Positions 1-64,000 of a stretch of 64,000 bases of DNA are shown piece after piece. Origin of the DNA: Capnocytophaga leadbetteri (GTDB taxonomy: Bacteria > Bacteroidota > Bacteroidia > Flavobacteriales > Flavobacteriaceae). The position numbers were made by a program, and so were the translations under genes. Below the pieces are notes generated by a model. It saw only the letters and a list, made by a program, of their open reading frames with translations. It had not been told where the DNA came from and searched no databases. Numbering within the stretch: position 1 is the stretch's first letter; every line of letters begins with the position of its first letter. Where the stretch lies: NCBI RefSeq assembly GCF_003054025.1, contig NZ_QBKG01000001.1, positions 434,001 through 498,000 of the forward strand, given 5' to 3'.

Positions 1-126
1 CTCGTGTTTACCCCTGTTGATAAAGGTATAGCGCGCTTTAGTTTTTGGGAATAGCTGCACCACTCCGCACTGCATTGTGAATTTGTAAAAATCGTTATCT
101 AATAAAGATGTTAGTACTTTGCTCAT
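1..126 (-). CDS. pncB: Nicotinate phosphoribosyltransferase, N-terminal part (runs off the window)
   Basis: Reading the minus strand from the ATG at 126 gives 42 codons open to the window edge. The N-terminus has LLDNDFYKFTMQ near residue 8 and ARYTFINRG near residue 31, both characteristic of nicotinate phosphoribosyltransferase, which makes nicotinate mononucleotide from nicotinate and PRPP in the NAD salvage (Preiss-Handler) pathway. A TAnnTTTG box lies about 50 bases upstream and an array of 8-base repeats fills the leader between box and start. Only the first tenth of the gene is visible, so its integrity cannot be judged. The identification rests on these two motifs. Confidence 0.85.
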   Translation of the reverse strand, partial: MSKVLTSLLDNDFYKFTMQCGVVQLFPKTKARYTFINRGKHE

Positions 127-132
127 ATTGAT

Positions 133-172
133 AGATTTGTCGATTTGTCGATTTGCTAATTTGTCGATTTCT
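133..172. repeat. Octamer tandem array in the pncB leader
   Basis: Five 8-base units of the cgatttgt type run in phase between the predicted promoter and the pncB start, so they would be in the transcript leader. This is one of at least seven arrays in the window with this period and core (AAATYRRC on the opposite strand). Confidence 0.8.
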
Positions 173-175
173 CGG

Positions 176-183
176 CAAAGATA
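176..183 (-). promoter_or_regulatory. Predicted -7 box of pncB promoter
   Basis: TATCTTTG on the minus strand matches the Bacteroidota -7 consensus TAnnTTTG and lies 50 bases upstream of the pncB start. Confidence 0.6.
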
Positions 184-216
184 ATAAATAATCTTAAATT
201 AGCAACCTTTCCTCTT

Positions 217-251
217 GTTTTTCGTCTCTTGTCTGTCGTCTTTTGTTTTTA
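217..251. repeat. Heptamer tandem array at the 3' end of the aminotransferase gene
   Basis: Five 7-base units of the gtctttc type; the last unit contains the stop codon of the aminotransferase gene on the minus strand. A second array with the same unit sits at 35575-35616. Confidence 0.65.
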
Positions 252-1442
252 GAACTTCGTTTTTGCAACCTCAAGAGCTTCTAAGATGATGTCGCAACCC
301 TCTTTTATTTCGGCTTCGCTGAGGGTGAGCGGAGGCGAAAGACGTACAGCACGACCTTCGAACAGCAGCCAATACACTATTAGCCCTCTGTCTTGACAAT
401 AGTTAATCACAAAATCAGCTATTTCTGAACTCTTAACGATAACCGCTAACATCAGTCCTTTGCCGTTTACACTCTCTATAAGCGGGTGCTGTAGGTACTG
501 ACGGAAAAGCTTTTCTTTCTCTAAGGTTTGAGCCATTAGGTCGGTGGTGAGCAGCTGGTTGAGAGTAGCCAAAGAGGCTGCTGCAATCACGGGGTTACCG
601 CCAAAGGTGGTGATGTGCCCCATTTTAGGGTTGTTTGCCAATAGCTGCATACGCTCGTATGACGATACGAAAGCCCCCACCGGCATACCGCTTGCCATAC
701 CCTTGCCTATAGCGATAATATCGGGGGTGATGCCGTAGTTCTGAAACCCAAAGAGCTTACCGGTGCGCCCGAAACCAGGTTGTATTTCGTCTATAATCAG
801 CAGGGCGCCTACCTCTTCGCAACGGCGTTTTACTTTGATAAGATAATCGTTTTGAGGTTCTATAAAGCCCGCGCCCCCTTGTATGCTTTCTAAAACTACC
901 CCAGCCGTGCGCTCGGTTATTTTCAGTATATCAGCCTCGTTGTTAAACTCTATAAAATCTACATCGGGTAGGAGCGGACGAAACGGACGCTTGCGCTCCT
1001 CATAGCCCATTAGGCTCATCGAGCCCTGCGTGTTGCCGTGATATGCATTTTTGGCAGCAATCAGTTGGGTGCGCCCTGTTACGCGCTTCGCCAACTTTAC
1101 TGACCCCTCAATGGCTTCCGTACCCGAATTTACCAAATAGGTAGTGTTGAGTTCGGGGGGTAGTTGTGCCGCAAGGAGCTTGCAGAAATCTACCGCAGGC
1201 TTTTGTATGTACTCGCCATACACCATTACGTGCATATAAGTAGCGCATTGCTCTTGTATTGCTTTCACTATTGCAGGGTGGCAATGCCCTAAGGTACAAG
1301 CCGATACTCCTGCTACAAAATCTAAATATTTCTTACCGTCGGTAGTGTAGATATAGCTACCTTCGGCGCGCTCTACCTCCAACAATCGCGGATAGGGTGA
1401 AGTAGGAGCTTGATATTTTAGAAAATCTTGTTGTTGATTCAT
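249..1442 (-). CDS. Class III (aspartate family) PLP-dependent aminotransferase
   Basis: This 397-residue protein is full length for a fold-type I class III aminotransferase. Visible marks are the N-terminal GKKYLDFVAGVSA and LGHCHP segment (about 36-55), the glycine-rich NSGTEAIEGSVKLAKR motif (about 105), IIDEIQPGFGRTG near 216, and GKGMASGMPVGAF near 248, where the Lys should form the PLP Schiff base. Such enzymes transfer amino groups of ornithine, acetylornithine, lysine, GABA or similar substrates; the sequence alone does not fix the substrate. Its start overlaps the stop of a broken GIN-domain fragment (ATGA overlap). The same start-stop junction recurs at 3824, where the intact GIN gene precedes a truncated copy of this gene, about 97% identical over 250 bases. 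Confidence 0.85.
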   Translation of the reverse strand: MNQQQDFLKYQAPTSPYPRLLEVERAEGSYIYTTDGKKYLDFVAGVSACTLGHCHPAIVKAIQEQCATYMHVMVYGEYIQKPAVDFCKLLAAQLPPELNTTYLVNSGTEAIEGSVKLAKRVTGRTQLIAAKNAYHGNTQGSMSLMGYEERKRPFRPLLPDVDFIEFNNEADILKITERTAGVVLESIQGGAGFIEPQNDYLIKVKRRCEEVGALLIIDEIQPGFGRTGKLFGFQNYGITPDIIAIGKGMASGMPVGAFVSSYERMQLLANNPKMGHITTFGGNPVIAAASLATLNQLLTTDLMAQTLEKEKLFRQYLQHPLIESVNGKGLMLAVIVKSSEIADFVINYCQDRGLIVYWLLFEGRAVRLSPPLTLSEAEIKEGCDIILEALEVAKTKF

Positions 1443-1638
1443 TCTTTTTCTTCTTTTATAATTTTAACCATTGGGCTGGGGTCTATACGGCTAATAGCAT
1501 TCCCTTTGTATCGCAATTCAAAAAAGCCATTAGATTTGCCTTGTATAGTGCCGTTAATATACAATTTAGCTTTTAGTATTGATGAGTTGTCAAAAGTAGC
1601 ATCTTGTATTTTCAAATCGTATGCTTCTATATCAGCTA
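1439..1638 (-). pseudogene. C-terminal fragment of a GIN (DUF2807) domain protein
   Basis: The minus strand encodes 64 residues, beginning DIEAYDLKIQ and ending KIIKEEKE, that align with the C-terminus of the intact GIN-domain protein at 3824-4597 at roughly 60% identity. There is no start codon or N-terminal two-thirds; upstream the sequence switches at about 1636 into the first 13 codons of a WG-repeat gene. The stop overlaps the aminotransferase start exactly as in the intact locus. The fragment is older or more diverged than the neighbouring aminotransferase duplication, so it probably came from a second, paralogous GIN gene. Confidence 0.8.
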
Positions 1639-1677
1639 TGCAGTTAGTAATAGAGTGTAAAGTAATATGTTTTTCAT
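1636..1677 (-). pseudogene. First 13 codons of a lost WG-repeat gene
   Basis: MKNILLYTLLLTA followed by an immediate TAG repeats the signal-peptide start of the intact WG gene (start 2979), including about 20 bases of spacer upstream. Everything after codon 13 is lost at a junction with the GIN fragment. With the intact gene and the 3' fragment at 3000-3239 it shows that at least three tandem WG genes once stood here, each about 20 bases from the next. Confidence 0.75.
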
Positions 1678-1698
1678 ATTTGTAATATTTTTTAAAAG

Positions 1699-2979
1699 TT
1701 ATTTGGCTATGGGGTGGTCGGCAGGGGCATTATTACAGTCTTTCACACATTCTCCTTTTTGGTTTATATAGAACCATTTGTTATTTAGCTTTACTTGTGC
1801 TAATCCTTCTGAAAAATCCGCAACATAATCATACTTTATAGGAATCACTTCTTTGCCTGTTTTATCTATAAAGCCATATTTATCATTCAATTTTACTTTA
1901 GCTAATCCTTCTGAAGGACTTTCAGCATCATCATACTTTATAGGAATCACTTCTTTACCTGTTTTATCTATAAAACCCCATTTGTTATTTAGACTTACGG
2001 CTGCTAATCCTTCTGAAAATCCTTCTGCATAATCATACTTTATAGGAATCACTTCTTTACCTGTTTTATCTATAAAACCATATTTTCCATTCAAACTCAC
2101 GCTTGCTAATCCTTCTGAAAAACTACTCGCATCATCATACTTTATAGGAGTCACTTCTTTACCTGTTTTATCTATAAAACCCAATTTGTTATTTAGCAGA
2201 ACTCTTGCTAATCCTTCTGAAAAAAGCCAAATATCAACATACTTTATAGGAATCACTTCTTTACCTGTTTTATCTATAAAACCATATTTGTTATTTAGGC
2301 TAACCTTTGCTAATCCTTCTGAAAAATCCCAAACATCATAATTATACTTTATAGGAATCACTTCTTTACCTGTTTTATCTATAAAACCATATCTATAATT
2401 CAAACTCACGCTTGCTAATCCTTCTGAAAAACTGCTCGCATCATCATACTTTATAGGAATCACTTCTTTACCTGTTTTATCTATAAAACCATATCTATTA
2501 TTCAATTTTACTAAAGCTAATCCTTCTGAAAAACCCCTAGCATTATCATACTTTATAGGAGTCACTTCTTTACCTGTTTTATCTATAAAACCATATTTTT
2601 TATCTAATATTACTAAAGCTAATCCTTCTGAAAAACCCCAAGCATAATCATACTTTATAGGAATCACTTCTTTACCTGTTTTATCTATAAAACCCCATTT
2701 GTTATTTAGCCTAACGTTTGCTAATCCTTCTGAAAAACCCCTAGCATTATCATACTTTATAGGAATCACTTCTTTACCTGTTTTATCTATAAAACCATAT
2801 TTTTTATCCAATTTTACCATTGCTAATCCTTCATAATATTCATCTTTCCAGTCATACTTCTTTGCTTGTTGCACAGGCTGGGCAGACGGCTCTTTTTTTA
2901 CCTTTTCTTCAGGTAGCAGACCTTGCGCATAGGTTAGGGTAGCAGTTAGTAATAGAGTGTAAAGTAATATATTTTTCAT
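1699..2979 (-). CDS. Secreted WG-repeat protein
   Basis: This 426-residue protein has a signal peptide (MKNILLYTLLLTATLTYAQG), a short linker, then ten near-perfect 34-residue repeats with the core GFIDKTGKEVIPIKY and FSEGLA, and a divergent final unit ending in DHPIAK. WG repeats (WG_beta_rep) are beta-rich modules of poorly defined function, often in exported proteins. The DNA copies of the core are almost identical from unit to unit (102-base period), pointing to recent expansion or gene conversion; substitutions cluster in the exposed-looking DxAxx and VxLNN positions. Unit 5 carries one extra residue. Flanking fragments show it is the surviving member of a tandem family. Function unknown. 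Confidence 0.85.
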   Translation of the reverse strand: MKNILLYTLLLTATLTYAQGLLPEEKVKKEPSAQPVQQAKKYDWKDEYYEGLAMVKLDKKYGFIDKTGKEVIPIKYDNARGFSEGLANVRLNNKWGFIDKTGKEVIPIKYDYAWGFSEGLALVILDKKYGFIDKTGKEVTPIKYDNARGFSEGLALVKLNNRYGFIDKTGKEVIPIKYDDASSFSEGLASVSLNYRYGFIDKTGKEVIPIKYNYDVWDFSEGLAKVSLNNKYGFIDKTGKEVIPIKYVDIWLFSEGLARVLLNNKLGFIDKTGKEVTPIKYDDASSFSEGLASVSLNGKYGFIDKTGKEVIPIKYDYAEGFSEGLAAVSLNNKWGFIDKTGKEVIPIKYDDAESPSEGLAKVKLNDKYGFIDKTGKEVIPIKYDYVADFSEGLAQVKLNNKWFYINQKGECVKDCNNAPADHPIAK

Positions 2980-2999
2980 CTTTGTTATATTTTTAAAAA

Positions 3000-3239
3000 T
3001 TATTTGGTTATGGGGTGTCCTGCTGGGGCTTCATCACAAAACTCTGCACACTCACCTTTCTTGTTTATTTCAAACCATCTATCAAGTTCAGTGGGGCGAA
3101 CTAAAGCTACTCCTCCTGAGAAACTTTTTGCATCAAAATATCTTGTAGGAATAACCTCTCTCCCTATTTTATCAATAAACGTGTTTAAACTTTTTTTAGG
3201 AACTTGGAGATAAACCCTAATAAAAGCATTCCAATCCAA
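3000..3239 (-). pseudogene. C-terminal fragment of a second WG-repeat protein
   Basis: Codons reading FIDKIGREVIPTRY, then a last half-unit ending AGHPITK, match the final repeat and tail of the intact WG protein. There is no ATG or signal peptide (the open frame begins at TTG), and the upstream side joins a transposase remnant at about 3240. The stop is 20 bases before the intact WG start. Best read as the 3' end of an upstream paralogue cut by the IS insertion or a later deletion. Confidence 0.75.
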
Positions 3240-3240
3240 G

Positions 3241-3570
3241 TTACATCAAGATACTCCCCATTGCTATCATTTGCCCTTTATTATCACACAAAAAAATGCT
3301 ATTTGTGGTTACGGATTTTTTTCTTGCTTAATAGCCTGTAGATTCTCCTTTTTGCCGACAACGTGTATGACTACCATCCAATTGAACGCAAGACATATCT
3401 AATTTTCTTTTCTTCTTGCTTAATAGATTTAACCATACTCGCTGAAAACTACCGTCTTTACTCCATTTGTTGAAGTAGTAATAGACATTTTGCCAAGAGA
3501 TTTCTCCTTTTTCAAAATAGACCTCAATTGGAAGTTCTTTCCATTGCACCCCTGTTTTTAACCTCTTGAG
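3241..3570 (-). pseudogene. IS5-type transposase remnant, truncated at both ends with an internal stop
   Basis: The minus strand reads RLKTGVQWKELP, then SWQNVYYYFNKWSKDGSF, LDMSCVQLDGSHT and ESTGY, then TAA (3328-3330), and continues in frame with ARKKSVTTNS and GQMIAMGS. This matches the N-terminal and early catalytic part of IS5/IS1182-like DDE transposases; the DGSHT stretch carries the first catalytic Asp. The stop replaces the Gln expected after GY, a likely CAA to TAA change. N- and C-termini and terminal inverted repeats are missing, so it is immobile. Confidence 0.75.
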
Positions 3571-3824
3571 TCTACTGCAGGCTTTTGTATGTACTCGCCA
3601 TAGACCATTACGTGCATATAAGTAGCGCATTGCTCTTGTATGGCTTTCACTACTGCAGGGTGGCAATGCCCTAAGGTACAAGCCGATACTCCTGCTACAA
3701 AATCTAAATATTTCTTACCATCGGTAGTGTAGATATAGCTACCTTCCGCGCGCTCTACCTCCAACAATCGCGGATAAGGCGAAGTAGGAGCTTGATATTT
3801 TAGAAAATCTTGTTGTTGATTCAT
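3571..3824 (-). pseudogene. 5' fragment of a duplicated class III aminotransferase gene
   Basis: The first 84 codons repeat the intact aminotransferase (start 1442), with about eight base differences in 250, and end abruptly at 3571 where the sequence joins the transposase remnant and reaches a stop two codons later. The catalytic lysine region is absent, so it cannot be an enzyme. The start overlaps the stop of the intact GIN gene (TAATG), probably the ancestral arrangement. Confidence 0.85.
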
Positions 3825-4597
3825 TATTTTTCTTCTTTAATGACCTTAATCATTGAGTTTGTTTCTATTTGGTTAGTAGCATTACCTTTGTAATAAAGTT
3901 CAAAAATACCGCTTGGTTTTCCTTGTATAGTACCATCAATTCTCAATTTTGCTTTTACAATACCCGAAGTATTAAAAATAGCATTTTGTATTTTTAGGTC
4001 GTAAGTTTCTAATTGGATGATTCTGTTAGAAACAAAATTGAGATTTTCTACTTTTCCACTAATAGGCAGCTTAGCGAGTGAGCCTGCATTGAAAGTGAGA
4101 TTTCGGCAATTGAGCTGTAAGTTTCCTTCCCTACAACTACCTATTTCTAAATCCAAATCATTGATATTCAGTTTTAAATCAATCTCCGAAAGAAAGTCGA
4201 GAAGCATTTTGTAGGAAGGCATATTTATAGGTTCTTCTGAACGAATTTTGCCACTTTGCATTTTCAATTCGCTTGTTCCTTTAATTGGGATTTTGAGTTT
4301 TATGCCTCCTGTTTGCACAAAATTCACGCCTTTAGGTGTTTCCAAAGATATTTTCAAAGTTCCATCTTCCACAGTAGCTTTGATGATAGGGTGAATTGCA
4401 TTATCAGCATCGATGTAGATATGGTCGTTTTTTTCATTTACCAATGTAACCTCCCACCTACTATCGATATCTATTTTAGTGTACTTGGGCAGTTCTGTTC
4501 TTAGTACACTTCTTTCGCCAGAAGCTTGGAATACGTTTTGGGCTGTTGATAAGGCTGTTGCAAATAGCAAGCCTATTGATAAAATAATGTTTTTCAT
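3824..4597 (-). CDS. Exported GIN-domain (DUF2807) protein
   Basis: The 257-residue protein begins with a signal peptide (MKNIILSIGLLFATALSTAQN). The rest is the repetitive beta-strand pattern of the GIN domain (putative auto-transporter adhesin head, DUF2807): short strands separated by N/G/K turns, with no catalytic residues. It lies 22 bases downstream of ftsK on the same strand and may be co-transcribed with it. Its stop overlaps the start of the truncated aminotransferase copy. The family is common in Bacteroidota and of unknown function; a cell-surface or periplasmic location is inferred. Confidence 0.8.
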   Translation of the reverse strand: MKNIILSIGLLFATALSTAQNVFQASGERSVLRTELPKYTKIDIDSRWEVTLVNEKNDHIYIDADNAIHPIIKATVEDGTLKISLETPKGVNFVQTGGIKLKIPIKGTSELKMQSGKIRSEEPINMPSYKMLLDFLSEIDLKLNINDLDLEIGSCREGNLQLNCRNLTFNAGSLAKLPISGKVENLNFVSNRIIQLETYDLKIQNAIFNTSGIVKAKLRIDGTIQGKPSGIFELYYKGNATNQIETNSMIKVIKEEK

Positions 4598-4618
4598 TGT
4601 AATTATTGTTTATTGTTA

Positions 4619-7057
4619 TTATTCACCTCCTAATAATCTATCTAAAGCTACAATGTCTTGCACAAGCACTTGGCGGGCTTTACTGCCCTCAAAAGGGCCT
4701 ACAATACCTGCGTACTCTAATTGGTCGATGAGGCGACCTGCACGATTGTAACCTAACTTGAGCTTGCGCTGCAAGAGCGATGCCGAGCCTTGTTGGGCGT
4801 TTACCACTATTTCGGCAGCTTCTCGGAACATCGAGTCGCGCTCTGAGGGGTCGAAGTCAGATAGGTCAGTAGGCTCGCTATCAGGGCCTACGTATTCAGG
4901 TAGCAAATAAGCATTGGCGTAAGCGCGCTGCGCCCCTATATACTCGGTGATGCGCTTCACCTCTGGAGTGTCTATAAAAGCACATTGTATGCGCACCGGT
5001 TCATTACCTTGGGAGTAGAGCATATCACCACGCCCTATCAGCTGCTCGGCACCCGAACCGTCTAAGATAGTTTTAGAGTCGATTTTTTGCGCTACTTTAA
5101 AGGCAATACGCGCAGGGAAGTTAGCCTTGATAACCCCTGTGATAACGTTTACCGAAGGGCGCTGTGTAGCGATAATCAGGTGGATACCAATAGCACGCGC
5201 CAGCTGCGCAATACGAGCTATAGGCAATTCAACCTCTTTGCCTGCCGTCATTATCAGGTCAGCAAACTCATCTACCACCAATACGATGTAAGGCAAGAAG
5301 CGGTGCCCCTCGTTAGGATTTAGTTGTCGCGCCTTGAACTTAGCGTTATACTCTTTGATGTTGCGCACTTGAGCGTTTTTCAGCAGCTCGTAGCGGTTAT
5401 CCATCTCTATACACAATGAGTTCAACGTATTGACCACTTTCTTAGTGTCGGTGATGATAGCCTCTTCGCTATCAGGCAATTTAGCGAGGTAGTGGCGCTC
5501 AATAGTCTCGAATATAGAAAGTTCTACCTTTTTAGGGTCAACCAATACAAATTTCACCTCAGCAGGGTGTTTTTTGTAAAGCAGAGAGGTAAGCACCACG
5601 TTTATCCCTACTGATTTACCTTGCCCTGTAGCCCCCGCCATCAGCAGGTGAGGCATTTTAGCAAGGTCGGTGATGAAAGGTTCATTGCTGATAGTTTTAC
5701 CAAAGGCTATAGGTAGCTCCATTTCGGCATTCTGGAATTTCTGAGCCGTAATCATCGTGCGCATATACACGGTAGTCGGTTTTTTATTAGGTACCTCAAT
5801 ACCTATGGTACCCTTACCAGGGATTGGTGCGATGATACGAATACCAAGGGCTGCTAATGAGAGCGCTATATCGTCTTCCAAACGCTTAATTTGGGCTATG
5901 CGCGTACCTGCTACCGGTACTATTTCGTATAGGGTAACTGTAGGGCCTACAGTAGCTTTGATTTTAGAGATTTCAATTTTATAATCGGCTAAAGTTTTGA
6001 TAATTTTATCGTTATTCTCTTTTAGCTCCTCTTCGTTGATGATGATACTTTTGTCTTTGGGCTCGTCTAAAAGTTCTATGGTAGGGAAACGGTAGTCGCT
6101 TAGGTCTAAACGAGGGTCGTATTCGCCATAGTTTTGCACCAACTGCTGCGCCAACTCTTCAGGGTCTACCATAGCTGGCGGTACCGTAGGGGTGATAGTA
6201 AAGGCAGGTTCTTCCTCTCTGGTATTGGTAATTTCGAGCGGACTTTCAGGGTGTAATGGCGGTATCTCTCTTTGGTGAGTGAAAGGGTCTACAGGCGTGT
6301 TTTCCGCTTGCGGGATAATAATTTCTAAAGGCTCATTGTCAGCCTCTTCAGGTGCTTCGTTTTCCTCCTCTTCTTCGGTCTGTACTTCAGAAGTTACTTC
6401 GCTAACAGCAGGCTTTTCTTCCTCTTCGGGGATAGCTTGTTTAACTTTATTGGCGATACCCTTGCCGAAGTCAATTACTTTTTCGGGGGTGAGTTGCCAT
6501 TTGAATACGGCATACAGCAGCGCTCCTAAGATTAGCAGTAGCACGGTGCCTATCTTGCCCAAATAGTCTTGCAACCATTGGTTGAGTTCGTAGCCTGCCG
6601 CCCCTGCAAGTACGGTAGCTTTGCCAGAGAAAAAGCCAAAAGCGGTAGATACATACACCATTTGCAGCGTGCCCCAATACCAGCGGTTTAGCAGTGGCAT
6701 TTTGATATTGAGCAGTACTTTAAGCCCTGTGATGAGTATTAGCCAAAAAGCTATAATACAAGCTATTCCAAACCCTTTGTATATGAGTATATGACCGAGG
6801 TAAGCCCCTATCTTGCTCATCCAATTTTCGGCTACCTCATCGCGTGCGCTAAGGTCAGACCAAATACTTTGGTCGGTTTGCCACGAAAAGAAAAAAGAAA
6901 AGTAGGTGAAAAGCAGAAAAAATGCCAGAAATATTAAGAAAAGCCCCACAGCAATACGGCGCTGTCTGACCTTTGCGGCATTATTTTTCTTAGGTTTTTT
7001 GTCGTCTTTTTTATCTTCTTTTTTATCGTCGGTTTGTTGCTGCTTCTTTTTAGCCAT
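4619..7057 (-). CDS. ftsK: DNA translocase FtsK
   Basis: FtsK pumps DNA at the septum and helps resolve chromosome dimers with Xer. The ATG at 7057 gives 812 residues. The 15 codons before it are rejected because they begin with TTG and overlap the TAnnTTTG box at 7080-7087. After a Lys/Asp-rich cytoplasmic start come four hydrophobic segments (within about residues 30-190), an acidic Pro/Glu-rich linker, then the motor with Walker A GATGQGKSVG, Walker B IVLVVDEFADLI and an ATQRP motif, and a C-terminal winged-helix gamma domain (SLLQRKLKLGYNRAGRLIDQLE). Length and domain order are normal. Confidence 0.95.
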   Translation of the reverse strand: MAKKKQQQTDDKKEDKKDDKKPKKNNAAKVRQRRIAVGLFLIFLAFFLLFTYFSFFFSWQTDQSIWSDLSARDEVAENWMSKIGAYLGHILIYKGFGIACIIAFWLILITGLKVLLNIKMPLLNRWYWGTLQMVYVSTAFGFFSGKATVLAGAAGYELNQWLQDYLGKIGTVLLLILGALLYAVFKWQLTPEKVIDFGKGIANKVKQAIPEEEEKPAVSEVTSEVQTEEEEENEAPEEADNEPLEIIIPQAENTPVDPFTHQREIPPLHPESPLEITNTREEEPAFTITPTVPPAMVDPEELAQQLVQNYGEYDPRLDLSDYRFPTIELLDEPKDKSIIINEEELKENNDKIIKTLADYKIEISKIKATVGPTVTLYEIVPVAGTRIAQIKRLEDDIALSLAALGIRIIAPIPGKGTIGIEVPNKKPTTVYMRTMITAQKFQNAEMELPIAFGKTISNEPFITDLAKMPHLLMAGATGQGKSVGINVVLTSLLYKKHPAEVKFVLVDPKKVELSIFETIERHYLAKLPDSEEAIITDTKKVVNTLNSLCIEMDNRYELLKNAQVRNIKEYNAKFKARQLNPNEGHRFLPYIVLVVDEFADLIMTAGKEVELPIARIAQLARAIGIHLIIATQRPSVNVITGVIKANFPARIAFKVAQKIDSKTILDGSGAEQLIGRGDMLYSQGNEPVRIQCAFIDTPEVKRITEYIGAQRAYANAYLLPEYVGPDSEPTDLSDFDPSERDSMFREAAEIVVNAQQGSASLLQRKLKLGYNRAGRLIDQLEYAGIVGPFEGSKARQVLVQDIVALDRLLGGE

Positions 7058-7079
7058 TTTTTTGTTATCAGTTAGGGGG

Positions 7080-7087
7080 CAAAGGTA
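7080..7087 (-). promoter_or_regulatory. Predicted -7 box of ftsK promoter
   Basis: TACCTTTG on the minus strand, 23 bases before the ATG at 7057, with TTG-containing sequence about 20 bases further upstream. Confidence 0.65.
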
Positions 7088-7120
7088 CAAATAATTTGTC
7101 AAATTGCCAATTCTGAAAAA

Positions 7121-7160
7121 AAAAGAGGTAACAAGTTTTACCCCACTTGTTACCTCTTTT
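7121..7160. terminator. Intrinsic terminator after tpx
   Basis: A perfect 16-base inverted repeat (7121-7136 and 7145-7160, 8-base loop) flanked by A-runs and T-runs, 32 bases after the tpx stop and just upstream of the ftsK promoter. It insulates ftsK from tpx. Confidence 0.85.
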
Positions 7161-7192
7161 GTCTTTATGAAAAATTTACTACAAACTAAGCC

Positions 7193-7690
7193 TTATTTGA
7201 TGGCTTCTAACGCTTTGGCGTAGTTAGGTTCGTCGGTAGTTTCGGCTACTTGTTCGGTATAGACTACCTTGCCATTTTCGTCAACCACTACCACACTGCG
7301 CGATAGCAATCCTTTAAGAGGAGAATCGGTGAAAGCAATAGGATAATGTTGCTCAAAACCCCCTCTGAAATCAGAAAGCATTACGAGGTTATCGATACCC
7401 TCAGCAGCGCAAAAACGTGTAAGAGCAAAAGGCAAATCCTTAGAGATGCAAAGGATAGCCACATTGTTTAGCTTTGAAGCCTCAACGTGAAACTTGCGCA
7501 CTGAGGCTGCACATACGCCTGTATCAACACTAGGGAAGATGTTTAGAATTACTTTCTTGCCTTTGAAGTCAGAAAGTTTTACCTCAGCCAAGTCGTTTTT
7601 AACAGCTGAAAAGTCAGGGGCTACGGTGCCCACTTTAGGAAGATCGCCTGCTGTGTGAGCAGGTTCGTTATGAAATGTAATGTTTGCCAT
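7193..7690 (-). CDS. tpx: Thiol peroxidase (Tpx), atypical 2-Cys peroxiredoxin
   Basis: Starting at the ATG at 7690 (MANITFHN) gives 165 residues, the usual Tpx length. The longer frame begins upstream of the promoter box and is rejected. The catalytic segment NIFPSVDTGVCAASVRKF (near residue 50) holds the peroxidatic Cys, and the resolving Cys is in AILCISKDLPFAL. Tpx reduces hydrogen peroxide and lipid hydroperoxides using thioredoxin in the periplasm or cytoplasm. It is monocistronic: own promoter at 7727-7734 and terminator at 7121-7160. Confidence 0.93.
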   Translation of the reverse strand: MANITFHNEPAHTAGDLPKVGTVAPDFSAVKNDLAEVKLSDFKGKKVILNIFPSVDTGVCAASVRKFHVEASKLNNVAILCISKDLPFALTRFCAAEGIDNLVMLSDFRGGFEQHYPIAFTDSPLKGLLSRSVVVVDENGKVVYTEQVAETTDEPNYAKALEAIK

Positions 7691-7726
7691 ACAAAAAACT
7701 CTTTTTTTATGTTGCTTATAAGCCCG

Positions 7727-7734
7727 CAAAAATA
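7727..7734 (-). promoter_or_regulatory. Predicted -7 box of tpx promoter
   Basis: TATTTTTG on the minus strand, 37 bases before the tpx ATG. It settles the start at 7690 because the upstream alternative would begin in the promoter. Confidence 0.55.
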
Positions 7735-7751
7735 GTGCCAATTTGCCTTGT

Positions 7752-7815
7752 CAATTTGTCGATTTGTCAATTTGTCGATTTGGTGATTTGTCGATTTGGT
7801 GATTTGTCGATTTGT
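7752..7815. repeat. Octamer tandem array, 8 units
   Basis: Eight in-phase 8-base units (caatttgt, cgatttgt, cgatttgg, tgatttgt variants) make 64 bases just upstream of the tpx promoter, in the tpx/tolC divergent spacer. The array has the same number of units as the one at 60697-60760. Confidence 0.85.
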
Positions 7816-7852
7816 TGATGGGGATGAGTATATTTTTCTGGTCTTGGCTATA

Positions 7853-7950
7853 TTATTAGATGTTTGTACTTCGGTAAATATTAGGTCTTCCTATATCGTT
7901 TCTGTATTGTTCTTATATCGTTTGTATAGGGTAGATGGTTACAGAAAAAA
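7853..7950 (+). repeat. Copy 1 of a dispersed ~100-base intergenic repeat
   Basis: Begins ttattagatgtttgtacttcg and ends in gtatagggtag followed by an A-run. It aligns along its length with 47118-47218 (same start motif, same end) and, inverted, with 56770-56906. It has no open frame and lies between two divergent genes, as do the other two copies. Confidence 0.65.
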
Positions 7951-7952
7951 TT

Positions 7953-7992
7953 GCTAAATTAGCAAATTAGCGAATTAGCGAATTGGTAAATT
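7953..7992. repeat. Octamer tandem array, 5 units
   Basis: Five 8-base units (gctaaatt, agcaaatt, agcgaatt twice, ggtaaatt) directly follow the dispersed repeat. Same family as 7752-7815, seen from the other strand. Confidence 0.75.
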
Positions 7993-8058
7993 GAGGGTTT
8001 TCGTCTATAAAATTGGGCTTTTGGTCGATATTCTTTGTTTTACGCCTCTTAGTTGTCT

Positions 8059-8066
8059 TACCTTTG
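8059..8066 (+). promoter_or_regulatory. Predicted -7 box of the tolC-macAB operon
   Basis: TACCTTTG, 32 bases before the ATG at 8099, with TTG at 8035-8037 as a possible -33 element. Confidence 0.65.
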
Positions 8067-8098
8067 CATCAGCAAAATGATAAACAAAGAGAAAGCTT

Positions 8099-9433
8099 AT
8101 GAAAAAGAACTTTTATATATTATCAATGTGTATGCTGCCTTTAGGGGTATGGGCGCAATCTAAACAGTGGTCGCTGACAGATTGTATTAACTATGCTGTG
8201 CAGCATAACATCAGCGTAAAGAAAACCGAACTCAACCAGCAGACCGCTGAAATTAACCTCAGTCAGGCGAAAGATAACCGCCTGCCTACCGTCAGTGGCT
8301 CGGCATCGGCAAACCTCAATAACGGTTCGGCAATTAACCAGATTTCTAATGAACGGGTGTCGCGCCGTACTTTTTCTAACAACTTTGGGGTCTCGGCTTC
8401 TATGCCGCTCTATCAGGGCAATAAACTCAATTTGCAAATAGACCGCAGCCAGCTGCTATTAGAGCAGAACGAACTATACGTGCAAGAGGCGAAGAACAAC
8501 ATCACCCTGAGTGTGCTGGAAGCCTATCTGCAAGCCCTCTACAGCTATGAAGGGATAGCGGTAGCCAAGAATGCAGCGCGCTCGTCGGCTGAAGAACTTA
8601 AGCAAGCGCAAACTAAGTTCGCCAACGGCTCGATAGCTAAGCTCAGTTTGGCAGAGATAGAAACGCGCAACGCTAATAATGAGTACGCTATCATTCAGGC
8701 TGAAAACCAATATGCGAGTCGCGTGCTTACCCTCAAACAGCTTTTAGAACTCCCCCCCAATAGCGATTTTGCCATTGCCCTCGACCTGCAAGAAGATGAC
8801 TATGTGGCGATTATCCCTAACAAAGACGAGGTGTTTGCACAAGCTAAACAGACGCTTCCTAACCTGAAAATCTATCAATCGCAACAAAAGATAGCCGAAA
8901 AGGACATCAAGATAGCCAAAGCAGGAGCGTTGCCCTCTATAGGTTTGCAGGCGGGAGTGAATACAGGGTATTCTAACCTCAATAGCCTAAGTTATGCTAC
9001 TCAGTTAGATAGCAATTTTGGTCAGACGATAGGAGCATCGCTTAATATCCCTATCTTTTCGCAAAACAAGAACAAAAACAATGTGAAGTTAGCGAAACTC
9101 ACTCAGCAACAGTCCGTTTTGGAAGAGCAACAAGCTGAAAAAGACCTTTATGCTAAGATAGAAACCGCTTGGCAGAATGCCACCACGCACCACGCACAAC
9201 AGGCGGCCTCGCGTACGGCTCGCGATAATGCCAAATTGGCTTACGATTTGGCAGTGAAAAAACACGAGTTTGGTGGGCTTACCAATACGGAGCTTTTAGT
9301 AAGTGAGAATGCTTACCTAACCGCCGAACAAACGTATTTGCAAAACAAATATATGTCGGCACTCTATGTGCAGCTGCTGAAGTTTTATATGGGGGTCCTC
9401 CCCCTAACCCCCTCCCAAGGAGGGGGGATGTAG
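8099..9433 (+). CDS. TolC-family outer-membrane efflux protein
   Basis: The 444-residue protein starts with a signal peptide (MKKNFYILSMCMLPLGVWAQS) and has two outer-membrane efflux protein repeats: long amphipathic helices rich in Gln, Asn and Ala (about 30-215 and 235-430), as in TolC. It would form the outer-membrane duct for the MacA/MacB-type pump encoded next. The last ~12 codons (GVLPLTPSQGGGM) are not family-like: they are read from a GC-rich intergenic repeat that continues past the stop, so the native C-terminus has been replaced or extended. The region lost is normally periplasmic and dispensable, so function may be kept. Confidence 0.9.
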   Translation: MKKNFYILSMCMLPLGVWAQSKQWSLTDCINYAVQHNISVKKTELNQQTAEINLSQAKDNRLPTVSGSASANLNNGSAINQISNERVSRRTFSNNFGVSASMPLYQGNKLNLQIDRSQLLLEQNELYVQEAKNNITLSVLEAYLQALYSYEGIAVAKNAARSSAEELKQAQTKFANGSIAKLSLAEIETRNANNEYAIIQAENQYASRVLTLKQLLELPPNSDFAIALDLQEDDYVAIIPNKDEVFAQAKQTLPNLKIYQSQQKIAEKDIKIAKAGALPSIGLQAGVNTGYSNLNSLSYATQLDSNFGQTIGASLNIPIFSQNKNKNNVKLAKLTQQQSVLEEQQAEKDLYAKIETAWQNATTHHAQQAASRTARDNAKLAYDLAVKKHEFGGLTNTELLVSENAYLTAEQTYLQNKYMSALYVQLLKFYMGVLPLTPSQGGGM

Positions 9434-9514
9434 CGACGGTCATCTTTCTGAAAAACATCCCCCCTATGCACATACTCCGCTGCGCCAGCTCGCGGACTTC
9501 CTTCAAAGGGGGAG
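9391..9514. repeat. Composite GC-rich repeat carrying the dispersed hairpin
   Basis: The sequence is unlike its surroundings. An outer palindromic C-run/G-run part (tccccctaaccccct, caaggagggggga, then ccccccta) and a closing caaagggggaga surround a hairpin at 9472-9499: stem tccgc/gcgga with an 11-base loop. The hairpin is the inverse of the elements at 22192-22220 and 56847-56875. The repeat starts inside the end of the tolC-like gene and supplies its last codons. Confidence 0.7.
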
Positions 9515-9541
9515 ATGCGACGCAAAAGCGACAACATTCTG

Positions 9542-9588
9542 CTAACGACTAACGACTAACAACTAATGACTAATAACTAACGACTAAA
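9542..9588. repeat. Heptamer tandem array before macA
   Basis: Six 7-base units (gactaac, gactaac, aactaat, gactaat, aactaac, gactaaa) plus a partial first unit, ending 4 bases before the macA ATG. Because the operon is read through here, the array is transcribed. Confidence 0.75.
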
Positions 9589-9592
9589 TACG

Positions 9593-10822
9593 ATGAAAAA
9601 GAAAATCAAAAAAATCATTATTATTGCGCTACTGGCTGTAGTGGCTTTTGTGGGCTATCAGTTTTTTATGAAAGAAAAACCAACGCCTATTATATTGCAA
9701 ACCGATGAGGTTACTCAAGGTGATGTCACTACCGAAGTAACCGCTACGGGGAGTGTACAACCAGTAGACGAGGTGGAAGTAGGTACCCAAGTATCGGGCT
9801 TGGTGAGCAAAATATATGTAGATTATAACAGCCAAGTGAAGAAAGGTCAGCTACTAGCGGAACTCGACAAGACCAATCTACAAGAAAACGTTATCAACGC
9901 TACGGCTAACTACAATTCTGCCCTTAACGAACTGAATTATTATCAGCAGAACTACGACCGCCAGAAGAAAATGTACAGTGCCCAAGTGATTAGTCAGCAG
10001 GATTATGAGCAAGCATTGTATCAGCTTAACAATGCGAAAACCAGTGTAGCTCAACGTCTTACGACCCTTAATCAGGCGAAAACTAACTTGGGTTATGCCA
10101 ATATCTATTCGCCTATCGATGGGATTATCCTTAGCAAAGAGGTAGAAGAGGGGCAAACGGTAGCCGCCTCGATGAGTGCGCCTACGCTCTTCAAAATAGC
10201 TAAAGACATCAAACGTATGCAGGTAGAGGTGAATGTAGACGAAGCCGATATAGGGCAAGTGAAAGTAGGACAACGCGTGAGTTTTACCGTAGATGCTTAT
10301 CCTCAGGAGGAGTTCGTAGGGCGTGTGACCCAAGTGCGCTTATCGCCTACCACTTCATCAAACGTGGTGACTTATACGGTGATAGTGGAGGCAGAAAACC
10401 CCGACGAGAAACTCAAACCAGGGCTTACTGCTACCATCGCTATCTATACCAATGAGCTGAAAGGTGTGACCATAGTGCCTGCTAAGGCTATCAATTTTAA
10501 GCCTGATACTGATGTGTTACTGCAATATTACGCCCAAAAGGGTATTACTGCTGAAGCACCTAAAGTACAACACGGTAGAAGAAAGAATAAATACGTGTGG
10601 GTAGTGAACGCTGACGGCACTCTCGCTCAGAAAGCCGTAACCATAGGTAGCAATGACGGTATCAACGTGCAAGTAGTAAGTGGACTCAACGTTGGCGAAA
10701 AAGTAGCCACCAGCTTGCAGGGCAACACACCGCGAGTAGCAGGAGGCGAGAGTAAGAGCAGCGATAGCAGCAGTCCGTTTATGCCAAAACGCCCTAGTAG
10801 AAACAATTCAAAAGCTAAATAA
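9593..10822 (+). CDS. macA: MacA/HlyD-type periplasmic adaptor of an ABC efflux pump
   Basis: The 409-residue membrane-fusion protein has an N-terminal anchor helix (about 5-25), a biotinyl-lipoyl-like half (GTQVSGLVSKIYVDYNSQVKKGQLLAEL, about 63), a coiled-coil hairpin (about 95-160), the second lipoyl half (ANIYSPIDGIILSKEVEEGQTV), then beta-barrel and membrane-proximal domains. It links the inner-membrane ABC transporter to the TolC duct. The C-tail is Ser/Lys-rich. Its stop directly abuts the start of the ATPase gene. The symbol is given by architecture; the exported substrate (macrolide, peptide or lipid) cannot be read from the sequence. Confidence 0.88.
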   Translation: MKKKIKKIIIIALLAVVAFVGYQFFMKEKPTPIILQTDEVTQGDVTTEVTATGSVQPVDEVEVGTQVSGLVSKIYVDYNSQVKKGQLLAELDKTNLQENVINATANYNSALNELNYYQQNYDRQKKMYSAQVISQQDYEQALYQLNNAKTSVAQRLTTLNQAKTNLGYANIYSPIDGIILSKEVEEGQTVAASMSAPTLFKIAKDIKRMQVEVNVDEADIGQVKVGQRVSFTVDAYPQEEFVGRVTQVRLSPTTSSNVVTYTVIVEAENPDEKLKPGLTATIAIYTNELKGVTIVPAKAINFKPDTDVLLQYYAQKGITAEAPKVQHGRRKNKYVWVVNADGTLAQKAVTIGSNDGINVQVVSGLNVGEKVATSLQGNTPRVAGGESKSSDSSSPFMPKRPSRNNSKAK

Positions 10823-11569
10823 ATGAAAAAAGCCATTATAGATATACGCGATATGAAGCGCAACTTCCAGATGGGCAACGAGACGGTACACGCCCTGAAA
10901 GGCATCAACCTGACCATCAGAGAAGGTGAGTTCGTAACCATTATGGGGCCTAGTGGGTCGGGCAAATCGACTTTGCTGAACATATTAGGTTGCTTAGACC
11001 GTCCCTCTTCTGGCGATTACATTTTGGACGGTATCTCGGTGAAAGATATGAGCAAAAACGAATTGGCGCATATACGCAATACCAAGATAGGTTTTATCTT
11101 TCAGTCGTACAATCTATTAGCCCGTACCTCAGCTATTGAGAATGTAGAGCTTCCGCTGATGTACAACCCCAAAGTGTCAGCCAAAGAACGCCGCGAGCGC
11201 GCTATAGAAGCCCTCATCAGTGTAGGGTTAGAAAGCCGACTCAACCATTTGCCCAGTGAGCTATCGGGGGGACAGCAGCAACGGGTAGCTATTGCGCGTT
11301 CGCTCGTGAATCAGCCTGTTATTCTCCTCGCCGATGAGGCAACTGGAAACCTCGATACCAAAACTTCCTACGAAGTAATGGAGCTCTTTCAACGGCTAAA
11401 CGAACAAGGTAGCACTATAGGATTTGTAACCCACGAAGACGATATTGCCCAATTTAGCAAACGCACGGTAGTGCTGAAAGATGGGCACATCATTAGCGAT
11501 AAGGAAGTAACCGATAGGCTAAATGCTAAAGAACAGCTGGCGCAATTGAGAAATACGAGTGAGGAATAA
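10823..11569 (+). CDS. MacB/LolD-type ABC transporter ATPase
   Basis: The 248-residue ATPase starts on the base after the macA stop. It has Walker A GPSGSGKST, Q-loop FQSYNLL, signature LSGGQQQRVAIARSL, Walker B VILLADEATGNLD and the H-loop VTHEDD. The ADEATGNLDT form is typical of the MacB/LolD/FtsE (MJ0796) group. Its partner permease is not adjacent but about 4 kb downstream at 15576, behind a block of unrelated small genes. E. coli MacB fuses ATPase and permease; here they are separate chains. Confidence 0.93.
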   Translation: MKKAIIDIRDMKRNFQMGNETVHALKGINLTIREGEFVTIMGPSGSGKSTLLNILGCLDRPSSGDYILDGISVKDMSKNELAHIRNTKIGFIFQSYNLLARTSAIENVELPLMYNPKVSAKERRERAIEALISVGLESRLNHLPSELSGGQQQRVAIARSLVNQPVILLADEATGNLDTKTSYEVMELFQRLNEQGSTIGFVTHEDDIAQFSKRTVVLKDGHIISDKEVTDRLNAKEQLAQLRNTSEE

Positions 11570-11603
11570 CGGTGGGGCTCTGGTAAAGTTGAAAAGAAAT
11601 TAG

Positions 11604-11611
11604 TATCTTTG
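11604..11611 (+). promoter_or_regulatory. Predicted -7 box before the YARHG gene
   Basis: TATCTTTG, 18 bases before the ATG at 11629. It suggests the inserted block has its own promoter after the ABC ATPase gene. Confidence 0.55.
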
Positions 11612-11628
11612 CCGAAAAAATACTTTAT

Positions 11629-12336
11629 ATGAAACAGTTATACTTCTTATCAATAGCGTTGTTCTCACTAAACGCTACGGCACAGCTAAAAGATTGCACC
11701 ACTTGTGCCACCCAAGTGATTAAGGAACAACAAATCAGCAAATTGAGCATAGATGAATTGCGCTTCCTCACCAATGACCTCTACGCTCGCAAAGGTTATA
11801 AGTTTAAAGACTATGAAATAAGCAATTACTTTAATGAAAAACCGTGGTATAAGCCTGTGAGTGACAATAGTAAAGTGAAACTCAACGCAGTGGAAGAACA
11901 GAATGTGAAGCTATTTCAAGAACACACGGCAATACTAAAAGCTGATAGAGAAAAACTTATAGAAGCATTGCGAAGTTTAAAAGCAGAAACCCTAAAAGGT
12001 AATAATCCTATTCCCAAAGGTAACTCTAATGAGTATCTTAGTAAAACCATTGCTAAATTAGATATAGATGATATTCATTGGATTAAAAATCAAGGATATT
12101 ATAGCGTAGAGGTAGATAACTTTAAGGGGAGTAACAAATATTATATATCTATAGACGGTAGTGAAGTAGAGATTGGGTGGTTTGAAGATGGTCATTCTAA
12201 AAAAGTACAAGATGATGATAAGATTAAGGGAGTCTATGATACGGAGGTATTTGAGGTTATGGAAAGCGTTACTTATTGGAGATTCAAATGGAAAAATCAA
12301 AAATTGGTGTTTATAGAGTCTGGAGTAGCAGGATAA
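11629..12336 (+). CDS. Exported YARHG-domain protein
   Basis: The 235-residue protein has a signal peptide (MKQLYFLSIALFSLNATAQL), a CTTC pair just after it, and a YARHG domain at about 38-80 (LSIDELRFLTNDLYARKGYK, then YFNEKPWYKP). YARHG domains occur in exported or envelope-associated bacterial proteins and are thought to bind cell-wall or extracellular ligands; no enzymatic role is known. The second half (about 120-235) is a predicted beta-rich segment I do not recognise. First gene of the block that separates the ABC ATPase and permease. Confidence 0.75.
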   Translation: MKQLYFLSIALFSLNATAQLKDCTTCATQVIKEQQISKLSIDELRFLTNDLYARKGYKFKDYEISNYFNEKPWYKPVSDNSKVKLNAVEEQNVKLFQEHTAILKADREKLIEALRSLKAETLKGNNPIPKGNSNEYLSKTIAKLDIDDIHWIKNQGYYSVEVDNFKGSNKYYISIDGSEVEIGWFEDGHSKKVQDDDKIKGVYDTEVFEVMESVTYWRFKWKNQKLVFIESGVAG

Positions 12337-12376
12337 AGAGAAAAAGTGCGAACACTGTTCGCACAATTCAACATAT

Positions 12377-13240
12377 ATGAATATAGAAGAAATCAAAAAG
12401 AAAATACAAATCATCTTAGAGGTTCCTCAGCTAAAACGATTTGGCGGTATATATATGAATCCCGTATTGGAAGAAGCAAAAGTAGCCAAAATAGAGAAAG
12501 AAAATCGTATCACTCTCCCTGCGGATTATCGTACTTTCATTACCCAAATCGCCAATGGCTGTGTGGGTCCCGATTACGGACTGCGTTCTCTTAAAGAAGC
12601 AACGGAAGATTTGATGTGGAAAGACCGGACTATAGACCTCTCTACGCCTTTCCCTTACACCGAGCATTGGAATGAAGAGGAATGGCTTAATAGTATTGAT
12701 TGGGACGGTGGTGAGCGCCCTACGCCAGAGGAGGTGGAATCCTATATGGATACAAAGCGCATCAGTGGTTGCTTGCAAATATGCCATATAGGGCACGGAG
12801 CCTCGTATCTTTTGGTGGTGAATGGTAAAGAAAAAGGCTATATATGGCTCGATAGTCGTCAGGATTATGGCGGACTGTCGCCTGAGCTTAACGAGAAGGG
12901 AGAAAAACTCACCTTTGAAATGTGGTATACCGACTGGCTGAATGAGGTAGTAGCCCCTGAAAAAGTGTGGTTTGAGAAATCACTTCAGTTTATCAAAAAG
13001 GCTTTCCCAAAGATAGAGGAAACAGATTTTAGGCTAATGACTTATGTGCTTTATGAGCATTACTCTGATAGAAACTTAGCAACCCTCATCGCTCACCTTT
13101 ATGGACTGAACCCAATAGACATCTATTTTGAAATAGGAAAGTTTATCCAAAGAGAAAAGTACGATGAGAAAACTATTCAGCAGTATGAAGCCCAATTGCG
13201 AGAAAGCGGTTTTTATGATTGGGCTACAGAGGAAGAGTAA
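12377..13240 (+). CDS. SMI1/KNR4-family protein, immunity-like
   Basis: The 287-residue cytoplasmic protein carries a SMI1/KNR4 fold in its first two-thirds: an N-terminal helix, the ENRITLPADYRTFITQIANG motif near residue 45, and the acidic YLLVVNGKEKGYIWLDSRQDYGG strand pair near 145. The C-terminal third is helical. In bacteria this superfamily is mostly immunity proteins paired with polymorphic or contact-dependent toxins, but no toxin gene is visible here. Its last ~24 codons are repeated at 13933-14004, so a second copy once followed. Role as orphan immunity gene is inferred. Confidence 0.7.
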   Translation: MNIEEIKKKIQIILEVPQLKRFGGIYMNPVLEEAKVAKIEKENRITLPADYRTFITQIANGCVGPDYGLRSLKEATEDLMWKDRTIDLSTPFPYTEHWNEEEWLNSIDWDGGERPTPEEVESYMDTKRISGCLQICHIGHGASYLLVVNGKEKGYIWLDSRQDYGGLSPELNEKGEKLTFEMWYTDWLNEVVAPEKVWFEKSLQFIKKAFPKIEETDFRLMTYVLYEHYSDRNLATLIAHLYGLNPIDIYFEIGKFIQREKYDEKTIQQYEAQLRESGFYDWATEEE

Positions 13241-13255
13241 AAAATAAAAAAAGAG

Positions 13256-13263
13256 TATCTTTG
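13256..13263 (+). promoter_or_regulatory. Predicted -7 box before the broken gene at 13280
   Basis: TATCTTTG, 17 bases before the ATG at 13280. Confidence 0.5.
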
Positions 13264-13279
13264 CCTAAAATAGATAACA

Positions 13280-13621
13280 ATGAGTCATAGTTCTAAAACA
13301 ATATCAACATTCACAAGTGTGGAGGCAATGGAAAAGTTTATCAACGATGTGAATTTGGAAGAAGGCTTTACAGACTGGAACTTAACATAAGAAGAGTTTC
13401 AACAGCTTTGGAACTCGCACCTATTTCACGAACTTAATTACGAATTAGATAAACTTATTGATGACTATGAATGGGAGGATATTATAGGTGTAGAAGCTCT
13501 GCAAAAAGCCTATGAAATTACAGGAGCTAATACCATAAGCAAACTACCTGTCGGACAGAAATTATTAGCAATGCTTCATAAAGCTATAGAATACAAAACA
13601 GGGATATTCTTTTTCTTTTGA
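13280..13621 (+). pseudogene. Small gene interrupted by one nonsense codon
   Basis: From the ATG at 13280 the frame reads 36 codons (ending DWNLT), a TAA at 13388-13390, then 76 more sense codons (EEFQQLWNSHLF onward) to a normal stop at 13619-13621. Both halves have the same amphipathic, acidic composition, and a promoter box stands at the usual distance, so one gene of about 113 codons broken by a single base change (GAA or CAA to TAA) is the simplest reading. I do not recognise the family. A sequencing error is possible. Neighbours suggest an immunity-type or island gene. Confidence 0.7.
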
Positions 13622-13634
13622 CAATACTGATGTT

Positions 13635-13922
13635 ATGAATAAAACATTTCAAGTAGAAAAGTTTTCAGTTATTAATGAAAATACATTTTCAGTAGCAGGA
13701 AGAGTGATTGCAGGGGATATTATTCATAAAGGAGAGGTTTTCAATCTTTGCAAAAAAGACAATAACACTTTGATAGAGATAAATTTCACCCTAAAACAAA
13801 TAGAAATGTATGGTCGTTCTATTGATTTTATAGATTTAGGGTGTACAGGAGTGCTATTTTTAGAAGGAGAATGTCCTACTACTCAAATAAAAGAACTAAT
13901 TATAGCTAAACAAACAATATAA
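13635..13922 (+). CDS. Small hypothetical protein, possible EF-Tu domain-2-like barrel
   Basis: The 95-residue protein starts 13 bases after the broken gene. The pattern FSVINENTFSVAGRVIAGDI, then HKGEVF resembles the FxIxxxFxVxGRVxxGxIxxG signature of the small beta-barrel seen in domain 2 of translational GTPases, but the GTPase part is absent. Free-standing barrels of this type occur as uncharacterised proteins. No signal peptide. Function unknown; the resemblance is weak and from pattern only. Confidence 0.6.
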   Translation: MNKTFQVEKFSVINENTFSVAGRVIAGDIIHKGEVFNLCKKDNNTLIEINFTLKQIEMYGRSIDFIDLGCTGVLFLEGECPTTQIKELIIAKQTI

Positions 13923-13932
13923 CCAAATATTA

Positions 13933-14004
13933 AAAATCATTCAGGAGTATGAAGCCCAATTGCGCGAAAGTGGTTTTTATGATTGGGCAGCAGAGGAAGA
14001 GTAG
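13933..14004 (+). pseudogene. 3' remnant of a second SMI1/KNR4 gene
   Basis: 24 codons ending YEAQLRESGFYDWAAEEE and a stop repeat the C-terminus of the gene at 12377-13240; over 65 bases including the sequence after the stop, only five bases differ. Nothing upstream matches, so it is the tail of a lost tandem copy or a recombination scar. An overlapping ATG frame beginning at 13949 reads this remnant out of frame and is not a real start. Confidence 0.8.
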
Positions 14005-14041
14005 AAAATATAACTCAATAAATTTTAAAAATGGTAGTTTT

Positions 14042-14467
14042 ATGGAATTCACAGGAGAGTTTTACCCCTTTTATTCGGACAAACCAATAGAGATAGTCGT
14101 ACAAAAAATGTTGGATTTTGCTAAGAGTATAGGGTATCAATGGGAATATTTCAATCAAGAAGAATATGACCACAGAGGTTATTTCTTTTGGAAGAATAAA
14201 AAGATGCTTACCATACATGACGAGAAAGGTTATAACACTCTTATGAATGGAGAAGGTTGTTTTTGTTTGGAACTAAAGGAAACTAATCTAAACTGTGGGG
14301 CAAAATACTTTGAGTTTGAGCAGGAGCCTTATGATAGTTTTTATAATGATTTTTATTGTATTTTTTCAAAGGTATATTATTACTACTTAGTGCTTCCAGA
14401 AACCATTGATGAAAATGATTTTTCTCAGAAAGTTTTTAATACTTTACGGGAGATTTTAAAAAGTTAG
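14042..14467 (+). CDS. Hypothetical acidic protein in the immunity-like block
   Basis: 141 residues from ATG 14042 (MEFTGEFYPF). The longer reading from 13949 passes through the SMI1 remnant in the wrong frame, so it is rejected. The protein is rich in Tyr, Phe, Asp and Glu, with no signal peptide or membrane segment, which fits small cytoplasmic immunity proteins in general, but I recognise no family. The codons are more AT-rich than those of the efflux genes either side. The next gene starts 4 bases after its stop. Confidence 0.65.
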   Translation: MEFTGEFYPFYSDKPIEIVVQKMLDFAKSIGYQWEYFNQEEYDHRGYFFWKNKKMLTIHDEKGYNTLMNGEGCFCLELKETNLNCGAKYFEFEQEPYDSFYNDFYCIFSKVYYYYLVLPETIDENDFSQKVFNTLREILKS

Positions 14468-14471
14468 TGAT

Positions 14472-14798
14472 ATGAATTTAATAGACCTTATTACCGATAA
14501 CCACAATACTCCTTTTTGGGAAATCTCCTATCATTGGCATAGAACGTATCAGGCTAAGGGCATACAATATCAGCATTTTGTAGGGGAGATTACCAATACG
14601 TATAACATTCCCAAAGAACTTATTTCTTTGTTGGATAAGCAATCTCAATTAGTTAATGAAGGTGTTTTCTCGGTTGATGAAATTATCGAGGATAAGATGA
14701 AGGCTTTTGAACTCAAATTGCAAAATAAAAACATCAGTATTGTGAACCTTTATATAGAAGGCAATGGAGTAGATTTTTGTATTGTAGAGAATAATTAA
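14472..14798 (+). CDS. Hypothetical protein
   Basis: 108 residues beginning MNLIDLITDNHNTPFW, no signal peptide, mainly helical with a Glu/Lys-rich C-terminal half. It begins 4 bases after the previous gene and stops 7 bases before the next, so the three are probably co-transcribed. No family recognised. Confidence 0.6.
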   Translation: MNLIDLITDNHNTPFWEISYHWHRTYQAKGIQYQHFVGEITNTYNIPKELISLLDKQSQLVNEGVFSVDEIIEDKMKAFELKLQNKNISIVNLYIEGNGVDFCIVENN

Positions 14799-14805
14799 AA
14801 ATTTT

Positions 14806-15525
14806 ATGAAACACTTACTTATTTTATTCCTGCTCCTTACGACCAACGCCTTTGCGCAAGGTCCTTTTGGAGACTATGCCGTAGTAAAAGACAAAGACGG
14901 CTATGTGAACATTCGCGCTAAAGAAAGCGTAAAAAGCAAAATTGTAGGCACTTTGCCTAATAATACACTTGTATACACTTTATTTGATACTACAGAAGAT
15001 GAAACTGGTGAAGAGATATTTTTTAATTGGATTGCTGTAGATAAAGGGTATGTACATAAAAGTCGCCTGAAGATGATAGGCGAATTTCCTTCTATTGGCA
15101 AAGGTAAAGAGAAAGAGACAGAGAATAGTATCACCATTGCTGAAAAGGGCATTAGTGTTACTCTTACTAGACAGCCATTTGATAAAACTAAACACAAGAT
15201 TACCAAGAAAAAGCATAAATATTACGAGGAGTTAATCATTGATGGTAAGAGTGCTCAAGGTACAGACACCTCCTTTATACCTGAAGACCATTACAAGAGT
15301 ATCATTGTAACTATCAACGGCAAAAACGTATCTATCCCTAAAAGTGCTTATGATGATTTGTACGAAGTAGCTATGTATACTGATAATAATGCGGTATATT
15401 ATGACAAAGAGGAAGATACAATTTACATTATTGCCCATAATGGTAGTGGTGCCAATGCTTACGAAGTGTGCTGGCAAATAGTAAAAGGTGAGTATAAAAC
15501 CCGTATTATAGGACAACCTTTCTAG
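14806..15525 (+). CDS. Exported bacterial SH3-domain protein
   Basis: 239 residues with a signal peptide (MKHLLILFLLLTTNAFAQ) followed by a bacterial SH3 (SH3b) domain at about 25-90: VVKDKDGYVNIRAKESVKSK, then VGTLPNNT and a final GYVHKSRL. SH3b domains usually bind peptidoglycan or other envelope ligands. The C-terminal 130 residues are beta-rich and unrecognised. Last gene of the block before the MacB permease. Confidence 0.75.
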   Translation: MKHLLILFLLLTTNAFAQGPFGDYAVVKDKDGYVNIRAKESVKSKIVGTLPNNTLVYTLFDTTEDETGEEIFFNWIAVDKGYVHKSRLKMIGEFPSIGKGKEKETENSITIAEKGISVTLTRQPFDKTKHKITKKKHKYYEELIIDGKSAQGTDTSFIPEDHYKSIIVTINGKNVSIPKSAYDDLYEVAMYTDNNAVYYDKEEDTIYIIAHNGSGANAYEVCWQIVKGEYKTRIIGQPF

Positions 15526-15531
15526 TCTTAC

Positions 15532-15571
15532 AGAATTTGCCAATCTGCTAATTTTCTAATTTGCTAATTAA
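15532..15571. repeat. Octamer tandem array before the MacB permease
   Basis: Five degenerate 8-base units (agaatttg, ccaatctg, ctaatttt, ctaatttg, ctaattaa), ending 4 bases before the permease ATG. Confidence 0.65.
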
Positions 15572-15575
15572 CATT

Positions 15576-16796
15576 ATGAATATACAAAACCTTTTTAAAA
15601 TAGCGTGGCGTGCCCTTTTGCTCAATAAAACAAGGGCTATGCTTACGATGCTGGGCATCATCATTGGGGTGGGCTCAGTGATAACCATGCTTGCCATTGG
15701 CGAGGGCTCTAAAAAGAGCATCAAGGAGAATATCTCTAAAATGGGTACTAATATGCTCAATATCCGTCCGGGTGCGGGTATGATGGGCGGGGTGCGTATG
15801 AGTATGAGCGATATGCAATCGCTGAAAATGACGGATTACGAAGCCCTTAAAAAAGAAGGTACCCTATTGAAATATGTATCGCCCGTAGTAAGTGGCAACG
15901 GACAAAGTATAGCAGGAGGCAACAACTGGCCTACCTCTATCTATGGCGTGAATACCGAATACCTGCCCATACGCGAATGGAGTGTGGCTGAAGGGAGTAT
16001 GTTTGGTGAAGATGAGATTACTAATTTCTCTAAGGTAGCCGTTATAGGGCAAACAGTGGCTAAGAACCTCTTCACTAATGGTGAAAACCCTATCGGGCAA
16101 ACCATACGCTTTAAGAATATCCCTTTTAAAGTGATTGGTATCCTTACCAAAAAAGGCGAGAGCAACTTTGGTCAGGATCAAGACGATGTCATTATCGCCC
16201 CTTATACTACGGTACAAAAACGCATTTTGGCGCAAACTTTCTTGCAGAGTATTGTGGCTTCGGTGCTCAATGAAAGTCAGTCGGAGAATGCAGTAAACCA
16301 AGTAAAGAAAATTTTAGAGCGCACACATAACCTTTCGGCAACACAAGAGAATGATTTCAATGTGTTTTCGCAACAAGAACTCATCAGTACATTTAGTTCT
16401 ACCAGTGAGATGCTTACTATTTTATTAGTAGCTATTGCGAGCATTTCGCTTATCGTAGGTGGTATAGGTATTATGAACATTATGTACGTATCGGTAAAAG
16501 AGCGCACTAAGGAAATAGGCTTGCGTATGGCTATTGGGGCTAAGGGCAAGGATATTTTGGCGCAGTTCCTTATCGAGTCGGTGCTTATTAGCATTACTGG
16601 AGGGGTGTTAGGGGTAATTATTGGCTTATTAGCTACCGTAGGCGTATCGCTGTTTATAGGCTGGCCAGTGAGTATCACCTTGTATTCTATTGTAATATCC
16701 TTCTTAGTATGTACCATTACAGGGGTATTCTTTGGTTGGTATCCTGCTCGCAAAGCAGCCGAGTTAGAACCTATTAGTGCCCTTAGATATGAGTAG
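15576..16796 (+). CDS. macB: MacB-type ABC transporter permease (FtsX superfamily)
   Basis: From ATG 15576 the protein has 406 residues; the longer frame starts at a TTG in the repeat array and is rejected. It has an N-terminal transmembrane segment with TMLGIIIGVGSVI (about 22-45), a large periplasmic MacB core domain (about 50-270), and three C-terminal transmembrane helices with VKERTKEIGLRMAIGAKG, typical of MacB/FtsX mechanotransmission permeases. It pairs with the ATPase at 10823-11569, four kilobases upstream; no other partner is in the window. The symbol is applied by family. Confidence 0.9.
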   Translation: MNIQNLFKIAWRALLLNKTRAMLTMLGIIIGVGSVITMLAIGEGSKKSIKENISKMGTNMLNIRPGAGMMGGVRMSMSDMQSLKMTDYEALKKEGTLLKYVSPVVSGNGQSIAGGNNWPTSIYGVNTEYLPIREWSVAEGSMFGEDEITNFSKVAVIGQTVAKNLFTNGENPIGQTIRFKNIPFKVIGILTKKGESNFGQDQDDVIIAPYTTVQKRILAQTFLQSIVASVLNESQSENAVNQVKKILERTHNLSATQENDFNVFSQQELISTFSSTSEMLTILLVAIASISLIVGGIGIMNIMYVSVKERTKEIGLRMAIGAKGKDILAQFLIESVLISITGGVLGVIIGLLATVGVSLFIGWPVSITLYSIVISFLVCTITGVFFGWYPARKAAELEPISALRYE

Positions 16797-16833
16797 TGCG
16801 AGCCGCACAGGCAATTAGAAATAATAAAAACAG

Positions 16834-17061
16834 ATGAATATAACTTTACCTCCTTATGCTACAGCAGAAGACCTGCAAAAATGTATGGTTATTGTTAGAG
16901 AAATATTAGATAACCAAGCTATTACTATTAATGAGGAACACTGTCAAGCCATAGCTTTAGAAGTTATGGGTATCTCTTATGCCAAAGGAGGAGACTATTC
17001 TTCTGAAATCATCAAGAGTTTTACAGAAAGTTATTTAAAAACATCAAAGTATAAAGAATGA
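16834..17061 (+). CDS. Small hypothetical protein coupled to the LytS-type kinase
   Basis: 75 residues, MNITLPPYATAEDLQK onward, helical and soluble, no recognised family. Its stop overlaps the kinase start by 4 bases (ATGA), implying translational coupling, and it follows the permease by 37 bases in the same operon. It may be a small regulator or accessory of the kinase; this is inferred from position only. Confidence 0.6.
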   Translation: MNITLPPYATAEDLQKCMVIVREILDNQAITINEEHCQAIALEVMGISYAKGGDYSSEIIKSFTESYLKTSKYKE

Positions 17062-18053
17062 AACTTTTAACACACATAGCTTCTTGGGCAGTCGTTTTTA
17101 TAATGCCTGCCCTTATCTTTATCTCCGAAGGCAATCAACGTTTTGAGGAGGCGCTTTACCGTTCGTTAGCATCCTTACCTTTTTTGATGTTTTTGTTCTA
17201 CAGCTATTACTATTGGCTTATTGATAAGTTATGGTTTAAAAAACGATATATACTCTTTATATTGGTAGCAGTGGCACTCATTTTATGTATTTCGTACAGC
17301 AAGTATGAGATTTTTTCGTACTTCGAGCTTCACAAAAGGAAACACAAAATGCCTCCTTTTCACGCTTTTGTCTATTTTGATTTCCTTTCAAACCTCTTGC
17401 CGGTAGTTTTTGCAATGGCAATACGCTATGCACAACGCAACTTTTCTTTAGAAATTGCACAAAAAGAAGTCCAAGCGCAGAAACTACAAGCTGACCTTAC
17501 CCAACTGAGATACCAACTGCAACCGCATTTCTTTTTCAATGCGCTTAACAATATCTATTCGCTTATAGCCTTTGACCCTCAAAAAGCACAAGAAAGTGTG
17601 CATAGCCTTAGCAAGCTGATGCGTCATTTTATGCAAAACAGCGACCAAAAGCAGATTAGCTTGGCAGAAGAAGTAGATTTTTTGCAACAGTATATTAGCC
17701 TAATGCAGCTACGCCTGACTGATAAAACTACAGTGCAGGTAGATTTCCCCAAACAAGTGCCGCAGCTTACCATAGCCCCTTTGCTATTCATCAGTTTGGT
17801 AGAGAACGCTTTTAAGCACGGGGTATCGGCTACGACTACTACAACTTTATCGTTTAGCCTAAGAGTAGAAGGGAATACCATAATATTCAGAAGTGAGAAT
17901 ACGAAAATCCCTACACAAGAGAGCTTGTATAGCTCAGGGATAGGCATTGATAATCTGAAGAAACGGCTAACGCTTCTTTACCCTGAAAGGCACCAGTATA
18001 CTATTGAAGAAAAAGAAGGAAAGTATATAGCACAATTAACAATTGATAATTGA
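17058..18053 (+). CDS. LytS/YpdA-type sensor histidine kinase
   Basis: 331 residues: four hydrophobic segments (about 5-120), a short coiled coil (about 130-155), then the His_kinase domain with QLQPHFFFNALNNIYSLI (phospho-acceptor His near 160) and the N-box-like LLFISLVENAFKHGVS. Kinases of this type normally pair with a LytTR response regulator encoded next door, often behind MacAB-type transporters in Flavobacteriia. Here the next gene is lemA on the opposite strand, so the regulator is missing from this locus. The last codons lie within a perfect inverted repeat. Confidence 0.88.
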   Translation: MKLLTHIASWAVVFIMPALIFISEGNQRFEEALYRSLASLPFLMFLFYSYYYWLIDKLWFKKRYILFILVAVALILCISYSKYEIFSYFELHKRKHKMPPFHAFVYFDFLSNLLPVVFAMAIRYAQRNFSLEIAQKEVQAQKLQADLTQLRYQLQPHFFFNALNNIYSLIAFDPQKAQESVHSLSKLMRHFMQNSDQKQISLAEEVDFLQQYISLMQLRLTDKTTVQVDFPKQVPQLTIAPLLFISLVENAFKHGVSATTTTTLSFSLRVEGNTIIFRSENTKIPTQESLYSSGIGIDNLKKRLTLLYPERHQYTIEEKEGKYIAQLTIDN

Positions 18054-18077
18054 GGGTTGTCAATTATCAATTGTTAA
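18036..18077. terminator. 17-base perfect inverted repeat shared by two convergent genes
   Basis: Arms 18036-18052 and 18061-18077 are perfectly complementary with an 8-base loop. The left arm encodes the last codons and stop of the LytS-type kinase, the right arm the last codons and stop of lemA. T-rich sequence follows the arms weakly. A bidirectional terminator is the likely role, although AT-rich arms make a weak hairpin. Confidence 0.6.
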
Positions 18078-18633
18078 AAAGTGCCTTTGCATCTACAGCT
18101 TTGCGCTGCTCAGTAGTGGCGTATTGCCATTGGTATTTTTTGAAACCAAACACATTGGCTATAAGGTTTTTGGGGAATACCACTATAGCATCGTTATAAT
18201 CAGTGATAGAAGCACTTAGGAAACGCCTCCCCGCCGATAGCTGCTCCTCACACTCGGTGAGCTGACGTTGCAGGTAGTTGAACTGCTGGTTGCTCTCCAA
18301 TTCGGGGTAAGCCTCTGCTTGTAGCATAAACGCTTTGAGGGCAACACCTGTTGAGTCGGTGCCAGCATAAGGGTTATCGCTTTCAGTAATATCGCTGAGG
18401 TTGATAGGCTTGCGCAATTCGGCTATCTTGGTGAGGGTTTCCTTCTCAAAAGCCATATATTGCTTAGCTGTTTCTATTAGGTTGGGTATTAGCTCGGCAC
18501 GCTGTATGAAAAGCGCATCTAATGACGAGATAGCATTCTCTATCTGATTGCGGCGCTTGCTTATGCCGTTGAATACTCCTGCTATATAAAGGAGCAGCAG
18601 TACTACCACTGCCCCTATAATCATATACATCAT
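18067..18633 (-). CDS. lemA: LemA-family membrane protein
   Basis: 188 residues with one N-terminal transmembrane helix (about 3-20) and the LemA antiparallel helical domain: NQIENAISSLDALFIQRAELIPNL near residue 30 and the conserved FPKNLIANVFGFK toward the end. LemA proteins have their N-terminus outside and helices inside; their biochemical role is unknown. Together with the DUF3137 gene 23 bases upstream it forms a pair often seen together. It is the last gene of a five-gene minus-strand cluster. Confidence 0.9.
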   Translation of the reverse strand: MMYMIIGAVVVLLLLYIAGVFNGISKRRNQIENAISSLDALFIQRAELIPNLIETAKQYMAFEKETLTKIAELRKPINLSDITESDNPYAGTDSTGVALKAFMLQAEAYPELESNQQFNYLQRQLTECEEQLSAGRRFLSASITDYNDAIVVFPKNLIANVFGFKKYQWQYATTEQRKAVDAKALFNN

Positions 18634-18656
18634 AACTAATTATGAATTTTGAATTA

Positions 18657-20222
18657 TCAATTATCAACTAATTTAAGTGTGTCTATCATCTGTAGTTGCT
18701 CTACGAGTTCGCGGTATACGCTCTCTACCATAGGTAGGTCTATCTTCTGAAAGAGCATAGCCGCTGGCGAACTGCCCACTGTCATTAGTGAGTTGCCCTC
18801 ATTGGTAGCAATCACGATATTGTTTTTGTTGATACCAAAGTACACTTGCCCTTTGTGTCGCTCGTTTAGCTTTTTGAGTCGCTGCATAAAGGCAGGGGTA
18901 AGCACATAGCGCGCCGTTATTTGGTCATCGCAATACACTTCAAACTGCTTTTCAAACTCAGGGTCTTCTAAGCGTATGCGTTCCCCACCATAATTCAGAT
19001 AAGTGCTGATAGCATTATCGTTGAAATCGCTAAAGAAACCTTTCACGGGGCGTACTACGATAGGGTGCTCGAATGTCTTAGGCGAGCGCGCTACAAAGAA
19101 ATTCCCGTAAAACACTACATCATCACCTTCTTTCTCGTTACGCATATTAGGACGGAAAGTGACCATTAGGTTGCACGATTGGAAAGGAATACCATTATAA
19201 TGCCCTACTATTTGGTCGCCACCTTTTAGGGTGTAACGCTCAAACTTAAATAACAACGAGTCTATAAACTCAGCAATGCCTATATGTCCGTTTTCAAAGT
19301 ATTGAAACTGAGGACTGATATACTGTACTACTTTGCTAAAAACTTTCTTCTTTACTTGCGTGAAATCGGTGGTGCCTGTTAGCCTGCTTTGCATATAGCG
19401 TTTGGTGAACATCGTCCATAAAAAACTACCTCCTATCATAATCGCTAAGATGATAAAGATATAGTTTGAACTGCCCACTGACAGGGTGCCTGATAGTACC
19501 AAATAGGCAATAGTACCCATTAGGGCAACCGCAAAGGCTATTTGCATATAGAGGGTGTTCTTACTCACACTACGCCCTTTTTCCATAGCTGCAAGCTCTG
19601 TGCCAAACTCTTTTTCGGCAAAAGAGCGAAACTCTTCTACAGGTTTTAGGCTTATCTTTTCTTCAGGGGTTATTTTAGTAGCCTTTGTGTCATCAGTCTT
19701 GTTATACAGCTCTTTCATCACCTCGTTATAGGTTTCTATATTTTGGGGTTGCTCTAACACGCGCTTTAGGTCTGCTGCGCGATACTTCTGTATAGGCAAT
19801 TCATATTGCTGATTATCAATCGATACGTAAATACGAGTGATAGGGTCTAACTGATATTTTATTTTTCCTAAAGGTATCACAGTGAGATAAGTCTCTAACT
19901 CGTGATGAAAGCGCACTTCTTTTCCCGCTTGTACGAGGTTGAAAAAGGCTTCTACTTTTTGCTTCCTGCCAAAGATAGCACGAGCACGCATTAGGGGGTA
20001 GTAAACAGAGGCAATCACCGCTATAGGCAAAATGTACTTAATTTGCGGTGGAATACCTTCGGCACTGTTCATCATTTTGCCCAAAATAGGTAGGGCAAAT
20101 ATAGCGAGGAGCGCAACCCCTATTATAGCCAATACGGCTACAATAATAAGGTTGCGCGTTGTAATTTTCTTTTCGCGTTCGCACTCTTGTAGTACGAGCT
20201 GTTTAGCGTCTGTTAGTGTCAT
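18657..20222 (-). CDS. DUF3137-domain membrane protein
   Basis: 521 residues with two hydrophobic pairs, at about 23-70 and about 230-265, separating an N-terminal cytoplasmic part from a larger C-terminal DUF3137 domain (GHYNGIPFQSCNLMVTF, then VFYGNFFVA, DPEFEKQFEVYCDDQITARYVLTPAFM and GQVYFGINKNNI). The DPEFEKxFxVYxxD..ARYxLTP string is the family's hallmark. Function is unknown, but association with LemA is recurrent. Its start overlaps the upstream lipoprotein stop (TAATG), so the two are coupled. Confidence 0.85.
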   Translation of the reverse strand: MTLTDAKQLVLQECEREKKITTRNLIIVAVLAIIGVALLAIFALPILGKMMNSAEGIPPQIKYILPIAVIASVYYPLMRARAIFGRKQKVEAFFNLVQAGKEVRFHHELETYLTVIPLGKIKYQLDPITRIYVSIDNQQYELPIQKYRAADLKRVLEQPQNIETYNEVMKELYNKTDDTKATKITPEEKISLKPVEEFRSFAEKEFGTELAAMEKGRSVSKNTLYMQIAFAVALMGTIAYLVLSGTLSVGSSNYIFIILAIMIGGSFLWTMFTKRYMQSRLTGTTDFTQVKKKVFSKVVQYISPQFQYFENGHIGIAEFIDSLLFKFERYTLKGGDQIVGHYNGIPFQSCNLMVTFRPNMRNEKEGDDVVFYGNFFVARSPKTFEHPIVVRPVKGFFSDFNDNAISTYLNYGGERIRLEDPEFEKQFEVYCDDQITARYVLTPAFMQRLKKLNERHKGQVYFGINKNNIVIATNEGNSLMTVGSSPAAMLFQKIDLPMVESVYRELVEQLQMIDTLKLVDN

Positions 20223-20827
20223 TATTTTTCCTCTGATTCAAAAGTCCATTCACCGTCTTTTTGCTCTGCTAACACCCTGTAATAGGTAGTAGTAACAGTT
20301 CTTTTCCGACCTATCCTTTGATAAGATTTTCCTTTTCCTATTTCAGTAAATTCCATTCTGAAACCTACTTTATAGCCTCCTGCAGTGCCATCGCTTTCCA
20401 AAAAGATACAAGAGACATTGAAGTTTTCGTAGTCAGGAAATTCATCTTTGAATTTTTCGATACCTTCTTTTACCTTTTCTACTACTTTATCCGTGTTGAT
20501 GTCTTTTAGTTTGAAGAATTCTCCTTCTTTTTTCACGTTGTCAAGTGCAGTAGCATCTTTCCATTCTTTGGGGAAGTTGAACTCTTGTTTTACCATTTTG
20601 TCGTTGTCAGGGTATATAAATCTACCGAAGTGTAAGGTGTTGTCTTCCAATGCTTTCTCTGATTGGAAATAAACTAATAGGAACTCTTTGTCCTTTACGG
20701 GAGAGTCGTTAAAAAGGGCAATAGTTTCTTTAAAACCTTCTTTGTCGTACAATACAGGGGCTTTTTTGCCACAAGCGGTAAGTACTAAGGCGATAAGTGC
20801 GCCTGCGAGGAATGTGAGCTTTCTCAT
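20222..20827 (-). CDS. Predicted lipoprotein of the lemA cluster
   Basis: 201 residues with a lipoprotein signal (MRKLTFLAGALIALVLTACGKK, lipobox LTAC). The mature part is charged and mixed alpha/beta with no recognised domain. Start-stop overlap with the DUF3137 gene indicates one operon. Function unknown; periplasmic or outer-membrane attached is inferred. Confidence 0.75.
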   Translation of the reverse strand: MRKLTFLAGALIALVLTACGKKAPVLYDKEGFKETIALFNDSPVKDKEFLLVYFQSEKALEDNTLHFGRFIYPDNDKMVKQEFNFPKEWKDATALDNVKKEGEFFKLKDINTDKVVEKVKEGIEKFKDEFPDYENFNVSCIFLESDGTAGGYKVGFRMEFTEIGKGKSYQRIGRKRTVTTTYYRVLAEQKDGEWTFESEEK

Positions 20828-20860
20828 TGTTTGAATCTTTTTTAATTATTACTTCTTTTG

Positions 20861-21511
20861 TTATTTAATAGGGTTGCCTTGAGCATCGAAATGGTAAGTT
20901 TTGCCAATTACTTTAGTAGGTTCATTGCCAATGGTATTGATTTTTATTTCGAAGGCTAAGGTTTTAGGATTCTTCTGAATTTCCCAGCTACGCACGTAGG
21001 TTTCAGCACCGTTTTCTTTCTCCTTTACTCCCTTTATAAGGTCAGGGACTTTGTCGATAAGAGGTTTAACATCGGCGTAAGAAAAGAGGATTTCTTTGTA
21101 ATCATCATACTTAGCGCGTTTGCCTTCGCTGGTTTTTATCACCATCTGCCCACTCGTTAGGTAGTGCAAGTTGTCTTTGCTGTAAGAGGCATTGTAGCCT
21201 GTTATAAGGTTCTTGCTTTTGTCTGTTAATCCTTCAGCTATTACAGTGCAATAAGCGGGCTTGCTGAACTCGCTTTTCACTTTGTAAAGGTCGAGGGTAT
21301 CGTTAGAAATATTGTGTTTTTCTAATATTTTTTGGTAAACAGCGTCATAGTCGCCTGCTTCGCTGCCCACTACACCTTTATTGTAATCGTAATCGGGCTT
21401 TTCTTTGCCCATTGCGCTATCAGCGATACTGTGTACAGCACTTTGCCAGTCACAGCTGGTTAAGCTGATAGCAGCGATAGCCATAGCAGCTAAAATAGTA
21501 ACTTTTTTCAT
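20861..21511 (-). CDS. Predicted lipoprotein of the lemA cluster
   Basis: 216 residues with a lipoprotein signal (lipobox LTSC, residues 17-20) and a soluble mature part, no recognised domain. It lies 33 bases upstream of the next lipoprotein gene and 22 bases downstream of the first gene of the cluster. Function unknown. Confidence 0.75.
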   Translation of the reverse strand: MKKVTILAAMAIAAISLTSCDWQSAVHSIADSAMGKEKPDYDYNKGVVGSEAGDYDAVYQKILEKHNISNDTLDLYKVKSEFSKPAYCTVIAEGLTDKSKNLITGYNASYSKDNLHYLTSGQMVIKTSEGKRAKYDDYKEILFSYADVKPLIDKVPDLIKGVKEKENGAETYVRSWEIQKNPKTLAFEIKINTIGNEPTKVIGKTYHFDAQGNPIK

Positions 21512-21533
21512 ACTGAATTATTTAGGTTTAAAA

Positions 21534-22001
21534 TTAATTATTTTTCTTCCACAAAGCCGAAATACCTACATTTTGGTCTTTTTGCTGAACAGGGTATTTG
21601 CTGTTGATAGCATCAAGTATATCAGTGTCAAACTCTTGGTTGCTGCCGTATATGGTTCTGATAATCCACTGCCCAATCCAGCCACCTTGCGAGTAGAGCA
21701 TTTTTAGCCAGCCTTTCATAGTACTGCGGTCGAAGCCGAGATAAGTATCTTCGCGGCTCATATCGTCAGTCATTGGGGCATAACTGGTGGTGATAAGGGT
21801 GCGATGGTAAGCGTTTTTAGCGATGAAGATACGGTCATTAGCACTGCCAGTGCCTAAAAACTGAGCCGCTGTATTGCCTTTTTTAAGGAATTTTACTTCA
21901 TACTTACTGCCGAGTTTTTCTTTTAGTAACTCGAATAAATCTTCCAAAGGCACTTTGCCTTCGAGAAAAGTGATGGTAATGTTCTTGTCTAAGAGTCCCA
22001 T
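21534..22001 (-). CDS. Hypothetical cytoplasmic protein, first gene of the lemA cluster
   Basis: From ATG 22001 the protein has 155 residues (MGLLDKNITITFLEGK). The reading from 22031 starts at TTG inside the promoter box and is rejected. No signal peptide or recognised family; a possible short beta-rich domain followed by a helical part with GGWIGQWIIRTIYG. As the promoter-proximal gene it is likely transcribed with the two lipoproteins, DUF3137 and lemA. Confidence 0.7.
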   Translation of the reverse strand: MGLLDKNITITFLEGKVPLEDLFELLKEKLGSKYEVKFLKKGNTAAQFLGTGSANDRIFIAKNAYHRTLITTSYAPMTDDMSREDTYLGFDRSTMKGWLKMLYSQGGWIGQWIIRTIYGSNQEFDTDILDAINSKYPVQQKDQNVGISALWKKNN

Positions 22002-22028
22002 TTGTCTATATTTTTTAATATTACGCTG

Positions 22029-22036
22029 CAAAGGTA
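22029..22036 (-). promoter_or_regulatory. Predicted -7 box of the lemA cluster
   Basis: TACCTTTG on the minus strand, 28 bases before the ATG at 22001. Confidence 0.6.
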
Positions 22037-22191
22037 AACAATTTACCCCCCCCCATTGTTAAATTTTTGTTAAAGTTTTATTAAAGTTTGTTTTTATGTT
22101 GTTTTTTTTCTTTCAATCCTTGTGTAGTGGTACATATATCATAGCTTTTTCCTTATTATCTCATATACTCAGAGCGAAGGATCACCGAAGG

Positions 22192-22220
22192 AAAGTCGGC
22201 GAGCTGGCGCAGCCGAGTAT
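22192..22220. repeat. Dispersed hairpin element, copy at 22 kb
   Basis: All 29 bases are identical to 56847-56875. Stem tcggc (22196-22200) and gccga (22212-22216) enclose an 11-base loop. The copy at 9472-9499 has the same loop but the stem pair changed on both sides. It lies 24 bases after the DUF4832 gene stop, within an otherwise featureless 180-base spacer. Confidence 0.8.
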
Positions 22221-22243
22221 CTGGCGAAGGAAAGACGATGTTT

Positions 22244-23629
22244 CTACTCTATATTTAGTACTGCTAAAGTATTGTATCCCGTTTGGGCGTCCCAAAGGTC
22301 TTTGTTTGCTAAGCGAATACTATACTCAGGGCGGTCGTATAGGGTAGGGTAGGGGTCTGGCAAATGTAGATATAGCGTGTATTTGCCTTTGCGTAGAGAG
22401 CTTGGTAAAGATACTTCAGCCGCAATAGTAGTCGTTTTGCCAGCTGCCCATAGACGTGGGTCGGTATTGAGATTGAAACGATACTTTTCTTTAGGATTTT
22501 TCTCTGATACTAATACCAATACTGCCTTTCTCGGATTGAAAGGAGCTGCAAATCCCTCATTTTTTATCTTAAGCGATACTTTTAGCACTCTTTCAGTACT
22601 ATTATACCCGCTAAAACTGCCTTCGGTTAGCACAAAACGATAGCCGAGACGCTTTTTTATCTCGTCTATACACTTCTGTTGCTTCCATTGCTTTATCACT
22701 CCCTGATGATAATCAATATTTAGGTAGCTAAAGTGGTAGGTAGCCAATTGCTGTAGGGCATTAGTACAAGCAGTAAAGGCTGAGGGCTGACAGGTTTCGC
22801 CTCCCATTACGGTGTATTGGGTTTCGTGGGCTACGTATTGGCGGTGCTCTCTTAGGTGATGATAGGTGCCCATATCGTCATCATCAGCTAGAAAGCAGTC
22901 ATTGTGAAAGCCTATACGCGCCAAATCACTTCCTTTATAAGCAGTCTGAGCGGTCAGAGTGTCGGCTATGCTTATACTTTGCGTGTAGAGTTTAGCTTTG
23001 GGGTTGCGCACTGCTATCATACGGTCAGTAGGGAGAATGTTGAGCAGCTTCTTAAGCACTTGTTTTCTGGGGTTATAAGCGGTAGGAGTGTCGGCTGGCT
23101 GATAACCGTAGTGGTCGGTATAGTACCATTCACCCCATACGCCCACAAAACCTGCTTCGCATACGGCTATAATATCGGCATTCTCTTGTATGATAGGGCG
23201 TAGCTGCTCCAAATGCTTTTCGGTGTAATGCCAATCGGCATCCCAAGGTTTTTGAGCTTCGCTATCAGTGTAGGCAAAGCGCAGTACTACCTTTGCGCCC
23301 CCTTCGCGCACCGCTTTCATATTCCGACGTATAAGGTGCAGAAATTCCTCTGAGAGTAAGCGTTGCCGAAAGGGCTGCATATAGTATACAGTCAGTATAA
23401 GGCTAATGCCCTGTTGCCGGTAGTTTTTTACCTTTTCAGTAGTTAGTTCATCGCCATCGCTCTTTTGGTCTTGGTGTGTTAAGAAGCCTCTTTCGGGGTT
23501 AATAATTGCCTCATTGGTGGGTTCGTAATGCACAATATTAAGAGGCGAGGCGTCTGTATGCTTCACCTCTTGTGGTGTTTGGCAGCTTAATGATAAGCTG
23601 ATAAGTAAGAAGGAAAGATATTTATTCAT
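22244..23629 (-). CDS. DUF4874/DUF4832 lipoprotein of the polysaccharide locus
   Basis: 461 residues with a lipoprotein signal (lipobox SLSC, about residue 16). The N-terminal part, with NPERGFLTHQ near 43 and the YYMQPFRQRLLSEEFL region, matches DUF4874. The remainder, with the FVGVWGEWYYTDHYGYQ motif, matches DUF4832. Together they form a predicted TIM barrel resembling a glycoside hydrolase, with a C-terminal beta-sandwich (about 345-455). The WGEWYY region holds acidic residues that could be catalytic. Its start overlaps the GH31 gene by 8 bases. A surface or periplasmic carbohydrate-active role is inferred. Confidence 0.82.
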   Translation of the reverse strand: MNKYLSFLLISLSLSCQTPQEVKHTDASPLNIVHYEPTNEAIINPERGFLTHQDQKSDGDELTTEKVKNYRQQGISLILTVYYMQPFRQRLLSEEFLHLIRRNMKAVREGGAKVVLRFAYTDSEAQKPWDADWHYTEKHLEQLRPIIQENADIIAVCEAGFVGVWGEWYYTDHYGYQPADTPTAYNPRKQVLKKLLNILPTDRMIAVRNPKAKLYTQSISIADTLTAQTAYKGSDLARIGFHNDCFLADDDDMGTYHHLREHRQYVAHETQYTVMGGETCQPSAFTACTNALQQLATYHFSYLNIDYHQGVIKQWKQQKCIDEIKKRLGYRFVLTEGSFSGYNSTERVLKVSLKIKNEGFAAPFNPRKAVLVLVSEKNPKEKYRFNLNTDPRLWAAGKTTTIAAEVSLPSSLRKGKYTLYLHLPDPYPTLYDRPEYSIRLANKDLWDAQTGYNTLAVLNIE

Positions 23630-25208
23630 TTATAATAAAATAAGGAAGTCTGTCTAAAGGGACTTGTAGGGTATAGGTCTTGCCGCCTTTGTATTTTTTA
23701 CCTTGGTCATCGCGCCAACTGCCTTTGGGTAGCTTAACGGTGCGGGTGTCGCTCTCGGTTATTACGGGAGCCACTAAATACTTATCGCCCAGCATATATT
23801 GGTCTTTGCAGTCGGCAAACCCCTGATTTGGGAAAGCGTATTCCATACTGCGCACTATAGGTTCGCCTGTTTTAGCCGATTGTTTTGCCTGCTCGATGAG
23901 GTAGCTACCCAGCTGCTCGTGCCATTTGGCGTACTTTATGCAGATGTCTAAATTTTCTTTGGAAAGAATACGCCAAGGCGCTACTGAGAATTGCATCATA
24001 GGCATCATAGCGTGTATTTGGCACGACCGCACGATAAGTTTTTGATTGAATTTAGTAGGGTCTACATTCAGAAAACTACCGTATTCGCCACCTCCTATCA
24101 TATCAGGACAGGCATAGGCATAGCCGTTCAGACCGGCAGCTATCATATCAGGAATAAGGCGTGCGACGCCATTCCAAGAGTAGCTTTTATCGCCCAAACG
24201 TTGTACTAAGGGCTGTCCGCCGAGTTTCCAACAAGCGCGAAACTCGTTGTAAGGAAAGGCTAAGCCTAATTTTCCCCATAAATAGGTTTGCTCGGTGTCG
24301 TAAGATTTTTGGTCGAAAACCTCTATAGCTTCAGCCAAATAGCGTTCGGGGTCGCCTGCATCAAACTTAAAACCATCAATGCCGTATTCTTTTTGTAGCT
24401 GTTGTAGTTCACCTACGAAGTGCTTGAAAGCATCGGGGTTGCTAAGGTCATAACAAGCACTCAGCCCATTCCACCAATCGAGAATAGCAGGGGTATGCGA
24501 ACCTTTTTTCTTTATTAAATAGCCTTTGTCGCGCAAAAAACGATACTCTTGACTGTCAGGCGATACAAACGGACATACCCACACCATCACTTTAAAACCC
24601 ATTTGGTGTAGTTTAGCTATCATTTCTTTAGGTGAAGGAAATTTATCAGGGCGAAATTGCCATACACCGTAGTCTTTTTGCCAATTGTCGTCTATCATTA
24701 TCACGCCGGTAGGCATACCGTTATCAATAATAGCTTGGGCGTAAGCCAATACATCTTTTTGATTTTGGTTATAGATGAGTTCTATCCACGTGTTGTACTG
24801 AGGTTTAGTAAAGAATACTTCAGGAGGAATAGTACCCGAAGGTGGGAAATACTGTTTGCTAACAGCTTGATAGGCACTCTTTAGGTCGTTGCCCTTGCTG
24901 CTCTGGCAACTCACGGTGCCGCGCGATGGCGTGATGACTATCTTTCCCTCTTGAAATTGGTAGGCAAAGGGGGTATCAGCAGCTATATACCTACCTTTGT
25001 TAGACAGCAGGTAGGGCACTGACTGGTTATTGAAGTTTTCAGTACGCAGGTTGTACACACGTGCTGAAGGTTGGTAAGGCATCTCTTTGCCTACACCTGT
25101 AAAACCACCCCACCATTGTTCATTAGGTAATAGGGTGATTTCAGTGGGCTGCTGTGCGTTTGCCCATAGCGAACTGCACAAAGTAATAAAAGCAAATATT
25201 CTTTTCAT
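23622..25208 (-). CDS. Glycoside hydrolase family 31 enzyme
   Basis: From ATG 25208 the protein has 528 residues with a signal peptide (MKRIFAFITLCSSLWANAQ). The upstream 36 codons overlap the regulator's 3' end and are rejected. GH31 marks are GVIMIDDNWQ (about 169), FKVMVWVCPFVSPDS, the nucleophile segment DGFKFDAGD (Asp near 283) and RLGDKSYSWNGVARLIPDM, whose Asp is the likely acid/base. GH31 enzymes are retaining alpha-glycosidases; the FKFDAGD variant differs from classical alpha-glucosidases (WIDMNE) and is nearer to alpha-galactosidase or alpha-N-acetylgalactosaminidase branches, a tentative reading. Co-transcribed with the DUF4874/DUF4832 gene. Confidence 0.85.
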   Translation of the reverse strand: MKRIFAFITLCSSLWANAQQPTEITLLPNEQWWGGFTGVGKEMPYQPSARVYNLRTENFNNQSVPYLLSNKGRYIAADTPFAYQFQEGKIVITPSRGTVSCQSSKGNDLKSAYQAVSKQYFPPSGTIPPEVFFTKPQYNTWIELIYNQNQKDVLAYAQAIIDNGMPTGVIMIDDNWQKDYGVWQFRPDKFPSPKEMIAKLHQMGFKVMVWVCPFVSPDSQEYRFLRDKGYLIKKKGSHTPAILDWWNGLSACYDLSNPDAFKHFVGELQQLQKEYGIDGFKFDAGDPERYLAEAIEVFDQKSYDTEQTYLWGKLGLAFPYNEFRACWKLGGQPLVQRLGDKSYSWNGVARLIPDMIAAGLNGYAYACPDMIGGGEYGSFLNVDPTKFNQKLIVRSCQIHAMMPMMQFSVAPWRILSKENLDICIKYAKWHEQLGSYLIEQAKQSAKTGEPIVRSMEYAFPNQGFADCKDQYMLGDKYLVAPVITESDTRTVKLPKGSWRDDQGKKYKGGKTYTLQVPLDRLPYFIINE

Positions 25209-25233
25209 TTGTATGTTTTTAGTCATTAGTTTC

Positions 25234-28200
25234 TTATCTCTTACCTGAAATATATTCTGAGGGGGATACCCCAAATTGTTCTTTAAAAGCTCTTGTAAAA
25301 TACGACGGACTATCAATTCCTACTTCGTAACACACTTCACTGATAAGTTTATCGGTGGTTTTGAGTAGTTCGGCAGCTTTGTCTAAGCGTATTTTGCGAA
25401 TGTAGTTCGCTAAGGTAAGCTCGGTAGCTTGTTTGGCAAAGCTGTATAACTTAGTGCGGTTCATACCAAGTTCAAGGCAGAGGTTATCTACCGAGAAATG
25501 AGGGTTTTGCATATTGGTCACTACCAAGTGAGTGAGCTTATCTAATAGTTCTTGTTGTTTTTTATCAATCACTTTCTGACGGATATTCTCAATAGGAGCG
25601 TGCTGTTTGCTCTTGTTGAGCAAGTTGCGCACATTGGTTTTGAGCAGTTTCACATCAAAAGGTTTGGTGAGGTAGGCATCAGCACCTAACTCAATTCCTT
25701 CTATTTGCGACTCTATTTGCGATTTTGCGGTGAGCAATATCACAGGGATAAAGCAGGTTTGCAGGTTCTTTTTCAAGATAGCACAGAGCTCAAATCCGTC
25801 AACTTTAGGCATCATCACATCCGATATAACCAAATTAGGAAAATGCTGGTTGCACTTCTCAATCGCTTGTTCGCCGTCAGAGGCAAGAATGATGTTGTAC
25901 TCTTTGATAAAGATGTTTTTGAGTATCATCAGTACCTCGTGATTGTCGTCTACTAAAAGCAAGGTAGGTTTATCTTCTTGGGGCAAATTTAACATTTCGT
26001 CCTCTTCTTCGCCTATGTGTTCATACTCAACCGCATAGTCCGATAAGTATTCTTTTAGATGAAAAGTACTGTCTTGCAATTTCTGTTCGGGCAATAAGTA
26101 ACTATCGTTCATAGAAAAAGTGATGATGACTTCGGTACCTACATTGGGCTTACTGCTAATGATAATCCCGCCGCGATGTGCTTCAACTAATGATTTTACC
26201 AAAGAAAGTCCGATGCCCGAACCTACTCTTTTTTGTCCTAATCCCTCTACACGATGGAAGCGTTCAAAGATTTTGGGCAAAGCTTCTTTTTCAAGTCCTA
26301 CCCCCTCATCTTGTACTTTCACGATGAGTTGTTTGCCCGCTAAGGTGCGTGTAGTGTTCTCAAAAACATTTCTGTATAGCGGAGAGACTTCGTTTAAGTT
26401 CCCTACTGATACTGATAGCCTTATAGTGCTTCCTGCATTGGAATACCTAATGGCGTTAGAGAGAATATTAGAAAGTATTTTGCTAAAATACTTCTCGTCT
26501 AACCACAACTTCACTTCTTGTTCAGGCAGTGTTAATTGCAGTCTTATAGTCACTTGCTTTGCCCACTCTTTAAACTCGTTGTAGATGGATTGTACGTAGC
26601 TATTTACTGAAATGTAATTAGCTCTTAATTGAGGGGTGTACACATCCATACGGTGCATTTCAAGGAGTTCGTTCACCATATTGCTGAGCTTGCCCGTATT
26701 GCGTTTAAGAGTATGCACATACTTATTGGTAGGCATTTCCTCTTCAATTTCAGTCACTGCGTGGCTCATTAGGGTAAGAGGTGTTCGGAACTCGTGAGAG
26801 ACATCTGTAAAAAACTGCATTTTCATTTGCATAAGCTCTTCTTTATGGCGTTCTTTTTCCTCTTGTACAGCAATGGTATGCTTCATTTGCGTCCATCGCA
26901 TAAAGTAACGAAACCCTATAAATAGCAGCAAGACTAAAATGATTGCATACAACAAATATGCCCACCACGTGAGCCAAAAAGGAGGTTTAGAAACTACTAT
27001 AAGCTCGGTTTGCTCTCCGCTCCACTGTTGCCAATCGCCTACCTCTACTAACAGTTTATAGGTGCCATAAGGTAGTTTTTGATAGGTAGCGTGGGGTACT
27101 TCGGTATTCGCAGCGATATAGTGCCAATCGGTGTCGTAATCTTCAAGTTTATAACGATAGCGCAGGTGCTGAGGTGCTTTGTAAGAAAGCGTTGTGAAAT
27201 AAACTGAAAAGTTGTTGTTAGGATAGCCTATAGTAAGAGTGTTAGTAAACTCTATAGCCGAATTGACAACCTTCCCATTATTCTCAAACCTACTAAAATG
27301 TGCTTTCAGTTTTGCCGATACAGGTATTTGCGCTTGAGGTTTGAAATAGTTAAAGCCGTGAGAGCCTCCAAAGTACAAATTCCCTTCAGCATCTTTGCAA
27401 GAGGAAGCTGTACCGAAACTATGTCCTTGCAATCCATCACTATTGTTGAAAGCTGCAAAACGCTTTAGCTTTGCGTCAAAGAAACTCAAATAGAAACCTC
27501 CACACCATACATTGCCAAAAGCATCTACCTCTACACTTTCGATATCATTAGAGGTAGCACCTTCATCTATGCCGTAATGTTCGGAAGTATAGGTGGGGGT
27601 TCCGTTAGCGTTATCAGTGAAGATAACCTTGTTAAGCCCGCTGCCCATAGTGCCTATCCAATAAGTATCTTTGTCTTTATCAATTGCCCAAAGATAATTG
27701 CTACTCAAGCTGTGAGGGGTTTGAGTATCGGCAGTGTATTTGAGCACGCGCACTACTTCACCTTTAGCATTAAGTTGCAATCGGTTTAAGCCCATTACCG
27801 AGGTTATCACCAATTCATTTTTAGCTTTATCCACATATATTTTGTGGAGCTTGTTAGTAGATAACCTACGAGGTTCGGGAGTTGCTTCGGTAAAGGCATA
27901 GATATTTTGCCATTGCCCGTTCCGCTCCTCAAAGCATTCCAAACCAGAATAGGTAGTAATCCACAAACGTTGAAAGGTATCAAACTTGATATCAAAAATA
28001 TAATCTTTACACTGCGCTTGAAACGAACTGATGATGCGTCTATTCTGTTTATCAATTACAAACACACGTTCGCGAACCGATACGTACAAGAGTGCCTTAT
28101 CGCTCTGAATACTCGTAACGTTAGGTGAAAGTTCGGGAGCATTGCAATAAGGTTCTTCTAATTGCTGTTTGCGGGCATCAAAACGAATAACTCCTCCAAA

Positions 28201-29364
28201 CTTATTGCCTATATACACATAACCATCGGGGTCATAGTGCATTGTACTCACAAATTCCGACCCCACTTTACTTTGGGGTTTTATCCATACTGTTTTGAAG
28301 AACGCATCGCGCGTGCTGCTGTAGGATACGCCATTAGACCAAGCCGATACCCACAAATTACTGTCCTTGTCTAAGAACACACTATTGATATGATTGCTTG
28401 CTGAATACGGATTGGAAGGTGAATGGCTATGTGTTTTTAGCAAGTTGAGCGTGTTTTTATCTAACTGAAAGATACTCTCTTCATTCACAACCCATACGTA
28501 TTGGTTACCTACATCCAGTGAAAGCAGATGTTCATTTAAAGCAAATTCTTTTTTAGCAACTATAGTATAGGTGTTGTTAGAATTACAAGCGTATTTCACC
28601 AAACTATCACGGTAAATCACCCATAAATAACCATCGGTATAGAGCATCTTTACGATACCCGAACCTATGTTGTTCACCTTTTCGGGTAGGGCTTTTAGTG
28701 TGCCTTTTTCAAGAACGTAAGCCGATAACCAAGGAAAACCTGAAAGCCAAACTTTTCCTTTCTCGCTCACCGCTATTTGCGGATTGAGTTGCAAAGTAGA
28801 GAGTTGTGAGGCAGTACCAATAGGCAATGTTTTCAGCGTAAGTGTCTTCTCGTGTTGATTCCACACTATCTTAGCACGCCTAATTTGGTTTTCACTCAAA
28901 AGCCAAAGTTCATTGTTTGTACCTTTTTGTAAGAGTTTTACTTTGGTATAGAAAGCCAAATCAAGAGGGTCGTCTATTTTGAAATTGACAAACTGTTTGA
29001 GGTGTATATCAAAGCAAGCTACTCCTGCTTCGGTAGCTACCCAAAGGTAACGCCCCATAGGTTGCAAACTGTACACACGGTTGTAGTACACCGAGTTGAT
29101 AGGGTCTTTCTCATACTTATAAGCATCAAGCGAATAGCCATCAAAACGGTTCAGACCGCGATGCGTGCCCAGCCAAATAAAGCCCAACGAATCCTGAGCA
29201 ATGCAAGTAACGTTGTCGTGCAACAAGCCTTCATTACGAGTAAGATGGTGGAAAAGGAAAGTTTCTTGCGCTTGTAGTCTCACCATCAAACTTTCTGTGA
29301 AAGAGAGAGAAAAGAAAAAATGCCACAATAGCAGGATTCGCAAGAGCTTTATCAATCTATTCAT
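25234..29364 (-). CDS. Hybrid two-component system sensor/regulator (HTCS)
   Basis: 1376 residues in one chain: signal anchor (about 5-30), a large periplasmic sensor of two-component propeller repeats (GFIWLGTHRGLNRFDG is typical) ending in a Y_Y_Y domain, a transmembrane helix near 800, HisKA with DVSHEFRTPLTLM, an HATPase_c domain with GVGLEKEALPKIFERFHR and GSGIGLSL, a receiver domain (LLLVDDN, phospho-Asp in VISDVMMPKVDG), and a C-terminal AraC-type helix-turn-helix (ITELTLANYIRKIRLDKAAELL-like). HTCS proteins sense an oligosaccharide in the periplasm and activate the adjacent susCD locus. It has its own promoter box at 29393. Confidence 0.94.
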   Translation of the reverse strand: MNRLIKLLRILLLWHFFFSLSFTESLMVRLQAQETFLFHHLTRNEGLLHDNVTCIAQDSLGFIWLGTHRGLNRFDGYSLDAYKYEKDPINSVYYNRVYSLQPMGRYLWVATEAGVACFDIHLKQFVNFKIDDPLDLAFYTKVKLLQKGTNNELWLLSENQIRRAKIVWNQHEKTLTLKTLPIGTASQLSTLQLNPQIAVSEKGKVWLSGFPWLSAYVLEKGTLKALPEKVNNIGSGIVKMLYTDGYLWVIYRDSLVKYACNSNNTYTIVAKKEFALNEHLLSLDVGNQYVWVVNEESIFQLDKNTLNLLKTHSHSPSNPYSASNHINSVFLDKDSNLWVSAWSNGVSYSSTRDAFFKTVWIKPQSKVGSEFVSTMHYDPDGYVYIGNKFGGVIRFDARKQQLEEPYCNAPELSPNVTSIQSDKALLYVSVRERVFVIDKQNRRIISSFQAQCKDYIFDIKFDTFQRLWITTYSGLECFEERNGQWQNIYAFTEATPEPRRLSTNKLHKIYVDKAKNELVITSVMGLNRLQLNAKGEVVRVLKYTADTQTPHSLSSNYLWAIDKDKDTYWIGTMGSGLNKVIFTDNANGTPTYTSEHYGIDEGATSNDIESVEVDAFGNVWCGGFYLSFFDAKLKRFAAFNNSDGLQGHSFGTASSCKDAEGNLYFGGSHGFNYFKPQAQIPVSAKLKAHFSRFENNGKVVNSAIEFTNTLTIGYPNNNFSVYFTTLSYKAPQHLRYRYKLEDYDTDWHYIAANTEVPHATYQKLPYGTYKLLVEVGDWQQWSGEQTELIVVSKPPFWLTWWAYLLYAIILVLLLFIGFRYFMRWTQMKHTIAVQEEKERHKEELMQMKMQFFTDVSHEFRTPLTLMSHAVTEIEEEMPTNKYVHTLKRNTGKLSNMVNELLEMHRMDVYTPQLRANYISVNSYVQSIYNEFKEWAKQVTIRLQLTLPEQEVKLWLDEKYFSKILSNILSNAIRYSNAGSTIRLSVSVGNLNEVSPLYRNVFENTTRTLAGKQLIVKVQDEGVGLEKEALPKIFERFHRVEGLGQKRVGSGIGLSLVKSLVEAHRGGIIISSKPNVGTEVIITFSMNDSYLLPEQKLQDSTFHLKEYLSDYAVEYEHIGEEEDEMLNLPQEDKPTLLLVDDNHEVLMILKNIFIKEYNIILASDGEQAIEKCNQHFPNLVISDVMMPKVDGFELCAILKKNLQTCFIPVILLTAKSQIESQIEGIELGADAYLTKPFDVKLLKTNVRNLLNKSKQHAPIENIRQKVIDKKQQELLDKLTHLVVTNMQNPHFSVDNLCLELGMNRTKLYSFAKQATELTLANYIRKIRLDKAAELLKTTDKLISEVCYEVGIDSPSYFTRAFKEQFGVSPSEYISGKR

Positions 29365-29392
29365 TTGTCAGTTTCATTTTTTATTTAGAGTG

Positions 29393-29400
29393 CAAAAATA
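29393..29400 (-). promoter_or_regulatory. Predicted -7 box of the HTCS gene
   Basis: TATTTTTG on the minus strand, 29 bases before the ATG at 29364. Confidence 0.5.
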
Positions 29401-29455
29401 TTAAACAATTGACAATTAACGAAAATCATCATTCGCAACCCGTCATTTGTAATTA

Positions 29456-30547
29456 TTACGGTGTTACAGTAATTTTAATAGTGCGATATTCGTTGTTGTA
29501 TTTGTACTCGTTTGCACTTACAGCACCTACATCGGTTTTGTATCCATCGCCTTTATAGCTTTTGAAACCACTGCTGTTGCCTATTACTACCACTTCGTAA
29601 GTACCTGCTTGTGTATAGGTATGAGTGTAGTGGGCTATACCTGAATTATCGGTGATGGTGATGCCTTTTCCTGTATCAAACGGAAAGTAGTCTATGGCTC
29701 CAAAAGATGCTGATTGCACGTAGTAATCACCTATGTAGCCGATGCCTGCTCCTACAGTAGTAAAGAGTACTTGTATGTAAGATAGGGTAGCCATCTTCTT
29801 ATTCACGGCGCTTTCCCACGCTTCTATGGTGCGACCGATGTCGAAAGTGTAGTCGGTATACTCGGTTTTAGGGGTAATGGTCAAATCCCAAACAGTATCG
29901 TCTTTAAAGGTAACAGCTGTTTCGCCTTGTGCTATACCTGCTACACGTATCACGATGGGGAATTTACTTTCCTCGGGGTGCTCGCTTTGGTCGTTAGCAC
30001 TCTTTAGGATAGTGGTAGCATACTTCATACGTAGGGTCATCTTTTTATTGCTTCCTACTTTTGTATTGACGTTTAGGCGTAAGGCTTCGTACCACCAATT
30101 AGGGTGCTGGGCGTTTACCTTTAGCACTTTTTTGCCTATAGTAGCATCGGTTACTACTTCTGCTTGGCTACCTACTAAGTTGTCGCCGCTATTGGCGTTG
30201 CGCATTTCAAAAGTGCCGTTTGCTAAGGTGGTGCTTCCTATTTCGGTGGTGCTAAAGTCTACCTGATAGTGTTTCACTTCAGGGTCGGTAGGGCGATAGT
30301 TGTGCTCTTGTAGTTCGGCTGAGCTTTTTCCGCGTAGCACGTAGTCTATGCTCTTTTGGTAGTTGTGCCCTGCCTCGCCTGTGTAGATGCTAAGAGCGTT
30401 TACATTGTGCTGTATGCTAAAAGTAACTGGTTCGCCTATTCTTACTTGGGTTTTATTGGCACTAACTGATAGGTTTACCGTTTCGGGTTCGTCTTTAGAG
30501 CAAGCTATGAGTAGCAAGCTACTAATTAATAATATTTGTGTTTTCAT
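29456..30547 (-). CDS. Surface glycan-binding-type lipoprotein (SusE/F position, DUF5017-like)
   Basis: 363 residues with a lipoprotein signal (lipobox LIAC, residues 13-16) followed by acidic residues CSKDEPE, which may act as a surface-export signal in this phylum. An N-terminal PKD-like segment (SVSANKTQVRIGEPVTFSIQ), a jelly-roll-like middle and a C-terminal PKD-like HYTHTYTQAGTYEVVVIG strand set fit the DUF5017 type of surface lipoprotein. It lies immediately after susD, the usual place of a glycan-binding protein that hands substrate to SusCD. Ligand unknown. Confidence 0.75.
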   Translation of the reverse strand: MKTQILLISSLLLIACSKDEPETVNLSVSANKTQVRIGEPVTFSIQHNVNALSIYTGEAGHNYQKSIDYVLRGKSSAELQEHNYRPTDPEVKHYQVDFSTTEIGSTTLANGTFEMRNANSGDNLVGSQAEVVTDATIGKKVLKVNAQHPNWWYEALRLNVNTKVGSNKKMTLRMKYATTILKSANDQSEHPEESKFPIVIRVAGIAQGETAVTFKDDTVWDLTITPKTEYTDYTFDIGRTIEAWESAVNKKMATLSYIQVLFTTVGAGIGYIGDYYVQSASFGAIDYFPFDTGKGITITDNSGIAHYTHTYTQAGTYEVVVIGNSSGFKSYKGDGYKTDVGAVSANEYKYNNEYRTIKITVTP

Positions 30548-30552
30548 TTTTA

Positions 30553-32358
30553 CTAATATCCTGGGTTTTGTGTTAAGTTTTTATTAGCGTCTATTTCGCT
30601 AAGCGGTATGGGCAATAGCTGATGGTAAGGACGTATATTTTCGGGGGCAGCAGGGGCTGGTATGCGGCGTTCTTCGCTGCTGATAAAGGGGTTGTTGATA
30701 CGCCAGTTTTGTAGAGCTTGTACTAAGATGCCTCGCCTTACTAAGTCGCACCAACGGTCGGTGGTTTCTCCTACTAATTCGCGTGCGCGCTCGTTGAGTA
30801 TCTCGGTGCGGAAGGCTGTATAGTCGTTAGTGTAATGTTTGGCAGTATAAAGGTCGCTGCCAGCGTAATCATAACCATACGAAGCGGTTTTCCAATCGGG
30901 TACTACGTTGTCTATAGCGTTTATATGGCTTCTGTCTAAGTCGCGAGGAAGGGCATCGCGGTGCACTACACGTCCGCCTGCTTTGTTAGAAATTCGCGCC
31001 CGTTTGCGCACTAAGTTTACAGCATCGTAAGCACTTTGTACATTGGTGCCATTGAGTGTAAGGTTAGACGATGGTGTGTAGGCACCTGGTGAGTGGTTTA
31101 CTTCGTTATAGGCTTCAGCATAGATAAGTAGTACATCGGCAAAGCGCAATAACGGTTCGTCCATACCAAAGTTTTTGTAGTTGTAAGATGAGGTATCGGC
31201 TAAGGGGAAGCGGCGGAATTTGCCAATGCTCCACATTACCCAGTTATTATTTTCGGTGGCTTCACTGAGTTTTTGGTCGGCACGTGTATCCCAATAGATA
31301 CGGTAATCCCAGCCCCATATCTTGCCGTTGTCAAGCACTTGTGCACGGGGACAGTTCCACAGACGGCGTATAGAGTCAGAAGGTTCGTATATCATACGGT
31401 GATAGTCGGAGCTTGAGATGTTATCCCAAGAACCACCTAAGTTTTCATTACCTCTCATACCGTAGACCATACCTGTTAGGGTTCCTGTGTCGTCTCCGGT
31501 TAGTCCTTGCACACACCAGATGACTTCTTTTGGGGCTTCGCTTACTTTGGTTTTAGCGTTGAATACATCAGGATAGTATTCTACTAATTGATAGCGGCCG
31601 CTTTGTATTACTTCTTTAGCATAGTTCATTGCCTTGGTGTAGTTTTCGGCGGCACTGCCTACTATTTCTCTGCCATCGCGTGTGGCTACTGAGGCAAGCC
31701 AGAGATGTACTTTGGCTAAAAAACCGCGACAAGCGTCTTTGCTAATGCGCCCGTATTGGTAGCCGTTGTTAGTATCGCCTTTTTCGGCTACGTGTGCCAT
31801 TGCATAGTTAAAGTCGGCTATGATTTGCTCGAACACTTGCTTCTGAGGGCTACGGGCTACCTTTAGGTCGTTGAGCGATTTGGTTTCTTTTAGTACTAAA
31901 GGTACATCGCCAAACCAACGTACCAAGTCGAAGTATAGGTAAGCACGCACACCACGAGCTTCAGCTACATAGCGTTCCCAGTTGTTTATGCGATCTTGGT
32001 GCTCGGTTACATTATCAATTACTGAATTACAGTTTTTGATAGCGGTATAGTGGTGTTGCCACATCTGAGTGATGTAGTCGTTATCTGCGCCAAACTTATA
32101 GTTTCGCAAGCCACCACCTTCGTCCCAGTCGGCACGTTTGGTTAGGTCGGTGCTAATCTGTTTGGTGCCGTGCCCTGTAACGTACTCGTCGGTTAGGTAT
32201 CTATAGGTGCCGTTCATCGCTTGACGGGCATCTAATTCGTTTTCATAGAAATTCTGAGTGCTCAGAATGTCTTTAGGGTCTTCTTCTAAGAACTTGGCAC
32301 AACTGCTAAGCCCTATACTTATCCCTATTGCTATAATAATGCTGATATGTGATTTCAT
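30553..32358 (-). CDS. SusD/RagB-family outer-membrane lipoprotein
   Basis: 601 residues with a lipoprotein signal (SSCAKFLEEDP, Cys near 20), TPR-like helices in the N-terminal half (ARGVRAYLYFDLVRWFGDVPLV is the classic SusD motif), and the conserved C-terminal LLRFADVLLIYAEAYNE and ERARELVGETTDRWCDLVRRG. SusD proteins form the lid of the SusC transporter and bind oligosaccharides. The stop is 5 bases before the next gene and the start 14 bases after susC, so the three are one operon. Confidence 0.95.
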   Translation of the reverse strand: MKSHISIIIAIGISIGLSSCAKFLEEDPKDILSTQNFYENELDARQAMNGTYRYLTDEYVTGHGTKQISTDLTKRADWDEGGGLRNYKFGADNDYITQMWQHHYTAIKNCNSVIDNVTEHQDRINNWERYVAEARGVRAYLYFDLVRWFGDVPLVLKETKSLNDLKVARSPQKQVFEQIIADFNYAMAHVAEKGDTNNGYQYGRISKDACRGFLAKVHLWLASVATRDGREIVGSAAENYTKAMNYAKEVIQSGRYQLVEYYPDVFNAKTKVSEAPKEVIWCVQGLTGDDTGTLTGMVYGMRGNENLGGSWDNISSSDYHRMIYEPSDSIRRLWNCPRAQVLDNGKIWGWDYRIYWDTRADQKLSEATENNNWVMWSIGKFRRFPLADTSSYNYKNFGMDEPLLRFADVLLIYAEAYNEVNHSPGAYTPSSNLTLNGTNVQSAYDAVNLVRKRARISNKAGGRVVHRDALPRDLDRSHINAIDNVVPDWKTASYGYDYAGSDLYTAKHYTNDYTAFRTEILNERARELVGETTDRWCDLVRRGILVQALQNWRINNPFISSEERRIPAPAAPENIRPYHQLLPIPLSEIDANKNLTQNPGY

Positions 32359-32372
32359 AGTTTGTATTTTTG

Positions 32373-35300
32373 TTAAAAGCCAAGTTCTACAGAGAATAAT
32401 ACTGAGGTAGGGCGAGGATATGGGCTCATATCAAGGCCTGGTGCTAAGCGTGCTATAGTGCCGTAGCCTGTGTTAGCTTCGGGGTCAAACCCAGAGTAGC
32501 GCGTCCATATAGCCAAGTTAGTGCCTGTTACCCCTACGCGTAGTTTGCTTAGTTTGTAGGGGTCTATAACTGTTTTGGGTAGGTTGTAGCTAAGGGTTAG
32601 GGTTTGCAGACGCAAGAACGAGCTGTCTTCTACCAAATCGCTACGGAAGGCGTTCTCAGCCCAGAATCCACCTCCAAATAAAGGGAAGTTGCGCTCAGGG
32701 TGTTGTGCTGACCATACGTTGTTGTACACGCTTTGGGTAATGTTGTCAATATTCTTAGTACCGGTTAGGTAGTAGGCGTTACCGTTTACTACATCGTTGC
32801 CGTATGACCAACGCAGGAAGGCATAAAGCTCAAACCCTTTGTAAGAGAAGGTGTTGCCTATACCACCTGTGTGTAGCGGATTGACGTTAGCTACAGGTAC
32901 GCGGTCGTTGGTGTCAATCACCCCATCAGCATTGATATCTTTTACACGCAAACCTCCTAACGTTACGTTAGGGCCTGGTTGTGCGTTATCAACTTCGTTT
33001 TGGTTGTGAAATACCCCATCGGCTACATAACCGTAGTAGATACCCACGGGCATACCCACACGCAAGAGTACATCGCTCTTTATCTTAGAGTTGATACCAC
33101 GGTCGTAAAACTGCTGATATTGACCTTCGTCAAGCGAAAGGATTTTGTTTCGGTAGAAAGAAATGTTGAAGTCGGTAGTCCATTTGAAGTCGCCTTCGCG
33201 TAACCATTGTGCGTTGAGACTTACTTCTAAACCTTTGTTTTCCATTGAGCCAGCGTTTTTCCACGCTTTCTGGAAACCAGAAGTAGAAGGGATATTCACT
33301 TCCAAAAGCATATCGTCTATGCGTTTATAGTACAACTCAGTAGAAAGAGAATAACGGTTTTTAAACAAAGATAGGTCTACCCCTATATTGTATTGTTTTT
33401 GGCTTTCCCATTTTAGGTTATCATTGGCAATGTTGCTGGTATAACGCCCTATTTCTACTTTATTGCCGTCTAATACTACCTTATTTTTAGCTAATTGAGC
33501 TAATGATTGGTAAGATGGGATTTGGTTGTTACCTGTCATACCAAAACTACCGCGAAAACGCAAGTTGGAAATAGATTCTATTTTCTTGATAAAGGCTTCT
33601 TCGTGGGCATTCCAAGCCAAAGAAAGAGCAGGGAAGTAGCCATATTTGTTGTTTTTGCCGAATTTTGAAGAACCATCAGTACGGAGCGAGGCATTGGCTA
33701 CATACTTGTTATTATAACTATAGGTAGCCCTGCTGATGTAGGATACTAATTGGTTGCCATCGTAGGTATACAGAGGGGCGTAGGTTACTAAACCTTGATT
33801 GATGCCCCAGATACCTTGTTTGGTGTCTTCAAAGTTGGTAGACTTGTTGTAAGTGTAGTCTGTACTATATTTGTTAGCCTCAAAAGCTCCCATAACCGAG
33901 AAGTAGTGCTTGTCGATACTCTTAGAGTACTGTAGGCGGGCTTCGTATACCCAGCTATTTTCGTTGCGGTTAGAAAGCTCCATACGTCCGCGCTCTGACT
34001 GTCCAAACCAAGTGTCAGGTCCCCAAAAACGATCTTGACCAATGGTGTGCAAACGGTAAGAAGCGCTAGTGTTAAAACTCAAATCTTTGAGTAGTTGATA
34101 GCTGAGGTATACATTGGCGTTGAGCTCGTTGTATTTGGTATTGATATCCACTTGGTCTACTGCTACCTTAGGGCTCATTGTGCGAATGTTAGGATAACTC
34201 ATCAGGGTACCAAAGCCGGGGTAGTCTAAGAAAGGAGAAGTTTGCAAAGCCTTGAGAACTACTCCATTTTGAGACCAATCACTCACAGGATTTTTATCCT
34301 TAGAAACAGCATACGAAACATTTATACCTGCATCCATCTTGTCGTTAATCTTTTGTGAGAGATTGAGGCGTGAAGTGAAGCGGTTGAAAGCAGAACGTTT
34401 GATAAGTCCTTCTTGGTTGAGATATCCTACTGAAAGCATATAGCGGGTTTGCTGGGTGCCTCCCATAATACTACCATTAGCTTCGTTTTTAGTGCCTGTT
34501 TGTGTAACTTCTTTAAGCCAATCTTTCACTGCAGGATTCTGCCATTCTTTTTGGGCAATTATACGTTGCCAGAATTGGGTTACAGGTACATTGTCCCACG
34601 TAGCGTAGTTGAGCATCTTGTGGGCGTAGTCTTCAGCACTGAGTACTTTTAGCGGTATGCTGGGCATCATCTCTATAGAGCTGGCATAGCTGAAGTTAAA
34701 CTTAGGTTTAGCGAGCTCTTTACCTTTCTTAGTAGTGATGAGCACTACCCCGTTAGAGCCGTTAGAACCGTAGATGGCAGCGGCGGCGGCATCTTTGAGT
34801 ATCTCCATCGATTCAATATCGCTGGGGTTAAGCCCTAATAGAGGGTTCGTAGCTACATCCTGATTGGTGTTGGTTACCCTTTGGGTAGGCATTGGCACTC
34901 CGTCTATTACAAATAGAGGCTGTGTACCACCTGTGATAGAGTTTACCCCACGTATTCTGAAGGTAAGCCCACTAGTAGCCGACCCGTCAGACGAGATGAT
35001 TTGCACCCCACTTACTTTGCCTTGTAGGGCTTGCAATACCTGCGAGGGACTACTCTGTGCAATGTCTGCCATTTTTACAGAAGCTACAGCGGTAGAAATG
35101 TCGCTCTTGCGCTGAGTACCGTAGCCCACCACTACAACTTCTTCCATTTGTGTTACCTCTGGATCGAGAGATACTTTAAAGGTACGGGTTTTGCCTACAG
35201 CTATGGTCTTGGCTTGGTATCCTATGTAGCTCACTACTATTTTATCAGTAGGAGTAACCTCTAAGGAGAAGCGTCCGTCCAAATCAGTAGCGGTACCTTT

Positions 35301-35438
35301 CTGAGCGTGCTCTATTGTTACACTCGCTCCTGGTAGGGGCTGTTGGTTTTCGTCTACCACTACCCCGCTGATGTTCACTTTTTGCGCCAGCATCGGTATG
35401 CTGAATAGCAAAATCAAAATGCTAATGATACTTTTCAT
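32373..35438 (-). CDS. SusC/RagA-family TonB-linked outer-membrane transporter
   Basis: 1021 residues: signal peptide (about 1-18), carboxypeptidase-like regulatory domain (VNISGVVVDENQQPLPGASV), TonB box-like MEEVVVVGYGTQRKSDIS, plug domain with GVNSITGGTQPLFVIDGVPM and ESMEILKDAAAAAIYGSNGSNGVVLITTK, then a 22-strand beta-barrel ending in a terminal aromatic (VELGF). It imports oligosaccharides with the downstream SusD. It is the first gene of the polysaccharide locus, with a promoter box at 35468-35475. Confidence 0.96.
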   Translation of the reverse strand: MKSIISILILLFSIPMLAQKVNISGVVVDENQQPLPGASVTIEHAQKGTATDLDGRFSLEVTPTDKIVVSYIGYQAKTIAVGKTRTFKVSLDPEVTQMEEVVVVGYGTQRKSDISTAVASVKMADIAQSSPSQVLQALQGKVSGVQIISSDGSATSGLTFRIRGVNSITGGTQPLFVIDGVPMPTQRVTNTNQDVATNPLLGLNPSDIESMEILKDAAAAAIYGSNGSNGVVLITTKKGKELAKPKFNFSYASSIEMMPSIPLKVLSAEDYAHKMLNYATWDNVPVTQFWQRIIAQKEWQNPAVKDWLKEVTQTGTKNEANGSIMGGTQQTRYMLSVGYLNQEGLIKRSAFNRFTSRLNLSQKINDKMDAGINVSYAVSKDKNPVSDWSQNGVVLKALQTSPFLDYPGFGTLMSYPNIRTMSPKVAVDQVDINTKYNELNANVYLSYQLLKDLSFNTSASYRLHTIGQDRFWGPDTWFGQSERGRMELSNRNENSWVYEARLQYSKSIDKHYFSVMGAFEANKYSTDYTYNKSTNFEDTKQGIWGINQGLVTYAPLYTYDGNQLVSYISRATYSYNNKYVANASLRTDGSSKFGKNNKYGYFPALSLAWNAHEEAFIKKIESISNLRFRGSFGMTGNNQIPSYQSLAQLAKNKVVLDGNKVEIGRYTSNIANDNLKWESQKQYNIGVDLSLFKNRYSLSTELYYKRIDDMLLEVNIPSTSGFQKAWKNAGSMENKGLEVSLNAQWLREGDFKWTTDFNISFYRNKILSLDEGQYQQFYDRGINSKIKSDVLLRVGMPVGIYYGYVADGVFHNQNEVDNAQPGPNVTLGGLRVKDINADGVIDTNDRVPVANVNPLHTGGIGNTFSYKGFELYAFLRWSYGNDVVNGNAYYLTGTKNIDNITQSVYNNVWSAQHPERNFPLFGGGFWAENAFRSDLVEDSSFLRLQTLTLSYNLPKTVIDPYKLSKLRVGVTGTNLAIWTRYSGFDPEANTGYGTIARLAPGLDMSPYPRPTSVLFSVELGF

Positions 35439-35467
35439 TATGTTTCAGTTAAAGTTCTTTTTCGGCT

Positions 35468-35475
35468 CAAAATTA
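35468..35475 (-). promoter_or_regulatory. Predicted -7 box of the susC operon
   Basis: TAATTTTG on the minus strand, 30 bases before susC. The roughly 90 AT-rich bases upstream would hold the HTCS binding site, but I cannot point to one. Confidence 0.5.
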
Positions 35476-35574
35476 GTAACTCTTAACATTTCAAGCTTTA
35501 CCTATTGTACATTTTTCTTTACTAATAGCGTGTGTTTGTAACGAAAATGCAATAAATCAATAAGTTACATAATA

Positions 35575-35616
35575 GTCTCTCATCTTTCGTCTTTTATCTT
35601 TCGTCTTTCGTCTTCA
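35575..35616. repeat. Heptamer tandem array
   Basis: Six 7-base units of the gtctttc/atctttc type between the susC promoter region and the PBP terminator, with the same unit as at 217-251. Confidence 0.7.
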
Positions 35617-35620
35617 CAAA

Positions 35621-35657
35621 AAAACTTTGCCAAAGCTTTATACTTTAGCAAAGTTTT
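35621..35657 (-). terminator. Terminator after the PBP gene
   Basis: Inverted repeat of 10 bases (35621-35630 and 35648-35657), extendable by four pairs past one mismatch, with A/T runs on both sides, 24 bases after the PBP stop. Confidence 0.65.
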
Positions 35658-35680
35658 AAAAATAACAATATTATCCCTTA

Positions 35681-37957
35681 TTAAAAATCAAAATCTATGC
35701 CTGTTGGGTCGTCCTCTTTTTCTTTGCTACAGTCTATCTGTATTTGTTCGTTTTGAGGAGCTGCAAAAGGTTCTTTTGATATGGCTAAATCTTTATTAGC
35801 ATAGCATTTTTTCATATAATACCCCCATACCGGAAGTGCCATTGTAGCTCCTTGTCCATAGGCGGTAGTGCGGAAGTGTATAGCACGATTTTCTCCTCCT
35901 ACCCATACGCCTGTTACAAGGTTGGGTACCATACCTATAAACCACCCATCGCTGTTGTTTTGGGTAGTACCTGTCTTGCCTGCTATAGGGTTGGTGAATT
36001 GGTAAGGGTAGCCGGTCATTACATTCTTATAAATTGCGTTATAACTATCAGCCCCTTTGGTACGTAGGCGGGCACCAGACCCATAGCGGGTTACCCCTTC
36101 TAATAGATTTACTACCGCACGAGCTACTTCAGCATTTACTACATCGTGTGTTTCAGGAGTGTTCTCGAAGAGTACGGTACCATTTTTATCTTCAATGCGA
36201 GTTACCAATACCGGTTTTACATATATCCCTTCGTTAGCAAAAGTGCCATAGGCAGCTACCATTTGCAGTACTGTAGCATCGGCAGTACCTAAGGCTATAG
36301 AAGGCATTTCGGGCATCTCGGAGGTGATACCTAACTTCTTCACTAAGTTGATTACGGGTACAGGCCCTACCTTATCCATTAGATTTACCGTAATAGAGTT
36401 TATTGAGTTTGCCAAGGCAGCCTTTAGTGTCATCATCTTGCCGGAGAAGTTGCCGGTAGAGTTGCGCGGACACCACGCTTGTACATTGCCATATTTGCCA
36501 GCTTCTATACAAGTCTGAATGTCAGGAAGCTCTAAGCAAGGTGAGTAGTGTAATTGGTCTATAGCAGTAGCATATACGAAAGGCTTGAAAGAAGAGCCCG
36601 TTTGTCGTGCCCCTTGTGCTACTTGGTCGTATTGAAAATGCTTGTAGTTGATGCCGCCTACCCACGCTTTTATATGCCCTGTTTGAGGCTCCATTGACAT
36701 CATACCGGTGCGCAAAAAGGCTTTGTAGTACAATATTGAGTCGCGCGGAGTCATTACAGTATCGCGCTCGCCTTTCCAGCTAAATACGCGCATTTCTACT
36801 TTCTTGTCAAAACTCTCGCGTATTTCTTTTTCTGAATAGCCTAAGTATTTTAGGTGTATCCAACGATTAGAGCTCTTCATTGCGCGCTCTATCAGGTTAT
36901 TGTATTCGTCTTTGGTAACTTTTACAAAAGGATAAGTTGCATTTTTCTTTCGGTTGTTTTCAGTATCAAAAGCCTTTTGGAGCTGTTTCATATGTGCTTT
37001 TACTGCTGCTTCAGCATAAATCTGCATTTTAGAGTCTATAGTAGTATAAACCTTTAGTCCATCTAAGTAGAGATTGTACTTACTGCCATCGGGCTTGGGG
37101 TTTTCGTTTACCCATGTTTTCATATAGCTGCGGAGGTATTCTCTGAAGTAAGTAGCTATACCGTCATTATGGCTTTCGGGAGTGTATTTTATCTTCAGAG
37201 GTAATTGCTGTAGTGAGTCTTTTTGCTCTTGGGTTAAGTAGTTATTCTTTGCCATTTGAGCAAGCACTACATTGCGGCGATTGGTTACCCCTTCTTTGTT
37301 TTTCACAGGGTTGTAAAGAGCAGAGTTTTTGAACATTCCGACCAGCATCGCTCCTTCTTCTATCTTTAGTTGTTTAGGCTCTTTGTCGAAATATATCTTA
37401 GCTGCTGAACGTATTCCGTCGGCATTGTTGTTGAAGTCGTAGATGTTGAAATACATCGTTAGTATTTCCTCTTTGGTGTACTGCTTTTCTAAGCGGGTAG
37501 CAATAATCCACTCTTTTATCTTCTGGGTATAGCGGGCTATCCCTCTGGTTTTTTCTTTGTGGAAGAGCTGTTTGGCCAACTGTTGTGAAATGGTAGAAGC
37601 ACCACCTTTGCTACCTAAGTATACCATAGCGCGTATTGTACCTCGTATATCAATACCAGAATGCTCGTAGAAACGCTCATCTTCGGTAGCGATAAGCGCA
37701 TCAACTAAATGCTTGGGTAAATCTTTGAATTTTATAGGGGTACGGTTTTCGTCTAAGTAGAATTTACCTAACGATTTGCCATCGGCTGTTACTATTTCGG
37801 TAGCTAAGTTTGTTTCGGGATTTTCTAAGTGTTGAAAGTCGGGCATCTCACCCAACAAACCAACTGATGCTGCTACAAAAAGCAGTAAAACACCTACTAT
37901 TGCAGCAGCAAATAAACCCCAAAACCATTTTATGACTGGATTGATTTTCTTTTTCAT
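35681..37957 (-). CDS. Class A penicillin-binding protein (PBP1A type)
   Basis: 758 residues: a transmembrane anchor (about 15-35), a glycosyltransferase domain with catalytic-Glu motif ATEDERFYEHSGID and GGASTISQQLAKQLF, then a transpeptidase domain with TGSSFKPF (SxxK serine), the ANSINS (SxN) motif and GKTGTT. It polymerises and cross-links peptidoglycan in the periplasm. The start overlaps the gldH stop by 4 bases. The C-terminal tail is acidic and short. Length and motifs are normal. Confidence 0.94.
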   Translation of the reverse strand: MKKKINPVIKWFWGLFAAAIVGVLLLFVAASVGLLGEMPDFQHLENPETNLATEIVTADGKSLGKFYLDENRTPIKFKDLPKHLVDALIATEDERFYEHSGIDIRGTIRAMVYLGSKGGASTISQQLAKQLFHKEKTRGIARYTQKIKEWIIATRLEKQYTKEEILTMYFNIYDFNNNADGIRSAAKIYFDKEPKQLKIEEGAMLVGMFKNSALYNPVKNKEGVTNRRNVVLAQMAKNNYLTQEQKDSLQQLPLKIKYTPESHNDGIATYFREYLRSYMKTWVNENPKPDGSKYNLYLDGLKVYTTIDSKMQIYAEAAVKAHMKQLQKAFDTENNRKKNATYPFVKVTKDEYNNLIERAMKSSNRWIHLKYLGYSEKEIRESFDKKVEMRVFSWKGERDTVMTPRDSILYYKAFLRTGMMSMEPQTGHIKAWVGGINYKHFQYDQVAQGARQTGSSFKPFVYATAIDQLHYSPCLELPDIQTCIEAGKYGNVQAWCPRNSTGNFSGKMMTLKAALANSINSITVNLMDKVGPVPVINLVKKLGITSEMPEMPSIALGTADATVLQMVAAYGTFANEGIYVKPVLVTRIEDKNGTVLFENTPETHDVVNAEVARAVVNLLEGVTRYGSGARLRTKGADSYNAIYKNVMTGYPYQFTNPIAGKTGTTQNNSDGWFIGMVPNLVTGVWVGGENRAIHFRTTAYGQGATMALPVWGYYMKKCYANKDLAISKEPFAAPQNEQIQIDCSKEKEDDPTGIDFDF

Positions 37958-38439
37958 TGTTTTTCGCTTTTTTCTACTCGCAAGCCTACTTCTGTAATGC
38001 CTTTGAGCTGTTGTATGCCGTTGTTTTCACCTATTTTGCGCATTGCTTGTTCTATTTTGATGCTGTAGTTGCCCTTAGCAGGAAAAGTAAATTGCTCTTT
38101 ATACCATAATTTACTTTCTTTTACCGCTGAATAGCCATCGCCTAACCATTTCCCCTCTGGAGTAGCCATTTCATACTCTAAGGTATCAACGATGACCTTA
38201 TCGCTATGAGGAATTTCCATCTTAGTGATAATGAATAGGTTGCTGAATTCGTAATGAGCATCATTGCGAATCATAATAAAGAGATTTTTCTTAGTTACGG
38301 TGTCTTGCGTTTCTAAATGAAAAGCAATGGGCTGATGGGCTTGCCAGCCATCAGGTAGCGATACATATTCGCTGTATTCTACCCCGTTGCTACAGCCTAA
38401 TAGCAAGCCTATAAATAACAAACTTATTAGTATTCTCAT
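37954..38439 (-). CDS. gldH: Gliding motility lipoprotein GldH
   Basis: 161 residues with a lipoprotein signal (lipobox LLGC, residues 13-16) and the GldH pattern YVSLPDGWQAHQPIAF near residue 25 and WLGDGYSAVKESKLWYKE. GldH is required for gliding and type IX secretion-linked motility in Flavobacteria. Its position between ricT and the PBP gene, overlapping both by 4 bases, matches the usual flavobacterial order. Confidence 0.9.
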   Translation of the reverse strand: MRILISLLFIGLLLGCSNGVEYSEYVSLPDGWQAHQPIAFHLETQDTVTKKNLFIMIRNDAHYEFSNLFIITKMEIPHSDKVIVDTLEYEMATPEGKWLGDGYSAVKESKLWYKEQFTFPAKGNYSIKIEQAMRKIGENNGIQQLKGITEVGLRVEKSEKQ

Positions 38440-39977
38440 TCTGATTTCTCATTATTAGATTGTTTGGGCTTATTGACCTTATTAGCAAAAGGGTCGAGGT
38501 TGCGTCGCACATTAGGGTTTTGCTGTTTTTTTCCTGCCATCTTTTGCTTTTGTTGCATTCTCTTATTATTGTTACTTGCCTCAGGAGCAGGTATTTTTTT
38601 AGTCTGCTGAGGGGTAGCATTAGCCTGTGGTTGTGGTGGCTCTATAGGTAGTTTTACTTCTTTAGTAGCAGCATTAAGTACCCCTTCGCCCGTGCGTTTT
38701 AGCTCTGCTGCTTTATTCACATTTTTGGGCATTTTTTTAGGTTTTTTATTGCTGCGTTCTGCTTCAGCCTCAGCTTTTGGCTCATTTTTAGCTGTCTCTT
38801 CCTTAGGGAGAGCCTCTTTTTCTTTATTTCCTTTTTTGTTATTGCGTTTTTTCTTACGTTTAGGTGTGTCAAAACGAGTGATACTATCTTCTTCTATAGG
38901 AGTTAGCTCCATATCAGTGTAGCCTGAAGCGTTTTTGCGTGAAGAAAGGTCGCTTACTATTGCGTATTCTTCTAATTCCTCAATTTCTTCACCCTTTTTG
39001 TTGAGGTCAATAATTTCTTTTACACTATCTACTGATAATTTATGCCACGTAATAGGGTTTTCATCGTAGGTAAACCACATTAATCGTTTAAAGATGTCTA
39101 TCTTCTGACAGCTGGCAGTACCGCGCTGGGTGCTTAGCTTGGTGTCGGTACGTGGGAAATCTTGTAGCGCATCGAGGTAGGTGTCTAACTCGAAGTTTAA
39201 ACAACACTTCAGTTTGCCGCATTGTCCTGCTAATTTTTGAGGATTTAGCGATAATTGTTGATAACGTGCCGCTGAAGTAGATACGCTTCTAAAATCGGTT
39301 AGCCAAGTAGCACAACATAACTCGCGCCCGCAAGAACCTATCCCCCCTAAACGGGCAGCCTCTTGTCGGAAACCAATTTGTCGCATCTCTATACGCACAG
39401 AGAAAGCCCGTGCCATATCTTTGATAAGCTGGCGAAAGTCTACCCGCCCTTCGGCAGTGTAGTAAAAAGTAGCTTTAGAGCCATCGCCTTGAAACTCAAC
39501 ATCTGATATTTTCATCTCCAGACCTAAAGCGATAGCTAGTTCGCGCGATTGCTTTTGTACTTCTATCTCTTTATCTCGCGATTGCTGCCACACGTCTATA
39601 TCGTGCTGATTAGCTTTGCGATACACTCTCGGAAGACCTTCGTTTTCCCAACTGATGCGCCTCTTTTTCATCTGCGAGCGCACCAACTCTCCGGTAAGGC
39701 TTACAACCCCTATGTCGTGCCCTGATGAGGCTTCAGTAGCTACTACATCGCCCATTTGCAGGGGAAGCTTTTCGGTGTTTCTGAAATACTCTTTTCGGCT
39801 ATTCTTAAAACGGACTTCAACACAATCAAAAAACTCCTGACCACCAGGAAGTTGTGTGTTAGCCAGCCAGTCGAATACCGATAGCTTTACGCTCCCAAAA
39901 CTCCTTGCCCCACAGTTGGTGCTACAGTTGTTATGAGAGTCTTTTGTATGATTAAAAGTGCAAGTATTGCAACTCAT
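38436..39977 (-). CDS. ricT: RicT/YaaT-type PSP1-domain protein with long charged tail
   Basis: 513 residues. The first ~300 form the PSP1 domain: Cys-rich start CNTCTF, VEVRFKNSRKEYFRN, VDFRQLIKDMARAFSVRIEM, the cysteine cluster GGIGSCGRELCCATWL and CGKLKCCLNFE. In Bacillus RicT belongs to an Fe-S complex affecting RNase Y; in Flavobacteriia the gene sits beside gldH. Residues ~355-513 are a low-complexity Lys/Glu/Asn/Gln tail (NKKGNKEKEALPKEE) absent from firmicute homologues and probably disordered. Confidence 0.85.
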   Translation of the reverse strand: MSCNTCTFNHTKDSHNNCSTNCGARSFGSVKLSVFDWLANTQLPGGQEFFDCVEVRFKNSRKEYFRNTEKLPLQMGDVVATEASSGHDIGVVSLTGELVRSQMKKRRISWENEGLPRVYRKANQHDIDVWQQSRDKEIEVQKQSRELAIALGLEMKISDVEFQGDGSKATFYYTAEGRVDFRQLIKDMARAFSVRIEMRQIGFRQEAARLGGIGSCGRELCCATWLTDFRSVSTSAARYQQLSLNPQKLAGQCGKLKCCLNFELDTYLDALQDFPRTDTKLSTQRGTASCQKIDIFKRLMWFTYDENPITWHKLSVDSVKEIIDLNKKGEEIEELEEYAIVSDLSSRKNASGYTDMELTPIEEDSITRFDTPKRKKKRNNKKGNKEKEALPKEETAKNEPKAEAEAERSNKKPKKMPKNVNKAAELKRTGEGVLNAATKEVKLPIEPPQPQANATPQQTKKIPAPEASNNNKRMQQKQKMAGKKQQNPNVRRNLDPFANKVNKPKQSNNEKSE

Positions 39978-40015
39978 TGTTCGTTAGTATTAAAAAGTGA
40001 TATAATCTCAATCGG

Positions 40016-40023
40016 CAAAGGTA
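40016..40023 (-). promoter_or_regulatory. Predicted -7 box of the ricT-gldH-PBP operon
   Basis: TACCTTTG on the minus strand, 39 bases before ricT. The next 250 bases up to the DUF3276 gene are very AT-rich and show no other feature I can support. Confidence 0.6.
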
Positions 40024-40275
40024 CAAAATAATTATTGATTAACCATTAACTATTGTCAAAAAAATAATTCAACTACCGATAAACTTATATTCTAAAACTT
40101 TCTATAATAGAAGATGTATTTTAATAATTTTATGTTTTATCCTTAAATTATTACCTAAATTGTTAAAATTATAATAAATAATATAGGTGAGACTAAAAAA
40201 AATAGCTAAATATGTTGTATTATTCGTAGAAAATAAAGAATTTTGTCCTCGAATAATTTAATACACGTACGAACA

Positions 40276-40656
40276 ATGGAAGAAAAAGATTTTTTAGACA
40301 ACGAGGAGATTTTCTCGAAAGTCTTAAGAGCTGGTAGGCGTACCTATTTTTTTGATGTAAGAGCTACGCGTGCCAATGATTACTATCTTACTATCACAGA
40401 AAGTAAGAAGTTCACACACGATGACGGCTCTTTTCATTACAAGAAACACAAAATCTATCTTTACAAAGAGGATTTTGAACTGTTTAAAGATATTTTGAAT
40501 GAAATGACCAATTATGTGTTTGATGAACGAGGCGAAGAAGTTATTTCTGAGCGCCATCAACCCGACTTCAAAAGAGAATATTATGCTGAGGGATTGAATG
40601 AAGTAGAGGCTACACCTAACAGAAGCTATCGTTCTCTTGATTTTGAAGACCTTTAA
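40276..40656 (+). CDS. DUF3276 (PUR-alpha-like) protein
   Basis: 126 residues from ATG 40276 (MEEKDFLDNEE); the 11 codons upstream begin at TTG and are not family-like. The body matches DUF3276/PUR family nucleic-acid-binding proteins: IFSKVLRAGRRTYFFDVRAT and DYYLTITESKK, then KHKIYLYKEDFELFKDIL. The fold is a single PUR repeat as in the Borrelia and Bacteroides Pur-alpha proteins, which bind single-stranded nucleic acid as dimers. Role in this organism unknown. Confidence 0.85.
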   Translation: MEEKDFLDNEEIFSKVLRAGRRTYFFDVRATRANDYYLTITESKKFTHDDGSFHYKKHKIYLYKEDFELFKDILNEMTNYVFDERGEEVISERHQPDFKREYYAEGLNEVEATPNRSYRSLDFEDL

Positions 40657-40739
40657 CCCAACTATTACCTCTACACTTGCGCAAAGATGAGGCTTCACTC
40701 AACAAATATAGATACTTTTTAGAGTGATGACGAAGCGGC

Positions 40740-41654
40740 TTATTGGGTAAGACTCATCTTTTGGCGAGGGTGAAATTTCTCTAACACTTCTCTTAAATAA
40801 CTTTTTTCTACGTGTACATAAATTTCAGTAGTGGTAATATTCTCGTGACCTAACATCATTTGTATGGCTCTTAGGTTCGCACCATTTTCCAATAAATGTG
40901 TGGCAAACGAATGCCGAAACGTATGCGGGCTTATTTTCTTCTTCAGCCCTACATTCTCTGCCACCTGCCGTACTATCGTAAATATCATAGCTCGTGTGAG
41001 CTGTTTTCCCCTTCGATTTAAGAATACATAATCTTCATTCCCTTTAGCTATTTTTAGTGACTTTCGCTGATTGTCAATATAATGACTTATTTGCTTTTGG
41101 GTATAATGCTCTATAGGGATAAGTCGCTGTTTGCTGCCTTTACCCATCACCCTTATAAAATCTTCTTCAAAGAAAAGGTCTGACAGGCGTAGTGATACCA
41201 ATTCCGACACACGCAGTCCGCAGGCGTACAGGGTTTCAATAATAGCTTTGTTTCTATGTCCCTCTTCGGTACTAAGGTCTATAGAAGCGAGCATGGCATC
41301 TATCTCTTGCAGGGAAAGCGTGTCGGGTAGCTTCATTCCTATCTTAGGACTCTCGATAATCTCCATAGGGAAATCTTCGCGGTTTTTCTCATACATCATA
41401 TACTTGAAAAAGCCTTTTAAAGACGAGATAAGTCGCGCTTGCGACCGTGCATTGAGTCCTTTTCCTACTTCGTATACAAACTGTCGCAAGGTGTCTTCGC
41501 CTATATTGTTAGGCGTTTCGGTAATATTGTACTTTTCTAAATACTGAATCAGTTTCTCGATGTCTAACCCATAGGATACCGCCGTGTTTTCGGATAATCC
41601 ACGTTGTAACCGCAAATAATGCTGAAAATCTTCGTTCGTTTTCTTCCAAATCAT
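40740..41654 (-). CDS. Tyrosine recombinase XerC/XerD family
   Basis: 304 residues: an N-terminal SAM-like core-binding domain (about 1-90, QRGLSENTAVSYGLDIEKL) and a catalytic domain with the R-K-H-R-H-Y set: Arg in YACGLRVSELVSL, Lys in GKGSKQRLIPI, HTFRHSFATHLL (His, Arg), GHENITTTEIYVHV (His, Tyr). It fits chromosomal XerD/XerC, which resolve chromosome dimers with FtsK. I cannot tell C from D. It stands between housekeeping genes with no mobile-element signs. Confidence 0.9.
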   Translation of the reverse strand: MIWKKTNEDFQHYLRLQRGLSENTAVSYGLDIEKLIQYLEKYNITETPNNIGEDTLRQFVYEVGKGLNARSQARLISSLKGFFKYMMYEKNREDFPMEIIESPKIGMKLPDTLSLQEIDAMLASIDLSTEEGHRNKAIIETLYACGLRVSELVSLRLSDLFFEEDFIRVMGKGSKQRLIPIEHYTQKQISHYIDNQRKSLKIAKGNEDYVFLNRRGKQLTRAMIFTIVRQVAENVGLKKKISPHTFRHSFATHLLENGANLRAIQMMLGHENITTTEIYVHVEKSYLREVLEKFHPRQKMSLTQ

Positions 41655-41673
41655 CTGCCCATCTACTAATTTC

Positions 41674-42765
41674 CTACTTTACTAAGTCTATATCAGTTGC
41701 ATCGTTATAATGCTTCTTGTCTTTGATGACTCCTTTTGAAACCTTTACCAACCCAGGGTTTGAACGTATTATTGTTTTGAGCGTAGTGCCATCATTGTAG
41801 TAGAAATCAAAATTGAGTTCATACTTCTTAACTATATAAGGGGCTTTATCTAACTGCGAAGTTAACCCTATAACTGTATATCCCCCTTTGAGTGCCTCAT
41901 CGGTCACGCGTTTTATTGTCTTAAAAGCTTCTTCGTTAGCACGATCTAAACGATAAGATACTACCAAAAGCAACTTGTCTTTCCAAATGTAATCGTCAAA
42001 ATAGTTTTCACCTTCTTTATCCCAAATATAGAAATCGTGTATAGGCGCTTCGGGCACTTCTGTTTTTACATTCACCACTTCGGCATAGTTGCCATTCTTA
42101 TCTTTAGGCACCTGTCCGTTATTAATTATTTTCTGCTCTTTGCCGTCTATTTTTACTGTCCAATAGTAAGTGATTTTTCCGCTTGGTATTTTCATTCCTT
42201 CTGGAATACTTGTGCCTATTTTATAAGGGCGAAAATCTTTGATAGGCAGGTGGTTATATACATAATATACAAAAATACTGCAGAAAATTACCGATAGTAG
42301 GGTGATATATAGAGGTAGTTTGCCTTTGCTGATGGGCTTTATATAGTCCTGTCCCCATAAAAAGATGATGAGGGCAGCTACTAATAACACTATGTCTTTG
42401 GCAAACGACTGCCAAGGGGTGAATTTGATAGCATCGCCGAAGCAACCGCAATCTGTTACTTTGTTGAAATAAGCTGAATAGAAAGTTAGGAAACCAAAGA
42501 AAATGAGCATAGCCAGCAGCGACCACAGCGTTAGTTTCTTTTGGTAGCCCACTAATAGCATTACCCCCAATACTACTTCTACTATGCAGACGAAGATAGC
42601 AAAGCTAAGTGCAAAGGGTATTAGGAATGGTAGCCCCAGCACGTTGGGCGCGAAATAATCTTCTAATTTGAAAGAGAACCCCATAGGGTCGTTTAGCTTT
42701 ATCATACCACTGATGATAAAGGTAATGCCTAAAAATAGGCGTAAAAGGTGTGTTAAGTATTTCAT
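41674..42765 (-). CDS. DoxX-like BT_3928-family membrane protein
   Basis: From ATG 42765 the protein has 363 residues. Four or five transmembrane helices in the first ~180 residues match the DoxX/MauE fold (GITFIISGMIKLNDPMGFSF and the CGCFGD motif after TDCG). The soluble C-terminal ~190 residues look thioredoxin-like (KLLLVVSYRLDRANEEAFKTI) but lack a CxxC. This two-part layout is that of the Bacteroidota BT_3928 family, of unknown function, possibly in thiol or quinone-linked redox. The TTG two codons upstream is not favoured. Confidence 0.8.
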   Translation of the reverse strand: MKYLTHLLRLFLGITFIISGMIKLNDPMGFSFKLEDYFAPNVLGLPFLIPFALSFAIFVCIVEVVLGVMLLVGYQKKLTLWSLLAMLIFFGFLTFYSAYFNKVTDCGCFGDAIKFTPWQSFAKDIVLLVAALIIFLWGQDYIKPISKGKLPLYITLLSVIFCSIFVYYVYNHLPIKDFRPYKIGTSIPEGMKIPSGKITYYWTVKIDGKEQKIINNGQVPKDKNGNYAEVVNVKTEVPEAPIHDFYIWDKEGENYFDDYIWKDKLLLVVSYRLDRANEEAFKTIKRVTDEALKGGYTVIGLTSQLDKAPYIVKKYELNFDFYYNDGTTLKTIIRSNPGLVKVSKGVIKDKKHYNDATDIDLVK

Positions 42766-42818
42766 ATACAAGTATTAAGTCTTACTATTTTATTTTCTTT
42801 TTATAGGTCAATTCTCTG

Positions 42819-42826
42819 CAAATGTA
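42819..42826 (-). promoter_or_regulatory. Predicted -7 box of the DoxX-like gene
   Basis: TACATTTG on the minus strand, 54 bases before the ATG at 42765. Confidence 0.5.
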
Positions 42827-42877
42827 CGAAATAATTGTAAATTAGCAAATATCTGCTTTGTGATATTTTATAAAATT

Positions 42878-42913
42878 AAATAGGCAGACTGAAAAAAATC
42901 AGTCTGCCTATTT
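42878..42913. terminator. Terminator after rplU-rpmA
   Basis: Inverted repeat aaataggcagactga / tcagtctgcctattt with a short A-loop, about 50 bases after the rpmA stop; ends the rplU-rpmA transcript on the minus strand. Confidence 0.8.
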
Positions 42914-42962
42914 ATATGGTATTATCAATAATTAGTTGCTAACTATTAATAATTAGTTATTC

Positions 42963-43223
42963 TTATGCTTGGAATGGAATAACAGAAACGAATGATTTGT
43001 CATTCTTTTTCTTTTCAAACTTCACGATACCGTCAATTTTAGCGTGTAGGGTATGGTCTTTACCGATATACACATTTTCTCCGGCATTGTGCTGAGTACC
43101 ACGCTGACGAACGATGATGTTGCCTGCGATAGCTACTTGTCCACCATAAATTTTAACGCCTAAGCGTTTAGAGTGTGATTCTCTACCGTTCTTTGAACTA
43201 CCGACACCTTTCTTGTGAGCCAT
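42963..43223 (-). CDS. rpmA: 50S ribosomal protein L27
   Basis: 86 residues beginning [19 protein letters not shown], the conserved L27 N-terminus that reaches the peptidyl-transferase centre, followed by [20 protein letters not shown]. It is 25 bases after rplU, the standard L21-L27 operon. Full length. Confidence 0.97.
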
Positions 43224-43248
43224 TTTCTTACATTTTTAAGTTTAACAA

Positions 43249-43563
43249 TTATTTTGCAACGATGTTTTCGATTACTATTTGAGTGAAAAGTTGGCGGTGA
43301 CCATTTTTCACTTTGTAACCTTTACGTCTTTTCTTTTTAAACACGATTACTTTGTCTCCTTTCACGTGTTTTAAAACTTTTGCTTCAACTGAAGCTCCGT
43401 TTATAGCTGGGGCGCCTACGGTTATAGCTCCGTTATTGTCTATTAGAAGAACGCGGTCGAAACTTACGTTTGCACCTTCTTCATTAGCCAAGCGGTGTAC
43501 ATATACCTTTTGGTCTTTGCTTACTTTGAATTGTTGCCCTGCTATCTCTACAATTGCATACAT
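43249..43563 (-). CDS. rplU: 50S ribosomal protein L21
   Basis: 104 residues, MYAIVEIAGQQFKVSKDQKV onward with the conserved KKRRKGYKVKNGHRQ near the C-terminus that contacts 23S rRNA. First gene of the rplU-rpmA operon. Confidence 0.97.
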   Translation of the reverse strand: MYAIVEIAGQQFKVSKDQKVYVHRLANEEGANVSFDRVLLIDNNGAITVGAPAINGASVEAKVLKHVKGDKVIVFKKKRRKGYKVKNGHRQLFTQIVIENIVAK

Positions 43564-43599
43564 AGCTTACTGTTTTTAAATTATGTTTTAAATCGGCGG

Positions 43600-43607
43600 C
43601 AAAGATA
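43600..43607 (-). promoter_or_regulatory. Predicted -7 box of rplU-rpmA
   Basis: TATCTTTG on the minus strand, 37 bases before rplU. The leader is too short for an obvious autoregulatory structure. Confidence 0.6.
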
Positions 43608-43657
43608 CAACTATTTTTTTACTCAGCAAAATATTTGCTTAAAAAAGTTTTTGAGAT

Positions 43658-44029
43658 TTATATAGATAAAGTGTTTGAACTTTCTTTTCTAAAGTCTTCT
43701 ATAATTTCTTTTATAATGTTTATATCTACACTGTCGTATTCTGATTTGTCATAGATGCATACAAAAAGAATTGATTTAGCATCTTCCTCCTCAATAATAA
43801 TATCCAATTCTTGGATTATTACTCTTGCTCCACCACTTTTTCCACTGCCTTTTGAAGTAATTTTTAAGCGAATTTTCTTTATTCCTTCTGCAATAGTAAC
43901 CCCTATATTAGGGTCGTTTTCTATTTCAGTTCTTAGGTTTTGTATGTCCTTATCTAAACTTTTATACTTTTTAAAAAGAGCTTTAAATTCTTTTTTAAAT
44001 GGCAATGATACTTCAAATTTGTAAATCAT
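43658..44029 (-). CDS. RelE/ParE-superfamily toxin
   Basis: 123 residues with the RelE-like layout: N-terminal FKKEFKALFKKYKSLDKDI helices, then KKIRLKITSKGSGKSGGARVI and the C-terminal ILFVCIYDKSEYD strand. The GKSGGARVI...YDKSE set is typical of a RelE/ParE subgroup in Bacteroidota whose members inhibit translation or gyrase. Its start overlaps the upstream gene by 4 bases. The catalytic residues of ribosome-dependent RelE nucleases are not obvious, so the target is uncertain. Confidence 0.8.
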   Translation of the reverse strand: MIYKFEVSLPFKKEFKALFKKYKSLDKDIQNLRTEIENDPNIGVTIAEGIKKIRLKITSKGSGKSGGARVIIQELDIIIEEEDAKSILFVCIYDKSEYDSVDINIIKEIIEDFRKESSNTLSI

Positions 44030-44292
44030 AATTCACTTAAAAAATCATCAAAACTTTGAAATTTTTTGGTACCTTCTCTGTGTTCTTTGGCTTCTTGTAG
44101 CCCTTCAATAAGCATTTTTTTAAATCTTTTTTGTTGTGCATTATAGATTGTTTCTGATTGCTTTATTTGAGTAGCTGAAGTCGCTTTTTTTTCTCTCTTT
44201 TTATGGGTTTTTACAGTGTTGAAATTAGAAGCAAATTCTACAAATGATAGAGGTTGCACATTGTTATCGGTAAGGGTATTGGTATAAGGCAT
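44026..44292 (-). CDS. Antitoxin partner of the RelE/ParE-type toxin
   Basis: 88 residues from ATG 44292 (MPYTNTLTDNN); the longer frame starts at TTG upstream of the promoter box. Basic and Gln-rich in the middle (KTHKKREKKATSATQIKQSE), ending KFQSFDDFLSEL, an amphipathic tail suited to wrapping a toxin. No clear DNA-binding fold. Placed first, with the toxin start overlapping its stop, as in classical type II modules. Confidence 0.7.
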   Translation of the reverse strand: MPYTNTLTDNNVQPLSFVEFASNFNTVKTHKKREKKATSATQIKQSETIYNAQQKRFKKMLIEGLQEAKEHREGTKKFQSFDDFLSEL

Positions 44293-44317
44293 AACTTTTC
44301 TTGTTTTAGAATTTCTG

Positions 44318-44325
44318 CAAAAGTA
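44318..44325 (-). promoter_or_regulatory. Predicted -7 box of the toxin-antitoxin pair
   Basis: TACTTTTG on the minus strand, 26 bases before the antitoxin ATG at 44292. Confidence 0.5.
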
Positions 44326-44351
44326 CAAAATAAATTTCAATTAACCATAAG

Positions 44352-44390
44352 CAAAAACCGAGTCCTAAGCAAAAGGACTCGGCTTTTTAT
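44352..44390. terminator. Bidirectional terminator between cydB and the toxin-antitoxin pair
   Basis: Stem ccgagtcc (44358-44365) and ggactcgg (44375-44382) with a 9-base loop and runs of A before and T after, about 25 bases after the cydB stop. Confidence 0.85.
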
Positions 44391-44413
44391 CAATTTTAGA
44401 ATTCACATTAGAA

Positions 44414-45448
44414 TTAGTAACTGTGTTCATCAATCGTTACTTTGCCCCAGAATACTTTGTAAGCAAAATAAGTGTAGATAAGTAGTAAAGGCGCTCCAAT
44501 AGCTGCTATAGTAAGCATAATCTCTAATGATTTGGTGCTCGCTGCTGCGTTGTATACAGTTATATCGTGGCCTATAATCTCGGTATTGCGCAAGAAAACA
44601 GGGTGTAACTGTAGCGCTACTATCAACATAAAGAATACTATGGTGAGGATAGTGCCTACAAAAGCTTTTTTGTAATCGCCTTTTTTGATGAAAATAGCGA
44701 TGCTTAAAATACTAATCAATAAAAGTACAGCAATAACGATGAGTGCAGGACTCTGTGCTGTATTAGCTGCTAAATGTGGGGTGAGCAAGCTGTAAACCGC
44801 TACCGCTACGAATAACACTAAAAAGCCTACATATGCCTTGTTGATGCGGCGAGCAATGCGCTCGTGTAGGCTGCCGTGCGTTTTTAGCAATAAGTAAAGT
44901 CCACCGTGTACCGCCATAAGCAATACCGTCATCAGTCCTACCAATAGAGCGTAAGGTGTTAGGAAAGTAAAGAGGGCGCCACCTGTGTATTCAAAATCGT
45001 TGTCCAAAGGTAGTCCTTGTAGCAGGTTGCCTATTACTACCCCTAATAAGAGAGGAAGCACGATGCTACAGATGCTGTAGACTAAATCCCAATTATCGCG
45101 CCATCTTTGGCTATCTTCTTTGCCGCGAAACTCTATAGATACGGCTCTAAAGATGATAAAGGTAAGAAAGAGCATAAAAGGGGTGTTCATAGCCGAAAAG
45201 AGCGATGCGTACATCAGCGGAAATCCGGCGAAGATAGAAGCCCCACCGATTACTAACCACGCCTCGTTACCGTCCCACACAGGACCGATAGCGTTTAGGG
45301 CTACACGGCGTTCTTGTTTTTTATCTAAGAATAGATGCCAAGCACCAGCTCCGAAATCAAAGCCGTCTAAAATGGCATAGCCTGTAATTAAAAAGCCTAC
45401 TATGATAAACCACCACGTAGGGTAGTCGATACCTAAAAATGTTTCCAT
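44414..45448 (-). CDS. cydB: Cytochrome bd oxidase subunit II
   Basis: 344 residues with about eight to nine transmembrane helices. Conserved CydB features are WFIIVGFLITGYAILDGFDFGAG at the N-terminus, NEAWLVIGGASIFAGFP and RAVSIEFRGK. With CydA it forms the high-affinity quinol oxidase that reduces oxygen at low tension. Starts 12 bases after cydA. No CydX-like small ORF follows before the terminator. Confidence 0.95.
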   Translation of the reverse strand: METFLGIDYPTWWFIIVGFLITGYAILDGFDFGAGAWHLFLDKKQERRVALNAIGPVWDGNEAWLVIGGASIFAGFPLMYASLFSAMNTPFMLFLTFIIFRAVSIEFRGKEDSQRWRDNWDLVYSICSIVLPLLLGVVIGNLLQGLPLDNDFEYTGGALFTFLTPYALLVGLMTVLLMAVHGGLYLLLKTHGSLHERIARRINKAYVGFLVLFVAVAVYSLLTPHLAANTAQSPALIVIAVLLLISILSIAIFIKKGDYKKAFVGTILTIVFFMLIVALQLHPVFLRNTEIIGHDITVYNAAASTKSLEIMLTIAAIGAPLLLIYTYFAYKVFWGKVTIDEHSY

Positions 45449-45459
45449 ATCAGTATAAT

Positions 45460-46803
45460 TTATGCAGTTATTGTAGCTTGTTCTTCGTGCTCATCGATGC
45501 CGTGAACAATCTTTTTCTTTAATAAGTAAATGAATAAGATGAAAAGGATGGTGTATACTATCGTGAAGAGAATGATAGCAAAGAGTATCTGATGCGCTGT
45601 TACTGCTTTGGAGAGCGCGTCGCTGGTGCGCAAAAGTTTATACACAATCCAAGGTTGGCGACCCATTTCGGCAGCGAACCAACCTACTTGGTTGCCTATT
45701 TGTGGCAAGATTACTGCCCACACGAATATACGTAGGAGCCAGCGTTTGTCGTACAACTTGCCGCGCCATAGCAAGAAAGAGGCAAAGACGGTTAGCGCAA
45801 TGAGGAACATACCGATAGCCACCATTATATGATAGAATTGGAATACGGCATTCACCTGACCAGGACGGTCTTCCATAGGGTATTGGTCGAGCCCTATCAC
45901 AGGGGTTTCGGTGTCGTAATGGAGCATATAGGTTAGTCCGTTAGGTATTTTTACCCCGTGAGTTACTTCGTTTTTCTTATCTACCCAACCAAAAAGGTAA
46001 AGGTCAGCAGGCTCGGTGCGGAAATGCCCTTCCATAGCTGCTAATTTTTCAGGTTGATTTTTAGCTACGCCTTCAGCAGAACTGTGACCAGAAGCTAACT
46101 GTAGTAATGAAAAAATAGTACCTACGATAAGTGTTACTTTGAAGGCTTTTTTAGATATTTCGACGTGTCGGCCTTTGAGTAGATACCAAGCGTGTACGCT
46201 GAGTACTAAGAAGATACCAGCCAAGAAAGCGCCTTGCCATACGTGCCAAATGCGGTCTACGCTTGAAGGGTTGAATACCATTGCCCAGAAGTCGGTGATA
46301 ACGGCTTTAGCTTGCATACCTTCGCCTGCGACTACATAACCCGCAGGAGTTTGTTGCCAGCTGTTGGCAATAACAATCCATACGGCTGAACACATAGAGC
46401 CCAAAAATACCCCAAGGGTAGCCAAGAAGTGCCATACGGGTTTGATTTTGTTCCAGCCAAAGAGTACGATACCTAAGCAGGTACTTTCGAGAGCGAAAGC
46501 GAAAACACCTTCGGCAGCTAAGGCACTACCAAAAATGTCGCCCACATAGCGAGAATAGGTTGCCCAGTTGGTACCAAATTCGAATTCCATTACGATACCT
46601 GTAGCCACCCCAATACCGAAGGTAAGAGAGAAGATGCGCGTCCAGAAGCGGGCTAAGGTGTTGTACTCTACCTTTCCGGTGCGTAGGTAAATGCCTTTGA
46701 AAATGACCATCAGCAGTCCGAGACCGATGCTCAAAGGGGGATAAATGTAATGGAAAGCAATCGTAAGTGCGAACTGAATACGTGCTAAAATTTCTGTTTC
46801 CAT
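45460..46803 (-). CDS. cydA: Cytochrome bd oxidase subunit I
   Basis: 447 residues, nine or so transmembrane helices. Haem ligand His in FALTIAFHYIYPPLSIGLG (near 18), GVATGIVMEFEFGTNW with the conserved Glu/Met haem region, and the quinol-binding Q-loop after HSSAEGVAKNQPEKLAAMEGH. The Q-loop is the short form common in Bacteroidota and Gram-positives. Promoter box 40 bases upstream and a G-rich repeat array beyond it. Confidence 0.96.
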   Translation of the reverse strand: METEILARIQFALTIAFHYIYPPLSIGLGLLMVIFKGIYLRTGKVEYNTLARFWTRIFSLTFGIGVATGIVMEFEFGTNWATYSRYVGDIFGSALAAEGVFAFALESTCLGIVLFGWNKIKPVWHFLATLGVFLGSMCSAVWIVIANSWQQTPAGYVVAGEGMQAKAVITDFWAMVFNPSSVDRIWHVWQGAFLAGIFLVLSVHAWYLLKGRHVEISKKAFKVTLIVGTIFSLLQLASGHSSAEGVAKNQPEKLAAMEGHFRTEPADLYLFGWVDKKNEVTHGVKIPNGLTYMLHYDTETPVIGLDQYPMEDRPGQVNAVFQFYHIMVAIGMFLIALTVFASFLLWRGKLYDKRWLLRIFVWAVILPQIGNQVGWFAAEMGRQPWIVYKLLRTSDALSKAVTAHQILFAIILFTIVYTILFILFIYLLKKKIVHGIDEHEEQATITA

Positions 46804-46842
46804 ACGTTGAGTAAATTAAAAATTAGTGATTATAATATGGCA

Positions 46843-46850
46843 CAAAGTTA
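46843..46850 (-). promoter_or_regulatory. Predicted -7 box of cydAB
   Basis: TAACTTTG on the minus strand, 40 bases before cydA. Confidence 0.55.
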
Positions 46851-46930
46851 TAAACTATTGTGAAAACACCCAAATAAAAAGTTAAAAACCTTTTGAATTT
46901 ATATTGGTTCTAAATTGAGGAATGAGAGGG

Positions 46931-47092
46931 CTGGGAGGATTGGGAAGGCTGGGAGGATTGGGAAGGCTGGGAGGATTGGGAAGGCTGGGACAGGTGGGAC
47001 TGGTGGGACAGGTGGGACTGGTGGGACAGGTGGGACTGGTGGGACAGGTGGGACGGGTGAGACAGGTGGGACAAGTGGGACGAGTGGGAGTA
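46931..47092. repeat. G-rich 9-base tandem array, 18 units
   Basis: Eighteen 9-base units, each with the core tGGGa: the first six alternate ctgggagga and ttgggaagg, the rest alternate ctgggacag/gtgggacag and gtgggactg, decaying at the right end. GGG recurs every nine bases on the plus strand, so several four-run groups could fold as G-quadruplexes. It lies in the cydA/lipoprotein divergent spacer, 80 bases upstream of the cydA promoter. Frames run open through it by composition only. Confidence 0.92.
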
Positions 47093-47117
47093 GTATGTTT
47101 TTCTGTGTTTGGGGCGG

Positions 47118-47218
47118 TTATTAGATGTTTATACTTCGCTAATTTTTCGTAGATTCTTCGCTCTTCCTGTATCCTTCCTATATCCAATGTAAAGAGTAGG
47201 TGTAGGGAGAAAAAATTT
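47118..47218 (+). repeat. Copy 2 of the dispersed ~100-base intergenic repeat
   Basis: Shares ttattagatgtttatacttcg with copy 1 (7853) and an end of gtaggtgtagggagaaaaa. Its middle (ggatataggaaggata on the other strand) matches the copy at 56770-56906. Unlike that copy it has no hairpin after the tttttcgt motif. Confidence 0.65.
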
Positions 47219-47265
47219 CTGCAATTTTCTCTTATTTTTGTTTGGAAAATTATCGAAACTTTTTA

Positions 47266-47273
47266 TATCTTTG
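47266..47273 (+). promoter_or_regulatory. Predicted -7 box of the lipoprotein gene at 47303
   Basis: TATCTTTG, 29 bases before the ATG, with TTG at 47242-47244 as the -33 element (21-base spacer). Confidence 0.65.
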
Positions 47274-47302
47274 CGGTGTAATCCAAATAAAAAAAATGCC
47301 TT

Positions 47303-47755
47303 ATGAGAAAAAATTTTCTTTTAGCAATGATGTTAGTAACATTAACATATTGCGATAAAAAAGTAGATTGTCAGATTCCACCGCCTGAATTTGCAATATT
47401 TATCAACAAAGCATCAGAAGTGCATAAAGAATTTGTTAATCAAGCCGGTGAGGTTGATAAAGCTAATATCAGCTTATACAAACAAAAAAACGGTATAAAA
47501 GAATCATATAGAATAATGTTTGGGTTTAATAGAACTCAAGAGGGAAAGGAATATTTGCATATAGGAACCCAACTTTGGTTTGAGAATGATGTTTACACTG
47601 GAAAAACAGAGACACTCTACCTTCAAAACGCTACTAAAACCCATAAAATAGAGGTGGATGGTTATATGGAGGATGGAGAATGTGGAAAGTATGCTGTTAT
47701 TAATGAAATTCGTGTAGACGGTACAAAAATAGAAGTGCCCTATTTAGTAAAATGA
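47303..47755 (+). CDS. Predicted small lipoprotein
   Basis: 150 residues with a likely lipoprotein signal (MRKNFLLAMMLVTLTYCDKK, lipobox LTYC) and a soluble beta-rich mature part with two further Cys in the mature chain (DCQIPP, GECGKY). No recognised domain. It stands alone between its own promoter and the gyrB promoter. Confidence 0.7.
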   Translation: MRKNFLLAMMLVTLTYCDKKVDCQIPPPEFAIFINKASEVHKEFVNQAGEVDKANISLYKQKNGIKESYRIMFGFNRTQEGKEYLHIGTQLWFENDVYTGKTETLYLQNATKTHKIEVDGYMEDGECGKYAVINEIRVDGTKIEVPYLVK

Positions 47756-47814
47756 TTTTTGTTCATTTTCTCAATCCTCTAAAATCTAAATTTTGCTAAT
47801 TGATAAATTATTTG

Positions 47815-47822
47815 TATCTTTG
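47815..47822 (+). promoter_or_regulatory. Predicted gyrB promoter
   Basis: TATCTTTG with TTG at 47793-47795 (19-base spacer), the best match to the full Bacteroidota consensus in the window, 41 bases before gyrB. Confidence 0.7.
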
Positions 47823-47860
47823 TGCCCTTGATTTGATTACTTATAAACTTACCTAAATAA

Positions 47861-49837
<1,977 letters not shown>

Positions 49838-49839
49838 GT

Positions 49840-49871
49840 GATTTGCCGATTTGCCGATTTGCCGATTAACA
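49840..49871. repeat. Octamer tandem array after gyrB
   Basis: Three identical gatttgcc units and a fourth diverged unit begin 3 bases after the gyrB stop. Confidence 0.8.
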
Positions 49872-49907
49872 ATTTAGTGAATAATAACAAAATAAATAAA
49901 TAAACGT

Positions 49908-50402
49908 ATGAAAAAAGGACTTTTTTTGATAACAACCGCTATGCTCTTGGCATCGTGCAGTTTCTTTGTTGACCAAGCTAAAGATACTGTTAAGAAAGTG
50001 AGCGAAATTAGTGAAGAGGCTGCTAATAAGGCGGCTACTAAAGCGGGTGAGATAGTAGGCGGCTCGGCACGCTCTTTCGGTGATGGAGTAGGCGAGGGGA
50101 TTGACAAATCGGGTACTATGGCGCTACAGCTTTCAGAAGAATTGGCTAATGCAGGTGTAAAACTCGGTGCGCATACTATTAGCAGCACTGACGAGGGCAA
50201 CGATAATAAACTCTCTATTTACTTCATTTTTGAGAAAGATTTTCAGAAAACTGTAGTAATAAAGGTGCTTAACAAACAACAAGTAGAGGTAGGAAGGATA
50301 AAACAAGAGGTAAAAGGTAAGAAAGATGAAGCTACTTACATAGACTTTGTGTTTGACCCTCGTACTAATATTGACCCTAAATATACTATATTAGTCAATT
50401 AA
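49908..50402 (+). CDS. Predicted lipoprotein
   Basis: 164 residues with a lipoprotein signal (lipobox LASC, residues 14-17), then an Ala/Lys/Glu-rich helical stretch (about 25-75) with GEIVGGSARSFGDGVGEGIDKSG, and a C-terminal beta-rich part. The helical stretch resembles spacer helices of envelope lipoproteins. Function unknown. It precedes hemC by 21 bases and may share its transcript. Confidence 0.7.
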   Translation: MKKGLFLITTAMLLASCSFFVDQAKDTVKKVSEISEEAANKAATKAGEIVGGSARSFGDGVGEGIDKSGTMALQLSEELANAGVKLGAHTISSTDEGNDNKLSIYFIFEKDFQKTVVIKVLNKQQVEVGRIKQEVKGKKDEATYIDFVFDPRTNIDPKYTILVN

Positions 50403-50423
50403 TAATTGGCAAGATAAACATAT

Positions 50424-51296
50424 ATGAAACCCATACGCATAGGCACTCGCGATAGCCAATTGGCTCTTTGGCAGGCAGAAACAGTGCAATATCAATTAGA
50501 ATTATTAGGCTATCCTACTGAAATAGTGGGTATTAAATCGGAAGGAGACCTTGAGCTCACTACCCCTCTCTATGAAATGGGGGTTACCGGTATTTTTACT
50601 AAAGCCTTAGATATAGCCTTGCTAAAAGGTGAAATTGACATAGCCGTACACAGTATGAAAGATGTACCTACTCTGTTGCCCGACGGCATAGCGGTAGGGG
50701 CAGTGCTTGAGCGTGGTAATCCGCACGATATATTGGTCTACAAAGGCGATGTGTCGGACTTAGACAGCCGAGTGGCTACTATAGCTACGAGCAGTTTGCG
50801 CCGTAAAGCCCAATGGTTGCATCGTTACCCTCATCACATTATTGAGAACTTACGCGGCAATGTGAATACCCGCCTACAAAAGTTAGCTGATAATCCTTGG
50901 GATGGAGCTATCTTTGCTGCGGCGGGCTTGGAGCGCATAGATAAGTTGCCAGAGGACTACCTAGTACTCGACTGGATGTTGCCTGCTCCTGCGCAAGGGG
51001 CTATTATGGTATTGGCACACGAGGATAATGTAGACTTGCAAGGTATATTGCTGAAAATACACGATGGGAAAACGTATATAGAAACACAAGTAGAACGCGC
51101 TTTCTTACGCGCTTTAGAAGGAGGGTGTACGGCTCCTATAGGGGCGTATGCTGAGTTTGACGGTGAACAAGTACACTTCAAAGGAGGTTTGTGGAGCGAA
51201 GATGGGAAGCAAGAGGCTTTAGTAAACGAGACTTTTGACCATATAGATGAGTTTACTGGCGAATGGTTGGCCTCGAAGATTAGAGATAATTATTAG
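50424..51296 (+). CDS. hemC: Hydroxymethylbilane synthase (porphobilinogen deaminase)
   Basis: 290 residues, KPIRIGTRDSQLALWQAETV at the N-terminus, GVTGIFTKALDIALLKGEID, HSMKDVPTLLPDG, GNVNTRLQKL, and the dipyrromethane-cofactor Cys in LEGGCTAPIGAYA near 235. It condenses four porphobilinogen molecules in haem synthesis. Neighbouring hemA catalyses the first step of the same pathway. The start is 21 bases after the lipoprotein gene, 3 bases before the next start. Confidence 0.95.
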   Translation: MKPIRIGTRDSQLALWQAETVQYQLELLGYPTEIVGIKSEGDLELTTPLYEMGVTGIFTKALDIALLKGEIDIAVHSMKDVPTLLPDGIAVGAVLERGNPHDILVYKGDVSDLDSRVATIATSSLRRKAQWLHRYPHHIIENLRGNVNTRLQKLADNPWDGAIFAAAGLERIDKLPEDYLVLDWMLPAPAQGAIMVLAHEDNVDLQGILLKIHDGKTYIETQVERAFLRALEGGCTAPIGAYAEFDGEQVHFKGGLWSEDGKQEALVNETFDHIDEFTGEWLASKIRDNY

Positions 51297-51299
51297 AAT

Positions 51300-52217
51300 A
51301 TGCTGAAATTACGAGTTACAAATGAAACGGATAGGCTAAAGGCTGTGATTCTTGGTACAGCGGTTAGCAACGGAGCAACCCCAACTTTAGAGGAGGCTTA
51401 CGACCCTAAATCGGCTGAGCATATCAAGGCGGGCACTTACCCTATAGAAAAGGATATGGTAGCCGAGATGGACGCTTTCGCAGCGGTACTGCAAAAGTAT
51501 GGCGTGCAGGTCTATCGTCCTGAAATTATCAGAGATTGCAATCAAATCTTTACCCGCGATATTGGCTTCGTGATTGATGATGTGTTTATCAAAGCGAATA
51601 TTTTGCCTGATAGACAAGCTGAATTTCAGGCAATTGAATACATAGTAAAACAGATGAACCCAGATAAGGTGGTTGCTCCCCCTGAAGAGGTACATATAGA
51701 GGGGGGTGATGTGATGCCTTGGAATGAGCATATTTTTATAGGCACTTATAAAGGAGATGATTATAAGGAGCAGGTTACGGCGCGCACTAATATGGCAGGG
51801 GTAGCGTTTATTCAGAAGCTCTTCCCACATAAGAAAGTAAAAGAATTTGACCTTGTAAAATCGAAGACAGAGGCGCGCGATAATGCCTTGCACTTAGATT
51901 GTTGTTTTCAGCCTGTAGGCAAGAATAAGGCTATTATTTACAAGGGGGGCTTTCGTTCTGAAGCTGATTATCAGTATTTAGTAGATATCTTTGGCACAGA
52001 AAACCTGTTTCACATAGAACGTGAAGAGATGTATGAGATGAATAGTAATGTCTTCTCTATCAGTCCGGAGGTAGTAGTTTCAGAAAAGCATTTTACGCGC
52101 CTTAATGCGTGGCTTAGGGCACAAGGTTTTACGGTAGAAGAAATACCTTATAGCGAAATCTCAAAACAAGAGGGGTTGCTTAGGTGCTCTACCTTACCTC
52201 TTTTAAGAGATAATTAA
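51300..52217 (+). CDS. Amidinotransferase/dimethylargininase-family hydrolase
   Basis: 305 residues in the pentein (guanidine-modifying) superfamily. N-terminal MLKLRVTNETDRLKAVILG, IFTRDIGFVIDD, the acidic HIEGGDVMPWNEHIFIG motif, DNALHLDCCFQPV with the catalytic His, and a C-terminal LLRCSTLPL with the catalytic Cys near residue 297. Family members cleave the guanidino group of dimethylarginine or arginine, or act in citrulline metabolism. The substrate is not decided by sequence. It starts 3 bases after hemC, so the two are probably one transcript, an unexpected pairing. Confidence 0.82.
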   Translation: MLKLRVTNETDRLKAVILGTAVSNGATPTLEEAYDPKSAEHIKAGTYPIEKDMVAEMDAFAAVLQKYGVQVYRPEIIRDCNQIFTRDIGFVIDDVFIKANILPDRQAEFQAIEYIVKQMNPDKVVAPPEEVHIEGGDVMPWNEHIFIGTYKGDDYKEQVTARTNMAGVAFIQKLFPHKKVKEFDLVKSKTEARDNALHLDCCFQPVGKNKAIIYKGGFRSEADYQYLVDIFGTENLFHIEREEMYEMNSNVFSISPEVVVSEKHFTRLNAWLRAQGFTVEEIPYSEISKQEGLLRCSTLPLLRDN

Positions 52218-52220
52218 TTA

Positions 52221-52252
52221 GCAAATCAGCTTATTGGCAAATTGACTAATTA
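52221..52252. repeat. Octamer array after the dimethylargininase-like gene
   Basis: Four degenerate 8-base units (gcaaatca, gcttattg, gcaaattg, actaatta) just after the stop. Confidence 0.55.
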
Positions 52253-52288
52253 TTTAGATTGTTTACATATTTTTAGTTTCCTCAATAA

Positions 52289-52324
52289 AAGTTCGCAGCA
52301 TCCTATGTTATTTGTTGCGAACTT
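52289..52324 (+). terminator. Likely terminator before hemA
   Basis: Arms aagttcgca (52289-52297) and tgcgaactt (52316-52324) are perfectly complementary with an 18-base loop and are followed by a T-rich run that is also part of the hemA promoter. Confidence 0.55.
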
Positions 52325-52326
52325 AT

Positions 52327-52334
52327 TATTTTTG
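52327..52334 (+). promoter_or_regulatory. Predicted -7 box of hemA
   Basis: TATTTTTG, 44 bases before hemA, directly after the hairpin at 52289-52324. Confidence 0.5.
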
Positions 52335-52378
52335 CAGTCACAAACATAACTATTCATATTTCAATCACTAAAGAGATT

Positions 52379-53623
52379 ATGATACCCACTATATCTAAAA
52401 ATAAGAACTTTTATTGTATAGGACTTAGCTACCTAAAAGCTGATGCTACTATGCGCGGAATGTTTAGTCTTACCCCTGAAAACAAAGAAGCACTGCTTAC
52501 ACAAGCCCGCAGTGAAGGCTTTGAGGAGTTGCTGGTTATCTCTACTTGTAATCGTACAGAACTCTATGGCTATGCTGACCATCCTTTTCAGCTTATTCAG
52601 TTGTTGTGTGAGTACTCTAAGGGTTCTGTAGATGATTTTCAGAAGGTAGGATATGTTAATAAAGGTAAAGAGGCGGTACAACATCTTTTTGAGGTAGGTA
52701 CAGGTTTAAATAGCCAGATATTGGGTGATTTTGAGATTATAGGGCAGATGAAGCAAGCCTTTGCACTCTCTCGCGATAAGGGGCTCGCTAATGCTTTCTT
52801 AGAGCGTTTAATGAATAGCGTGATTAATGCTAGTAAACGTATTAAGAACGAGACAGTCCTCTCTTCAGGTGCAGCTTCGGTGTCTTTTACTGCAGTGCAG
52901 TATATTATGCAGAATGTAGCAGAAGTATCGCAAAAGAATATTCTTCTCTTTGGGGTAGGCAAGATAGGTAGGAATACTTGCGAAAACCTTATCAAACACA
53001 CACAAAATAAACATATTACTCTTATCAATCGCACACGCGAGAAAGCAGAACAAGTAGCAGGCAAGTTCAATGTGATAGTGAAAGATTTTGCTGACTTATC
53101 TGCTGAAATAGCCCAAACTGATGTGTTAGTGGTTGCAACAGGCGCAAGTGCCCCTACAGTATATAAAGACTCTATTCCTACTGATAGACCTATCCTCATA
53201 TTAGATTTGTCAATCCCTAAGAATGTGGATGAACAAGTGAAAACACTTCCTAACGTTACGCTTATTCATATGGACGAACTTTCTAAGCGCAAAGATGAGG
53301 CTTTAGAGCGCCGCAAAGAAGCTATCCCACAGGCTTTACAGATTATTGAGGAGGTAAAAGAAGAGTTCTTACATTGGCTTGATAATAGAAAGTTTGCACC
53401 TACAATTAAGGCTCTAAAAGCTAAGTTAGAGGCACTCAAAGAAGCAGAGTTAGACTTTCATCGCAAGAAGATAGATAACTTCAACGAACAACAAGCCGAA
53501 ATGCTAGCTAACCGTATTATACAGAAGATTACTACGCAGTTTGTTAATCATCTCAAAGATACCTCTTCTTTAGAAGAAAGTATCAGTTGGCTACAAGAAG
53601 TATTTCAATTAGAAGAAGATTAA
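52379..53623 (+). CDS. hemA: Glutamyl-tRNA reductase
   Basis: 414 residues. Catalytic Cys in VISTCNRTELYG (near residue 59), EVGTGLNSQILGDFEIIGQMKQAF, SSGAASVSFTAVQYI, NADPH-binding LFGVGKIGRNTCENL and a C-terminal dimerisation helix. It reduces glutamyl-tRNA to glutamate-1-semialdehyde, the first step of tetrapyrrole synthesis by the C5 route. Monocistronic by promoter and terminator. Full length. Confidence 0.95.
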   Translation: MIPTISKNKNFYCIGLSYLKADATMRGMFSLTPENKEALLTQARSEGFEELLVISTCNRTELYGYADHPFQLIQLLCEYSKGSVDDFQKVGYVNKGKEAVQHLFEVGTGLNSQILGDFEIIGQMKQAFALSRDKGLANAFLERLMNSVINASKRIKNETVLSSGAASVSFTAVQYIMQNVAEVSQKNILLFGVGKIGRNTCENLIKHTQNKHITLINRTREKAEQVAGKFNVIVKDFADLSAEIAQTDVLVVATGASAPTVYKDSIPTDRPILILDLSIPKNVDEQVKTLPNVTLIHMDELSKRKDEALERRKEAIPQALQIIEEVKEEFLHWLDNRKFAPTIKALKAKLEALKEAELDFHRKKIDNFNEQQAEMLANRIIQKITTQFVNHLKDTSSLEESISWLQEVFQLEED

Positions 53624-53652
53624 GCAGATTAGCTACTAATTAAGCAAATCAA

Positions 53653-53688
53653 AAAAGAGCTATCCTATTTTATTAGGATAGCTCTTTT
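53653..53688. terminator. Bidirectional terminator between hemA and the L,D-transpeptidase gene
   Basis: A perfect 15-base stem (53653-53667 with 53674-53688) and a 6-base loop, flanked by A- and T-runs, between convergent genes. Confidence 0.9.
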
Positions 53689-53721
53689 TGTTTAGGAATA
53701 GTAATCAATAAGTATTTTAGA

Positions 53722-54474
53722 TTAGAATACAGACTCTACTGGTTCGTCTTCTATTAGCTTCAATACATTCAAGTATTTAGATGTTTTTAAATACTTTGCA
53801 TCATTGTAGTAAGCGAAAATCATCGTTTTTTCTTTGATGGTTTCAATTACTTGTTTGTAGATGTTTTCAGGTAGTGCAGGGCAACCCAAACTTCTTCCCA
53901 TACGCCCGTTGCGCGCTATGTAATCTTCATTAGCATAGTCAGCTGCGTGTACTACTACCGAGCGTTTAGCCAAGTTGCTGTTATACCCCTTTTCATCACC
54001 GTGAAGTATAAGGCTATAGCCATTTCCTCCGTTATAAGTGTTGCCAGTGATATAAAACCCTATACTACTCTTGTTAGACTCTACCGCGTCAGAAAAAGAA
54101 GTAGCCATACGTTCGCCACTCTTTTTGCCGTGTGCCACATACGTGTAATACACTATCTTCATCTTCTCTAAGTCGATAGTGTAAAAACGTTTGCTGTTAC
54201 AATCTTTAGTGAAATCAATAATAGAAAACAGCTCTTTGTTGTTTAAGCGGTGCTGTTTCTTCATTGTCTGATACCCAATATACGCATACCGAAAAGCAGT
54301 AAAGCTAAGGGCATATTGGGCTGCATTTAGCTCATTGTACAGCTCTTTGATGTTCAATTCTGCCTTTTTTAGGGCTAACTGTCTCTCTTTGCTCAACCCT
54401 GTTTGGGCATTGCTAAAATACAAAAATGTACTTAAGATAAAAATGAGGACTAAAAAAAGGTACCTTTTGTTCAT
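53722..54474 (-). CDS. Murein L,D-transpeptidase catalytic-domain protein
   Basis: From ATG 54474 the protein has 250 residues with a signal peptide (MNKRYLFLVLIFILSTFLYF, then SNAQ). The YkuD_2-type catalytic region has GYSLILHGDEKGYNSN, VVHAADYANEDYI and GRSLGCPALP, where His and the SxGC Cys are the active-site residues. Such proteins form 3-3 crosslinks or process muropeptides. The TTG four codons upstream is not favoured. Own promoter at 54517. Confidence 0.85.
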   Translation of the reverse strand: MNKRYLFLVLIFILSTFLYFSNAQTGLSKERQLALKKAELNIKELYNELNAAQYALSFTAFRYAYIGYQTMKKQHRLNNKELFSIIDFTKDCNSKRFYTIDLEKMKIVYYTYVAHGKKSGERMATSFSDAVESNKSSIGFYITGNTYNGGNGYSLILHGDEKGYNSNLAKRSVVVHAADYANEDYIARNGRMGRSLGCPALPENIYKQVIETIKEKTMIFAYYNDAKYLKTSKYLNVLKLIEDEPVESVF

Positions 54475-54516
54475 AGTGTTGTTCAAGATGTTTGTGTTAA
54501 GAAATCATTGCTGGTG

Positions 54517-54524
54517 CAAATGTA
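54517..54524 (-). promoter_or_regulatory. Predicted -7 box of the L,D-transpeptidase gene
   Basis: TACATTTG on the minus strand, 43 bases before the ATG at 54474. Confidence 0.5.
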
Positions 54525-54582
54525 GTGTATTTTTCTTATACAATATATATTTCTGTCCAAGTTTAACAATAAATTAACAGTT

Positions 54583-56694
54583 TTAGGGCAATTGGTTCAG
54601 TATTTCATCGCTTCTATCTTTGCCTATACTGATAAACCAACCAAGCATATACGAGCGTTTGTAGGGTAGGGTTACCGGCAGTCGGTAGCTACCATCGCGC
54701 GAGTACCGATAGTTAAAAATAGGAGTTTCTCCCGTCAGATTGTTTACTGAAAATACCATAGTGTGAAACACCCCTTTCCCTTTGCGCAAAAGGGCGATGT
54801 TAGCATTCACGTTTTGTTGTACAGGTGTGATGTCCGATAAGAAAACAGGGTTATTAGGGTTTTCATATGGGCGACCGCTACTCACTGAGTACGACCCTCC
54901 TACAAATAGCCCTAATTCTTCAAAAAAGTACTTCAACACCACATTACCTGTATGAGGCGTAGCAAAGGTAGGCTGAGCCGCTACAGGATAGTGCAAAAAC
55001 TGTCGCTCGGTATTTAGATAACTGTATGAAAACCAGTATTCTAAGCCCTTCACACTCTTAGCATCGCGCCAGAACAAATCTATCCCACTCGCATACCCCT
55101 TGCCAGTGCTGTTAGGTAGGGTAGGGGTGCGATAAGCCAATAAGTGACTATAAGGCTTGTGGTATCCTTCTATCCGAAATACACGTCGGTCTCTATTGTA
55201 CTGAAAGTTAGCGATGTAGTGAGTGGCTTTGCTAAAGGTTAAGTGCTGATAATAAGCCAAATAACTCTCCATAGGTCGTTGGCTGTACTCACCTACTGAA
55301 AAGTTTAGCTGGTGGTACTTCCCACTTTTGTAGGCAACTGAGGCTCGTGGCAATACCACAGCTTTATTGAGCTGTTGGTCGTATTCAGTGCGCAAACCCG
55401 TTTGTAGCATTAGTTTTTTCGTGAGTCCTATCGCAGCGCTTCCCCATATAGCCGTATTATAGTCGTTTCCATAGCTACTTTGGTAGGCAAATCCTTCCAT
55501 ACCCATTTCAGCATTGATATTATTAGTCAAAGCGCCCGAGGCCATTGCCCTAAATTGGTGTTGCAGAGCATAATTATCGCTATATAGCAGTCCATTGGTT
55601 ATTTTATCGCGGTTGTAATTCAGTCCGTAGCCGGTATACAGCTTCCAGTCGCTCGCAATGTCGCGCGTGTACGTTAGTATCGAAACAGCATTAGCATTCT
55701 TAGACTCGTACGGTTGTTTGCTGCCGGGCACCTCTACGCTCAGCTGATTGATAGCCTGCCGCATTATATTGCCATAACCATACCATTTCAGAAAGCCATT
55801 CCCCGAAGTGTTCTGCCTAAAAGTACCCGAAAGTAGCATACTCTCAGGAGCTTTCAGCCATTCTACTGACTGTTTTACTATTTGATGATAAGGTCTGAAA
55901 TTGAAATAACCCACGTCAAAACCACCCGAACGTGTTTCTGTTTTACTCAAAAAGTCGTGACCTACTTGCGCACCGTACGGCAATAGGGCTATCACTGTCG
56001 AGGGTTTGCTGGGGTGGTCGTTGGTCTCTAACGATAGCACAGACGACAGGGCGTTGCCATACTGAGCCGAATAACCGCCTGTATTAAAGATAATCCCTTT
56101 GAAAATATGCGGCGAAAACCGGTTCCGCTGTGCCACCTCCGGCACCCCTGCATAAAAAGGATTTAGTATATCAAGCCCGTCAATGGTCACCTTGCTTTCC
56201 TCGCTGCTCCCTCCACGCACGAATAGCAAACCACTTTCGCCTACCTGCTGCGTGCCAGGCAGAGTGATAAGCGTACTGATAATATCGTCATTCCCCCCAG
56301 GGGTCGTACTCACATCCATAGTGTTCAGCACTACAGCGCGCTTGCGGTCATCTACGCCAAAAACTCCCCCTGTCAGCACTACCTCGTCCAAAGCAGCCTC
56401 TTTCTCCGTCATCGTGATAAGCAGGTCAGGCATATGAGTCTGCAAGGTTAGCGAGAGGGTCGCATCGTTCATACCTAAGTATTTACACATCAACACCACA
56501 TTCCCTTTTTGTTGAGTAACGAACTGAAAGCGTCCTTCTTCATCACTACTTGTCCCTTCTATAGTGCCCTGCAAGAAAACGTTCACGCCCATTATAGGAG
56601 TGCGTTTTTCATCAACAATCTTCCCCCGTAAGGTGATTTGCGTATAGCCAGAGGCAGATAAAAAGAGTAAAAAGAAGAATGTTAAATATTTCAT
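54583..56694 (-). CDS. TonB-dependent outer-membrane receptor with carboxypeptidase-like domain
   Basis: From ATG 56694 the protein has 703 residues; the TTG start 16 codons upstream lies in the promoter. Signal peptide MKYLTFFFLLFLSASGYTQ, a carboxypeptidase-like regulatory domain (ITLRGKIVDEKRTPIMGVNV), a plug (LPGTQQVGESGLLFVRGGSSEESKV-type RGG motif) and a beta-barrel. No SusD partner is next to it, so it is more likely a receptor for an iron complex, vitamin or peptide than for glycans. Substrate unknown. Confidence 0.88.
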   Translation of the reverse strand: MKYLTFFFLLFLSASGYTQITLRGKIVDEKRTPIMGVNVFLQGTIEGTSSDEEGRFQFVTQQKGNVVLMCKYLGMNDATLSLTLQTHMPDLLITMTEKEAALDEVVLTGGVFGVDDRKRAVVLNTMDVSTTPGGNDDIISTLITLPGTQQVGESGLLFVRGGSSEESKVTIDGLDILNPFYAGVPEVAQRNRFSPHIFKGIIFNTGGYSAQYGNALSSVLSLETNDHPSKPSTVIALLPYGAQVGHDFLSKTETRSGGFDVGYFNFRPYHQIVKQSVEWLKAPESMLLSGTFRQNTSGNGFLKWYGYGNIMRQAINQLSVEVPGSKQPYESKNANAVSILTYTRDIASDWKLYTGYGLNYNRDKITNGLLYSDNYALQHQFRAMASGALTNNINAEMGMEGFAYQSSYGNDYNTAIWGSAAIGLTKKLMLQTGLRTEYDQQLNKAVVLPRASVAYKSGKYHQLNFSVGEYSQRPMESYLAYYQHLTFSKATHYIANFQYNRDRRVFRIEGYHKPYSHLLAYRTPTLPNSTGKGYASGIDLFWRDAKSVKGLEYWFSYSYLNTERQFLHYPVAAQPTFATPHTGNVVLKYFFEELGLFVGGSYSVSSGRPYENPNNPVFLSDITPVQQNVNANIALLRKGKGVFHTMVFSVNNLTGETPIFNYRYSRDGSYRLPVTLPYKRSYMLGWFISIGKDRSDEILNQLP

Positions 56695-56719
56695 AAGTAT
56701 TATTGTGTGATAATAGCCG

Positions 56720-56727
56720 CAAAGGTA
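56720..56727 (-). promoter_or_regulatory. Predicted -7 box of the TonB-dependent receptor gene
   Basis: TACCTTTG on the minus strand, 26 bases before the ATG at 56694. Confidence 0.55.
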
Positions 56728-56769
56728 AAAAATATTTATCAAACAACAATGAATAAATACTGATTATTT

Positions 56770-56906
56770 CTTTTTATCGCCACCCTATACAAAGGATATA
56801 GGAAGGATATAGGATGAGCGAACGATGAGCGAAGGATAAGCGAACAAAAGTCGGCGAGCTGGCGCAGCCGAGTATGTGACGAAAAATAAGCGAAGTGCAA
56901 AACAAC
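56770..56906 (-). repeat. Copy 3 of the dispersed repeat, carrying the hairpin element
   Basis: Read on the minus strand: acttcgcttatttttcgt, then the hairpin (56847-56875), short ttcgctcat direct repeats, atccttcctatatcc, and tttgtatagggt. The parts before and after the hairpin match copies 1 and 2, which lack the hairpin. It fills the divergent spacer between the TonB receptor and topA. Confidence 0.7.
56847..56875. repeat. Dispersed hairpin element, copy at 57 kb
   Basis: 29 bases identical to 22192-22220. Stem tcggc (56851-56855) / gccga (56867-56871), 11-base loop. Confidence 0.8.
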
Positions 56907-56931
56907 TTTTTGTCATTTATAATTATCTTAG

Positions 56932-56939
56932 TATCTTTG
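56932..56939 (+). promoter_or_regulatory. Predicted -7 box of topA
   Basis: TATCTTTG, 29 bases before the topA ATG. Confidence 0.6.
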
Positions 56940-56968
56940 CCGCCGTAATTTACTAAAAAGACAAGCGT

Positions 56969-59431
56969 ATGGCTAAGAATGTAGTGATTGTAGAGTCGCC
57001 TGCTAAGGCTAAAACCATTGAAAAGTTCTTAGGTAAGGACTACAAAGTAGTGTCGAGTTATGGGCATATAGCCGATCTGCCTTCTAACGAGCTGGGGGTA
57101 GACATCGAGCACGGTTTTAAACCCCACTACCTGATTTCTAACGACAAGAAAAAGTTAGTAAAAGACCTCAAAGCACTAACCACTGCTGCCGAAACGGTAT
57201 GGTTAGCATCCGATGAAGACCGCGAAGGGGAAGCCATTGCATGGCACTTGTCAGAATCACTCAAACTTAAGCCCGAAAATACCAAACGCATCGTTTTCAA
57301 CTCCATTACTAAGTCTGCTATCGAGCACGCTATCAAGCACCCGCGCGGTATAGATTATAACTTGGTAAACGCCCAACAAGCACGCCGTGTCTTAGACCGC
57401 TTAGTGGGCTACGAACTATCGCCTGTACTGTGGAAAAAGATAAAAAGCGGACTCTCAGCAGGGCGCGTACAGTCAGTAGCTGTACGTTTGATAGTAGAGC
57501 GCGAACGCGAAATTCAAGACTTCAAAAGTCATTCTACTTATAAAATTACAGCCGAATTTATCACTTCTGAAGGAAAAGTAGTCAAAGCCTCGCTACCCAA
57601 AACCTTTGATAGCCAAGCCGAAGCCGAAGCTTTTCTTCAGCAAAATGTAGGCGCACAGTTCAAGGTAGCTTCACTCGAAAAGAAGCCTGCTAAAAAATCG
57701 CCTGCCCCTCCTTTCACTACATCTACCTTACAGCAAGAGGCAGCGCGCAAACTGCATTTCTCGGTTAGCAAAACGATGACCGTAGCCCAACGCTTGTACG
57801 AGTCAGGGTTTATTACTTATATGCGTACCGATAGTGTAAATCTATCAGCCGAAGCCCTAAACACTGCCAAAAACGCTATTGTGCAACTCTTTGGCGAGAG
57901 CTACAGCCAAACGCGCAATTTTGCTACCAAAAGCAAAGGGGCACAAGAGGCGCACGAAGCCATTCGCCCTACCGATATGAGTCGCCCTACCATAGCAGCT
58001 GAGCCTGACCAGAACAAGCTGTACGAACTGATATGGAAGCGTACCCTCGCCTCGCAAATGGCTGATGCTCAGTTAGAGCGCACTACCGTTAAGATAGCAG
58101 CCGACAAGCACGACGAACAGTTTGTGGCTACCGGCGAGATGATACAATTCGACGGATTTCTCAAAGTATATTTAGAGAGCAGCGATGATGAAGACGAAGA
58201 GCAAGAAGGAATGCTGCCTAACCTTAAGAAAGGTGAGCCGCTAACCGACCGTAATATTACCGCTACCCAACGTTTTAGCCGTCCTCAACCGCGTTATACC
58301 GAGGCGTCGTTAGTTAAGAAGTTAGAAGAATTAGGTATCGGTAGGCCGTCTACTTATGCGCCTACCATTTCTACTATACAAAACCGAGGCTATGTAGAGC
58401 GCAGTGCCTTAGAGGGCGAAGTGCGCTATTACGAGCAACTTATCTTGCAGAAAGGCATCATAAAGGCGCAAACACTTAACGAGAAAGTGGGGGCTGACAA
58501 GGGGAAACTCATTCCTACTGATATAGGAAGTGTAGTAAATGATTTCTTAGTATCGCACTTTGAAACGGTGATGAACTACAATTTCACGGCGCAAGTAGAA
58601 AATAGCTTCGACCAGATAGCCGAAGGGGCTGAAAACTGGACGGAGATGCTCGCTGATTTTTACTCTCGTTTTCACCCTATTGTCGAAAATGTAGAGAAAA
58701 ACACAGGCCGCGAGACTGGCGAGCGTGTGCTGGGTACCGACCCTAAGAGTGGTCGCCCTTTAAGCGTGCGTTTAGGTAGATATGGGGCAATGGCGCAAAT
58801 TGGTAATCCCGATGATGCCGAAAAGCCTATTTATGCCAGCCTACTAAGTGGTATGTCTATCGAGACAATCACTTTTGAAGAAGCACTCAAACTCTTCGAA
58901 TTGCCTCGCCAACTGGGTACTATCGACGGCAAGAATGTCGAAGTGAATGTCGGCAAATTTGGCCCTTATGTACATTACGGCGATGCTTTTATATCACTTG
59001 CTAAAGGCGAAGATGTGTTTAGCGTAACTTTTGAGCGCGCCCAAGAGCTTATCAACGAAAAGAAAAAAGCCGATGCGCCTATAGCCACTTACGACGGATT
59101 GGAAGTTGTTAAAGGTGTCGGACGTTTTGGACCATTTATTAAGTGGAACAATATGTACATCAATGTCACTAAGAAGTACAATTTCGACCGTCTAACGGCG
59201 GAAGAGGTAGCCGAACTGATAGAGAGCAAGCTCCAAAAAGAGTCAGAAAAGGTAGTAAAACAGTGGGACGAAGGCGAGATACGCATCGAGAAAGCTCGTT
59301 GGGGGCGTTTTACTCTCATTAAAGGCAAAACCAAAGTAGAGTTAGGCAAAGACACTAACATAGAAACCTTTACTAAAGAGCAAGCCCTTGCCCTATTAGC
59401 CGAAAAAGAACCTAAAAAGAAAAAGAAATAA
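56969..59431 (+). CDS. topA: DNA topoisomerase I
   Basis: 820 residues. TOPRIM at the N-terminus (VVIVESPAKAKTIEKFLG and WLASDEDREGEAIAW), the catalytic Tyr in SGFITYMRTDSVNLS near 290, GRPSTYAPTI, then three C-terminal topoisomerase repeats (GRYGAMAQIG, GKFGPYVHYG, GRFGPFIKW) instead of Cys4 zinc fingers, normal in Bacteroidota. It relaxes negative supercoils, counteracting gyrase. A Lys-rich tail ends the protein; the hipS-like gene begins 3 bases later. Confidence 0.96.
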   Translation: MAKNVVIVESPAKAKTIEKFLGKDYKVVSSYGHIADLPSNELGVDIEHGFKPHYLISNDKKKLVKDLKALTTAAETVWLASDEDREGEAIAWHLSESLKLKPENTKRIVFNSITKSAIEHAIKHPRGIDYNLVNAQQARRVLDRLVGYELSPVLWKKIKSGLSAGRVQSVAVRLIVEREREIQDFKSHSTYKITAEFITSEGKVVKASLPKTFDSQAEAEAFLQQNVGAQFKVASLEKKPAKKSPAPPFTTSTLQQEAARKLHFSVSKTMTVAQRLYESGFITYMRTDSVNLSAEALNTAKNAIVQLFGESYSQTRNFATKSKGAQEAHEAIRPTDMSRPTIAAEPDQNKLYELIWKRTLASQMADAQLERTTVKIAADKHDEQFVATGEMIQFDGFLKVYLESSDDEDEEQEGMLPNLKKGEPLTDRNITATQRFSRPQPRYTEASLVKKLEELGIGRPSTYAPTISTIQNRGYVERSALEGEVRYYEQLILQKGIIKAQTLNEKVGADKGKLIPTDIGSVVNDFLVSHFETVMNYNFTAQVENSFDQIAEGAENWTEMLADFYSRFHPIVENVEKNTGRETGERVLGTDPKSGRPLSVRLGRYGAMAQIGNPDDAEKPIYASLLSGMSIETITFEEALKLFELPRQLGTIDGKNVEVNVGKFGPYVHYGDAFISLAKGEDVFSVTFERAQELINEKKKADAPIATYDGLEVVKGVGRFGPFIKWNNMYINVTKKYNFDRLTAEEVAELIESKLQKESEKVVKQWDEGEIRIEKARWGRFTLIKGKTKVELGKDTNIETFTKEQALALLAEKEPKKKKK

Positions 59432-59434
59432 AAA

Positions 59435-59758
59435 ATGAGGCAAGCAGCAGTGTTGTATAATAAAGAACGGGCAGGTGTCCTTACACAACACGATGACGCA
59501 TCGTTTACCTTTACGTATGATGATGCGTGGTATGCCGATGCCTCTAAGCCTGCCATAAGTCTTAGCTTTCCTAAAAGCCAACAAAACTACCACGCCGATT
59601 ATTTCTTTCCATTTTTCTTTCATCTATTACCCGAAGGCAAAAACAGAGTACGTGCGTGTAAGTATTTTAGGATAGATATAGACGATGATTTTGGACTGCT
59701 GATGACCGTAGCCCAAAACGATACCATAGGGGCTATAACCGTAAAACCTATATACTGA
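59435..59758 (+). CDS. HipS-like protein (HipA N-terminal domain alone)
   Basis: 107 residues matching the free-standing HipA N-subdomain-1 (Couple_hipA): RQAAVLYNKERAGVLTQHD near the start, AISLSFPKSQQNYHADYFFPFF and FHLLPEGKNRVRACK, then DDFGLLMTVAQNDTIGAI. In tripartite HipBST systems the equivalent HipS is the antitoxin for kinase HipT. The stop overlaps the next start (TGATG). No hipB-like helix-turn-helix gene is adjacent; topA lies directly upstream. Confidence 0.85.
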   Translation: MRQAAVLYNKERAGVLTQHDDASFTFTYDDAWYADASKPAISLSFPKSQQNYHADYFFPFFFHLLPEGKNRVRACKYFRIDIDDDFGLLMTVAQNDTIGAITVKPIY

Positions 59759-60711
59759 TGAAAACGCTTAATGTATGTCCGTGCACCCTGTCAGAGGGCT
59801 ATCACAGCTATTCGCCTGAGGCTTTACAACGCTTATTTGGGGGCGAAAAGGTGTCGCCACAGCTGTCGTTTTCACTCAAAACTCCTAAGGGGAAGGGCAT
59901 ACCGGCATCGCTTTCTATTTCAGGTTATCAAGAAAAGTATGGTTTGCGCTTGCAGGGCAATACTCTAGTGCTAAACGAGCAGGAGGGGCGCAGTACTCAT
60001 ATATTAAAGCCTATTAGCGAAATGCCCAAAAACGAAGCTTTTGCTCCTGCTAATGAGCACCTAACTATGCAGATAGCCCAGCAGGTTTTTGGTATAGAGA
60101 CAGCCGAGAGTGCTCTTGTTTTCTTTGCTGACGGCACACCTGCTTACCTTACTAAGCGCTTTGATGTAGCCCCTAATGGCCAGAGATATGCAGTTGAAGA
60201 CTTTGCTTCGCTACTTGGCAAAACGCCTCAAACACACGGCACAGATTATAAGTACACAGGTGCTTATTCAGACCTTTTTGCGGTGCTGAAACAGTATGCC
60301 ACCGACTGGCAGACCGAAAGTCAGAAACTTTTTGCACTTATCCTTTTCAATTATCTATTCTCTAATGGCGATGCACATCTGAAGAACTTTTCGCTCATAG
60401 CGCGCCAACAAGGACAGTTTACGCTATCACCTGCTTACGACTTGCTTAACACCGCACTTCACATAGAAGACCCTCCTTTTGCTCTCAAAGACGGACTTTA
60501 TCCGGCAGCACAAGGGAAGTTAATACAGCAGTTTTATCAGTTAGGCGAAAAAGTAGGCTTAGCAGCTACTACTGTCAGTGCCCTTATTAGCAAACTTACC
60601 TCACAAAGTGAACAAGTGCTTAGCCTTGTAGCCCGCTCATTCTTAAGCGAGCGCCTCAAGCGTAGCTATATACAGTATTACCAGCGCAGGGTTAAGAAAT
60701 TAGCAAATTGA
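59758..60711 (+). CDS. HipT-like serine/threonine kinase toxin
   Basis: 317 residues. Gly-rich loop with SLSISGYQEKYGL (Ser53 and Ser55 in the SIS motif, the site autophosphorylated in E. coli HipT), ATP-binding Lys in HILKPI (84), AYLTKRFDV, the catalytic loop SNGDAHLKN (204-210) and the metal motif PAYDLLNT. All kinase motifs are present, so the enzyme should be active. HipT/HipA kinases phosphorylate aminoacyl-tRNA synthetases (tryptophanyl- for HipT). The last codons (KLAN, stop) lie inside an octamer repeat array. Confidence 0.87.
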   Translation: MKTLNVCPCTLSEGYHSYSPEALQRLFGGEKVSPQLSFSLKTPKGKGIPASLSISGYQEKYGLRLQGNTLVLNEQEGRSTHILKPISEMPKNEAFAPANEHLTMQIAQQVFGIETAESALVFFADGTPAYLTKRFDVAPNGQRYAVEDFASLLGKTPQTHGTDYKYTGAYSDLFAVLKQYATDWQTESQKLFALILFNYLFSNGDAHLKNFSLIARQQGQFTLSPAYDLLNTALHIEDPPFALKDGLYPAAQGKLIQQFYQLGEKVGLAATTVSALISKLTSQSEQVLSLVARSFLSERLKRSYIQYYQRRVKKLAN

Positions 60712-60760
60712 CAAATTGACAAATTAGCAAATTGACAAATTGGCAAATCGACAAATCGAC
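60697..60760. repeat. Octamer tandem array, 8 units
   Basis: Eight in-phase 8-base units (aaattagc, aaattgac x2, aaattagc, aaattgac, aaattggc, aaatcgac x2), 64 bases, beginning inside the last codons of the hipT-like gene. Confidence 0.9.
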
Positions 60761-60807
60761 TTTGGCACAGATTTAGATAGGTATTCATAAAATAAGAATT
60801 TATTACG

Positions 60808-61629
60808 ATGAAAAAAGCACTTCTTATATTATTAGGCGCATTATCCTCAGCGGCGTGGTCGCAAGAGGTAGGAGCTGCCGGACGCTTGCTGCAAAACGAA
60901 TATCAACAGCAGCGACAAGCCCGTAGTGTGATAGGGCGTGGCGGCATATCAGTAAACATTGATTGGGATTACGACTATAACCGAGGGTATGCCGAAGTAT
61001 TTATACGTATCCCTGAGCGTGGTCGCTATACGGTCAGTATAGGCGAACAAGAGATTACCAATGCCAATGGTATGTATCGCTTTTTCGACCTTGCGGCGGT
61101 ATCTCAACCGTTGAGCATTTGGCAAGGGCGTAATCTTATTTATCGTGTAACTATCAATCCTCGCGACAATACCCGTATGGTGATGGACTTTTTCTCCCGA
61201 CAAGGGCTTTACCTTTTAGACGAGATAAACCTGTCTAACAACCAGCCCTCTTATCACGGCAGTCAGTGGAATGATGTGTGGAATCGCGCTTATGGGCAAG
61301 CACCTGCTTATCCGCACGGAGGCTATCAACCGATGCCCCCAATGCCGGCAAGCGAGTTCGATAAGTTTGCCAAAATGTATAAAAAACAATCTTTTGATGA
61401 TGATAAGCTCTCTTTTTTCCGTGCGCAGAAAAATATGCTGATGCTCTCAACAGAACAGGTAGCCCAATTAGTGAAACCATTAGCATTTGGCGATAACAAG
61501 CTCGCTTTGGCTAAAGAGGCATACAGCCGTGTGGTAGATCCTCAGAACTACTATTTGCTGTTAGATAGTTTCACTTTCTTGTCAGAAAAAGAAGAATTTA
61601 AGAACTTCTTATCAGAAGTACAGCGATAG
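60808..61629 (+). CDS. Exported DUF4476-domain protein
   Basis: 273 residues with a signal peptide (MKKALLILLGALSSAAWSQ), a beta-rich segment (about 45-120; RGRYTVSIGEQEITNANG), a Pro/Gln-rich linker and a C-terminal DUF4476 helical domain (about 180-270: FDKFAKMYKKQSFDDDKL, LSTEQVAQLVKPLAFGDNKL). DUF4476 proteins are common exported proteins in Bacteroidota without known function. Confidence 0.82.
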   Translation: MKKALLILLGALSSAAWSQEVGAAGRLLQNEYQQQRQARSVIGRGGISVNIDWDYDYNRGYAEVFIRIPERGRYTVSIGEQEITNANGMYRFFDLAAVSQPLSIWQGRNLIYRVTINPRDNTRMVMDFFSRQGLYLLDEINLSNNQPSYHGSQWNDVWNRAYGQAPAYPHGGYQPMPPMPASEFDKFAKMYKKQSFDDDKLSFFRAQKNMLMLSTEQVAQLVKPLAFGDNKLALAKEAYSRVVDPQNYYLLLDSFTFLSEKEEFKNFLSEVQR

Positions 61630-61691
61630 AGTATTTATAGCAGTATAATAAAAAACTATCGTTTTTATAGGCGAAATACAATTAAAGTTTG

Positions 61692-61699
61692 TAATTTTG
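61692..61699 (+). promoter_or_regulatory. Predicted -7 box of trxA
   Basis: TAATTTTG, 40 bases before the ATG at 61739; it lies upstream of the chosen start and within the rejected longer reading frame. Confidence 0.5.
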
Positions 61700-61738
61700 C
61701 CCCAGAATTTAAATAAAACACAAAAATATATTTTAAAG

Positions 61739-62056
61739 ATGGCATTAGAAATAACAGATGGAAATTTTGAAGAGTTGGTGCTAAAAAGCAGCCAACCAGT
61801 ATTAGTAGATTTTTGGGCAGTATGGTGCGGACCTTGCCGTATGTTAGGCCCTGTAATAGAAGAAATTGCTAAAGAATACGAAGGTAAAGTAGTAGTAGGT
61901 AAGCTAGATGTAGATAATAACCAAGACTTCGCAGGTAAGTATGGTATCCGCAATATCCCTACTGTATTAGTATTCAAAGATGGTGAAGTAGTAGGCAGAC
62001 AAGTAGGCGTAGCTCCTAAAAAGACCTACACCGATGCATTAGACTCTTTATTGTAG
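61739..62056 (+). CDS. trxA: Thioredoxin
   Basis: From ATG 61739 the protein has 105 residues, the standard thioredoxin length. Active site WCGPC in VDFWAVWCGPCRMLGP (near residue 30) and the cis-Pro in IRNIPTVLVFKDG. It reduces protein disulfides and supplies electrons to Tpx, encoded at 7193-7690. Followed by a strong terminator. Confidence 0.95.
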   Translation: MALEITDGNFEELVLKSSQPVLVDFWAVWCGPCRMLGPVIEEIAKEYEGKVVVGKLDVDNNQDFAGKYGIRNIPTVLVFKDGEVVGRQVGVAPKKTYTDALDSLL

Positions 62057-62079
62057 TTAATTGCCTGTCGTACACAACC

Positions 62080-62124
62080 AAAAAAGGCTATCAACAACTA
62101 ATTTAATTGTTGATAGCCTTTTTT
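62080..62124. terminator. Bidirectional terminator between trxA and the HIT gene
   Basis: A perfect 18-base stem (62080-62097 with 62107-62124), with the outer six pairs A-T, and a 9-base loop, between convergent genes. Confidence 0.9.
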
Positions 62125-62145
62125 GTATTCAGCTTAGGCAGTAAG

Positions 62146-62532
62146 CTATAATGCTTTGCGCACTTTCTCAGAGAGTTCTTTAAACTCTTCATCAGTAAGT
62201 TTTACTTTGTGTTGGAAGGTCATTTCCTTCATTTCGCTGATAGGGATAAGGTGTACATGCACATGGGGTACTTCTAAGCCTACTACAGCTACTCCTATGC
62301 GCTCGCAGGGTACCACTTTCTCAAGGGCTTTAGCTACCCGTTTAGAGAAAGTCATTAGGCGCAAATAGTGGTCATCGTCCATATCAAAGATATAGCTGAT
62401 TTCCTGCTTAGGCACACATAGGGTATGCCCTTTAGCATTAGGGTTAATATCAAAGAAGGCGATAAACTCATCGTCTTCAGCTACCTTATAACAAGGTATC
62501 TCCCCGTTGATTATTTTGGTAAATACGCTCAT
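62146..62532 (-). CDS. HIT-family (HINT-like) nucleotide-binding protein
   Basis: 128 residues, MSVFTKIINGEIPCYKVAED onward, with AFFDINPNAKGHTLCVP and the histidine triad VPHVHVHLIP near 88. HINT proteins hydrolyse AMP-lysine or adenosine phosphoramidates. It is 23 bases after greA on the same strand, a frequent flavobacterial pair. Confidence 0.93.
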   Translation of the reverse strand: MSVFTKIINGEIPCYKVAEDDEFIAFFDINPNAKGHTLCVPKQEISYIFDMDDDHYLRLMTFSKRVAKALEKVVPCERIGVAVVGLEVPHVHVHLIPISEMKEMTFQHKVKLTDEEFKELSEKVRKAL

Positions 62533-62555
62533 ATTAGTTAGTTATTTAGTTGTTA

Positions 62556-63029
62556 TTATCTGGTTATTTCTAGTACTTCCATTTTTAGGGTGCCGTTAGG
62601 TACTTTTATCTCGGCTATTTCGCCTACTGATTTCCCTAACAGACCTTTACCGATAGGTGAACTTACTGATATTTTGCCCGCCTTAAGGTCAGCTTCACTT
62701 TCAGCCACGAGGGTGTAAGTAAGTTGCATATTGTTAGCCAAGTTTTTAAGTTTAACGGTAGAGAGTACTAACACTTTACTTACATCTAACTGCGATTCGT
62801 CTATGATACGAGCATTAGCTACAAGCTTTTCAAGTTTAGCTATTTTCATTTCCAACAGACCTTGGGCTTCTTTAGCAGCATCGTACTCAGCATTTTCCGA
62901 TAGGTCACCTTTATCGCGAGCTTCGGCTATTGCTTGCGAAGCGCGAGGGCGTTCTACATCTTTCAACTGATTAAGCTCATCGCGTAGCTTTTTCATTCCT
63001 TCAGCGGTGTAATATGATACTTTTTCCAT
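62556..63029 (-). CDS. greA: Transcription elongation factor GreA
   Basis: 157 residues. Coiled-coil N-terminus with the tip acidic residues (ERPRASQAIAEARDKGDLSENAEYDAAKEAQ, read as DLSENAEYDAAK) and the C-terminal FKBP-like domain with SPIGKGLLGKSVGEIAEI. GreA rescues backtracked RNA polymerase by stimulating transcript cleavage. The leader holds a terminator-like hairpin directly after the promoter. HIT gene downstream in the same operon. Confidence 0.95.
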   Translation of the reverse strand: MEKVSYYTAEGMKKLRDELNQLKDVERPRASQAIAEARDKGDLSENAEYDAAKEAQGLLEMKIAKLEKLVANARIIDESQLDVSKVLVLSTVKLKNLANNMQLTYTLVAESEADLKAGKISVSSPIGKGLLGKSVGEIAEIKVPNGTLKMEVLEITR

Positions 63030-63036
63030 TTTTCTT

Positions 63037-63092
63037 ACTTGTGTTTTGATTAAAAAAATAAAAAAATCCTCACAAGTCTGTACTGAGGATTT
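63037..63092 (-). promoter_or_regulatory. greA leader: terminator-like hairpin with competing pairing
   Basis: On the minus strand, directly after the promoter, a 9-base stem aaatcctca / tgaggattt (63084-63092 with 63064-63072; 11-base loop) is followed by a T-rich tract (TTTTATTTTTTT). A 7-base segment of its loop and right arm (acttgtg, 63071-63077) is fully complementary to cacaagt (63037-63043), located 8-14 bases before the ATG. The layout resembles an attenuator; E. coli greA also has a leader terminator. Confidence 0.6.
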
Positions 63093-63099
63093 CTGCGGG

Positions 63100-63107
63100 C
63101 AAAGGTA
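63100..63107 (-). promoter_or_regulatory. Predicted -7 box of greA
   Basis: TACCTTTG on the minus strand. Transcription would begin around 63092, at the foot of the leader hairpin. Confidence 0.65.
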
Positions 63108-63244
63108 ATACTTTTTTTTGAAATAGCAAAATTCTGATAATTAGTAAATTCCTCGTTAGCAATTAATCAATAAAAAATTTGCATATTTCAGTTTTTTTTA
63201 GAAAACTTTGCCCCTTAATTAGTCAGATACATTTACTAATATCT

Positions 63245-64000
63245 ATGAAGTTAAAATTTACAATTGTTTTATGCTTTTTATTTGCCTCTATAGGCAATCT
63301 TTTCGCCCAAAACCTCGAAGTATCAGGGGTTGTAAAAGATGACAAGGGCGAGCCCTTATTGGGCGTTTTCGTACTCATCAAGGGTACTCAGCGCGGTGCT
63401 TCTACTGATTTAGATGGGCATTACACACTACACACTAAGGTAGGCGATGTATTGTTGTTTTCTTTCCTCGGAATGAAATCAGTAGAAAAGAAAGTAACCG
63501 CTAATTCTAAGCTGCTTAATGTTACTATGGTAGAGGATGTACAAGAGTTAGAGGGTACCGTAGTAATGGGCTATAGTGGCAAGAAAGTCGCTAGCCGTAC
63601 GGTGGCATCAGTAGCCACAGTACAAGGTAAAGAAATAGCTGATATACCAGGAGGTAATGTCATAGATGCCTTGCAAGGTAAGGTAGCGGGTATGGTGGTA
63701 ACTACTGATTCGGGTACTCCAGGTAGTGCTTCATCAGTACTTATTCACGGTTTCAACTCTTTTGCCTCGATGTTAGAAAGTAAAGATCAACAACTTAAAG
63801 CTAATAGCCCTCTTTATATAGTAGATGGGGTGCCTGTGGATAGCAGTGTAATGACCATACTTAATCCTGCAGATTTTGAGAGCGTAAGCATACTAAAAGA
63901 TGCAGCTTCAACCTCTATTTATGGGGCGCGTGCTGCCAATGGGGTTATACTTATCACTACCAAAAGAGGAAAACGCAATGAGCGTACTAATATTACTATC
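63245..64000 (+). CDS. SusC/RagA-family TonB-linked receptor, N-terminal part (runs off the window)
   Basis: ATG 63245 opens 252 codons to the window edge. Signal peptide (MKLKFTIVLCFLFASIGNLFAQ), carboxypeptidase-like regulatory domain (LEVSGVVKDDKGEPLLGVFV), TonB-box-like region VQELEGTVVMGYSGKK, and a plug with SPLYIVDGVPVDSSVMT, NPADFESVSILKDAASTSIY and GARAANGVILITTKRG. This is the start of a SusC-type transporter, so a susD gene is expected beyond the window. A degenerate -7 box (aaactttg) stands at 63203-63210. Confidence 0.92.
   Translation, partial: MKLKFTIVLCFLFASIGNLFAQNLEVSGVVKDDKGEPLLGVFVLIKGTQRGASTDLDGHYTLHTKVGDVLLFSFLGMKSVEKKVTANSKLLNVTMVEDVQELEGTVVMGYSGKKVASRTVASVATVQGKEIADIPGGNVIDALQGKVAGMVVTTDSGTPGSASSVLIHGFNSFASMLESKDQQLKANSPLYIVDGVPVDSSVMTILNPADFESVSILKDAASTSIYGARAANGVILITTKRGKRNERTNITI

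Follow-up and report, generated by a model that had tools for sequence, protein, structure and literature searches.

The window analysed here, a stretch of 64,000 nucleotides from the 2.64-Mb draft genome of Capnocytophaga leadbetteri (G000 below), carries three copies of a short hairpin in gaps between genes. A 29-base sequence at 22192-22220 recurs without change at 56847-56875, 29 bases being the length of the maximal exact match, and a third copy lies inverted at 9472-9499. Its reverse complement lacks the first of the 29 bases and otherwise departs from that sequence at exactly two positions. As the initial annotation had observed, these two changes (G to C and C to G) keep the stem paired: they affect both partners of stem pair three, giving TCCGC/GCGGA in place of TCGGC/GCCGA. 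The 11-base loop, GAGCTGGCGCA, does not differ among the three copies, which are also intergenic with respect to the genes chosen by our own gene caller, which did not choose an 83-aa mechanical frame (22096-22347, plus strand) that spans the copy at 22192. A covariance model of the hairpin (R2, see below) returns exactly these three matches in the window, with E-values from 4.8e-10 to 4.7e-7. The features to which we refer are:

7821-7960, minus strand: relative of the long type A host, without the module
8099-9433: outer-membrane efflux gene
9392-9432, no strand assigned: plain C-rich palindrome without the module, within the 3' end of the frame at 8099-9433
9455-9517, minus strand: type B host, an outer palindrome with the module at its centre
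9469-9500, minus strand: type B module, with foot GAAG, stem TCCGC/GCGGA (plus-strand 9492-9496 and 9476-9480), loop 9481-9491 and tail GTATGTG, flanked by the efflux gene and the HlyD-type gene
9593-10822: HlyD-type gene
22172-22241, plus strand: type A host, with GAGCGAAGGAT-like units flanking the module on both sides
22192-22223, plus strand: type A module, with foot AAAG, stem TCGGC (22196-22200) and GCCGA (22212-22216), 11-nt loop (22201-22211) and tail GTATCTG, a variant of GTATGTG
47086-47216, minus strand: relative of the long type A host, without the module, reading GAGCGAAGAATCTACGAA where module-bearing copies read GAGCGAAGGAAAGTC...GTATGTGACGAA
56814-56896, plus strand: type A host, with GAGCGAAGGAT-like units surrounding the module
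56847-56878, plus strand: type A module, with stem TCGGC (56851-56855) and GCCGA (56867-56871), loop 56856-56866 and tail GTATGTG (56872-56878), in a divergent gap upstream of the topoisomerase gene
56969-59431: topoisomerase gene (Pfam Topoisom_bac), 86% identical to its counterparts in C. periodontitidis, C. bilenii and C. sputigena

The three copies represent two subfamilies: those at 22192 and 56847 are type A, in which the stem TCGGC/GCCGA adjoins GAGCGAAGGAT-like units, and that at 9472 is type B, in which the stem TCCGC/GCGGA occupies the centre of a C-rich palindrome, CATCTCCCCCTTTG...CAAAGGGGGGATG. What had been presented as a three-copy element belongs to a far larger family, since the same genome holds 36 module copies at E <= 0.001 under a covariance model (R1) built from 30 copies, a number that, in 2.64 Mb, excludes chance as the source of the repeat in the window. 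BLAST searches of this genome, in which the best 40 candidates were scored (as against the best 150 per genome for covariance models, or the best 16 in the family-wide sample), placed the 111 bases around 22192 at 37 sites among those 40 and the 141 bases around 9472 at 34 among 40, mostly the same sites. Single copies in G000 have T-A (C3:11782) or A-T (C8:38658) at the third stem pair, and one (C17:38357) is a chimera, type A on its left side and type B on its right.

Among 20 Capnocytophaga genomes, R1 matched at least 11 at E <= 0.001, with at least 84 copies in G001. Some of the weak R1 matches are explained by a short-loop form, AAGTCCGCGAGAGCGGAGTATGTG, in which GAGA stands in place of the window loop. 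Model R2, built on both the long-loop and the short-loop forms, returned at E <= 0.01 at least 251 matches in 15 of the 18 genomes besides G000 and G001 (each of the following being at least: G009 65, G010 40, G007 24, G011 19, G018 18, G012 17, G013 17, G014 12, G006 11, G016 10, G019 7, G002 4, G004 3, G015 3 and G008 1). G003, G005 and G017 (completeness 99, 99 and 89%) had none among the R2 matches listed, and for the genus as a whole at least 17 of the 20 genomes bear the module. The initial annotation had staked its reading on the existence of further copies with compensatory stem changes, and many copies were indeed found, with strong covariation. Outside Capnocytophaga, R1 under stricter filters gave no match in the 236 other genera of a family-wide draw: of its 397 genomes from 237 genera, two matched, G000 (with 16 matches and not 36, the best 16 candidates being scored) and G009, both Capnocytophaga, and the third Capnocytophaga of the draw, G005, gave no R1 match under those filters. 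A phage or plasmid origin was considered and set aside, since the searches with the long-loop form were all empty: its exact pattern had no match in viral contigs, and a 44-base type A query had none in phages and plasmids. Among the titles and abstracts listed from the open-licence literature, none describes such an element for Capnocytophaga, and the words 'palindrom' and 'intergenic' are absent from the C. ochracea genome paper (PMC3035226).

The unit that the family defines is about 24-31 bases long and reads RWAG, 5-bp stem, loop, GTATGTG. Typical stems fit YCNGC/GCNGR (the variants observed include TCGGC, TCCGC, CCAGC, TCAGC, TCTGC, TCCGT and TCTCC), and nearly all loops have G as their first base and A as their last. 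Of the 212 copies in which a perfect 5-bp stem abuts GTATGTG, the foot tetranucleotide conforms to RWAG in 206 (AAAG 120, GAAG 59, ATAG 14, GTAG 13), with six others. Loops, measured in 199 copies, are of 11 nt in 117, of 4 nt in 68 and of other lengths in 14; the 4-nt loops read GNNA in 65 of 68, and those of 11 nt begin with GA in 115 and end with A in all 117, their middles being variable (GAGCTGGCGCA, GAGTGCCCACA, GAGGGCTCACA, GAAGACTTGGA). The GTATGTG anchor abuts a perfect 5-bp hairpin at 199 of 339 sites, most of these loci having been fetched because they bear the module, as against 1.7% for shuffled anchors; in 400 kb of hand-chosen stretches the count was 1 of 35, and that one is not a module. 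Three copies in G007 (L415, L417, L418) have a 4-bp stem from which the central pair is absent on both sides, and in some modules one arm has been exchanged for unrelated sequence (CTCGCACCGAG).

The third stem pair retains its pairing while its bases change. From 149 contexts, collected with up to seven mismatches and the third pair left free, we obtained 60 distinct modules, in 52 of which that pair is standard. An alignment of 55 of them (A2), which contains one shifted row (L245) and leaves out five modules with one arm replaced (four with CTCGCA at the left, one at the right), has 93.5% of its cells paired and a covariation of 0.375, compared with 0.148 after shuffling (0 of 500) and a maximum of 0.105 after sliding. 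Its third pair is A-U in 18, G-C in 18, C-G in 12, U-A in 3, G-U in 1 and unpaired in 3; in 33 of the 55 sequences both bases depart from the commonest pair, and these make up 33 of the 37 two-sided changes in the alignment. Because the pattern freed only the third pair, and a model with this stem supplied most of the loci, the pairing of the other A2 pairs was favoured by the collection. In a second alignment, of 66 distinct R2 matches (A5, from 92 matches in 13 genomes) that was fitted to the model, 99.1% of cells are paired and 68 two-sided changes are spread over four of the five pairs (29, 31, 2 and 6), with both pair one (U-A 34, C-G 29) and pair three (A-U 34, C-G 21, U-A 10) varying two-sidedly. 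The 100% pairing of a smaller set (A4) is not independent, since its 24 sequences are self-chosen, being the 28 of set A3 minus four. An inner two-pair stem within the 11-nt loop, in which one pair is unpaired in 13 of 55 sequences, is not claimed.

Because the energy of the type A hairpin is unremarkable (RNA z-scores of -0.55 and -0.34, no better than shuffled), the case for a fold rests on this covariation; as RNA, 22172-22241 folds best into another structure and not into the module hairpin. Folding is better than that of shuffled sequence for type B copies and for several copies with a short loop (RNA z -2.18 and DNA z -2.22 for 9445-9513 on the minus strand, and RNA z -4.30 for the type B composite L010), but not for L388 as RNA. 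The fold itself, as the initial annotation proposed, is borne out by strong covariation, but the part of its statement that takes the paired changes as direct evidence of selection is unsupported: template switching can re-pair a stem, recombination could likewise keep it paired, and founder variants multiply.

Template switching is reported to produce multi-base compensatory changes (PMC8794818). Together with repeat recombination it is a serious rival to the REP-like reading that we develop below. Under this alternative there would be no dedicated enzyme, and the module would spread, and remain paired, through errors of replication and repair: by slippage and unequal exchange in arrays, by recombination via the shared hairpin, and by template switching between its arms. 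The distribution of the A5 changes over four of five pairs is in its favour, as are the three G007 copies in which the central pair is gone from both arms. However, template switching alone should affect all pairs, and the two-sided changes of A2 lie mostly at one, a point that A5 weakens; moreover, the foot and tail, which lie outside the stem, are less variable than the third pair.

The picture of a free-standing hairpin element was incomplete: the hairpin is nested in other repeats. Three or more families of palindromic repeats, one further repeat and three tandem arrays all contain the same module; we designate these hosts by letters of our own, and they were classed by rough patterns, so that some copies of F are counted as A. 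Host B is the C-rich palindrome, with the module central. Host C, GTAGGGGC...GCAATTCGCCC, likewise has the module central where it is filled (L122, L124, L132, L141, L198), and its empty form occurs in at least 17 of the 20 genomes; because the pattern is nearly palindromic some places are counted on both strands, and only the number of genomes is used. Host E, GTAGGA...CTGCAAACGCCC, is found mostly in G010, and host F, TCAGGCTGAGC...GAAGCC, in G002, G004, G006, G014 and G019, the module again being central in both; hosts A, G and H are tandem arrays with the module between units. In arrays of G001 (L179, L180, L182, L189, L190) the module alternates with another small motif, GTGCGGCTCGCAC, which sometimes takes the place of the module's left arm.

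Filled and empty versions of these hosts can be compared directly. At L287 of G001, three 110-bp units are filled with the module and the fourth is empty. In host F, the opposite arm of the same palindrome is empty, by pattern, in 8 of 10 distinct copies (of the remainder, the arm of L346 is empty by eye, being one base off the pattern, and that of L363 is degraded), and all five hand-chosen host F loci have one empty arm. An example is GGCTGAGC[GAAGT]CGAAGCC versus GGCTGAGC[AAAGTC-hairpin-GTATGTGAA]CGAAGCC, from which one might guess that the GAAGTC of the host was the source of the module's AAAGTC. Where filled copies of hosts A, B, C and F are set against empty ones, the module replaces about 4-5 centre bases and is not purely added, and the pairs compared have no constant target-site duplication. 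The lack of such a duplication, together with the non-complementarity of its ends (AAG and GTATGTG), makes the module unlike a classical MITE of the DDE type. The long type A host, by contrast, has a MITE-like trait in its imperfect terminal repeats, AAATTTTTTCTGT and CAGAAAAATAT, as judged by eye; it measures very roughly 150-170 bases and was seen at 7821-7960 and 47086-47216 of the window and at L020, L026, L028 and L037.

Several composite structures would be consistent with exchange between repeats without a dedicated enzyme: the chimera at C17:38357, with its type A left flank and type B right flank, the type A hosts bearing the type B stem pair in G001 (L193, L194), the tandem 39-bp copies in G013 and G001, and the modules with an unrelated replacement arm. 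The presence of the module in unrelated hosts (B, C, F and the arrays) would, however, require jumps with almost no homology, and we regard this explanation as possible but doubtful.

Comparison of orthologous intergenic gaps, which the initial annotation had recommended, revealed that the window copies are absent from most of them. Around the orthologous HlyD-type gene there is no R2 match in 10 of the 11 relatives tested for the 9472 copy (L294 of a further genome was left out); in G009, G010 and G018 the flanks of this gap align and the neighbouring plain palindrome (9392-9432) is retained at its orthologous place, and in G001 the gap holds three other module copies. At none of eight species loci does the region upstream of the orthologous gene hold a counterpart of the 56847 copy, a module copy lying 3 kb away at the C. 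bilenii topoisomerase locus, and for the 22192 copy one of six orthologous genes (that of G009) has a module, with a T-A pair, about 160 bases downstream. Among 31 distinct module-bearing gaps of G000, four share a flanking gene (>76% identity) with a module-bearing gap of G001, a fifth G000 copy flanking the other side of one such gene and a 31-residue match having been set aside. In two of these four the stem pair differs (G-C versus C-G, and G-C versus A-T), and they may not be the same insertions.

This low positional conservation bears on the proposal that the module is a selected site, in DNA or RNA, to which a regulatory or nucleoid protein particular to the genus would bind, and that the hosts carry it for its use close to promoters or to the ends of transcripts. 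The proposal would agree with the constancy of the foot, loop ends and tail, including the GNNA of the four-base loops, with a third pair that varies freely yet stays paired, as expected if the fold is read, and with the two shared gaps whose stem pairs differ but are each paired; sharing of 4 in 31 gaps argues against it, as do the three genomes (G003, G005, G017) that have no match among those listed. The position of the module relative to genes can be cited on both sides. Of the copies in G000 and G001, none of the 97 placed lies inside a gene chosen by our own caller (17 were not placed); a cruder, longest-frame caller puts 2 of 35 G000 copies inside genes, and among the 48 copies placed in other genomes one falls within a weak frame. 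The 81 distinct gaps of G000 and G001 are divergent in 38 cases, tandem in 38 and convergent in 5, and the corresponding shares of intergenic bases, from hand-chosen stretches with 116 and 72 gaps, are 0.33/0.54/0.12 in G000 and 0.16/0.79/0.05 in G001, so that the divergent count speaks for a binding site. TAnnTTTG is a promoter motif of Bacteroidetes. Counted per copy, 109 of the 140 outward-facing starts in G000 and G001 have a TAnnTTTG box between module and start codon, and the module is never less than 38 nt from the last such box before the start codon, a spacing that also favours a binding site; but the box is common anyway, with 122 of 200 control starts having one within 300 bases. 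In other genomes the context differs: their 38 distinct gaps (44 of 92 copies were not placed, having short flanks) are tandem in 30 cases, convergent in 7 and divergent in only 1, and the module therefore has no single regulatory position. For the same reason, a general promoter-upstream role, which G000 and G001 had suggested, was dropped. A selected binding site seems to us rather unlikely on the whole.

For the copies in G000 and G001, the termination or RNA-processing signal offered by the initial annotation is unlikely, because the TAnnTTTG box so often lies between module and start and because a search of the three window copies found no terminator-like site. More generally, a transcription terminator or mRNA-stabilising hairpin would suit the 47 placed copies of 13 other genomes, of which 26 are sense-oriented between same-direction genes and 9 lie between convergent genes, and would profit from the stable folding of type B composites such as L010. 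The few convergent gaps in G000 and G001 (5 of 81) and the failure of type A to fold better than shuffled sequence run counter to this possibility, which we consider highly improbable. No curated Rfam family matches the window, and ten module-bearing loci gave a single match, at E 0.97 and below the gathering score.

The reading that we prefer, with roughly even confidence, takes the three hairpins as members of a non-autonomous, REP-like hairpin family that is found across Capnocytophaga and has spread by copying into other intergenic repeats. Its observed basis consists of the fold revealed by covariation, the copy numbers, the nesting, the existence of both filled and empty hosts, and the gain or lack of the module from one orthologous gap to the next. 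On this model, a small DNA hairpin would have been copied into C-rich, GTAGGGGC and CTGAGC palindromes and into tandem arrays, hosts that may have been used because they are non-coding and foldable. A protein would recognise the foot, the fold and the tail in the way that Y1 (HUH) transposases recognise REPs; this enzyme would either have acted in trans or have been lost. By analogy, a constant foot, fold and tail with exchangeable stem and loop, in copies that are gained and lost, have the look of substrates of hairpin-reading single-strand transposases, for which PMC6006769 describes a guide tetranucleotide at the 5' foot of the substrate. Counting against the REP-like reading are the lack of a Y1_Tnp match in 18 of 20 genomes, the inconsistency of a GTAG or CGTC tag, the lack of a constant target-site duplication together with the replacement of centre bases, the type A energy, the 38 of 81 gaps that are divergent, and the few copies placed inside genes by the longest-frame caller or within a weak frame.

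Of the three readings in the initial annotation, a REP-like mobile hairpin is the best supported, but the module lacks a consistent REP tag, and a search of the copy-rich genomes found no Y1 gene. The Y1_Tnp domain (PF01797) had no match in G000 and matched in 2 of the 20 genomes, neither of them copy-rich; G000, G001, G009 and G013 are among the 18 without a match (the control was positive in 5 of 14 genomes). Because no Y1 gene was seen where copies are many, we file the module as REP-like and not as a REP. Y2_Tnp, the transposase of IS91-type elements, had no match in any of the 20 genomes, and the control genomes were equally silent. In G016, one of the two genomes with a Y1_Tnp match, a TnpA-REP-like gene (L276, 1243-1770, region 1190-1860; Pfam Y1_Tnp, E 6.7e-6) is directly flanked by GGGAACGGATATATCCGTTCC palindromes that resemble its own REPs, and its motifs are mixed by eye, NHLH fitting subclass 2.6 and YIRNNP subclass 2.4. 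Three R2 matches, at 386-420, 2857-2899 and 2905-2939 of L276 and with E-values of 3e-5, 6.5e-5 and 0.0015 among them, lie about 0.8-1.1 kb from this gene; since the sequence adjoining it is the other palindrome, the gene is not counted as the partner of the module, though it may be one. A variant in which a mobile hairpin specialised in other repeats, entering the centre of unrelated palindromes and arrays, is moved by a putative non-Y1, hairpin-recognising Capnocytophaga enzyme, its fold being kept while sequences exchange, seems to us unlikely.

Set beside the REP and REPIN elements of TnpA-REP (RAYT) genes and the GTAG families, as PMC3733652 and PMC6006769 describe them, the module is similarly a short intergenic hairpin, an imperfect palindrome of high copy number with tens per genome, and has a 5'-foot tetranucleotide, paired stem changes and, at times, a position inside palindromes. 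Section 7 of PMC3733652 records REPs nested in palindromes for A. variabilis, T. roseum and H. neapolitanus. Unlike GTAG REPs, the module has an RWAG foot (GTAG in 13 of 212 only), a 5-bp stem, a conserved 3' tail GTATGTG and loops mostly of 4 or 11 nt; it sits inside other repeats, and no Y1 gene flanked by the element accompanies it, the G016 gene being adjoined by other palindromes. CGTC-tagged REPs, according to PMC3733652, likewise have no dedicated transposase known and are reported from Bacteroidetes among other phyla, but they carry the CGTC tag and stems of 8-9 bp, whereas our modelled stem is of 5 bp and the feet are RWAG. The 'atypical secondary structures' that PMC6006769 reports as flanking subclass 2.6 TnpA-REP genes are, by description, also Bacteroidetes hairpins with copies elsewhere in the genome; here the one TnpA-REP-like gene seen, in G016, is directly flanked by other palindromes. 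Small palindromic mobile units are known as well from yeast mitochondria, as the GC clusters of PMC4478555, which merge and shuffle into new composite elements, and from sponge mitochondria, as the hairpins described in PMC2800124, although both belong to organelle DNA and are likened by description and not by sequence.

Because it supplies a genus-wide series of filled and empty sites, with stem and loop variants, for a hairpin with no visible transposase, the family opens to test the persistence of REP-like elements that lack a RAYT, and the question whether selection or template switching gives rise to paired changes in the stem. It also portrays the intergenic DNA of Capnocytophaga as assembled from interchangeable repeat parts.

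Other repeats occur in the window. Eleven direct-repeat copies, spaced 102-105 bases apart, lie at 1617-2939, inside or beside the frame at 1699-2979, and a 300-base pair, 1189-1488 and 3571-3870, is 93% identical. Arrays of an 8-base, AAATTGAC-like unit occupy intergenic positions at 7738-7829, 60681-60760 and 125-178. The short repeats form a mosaic of 8-base AAATTGAC-like, 9-base GTCCCACCT-like and 11-base GAGCGAAGGAT-like units.
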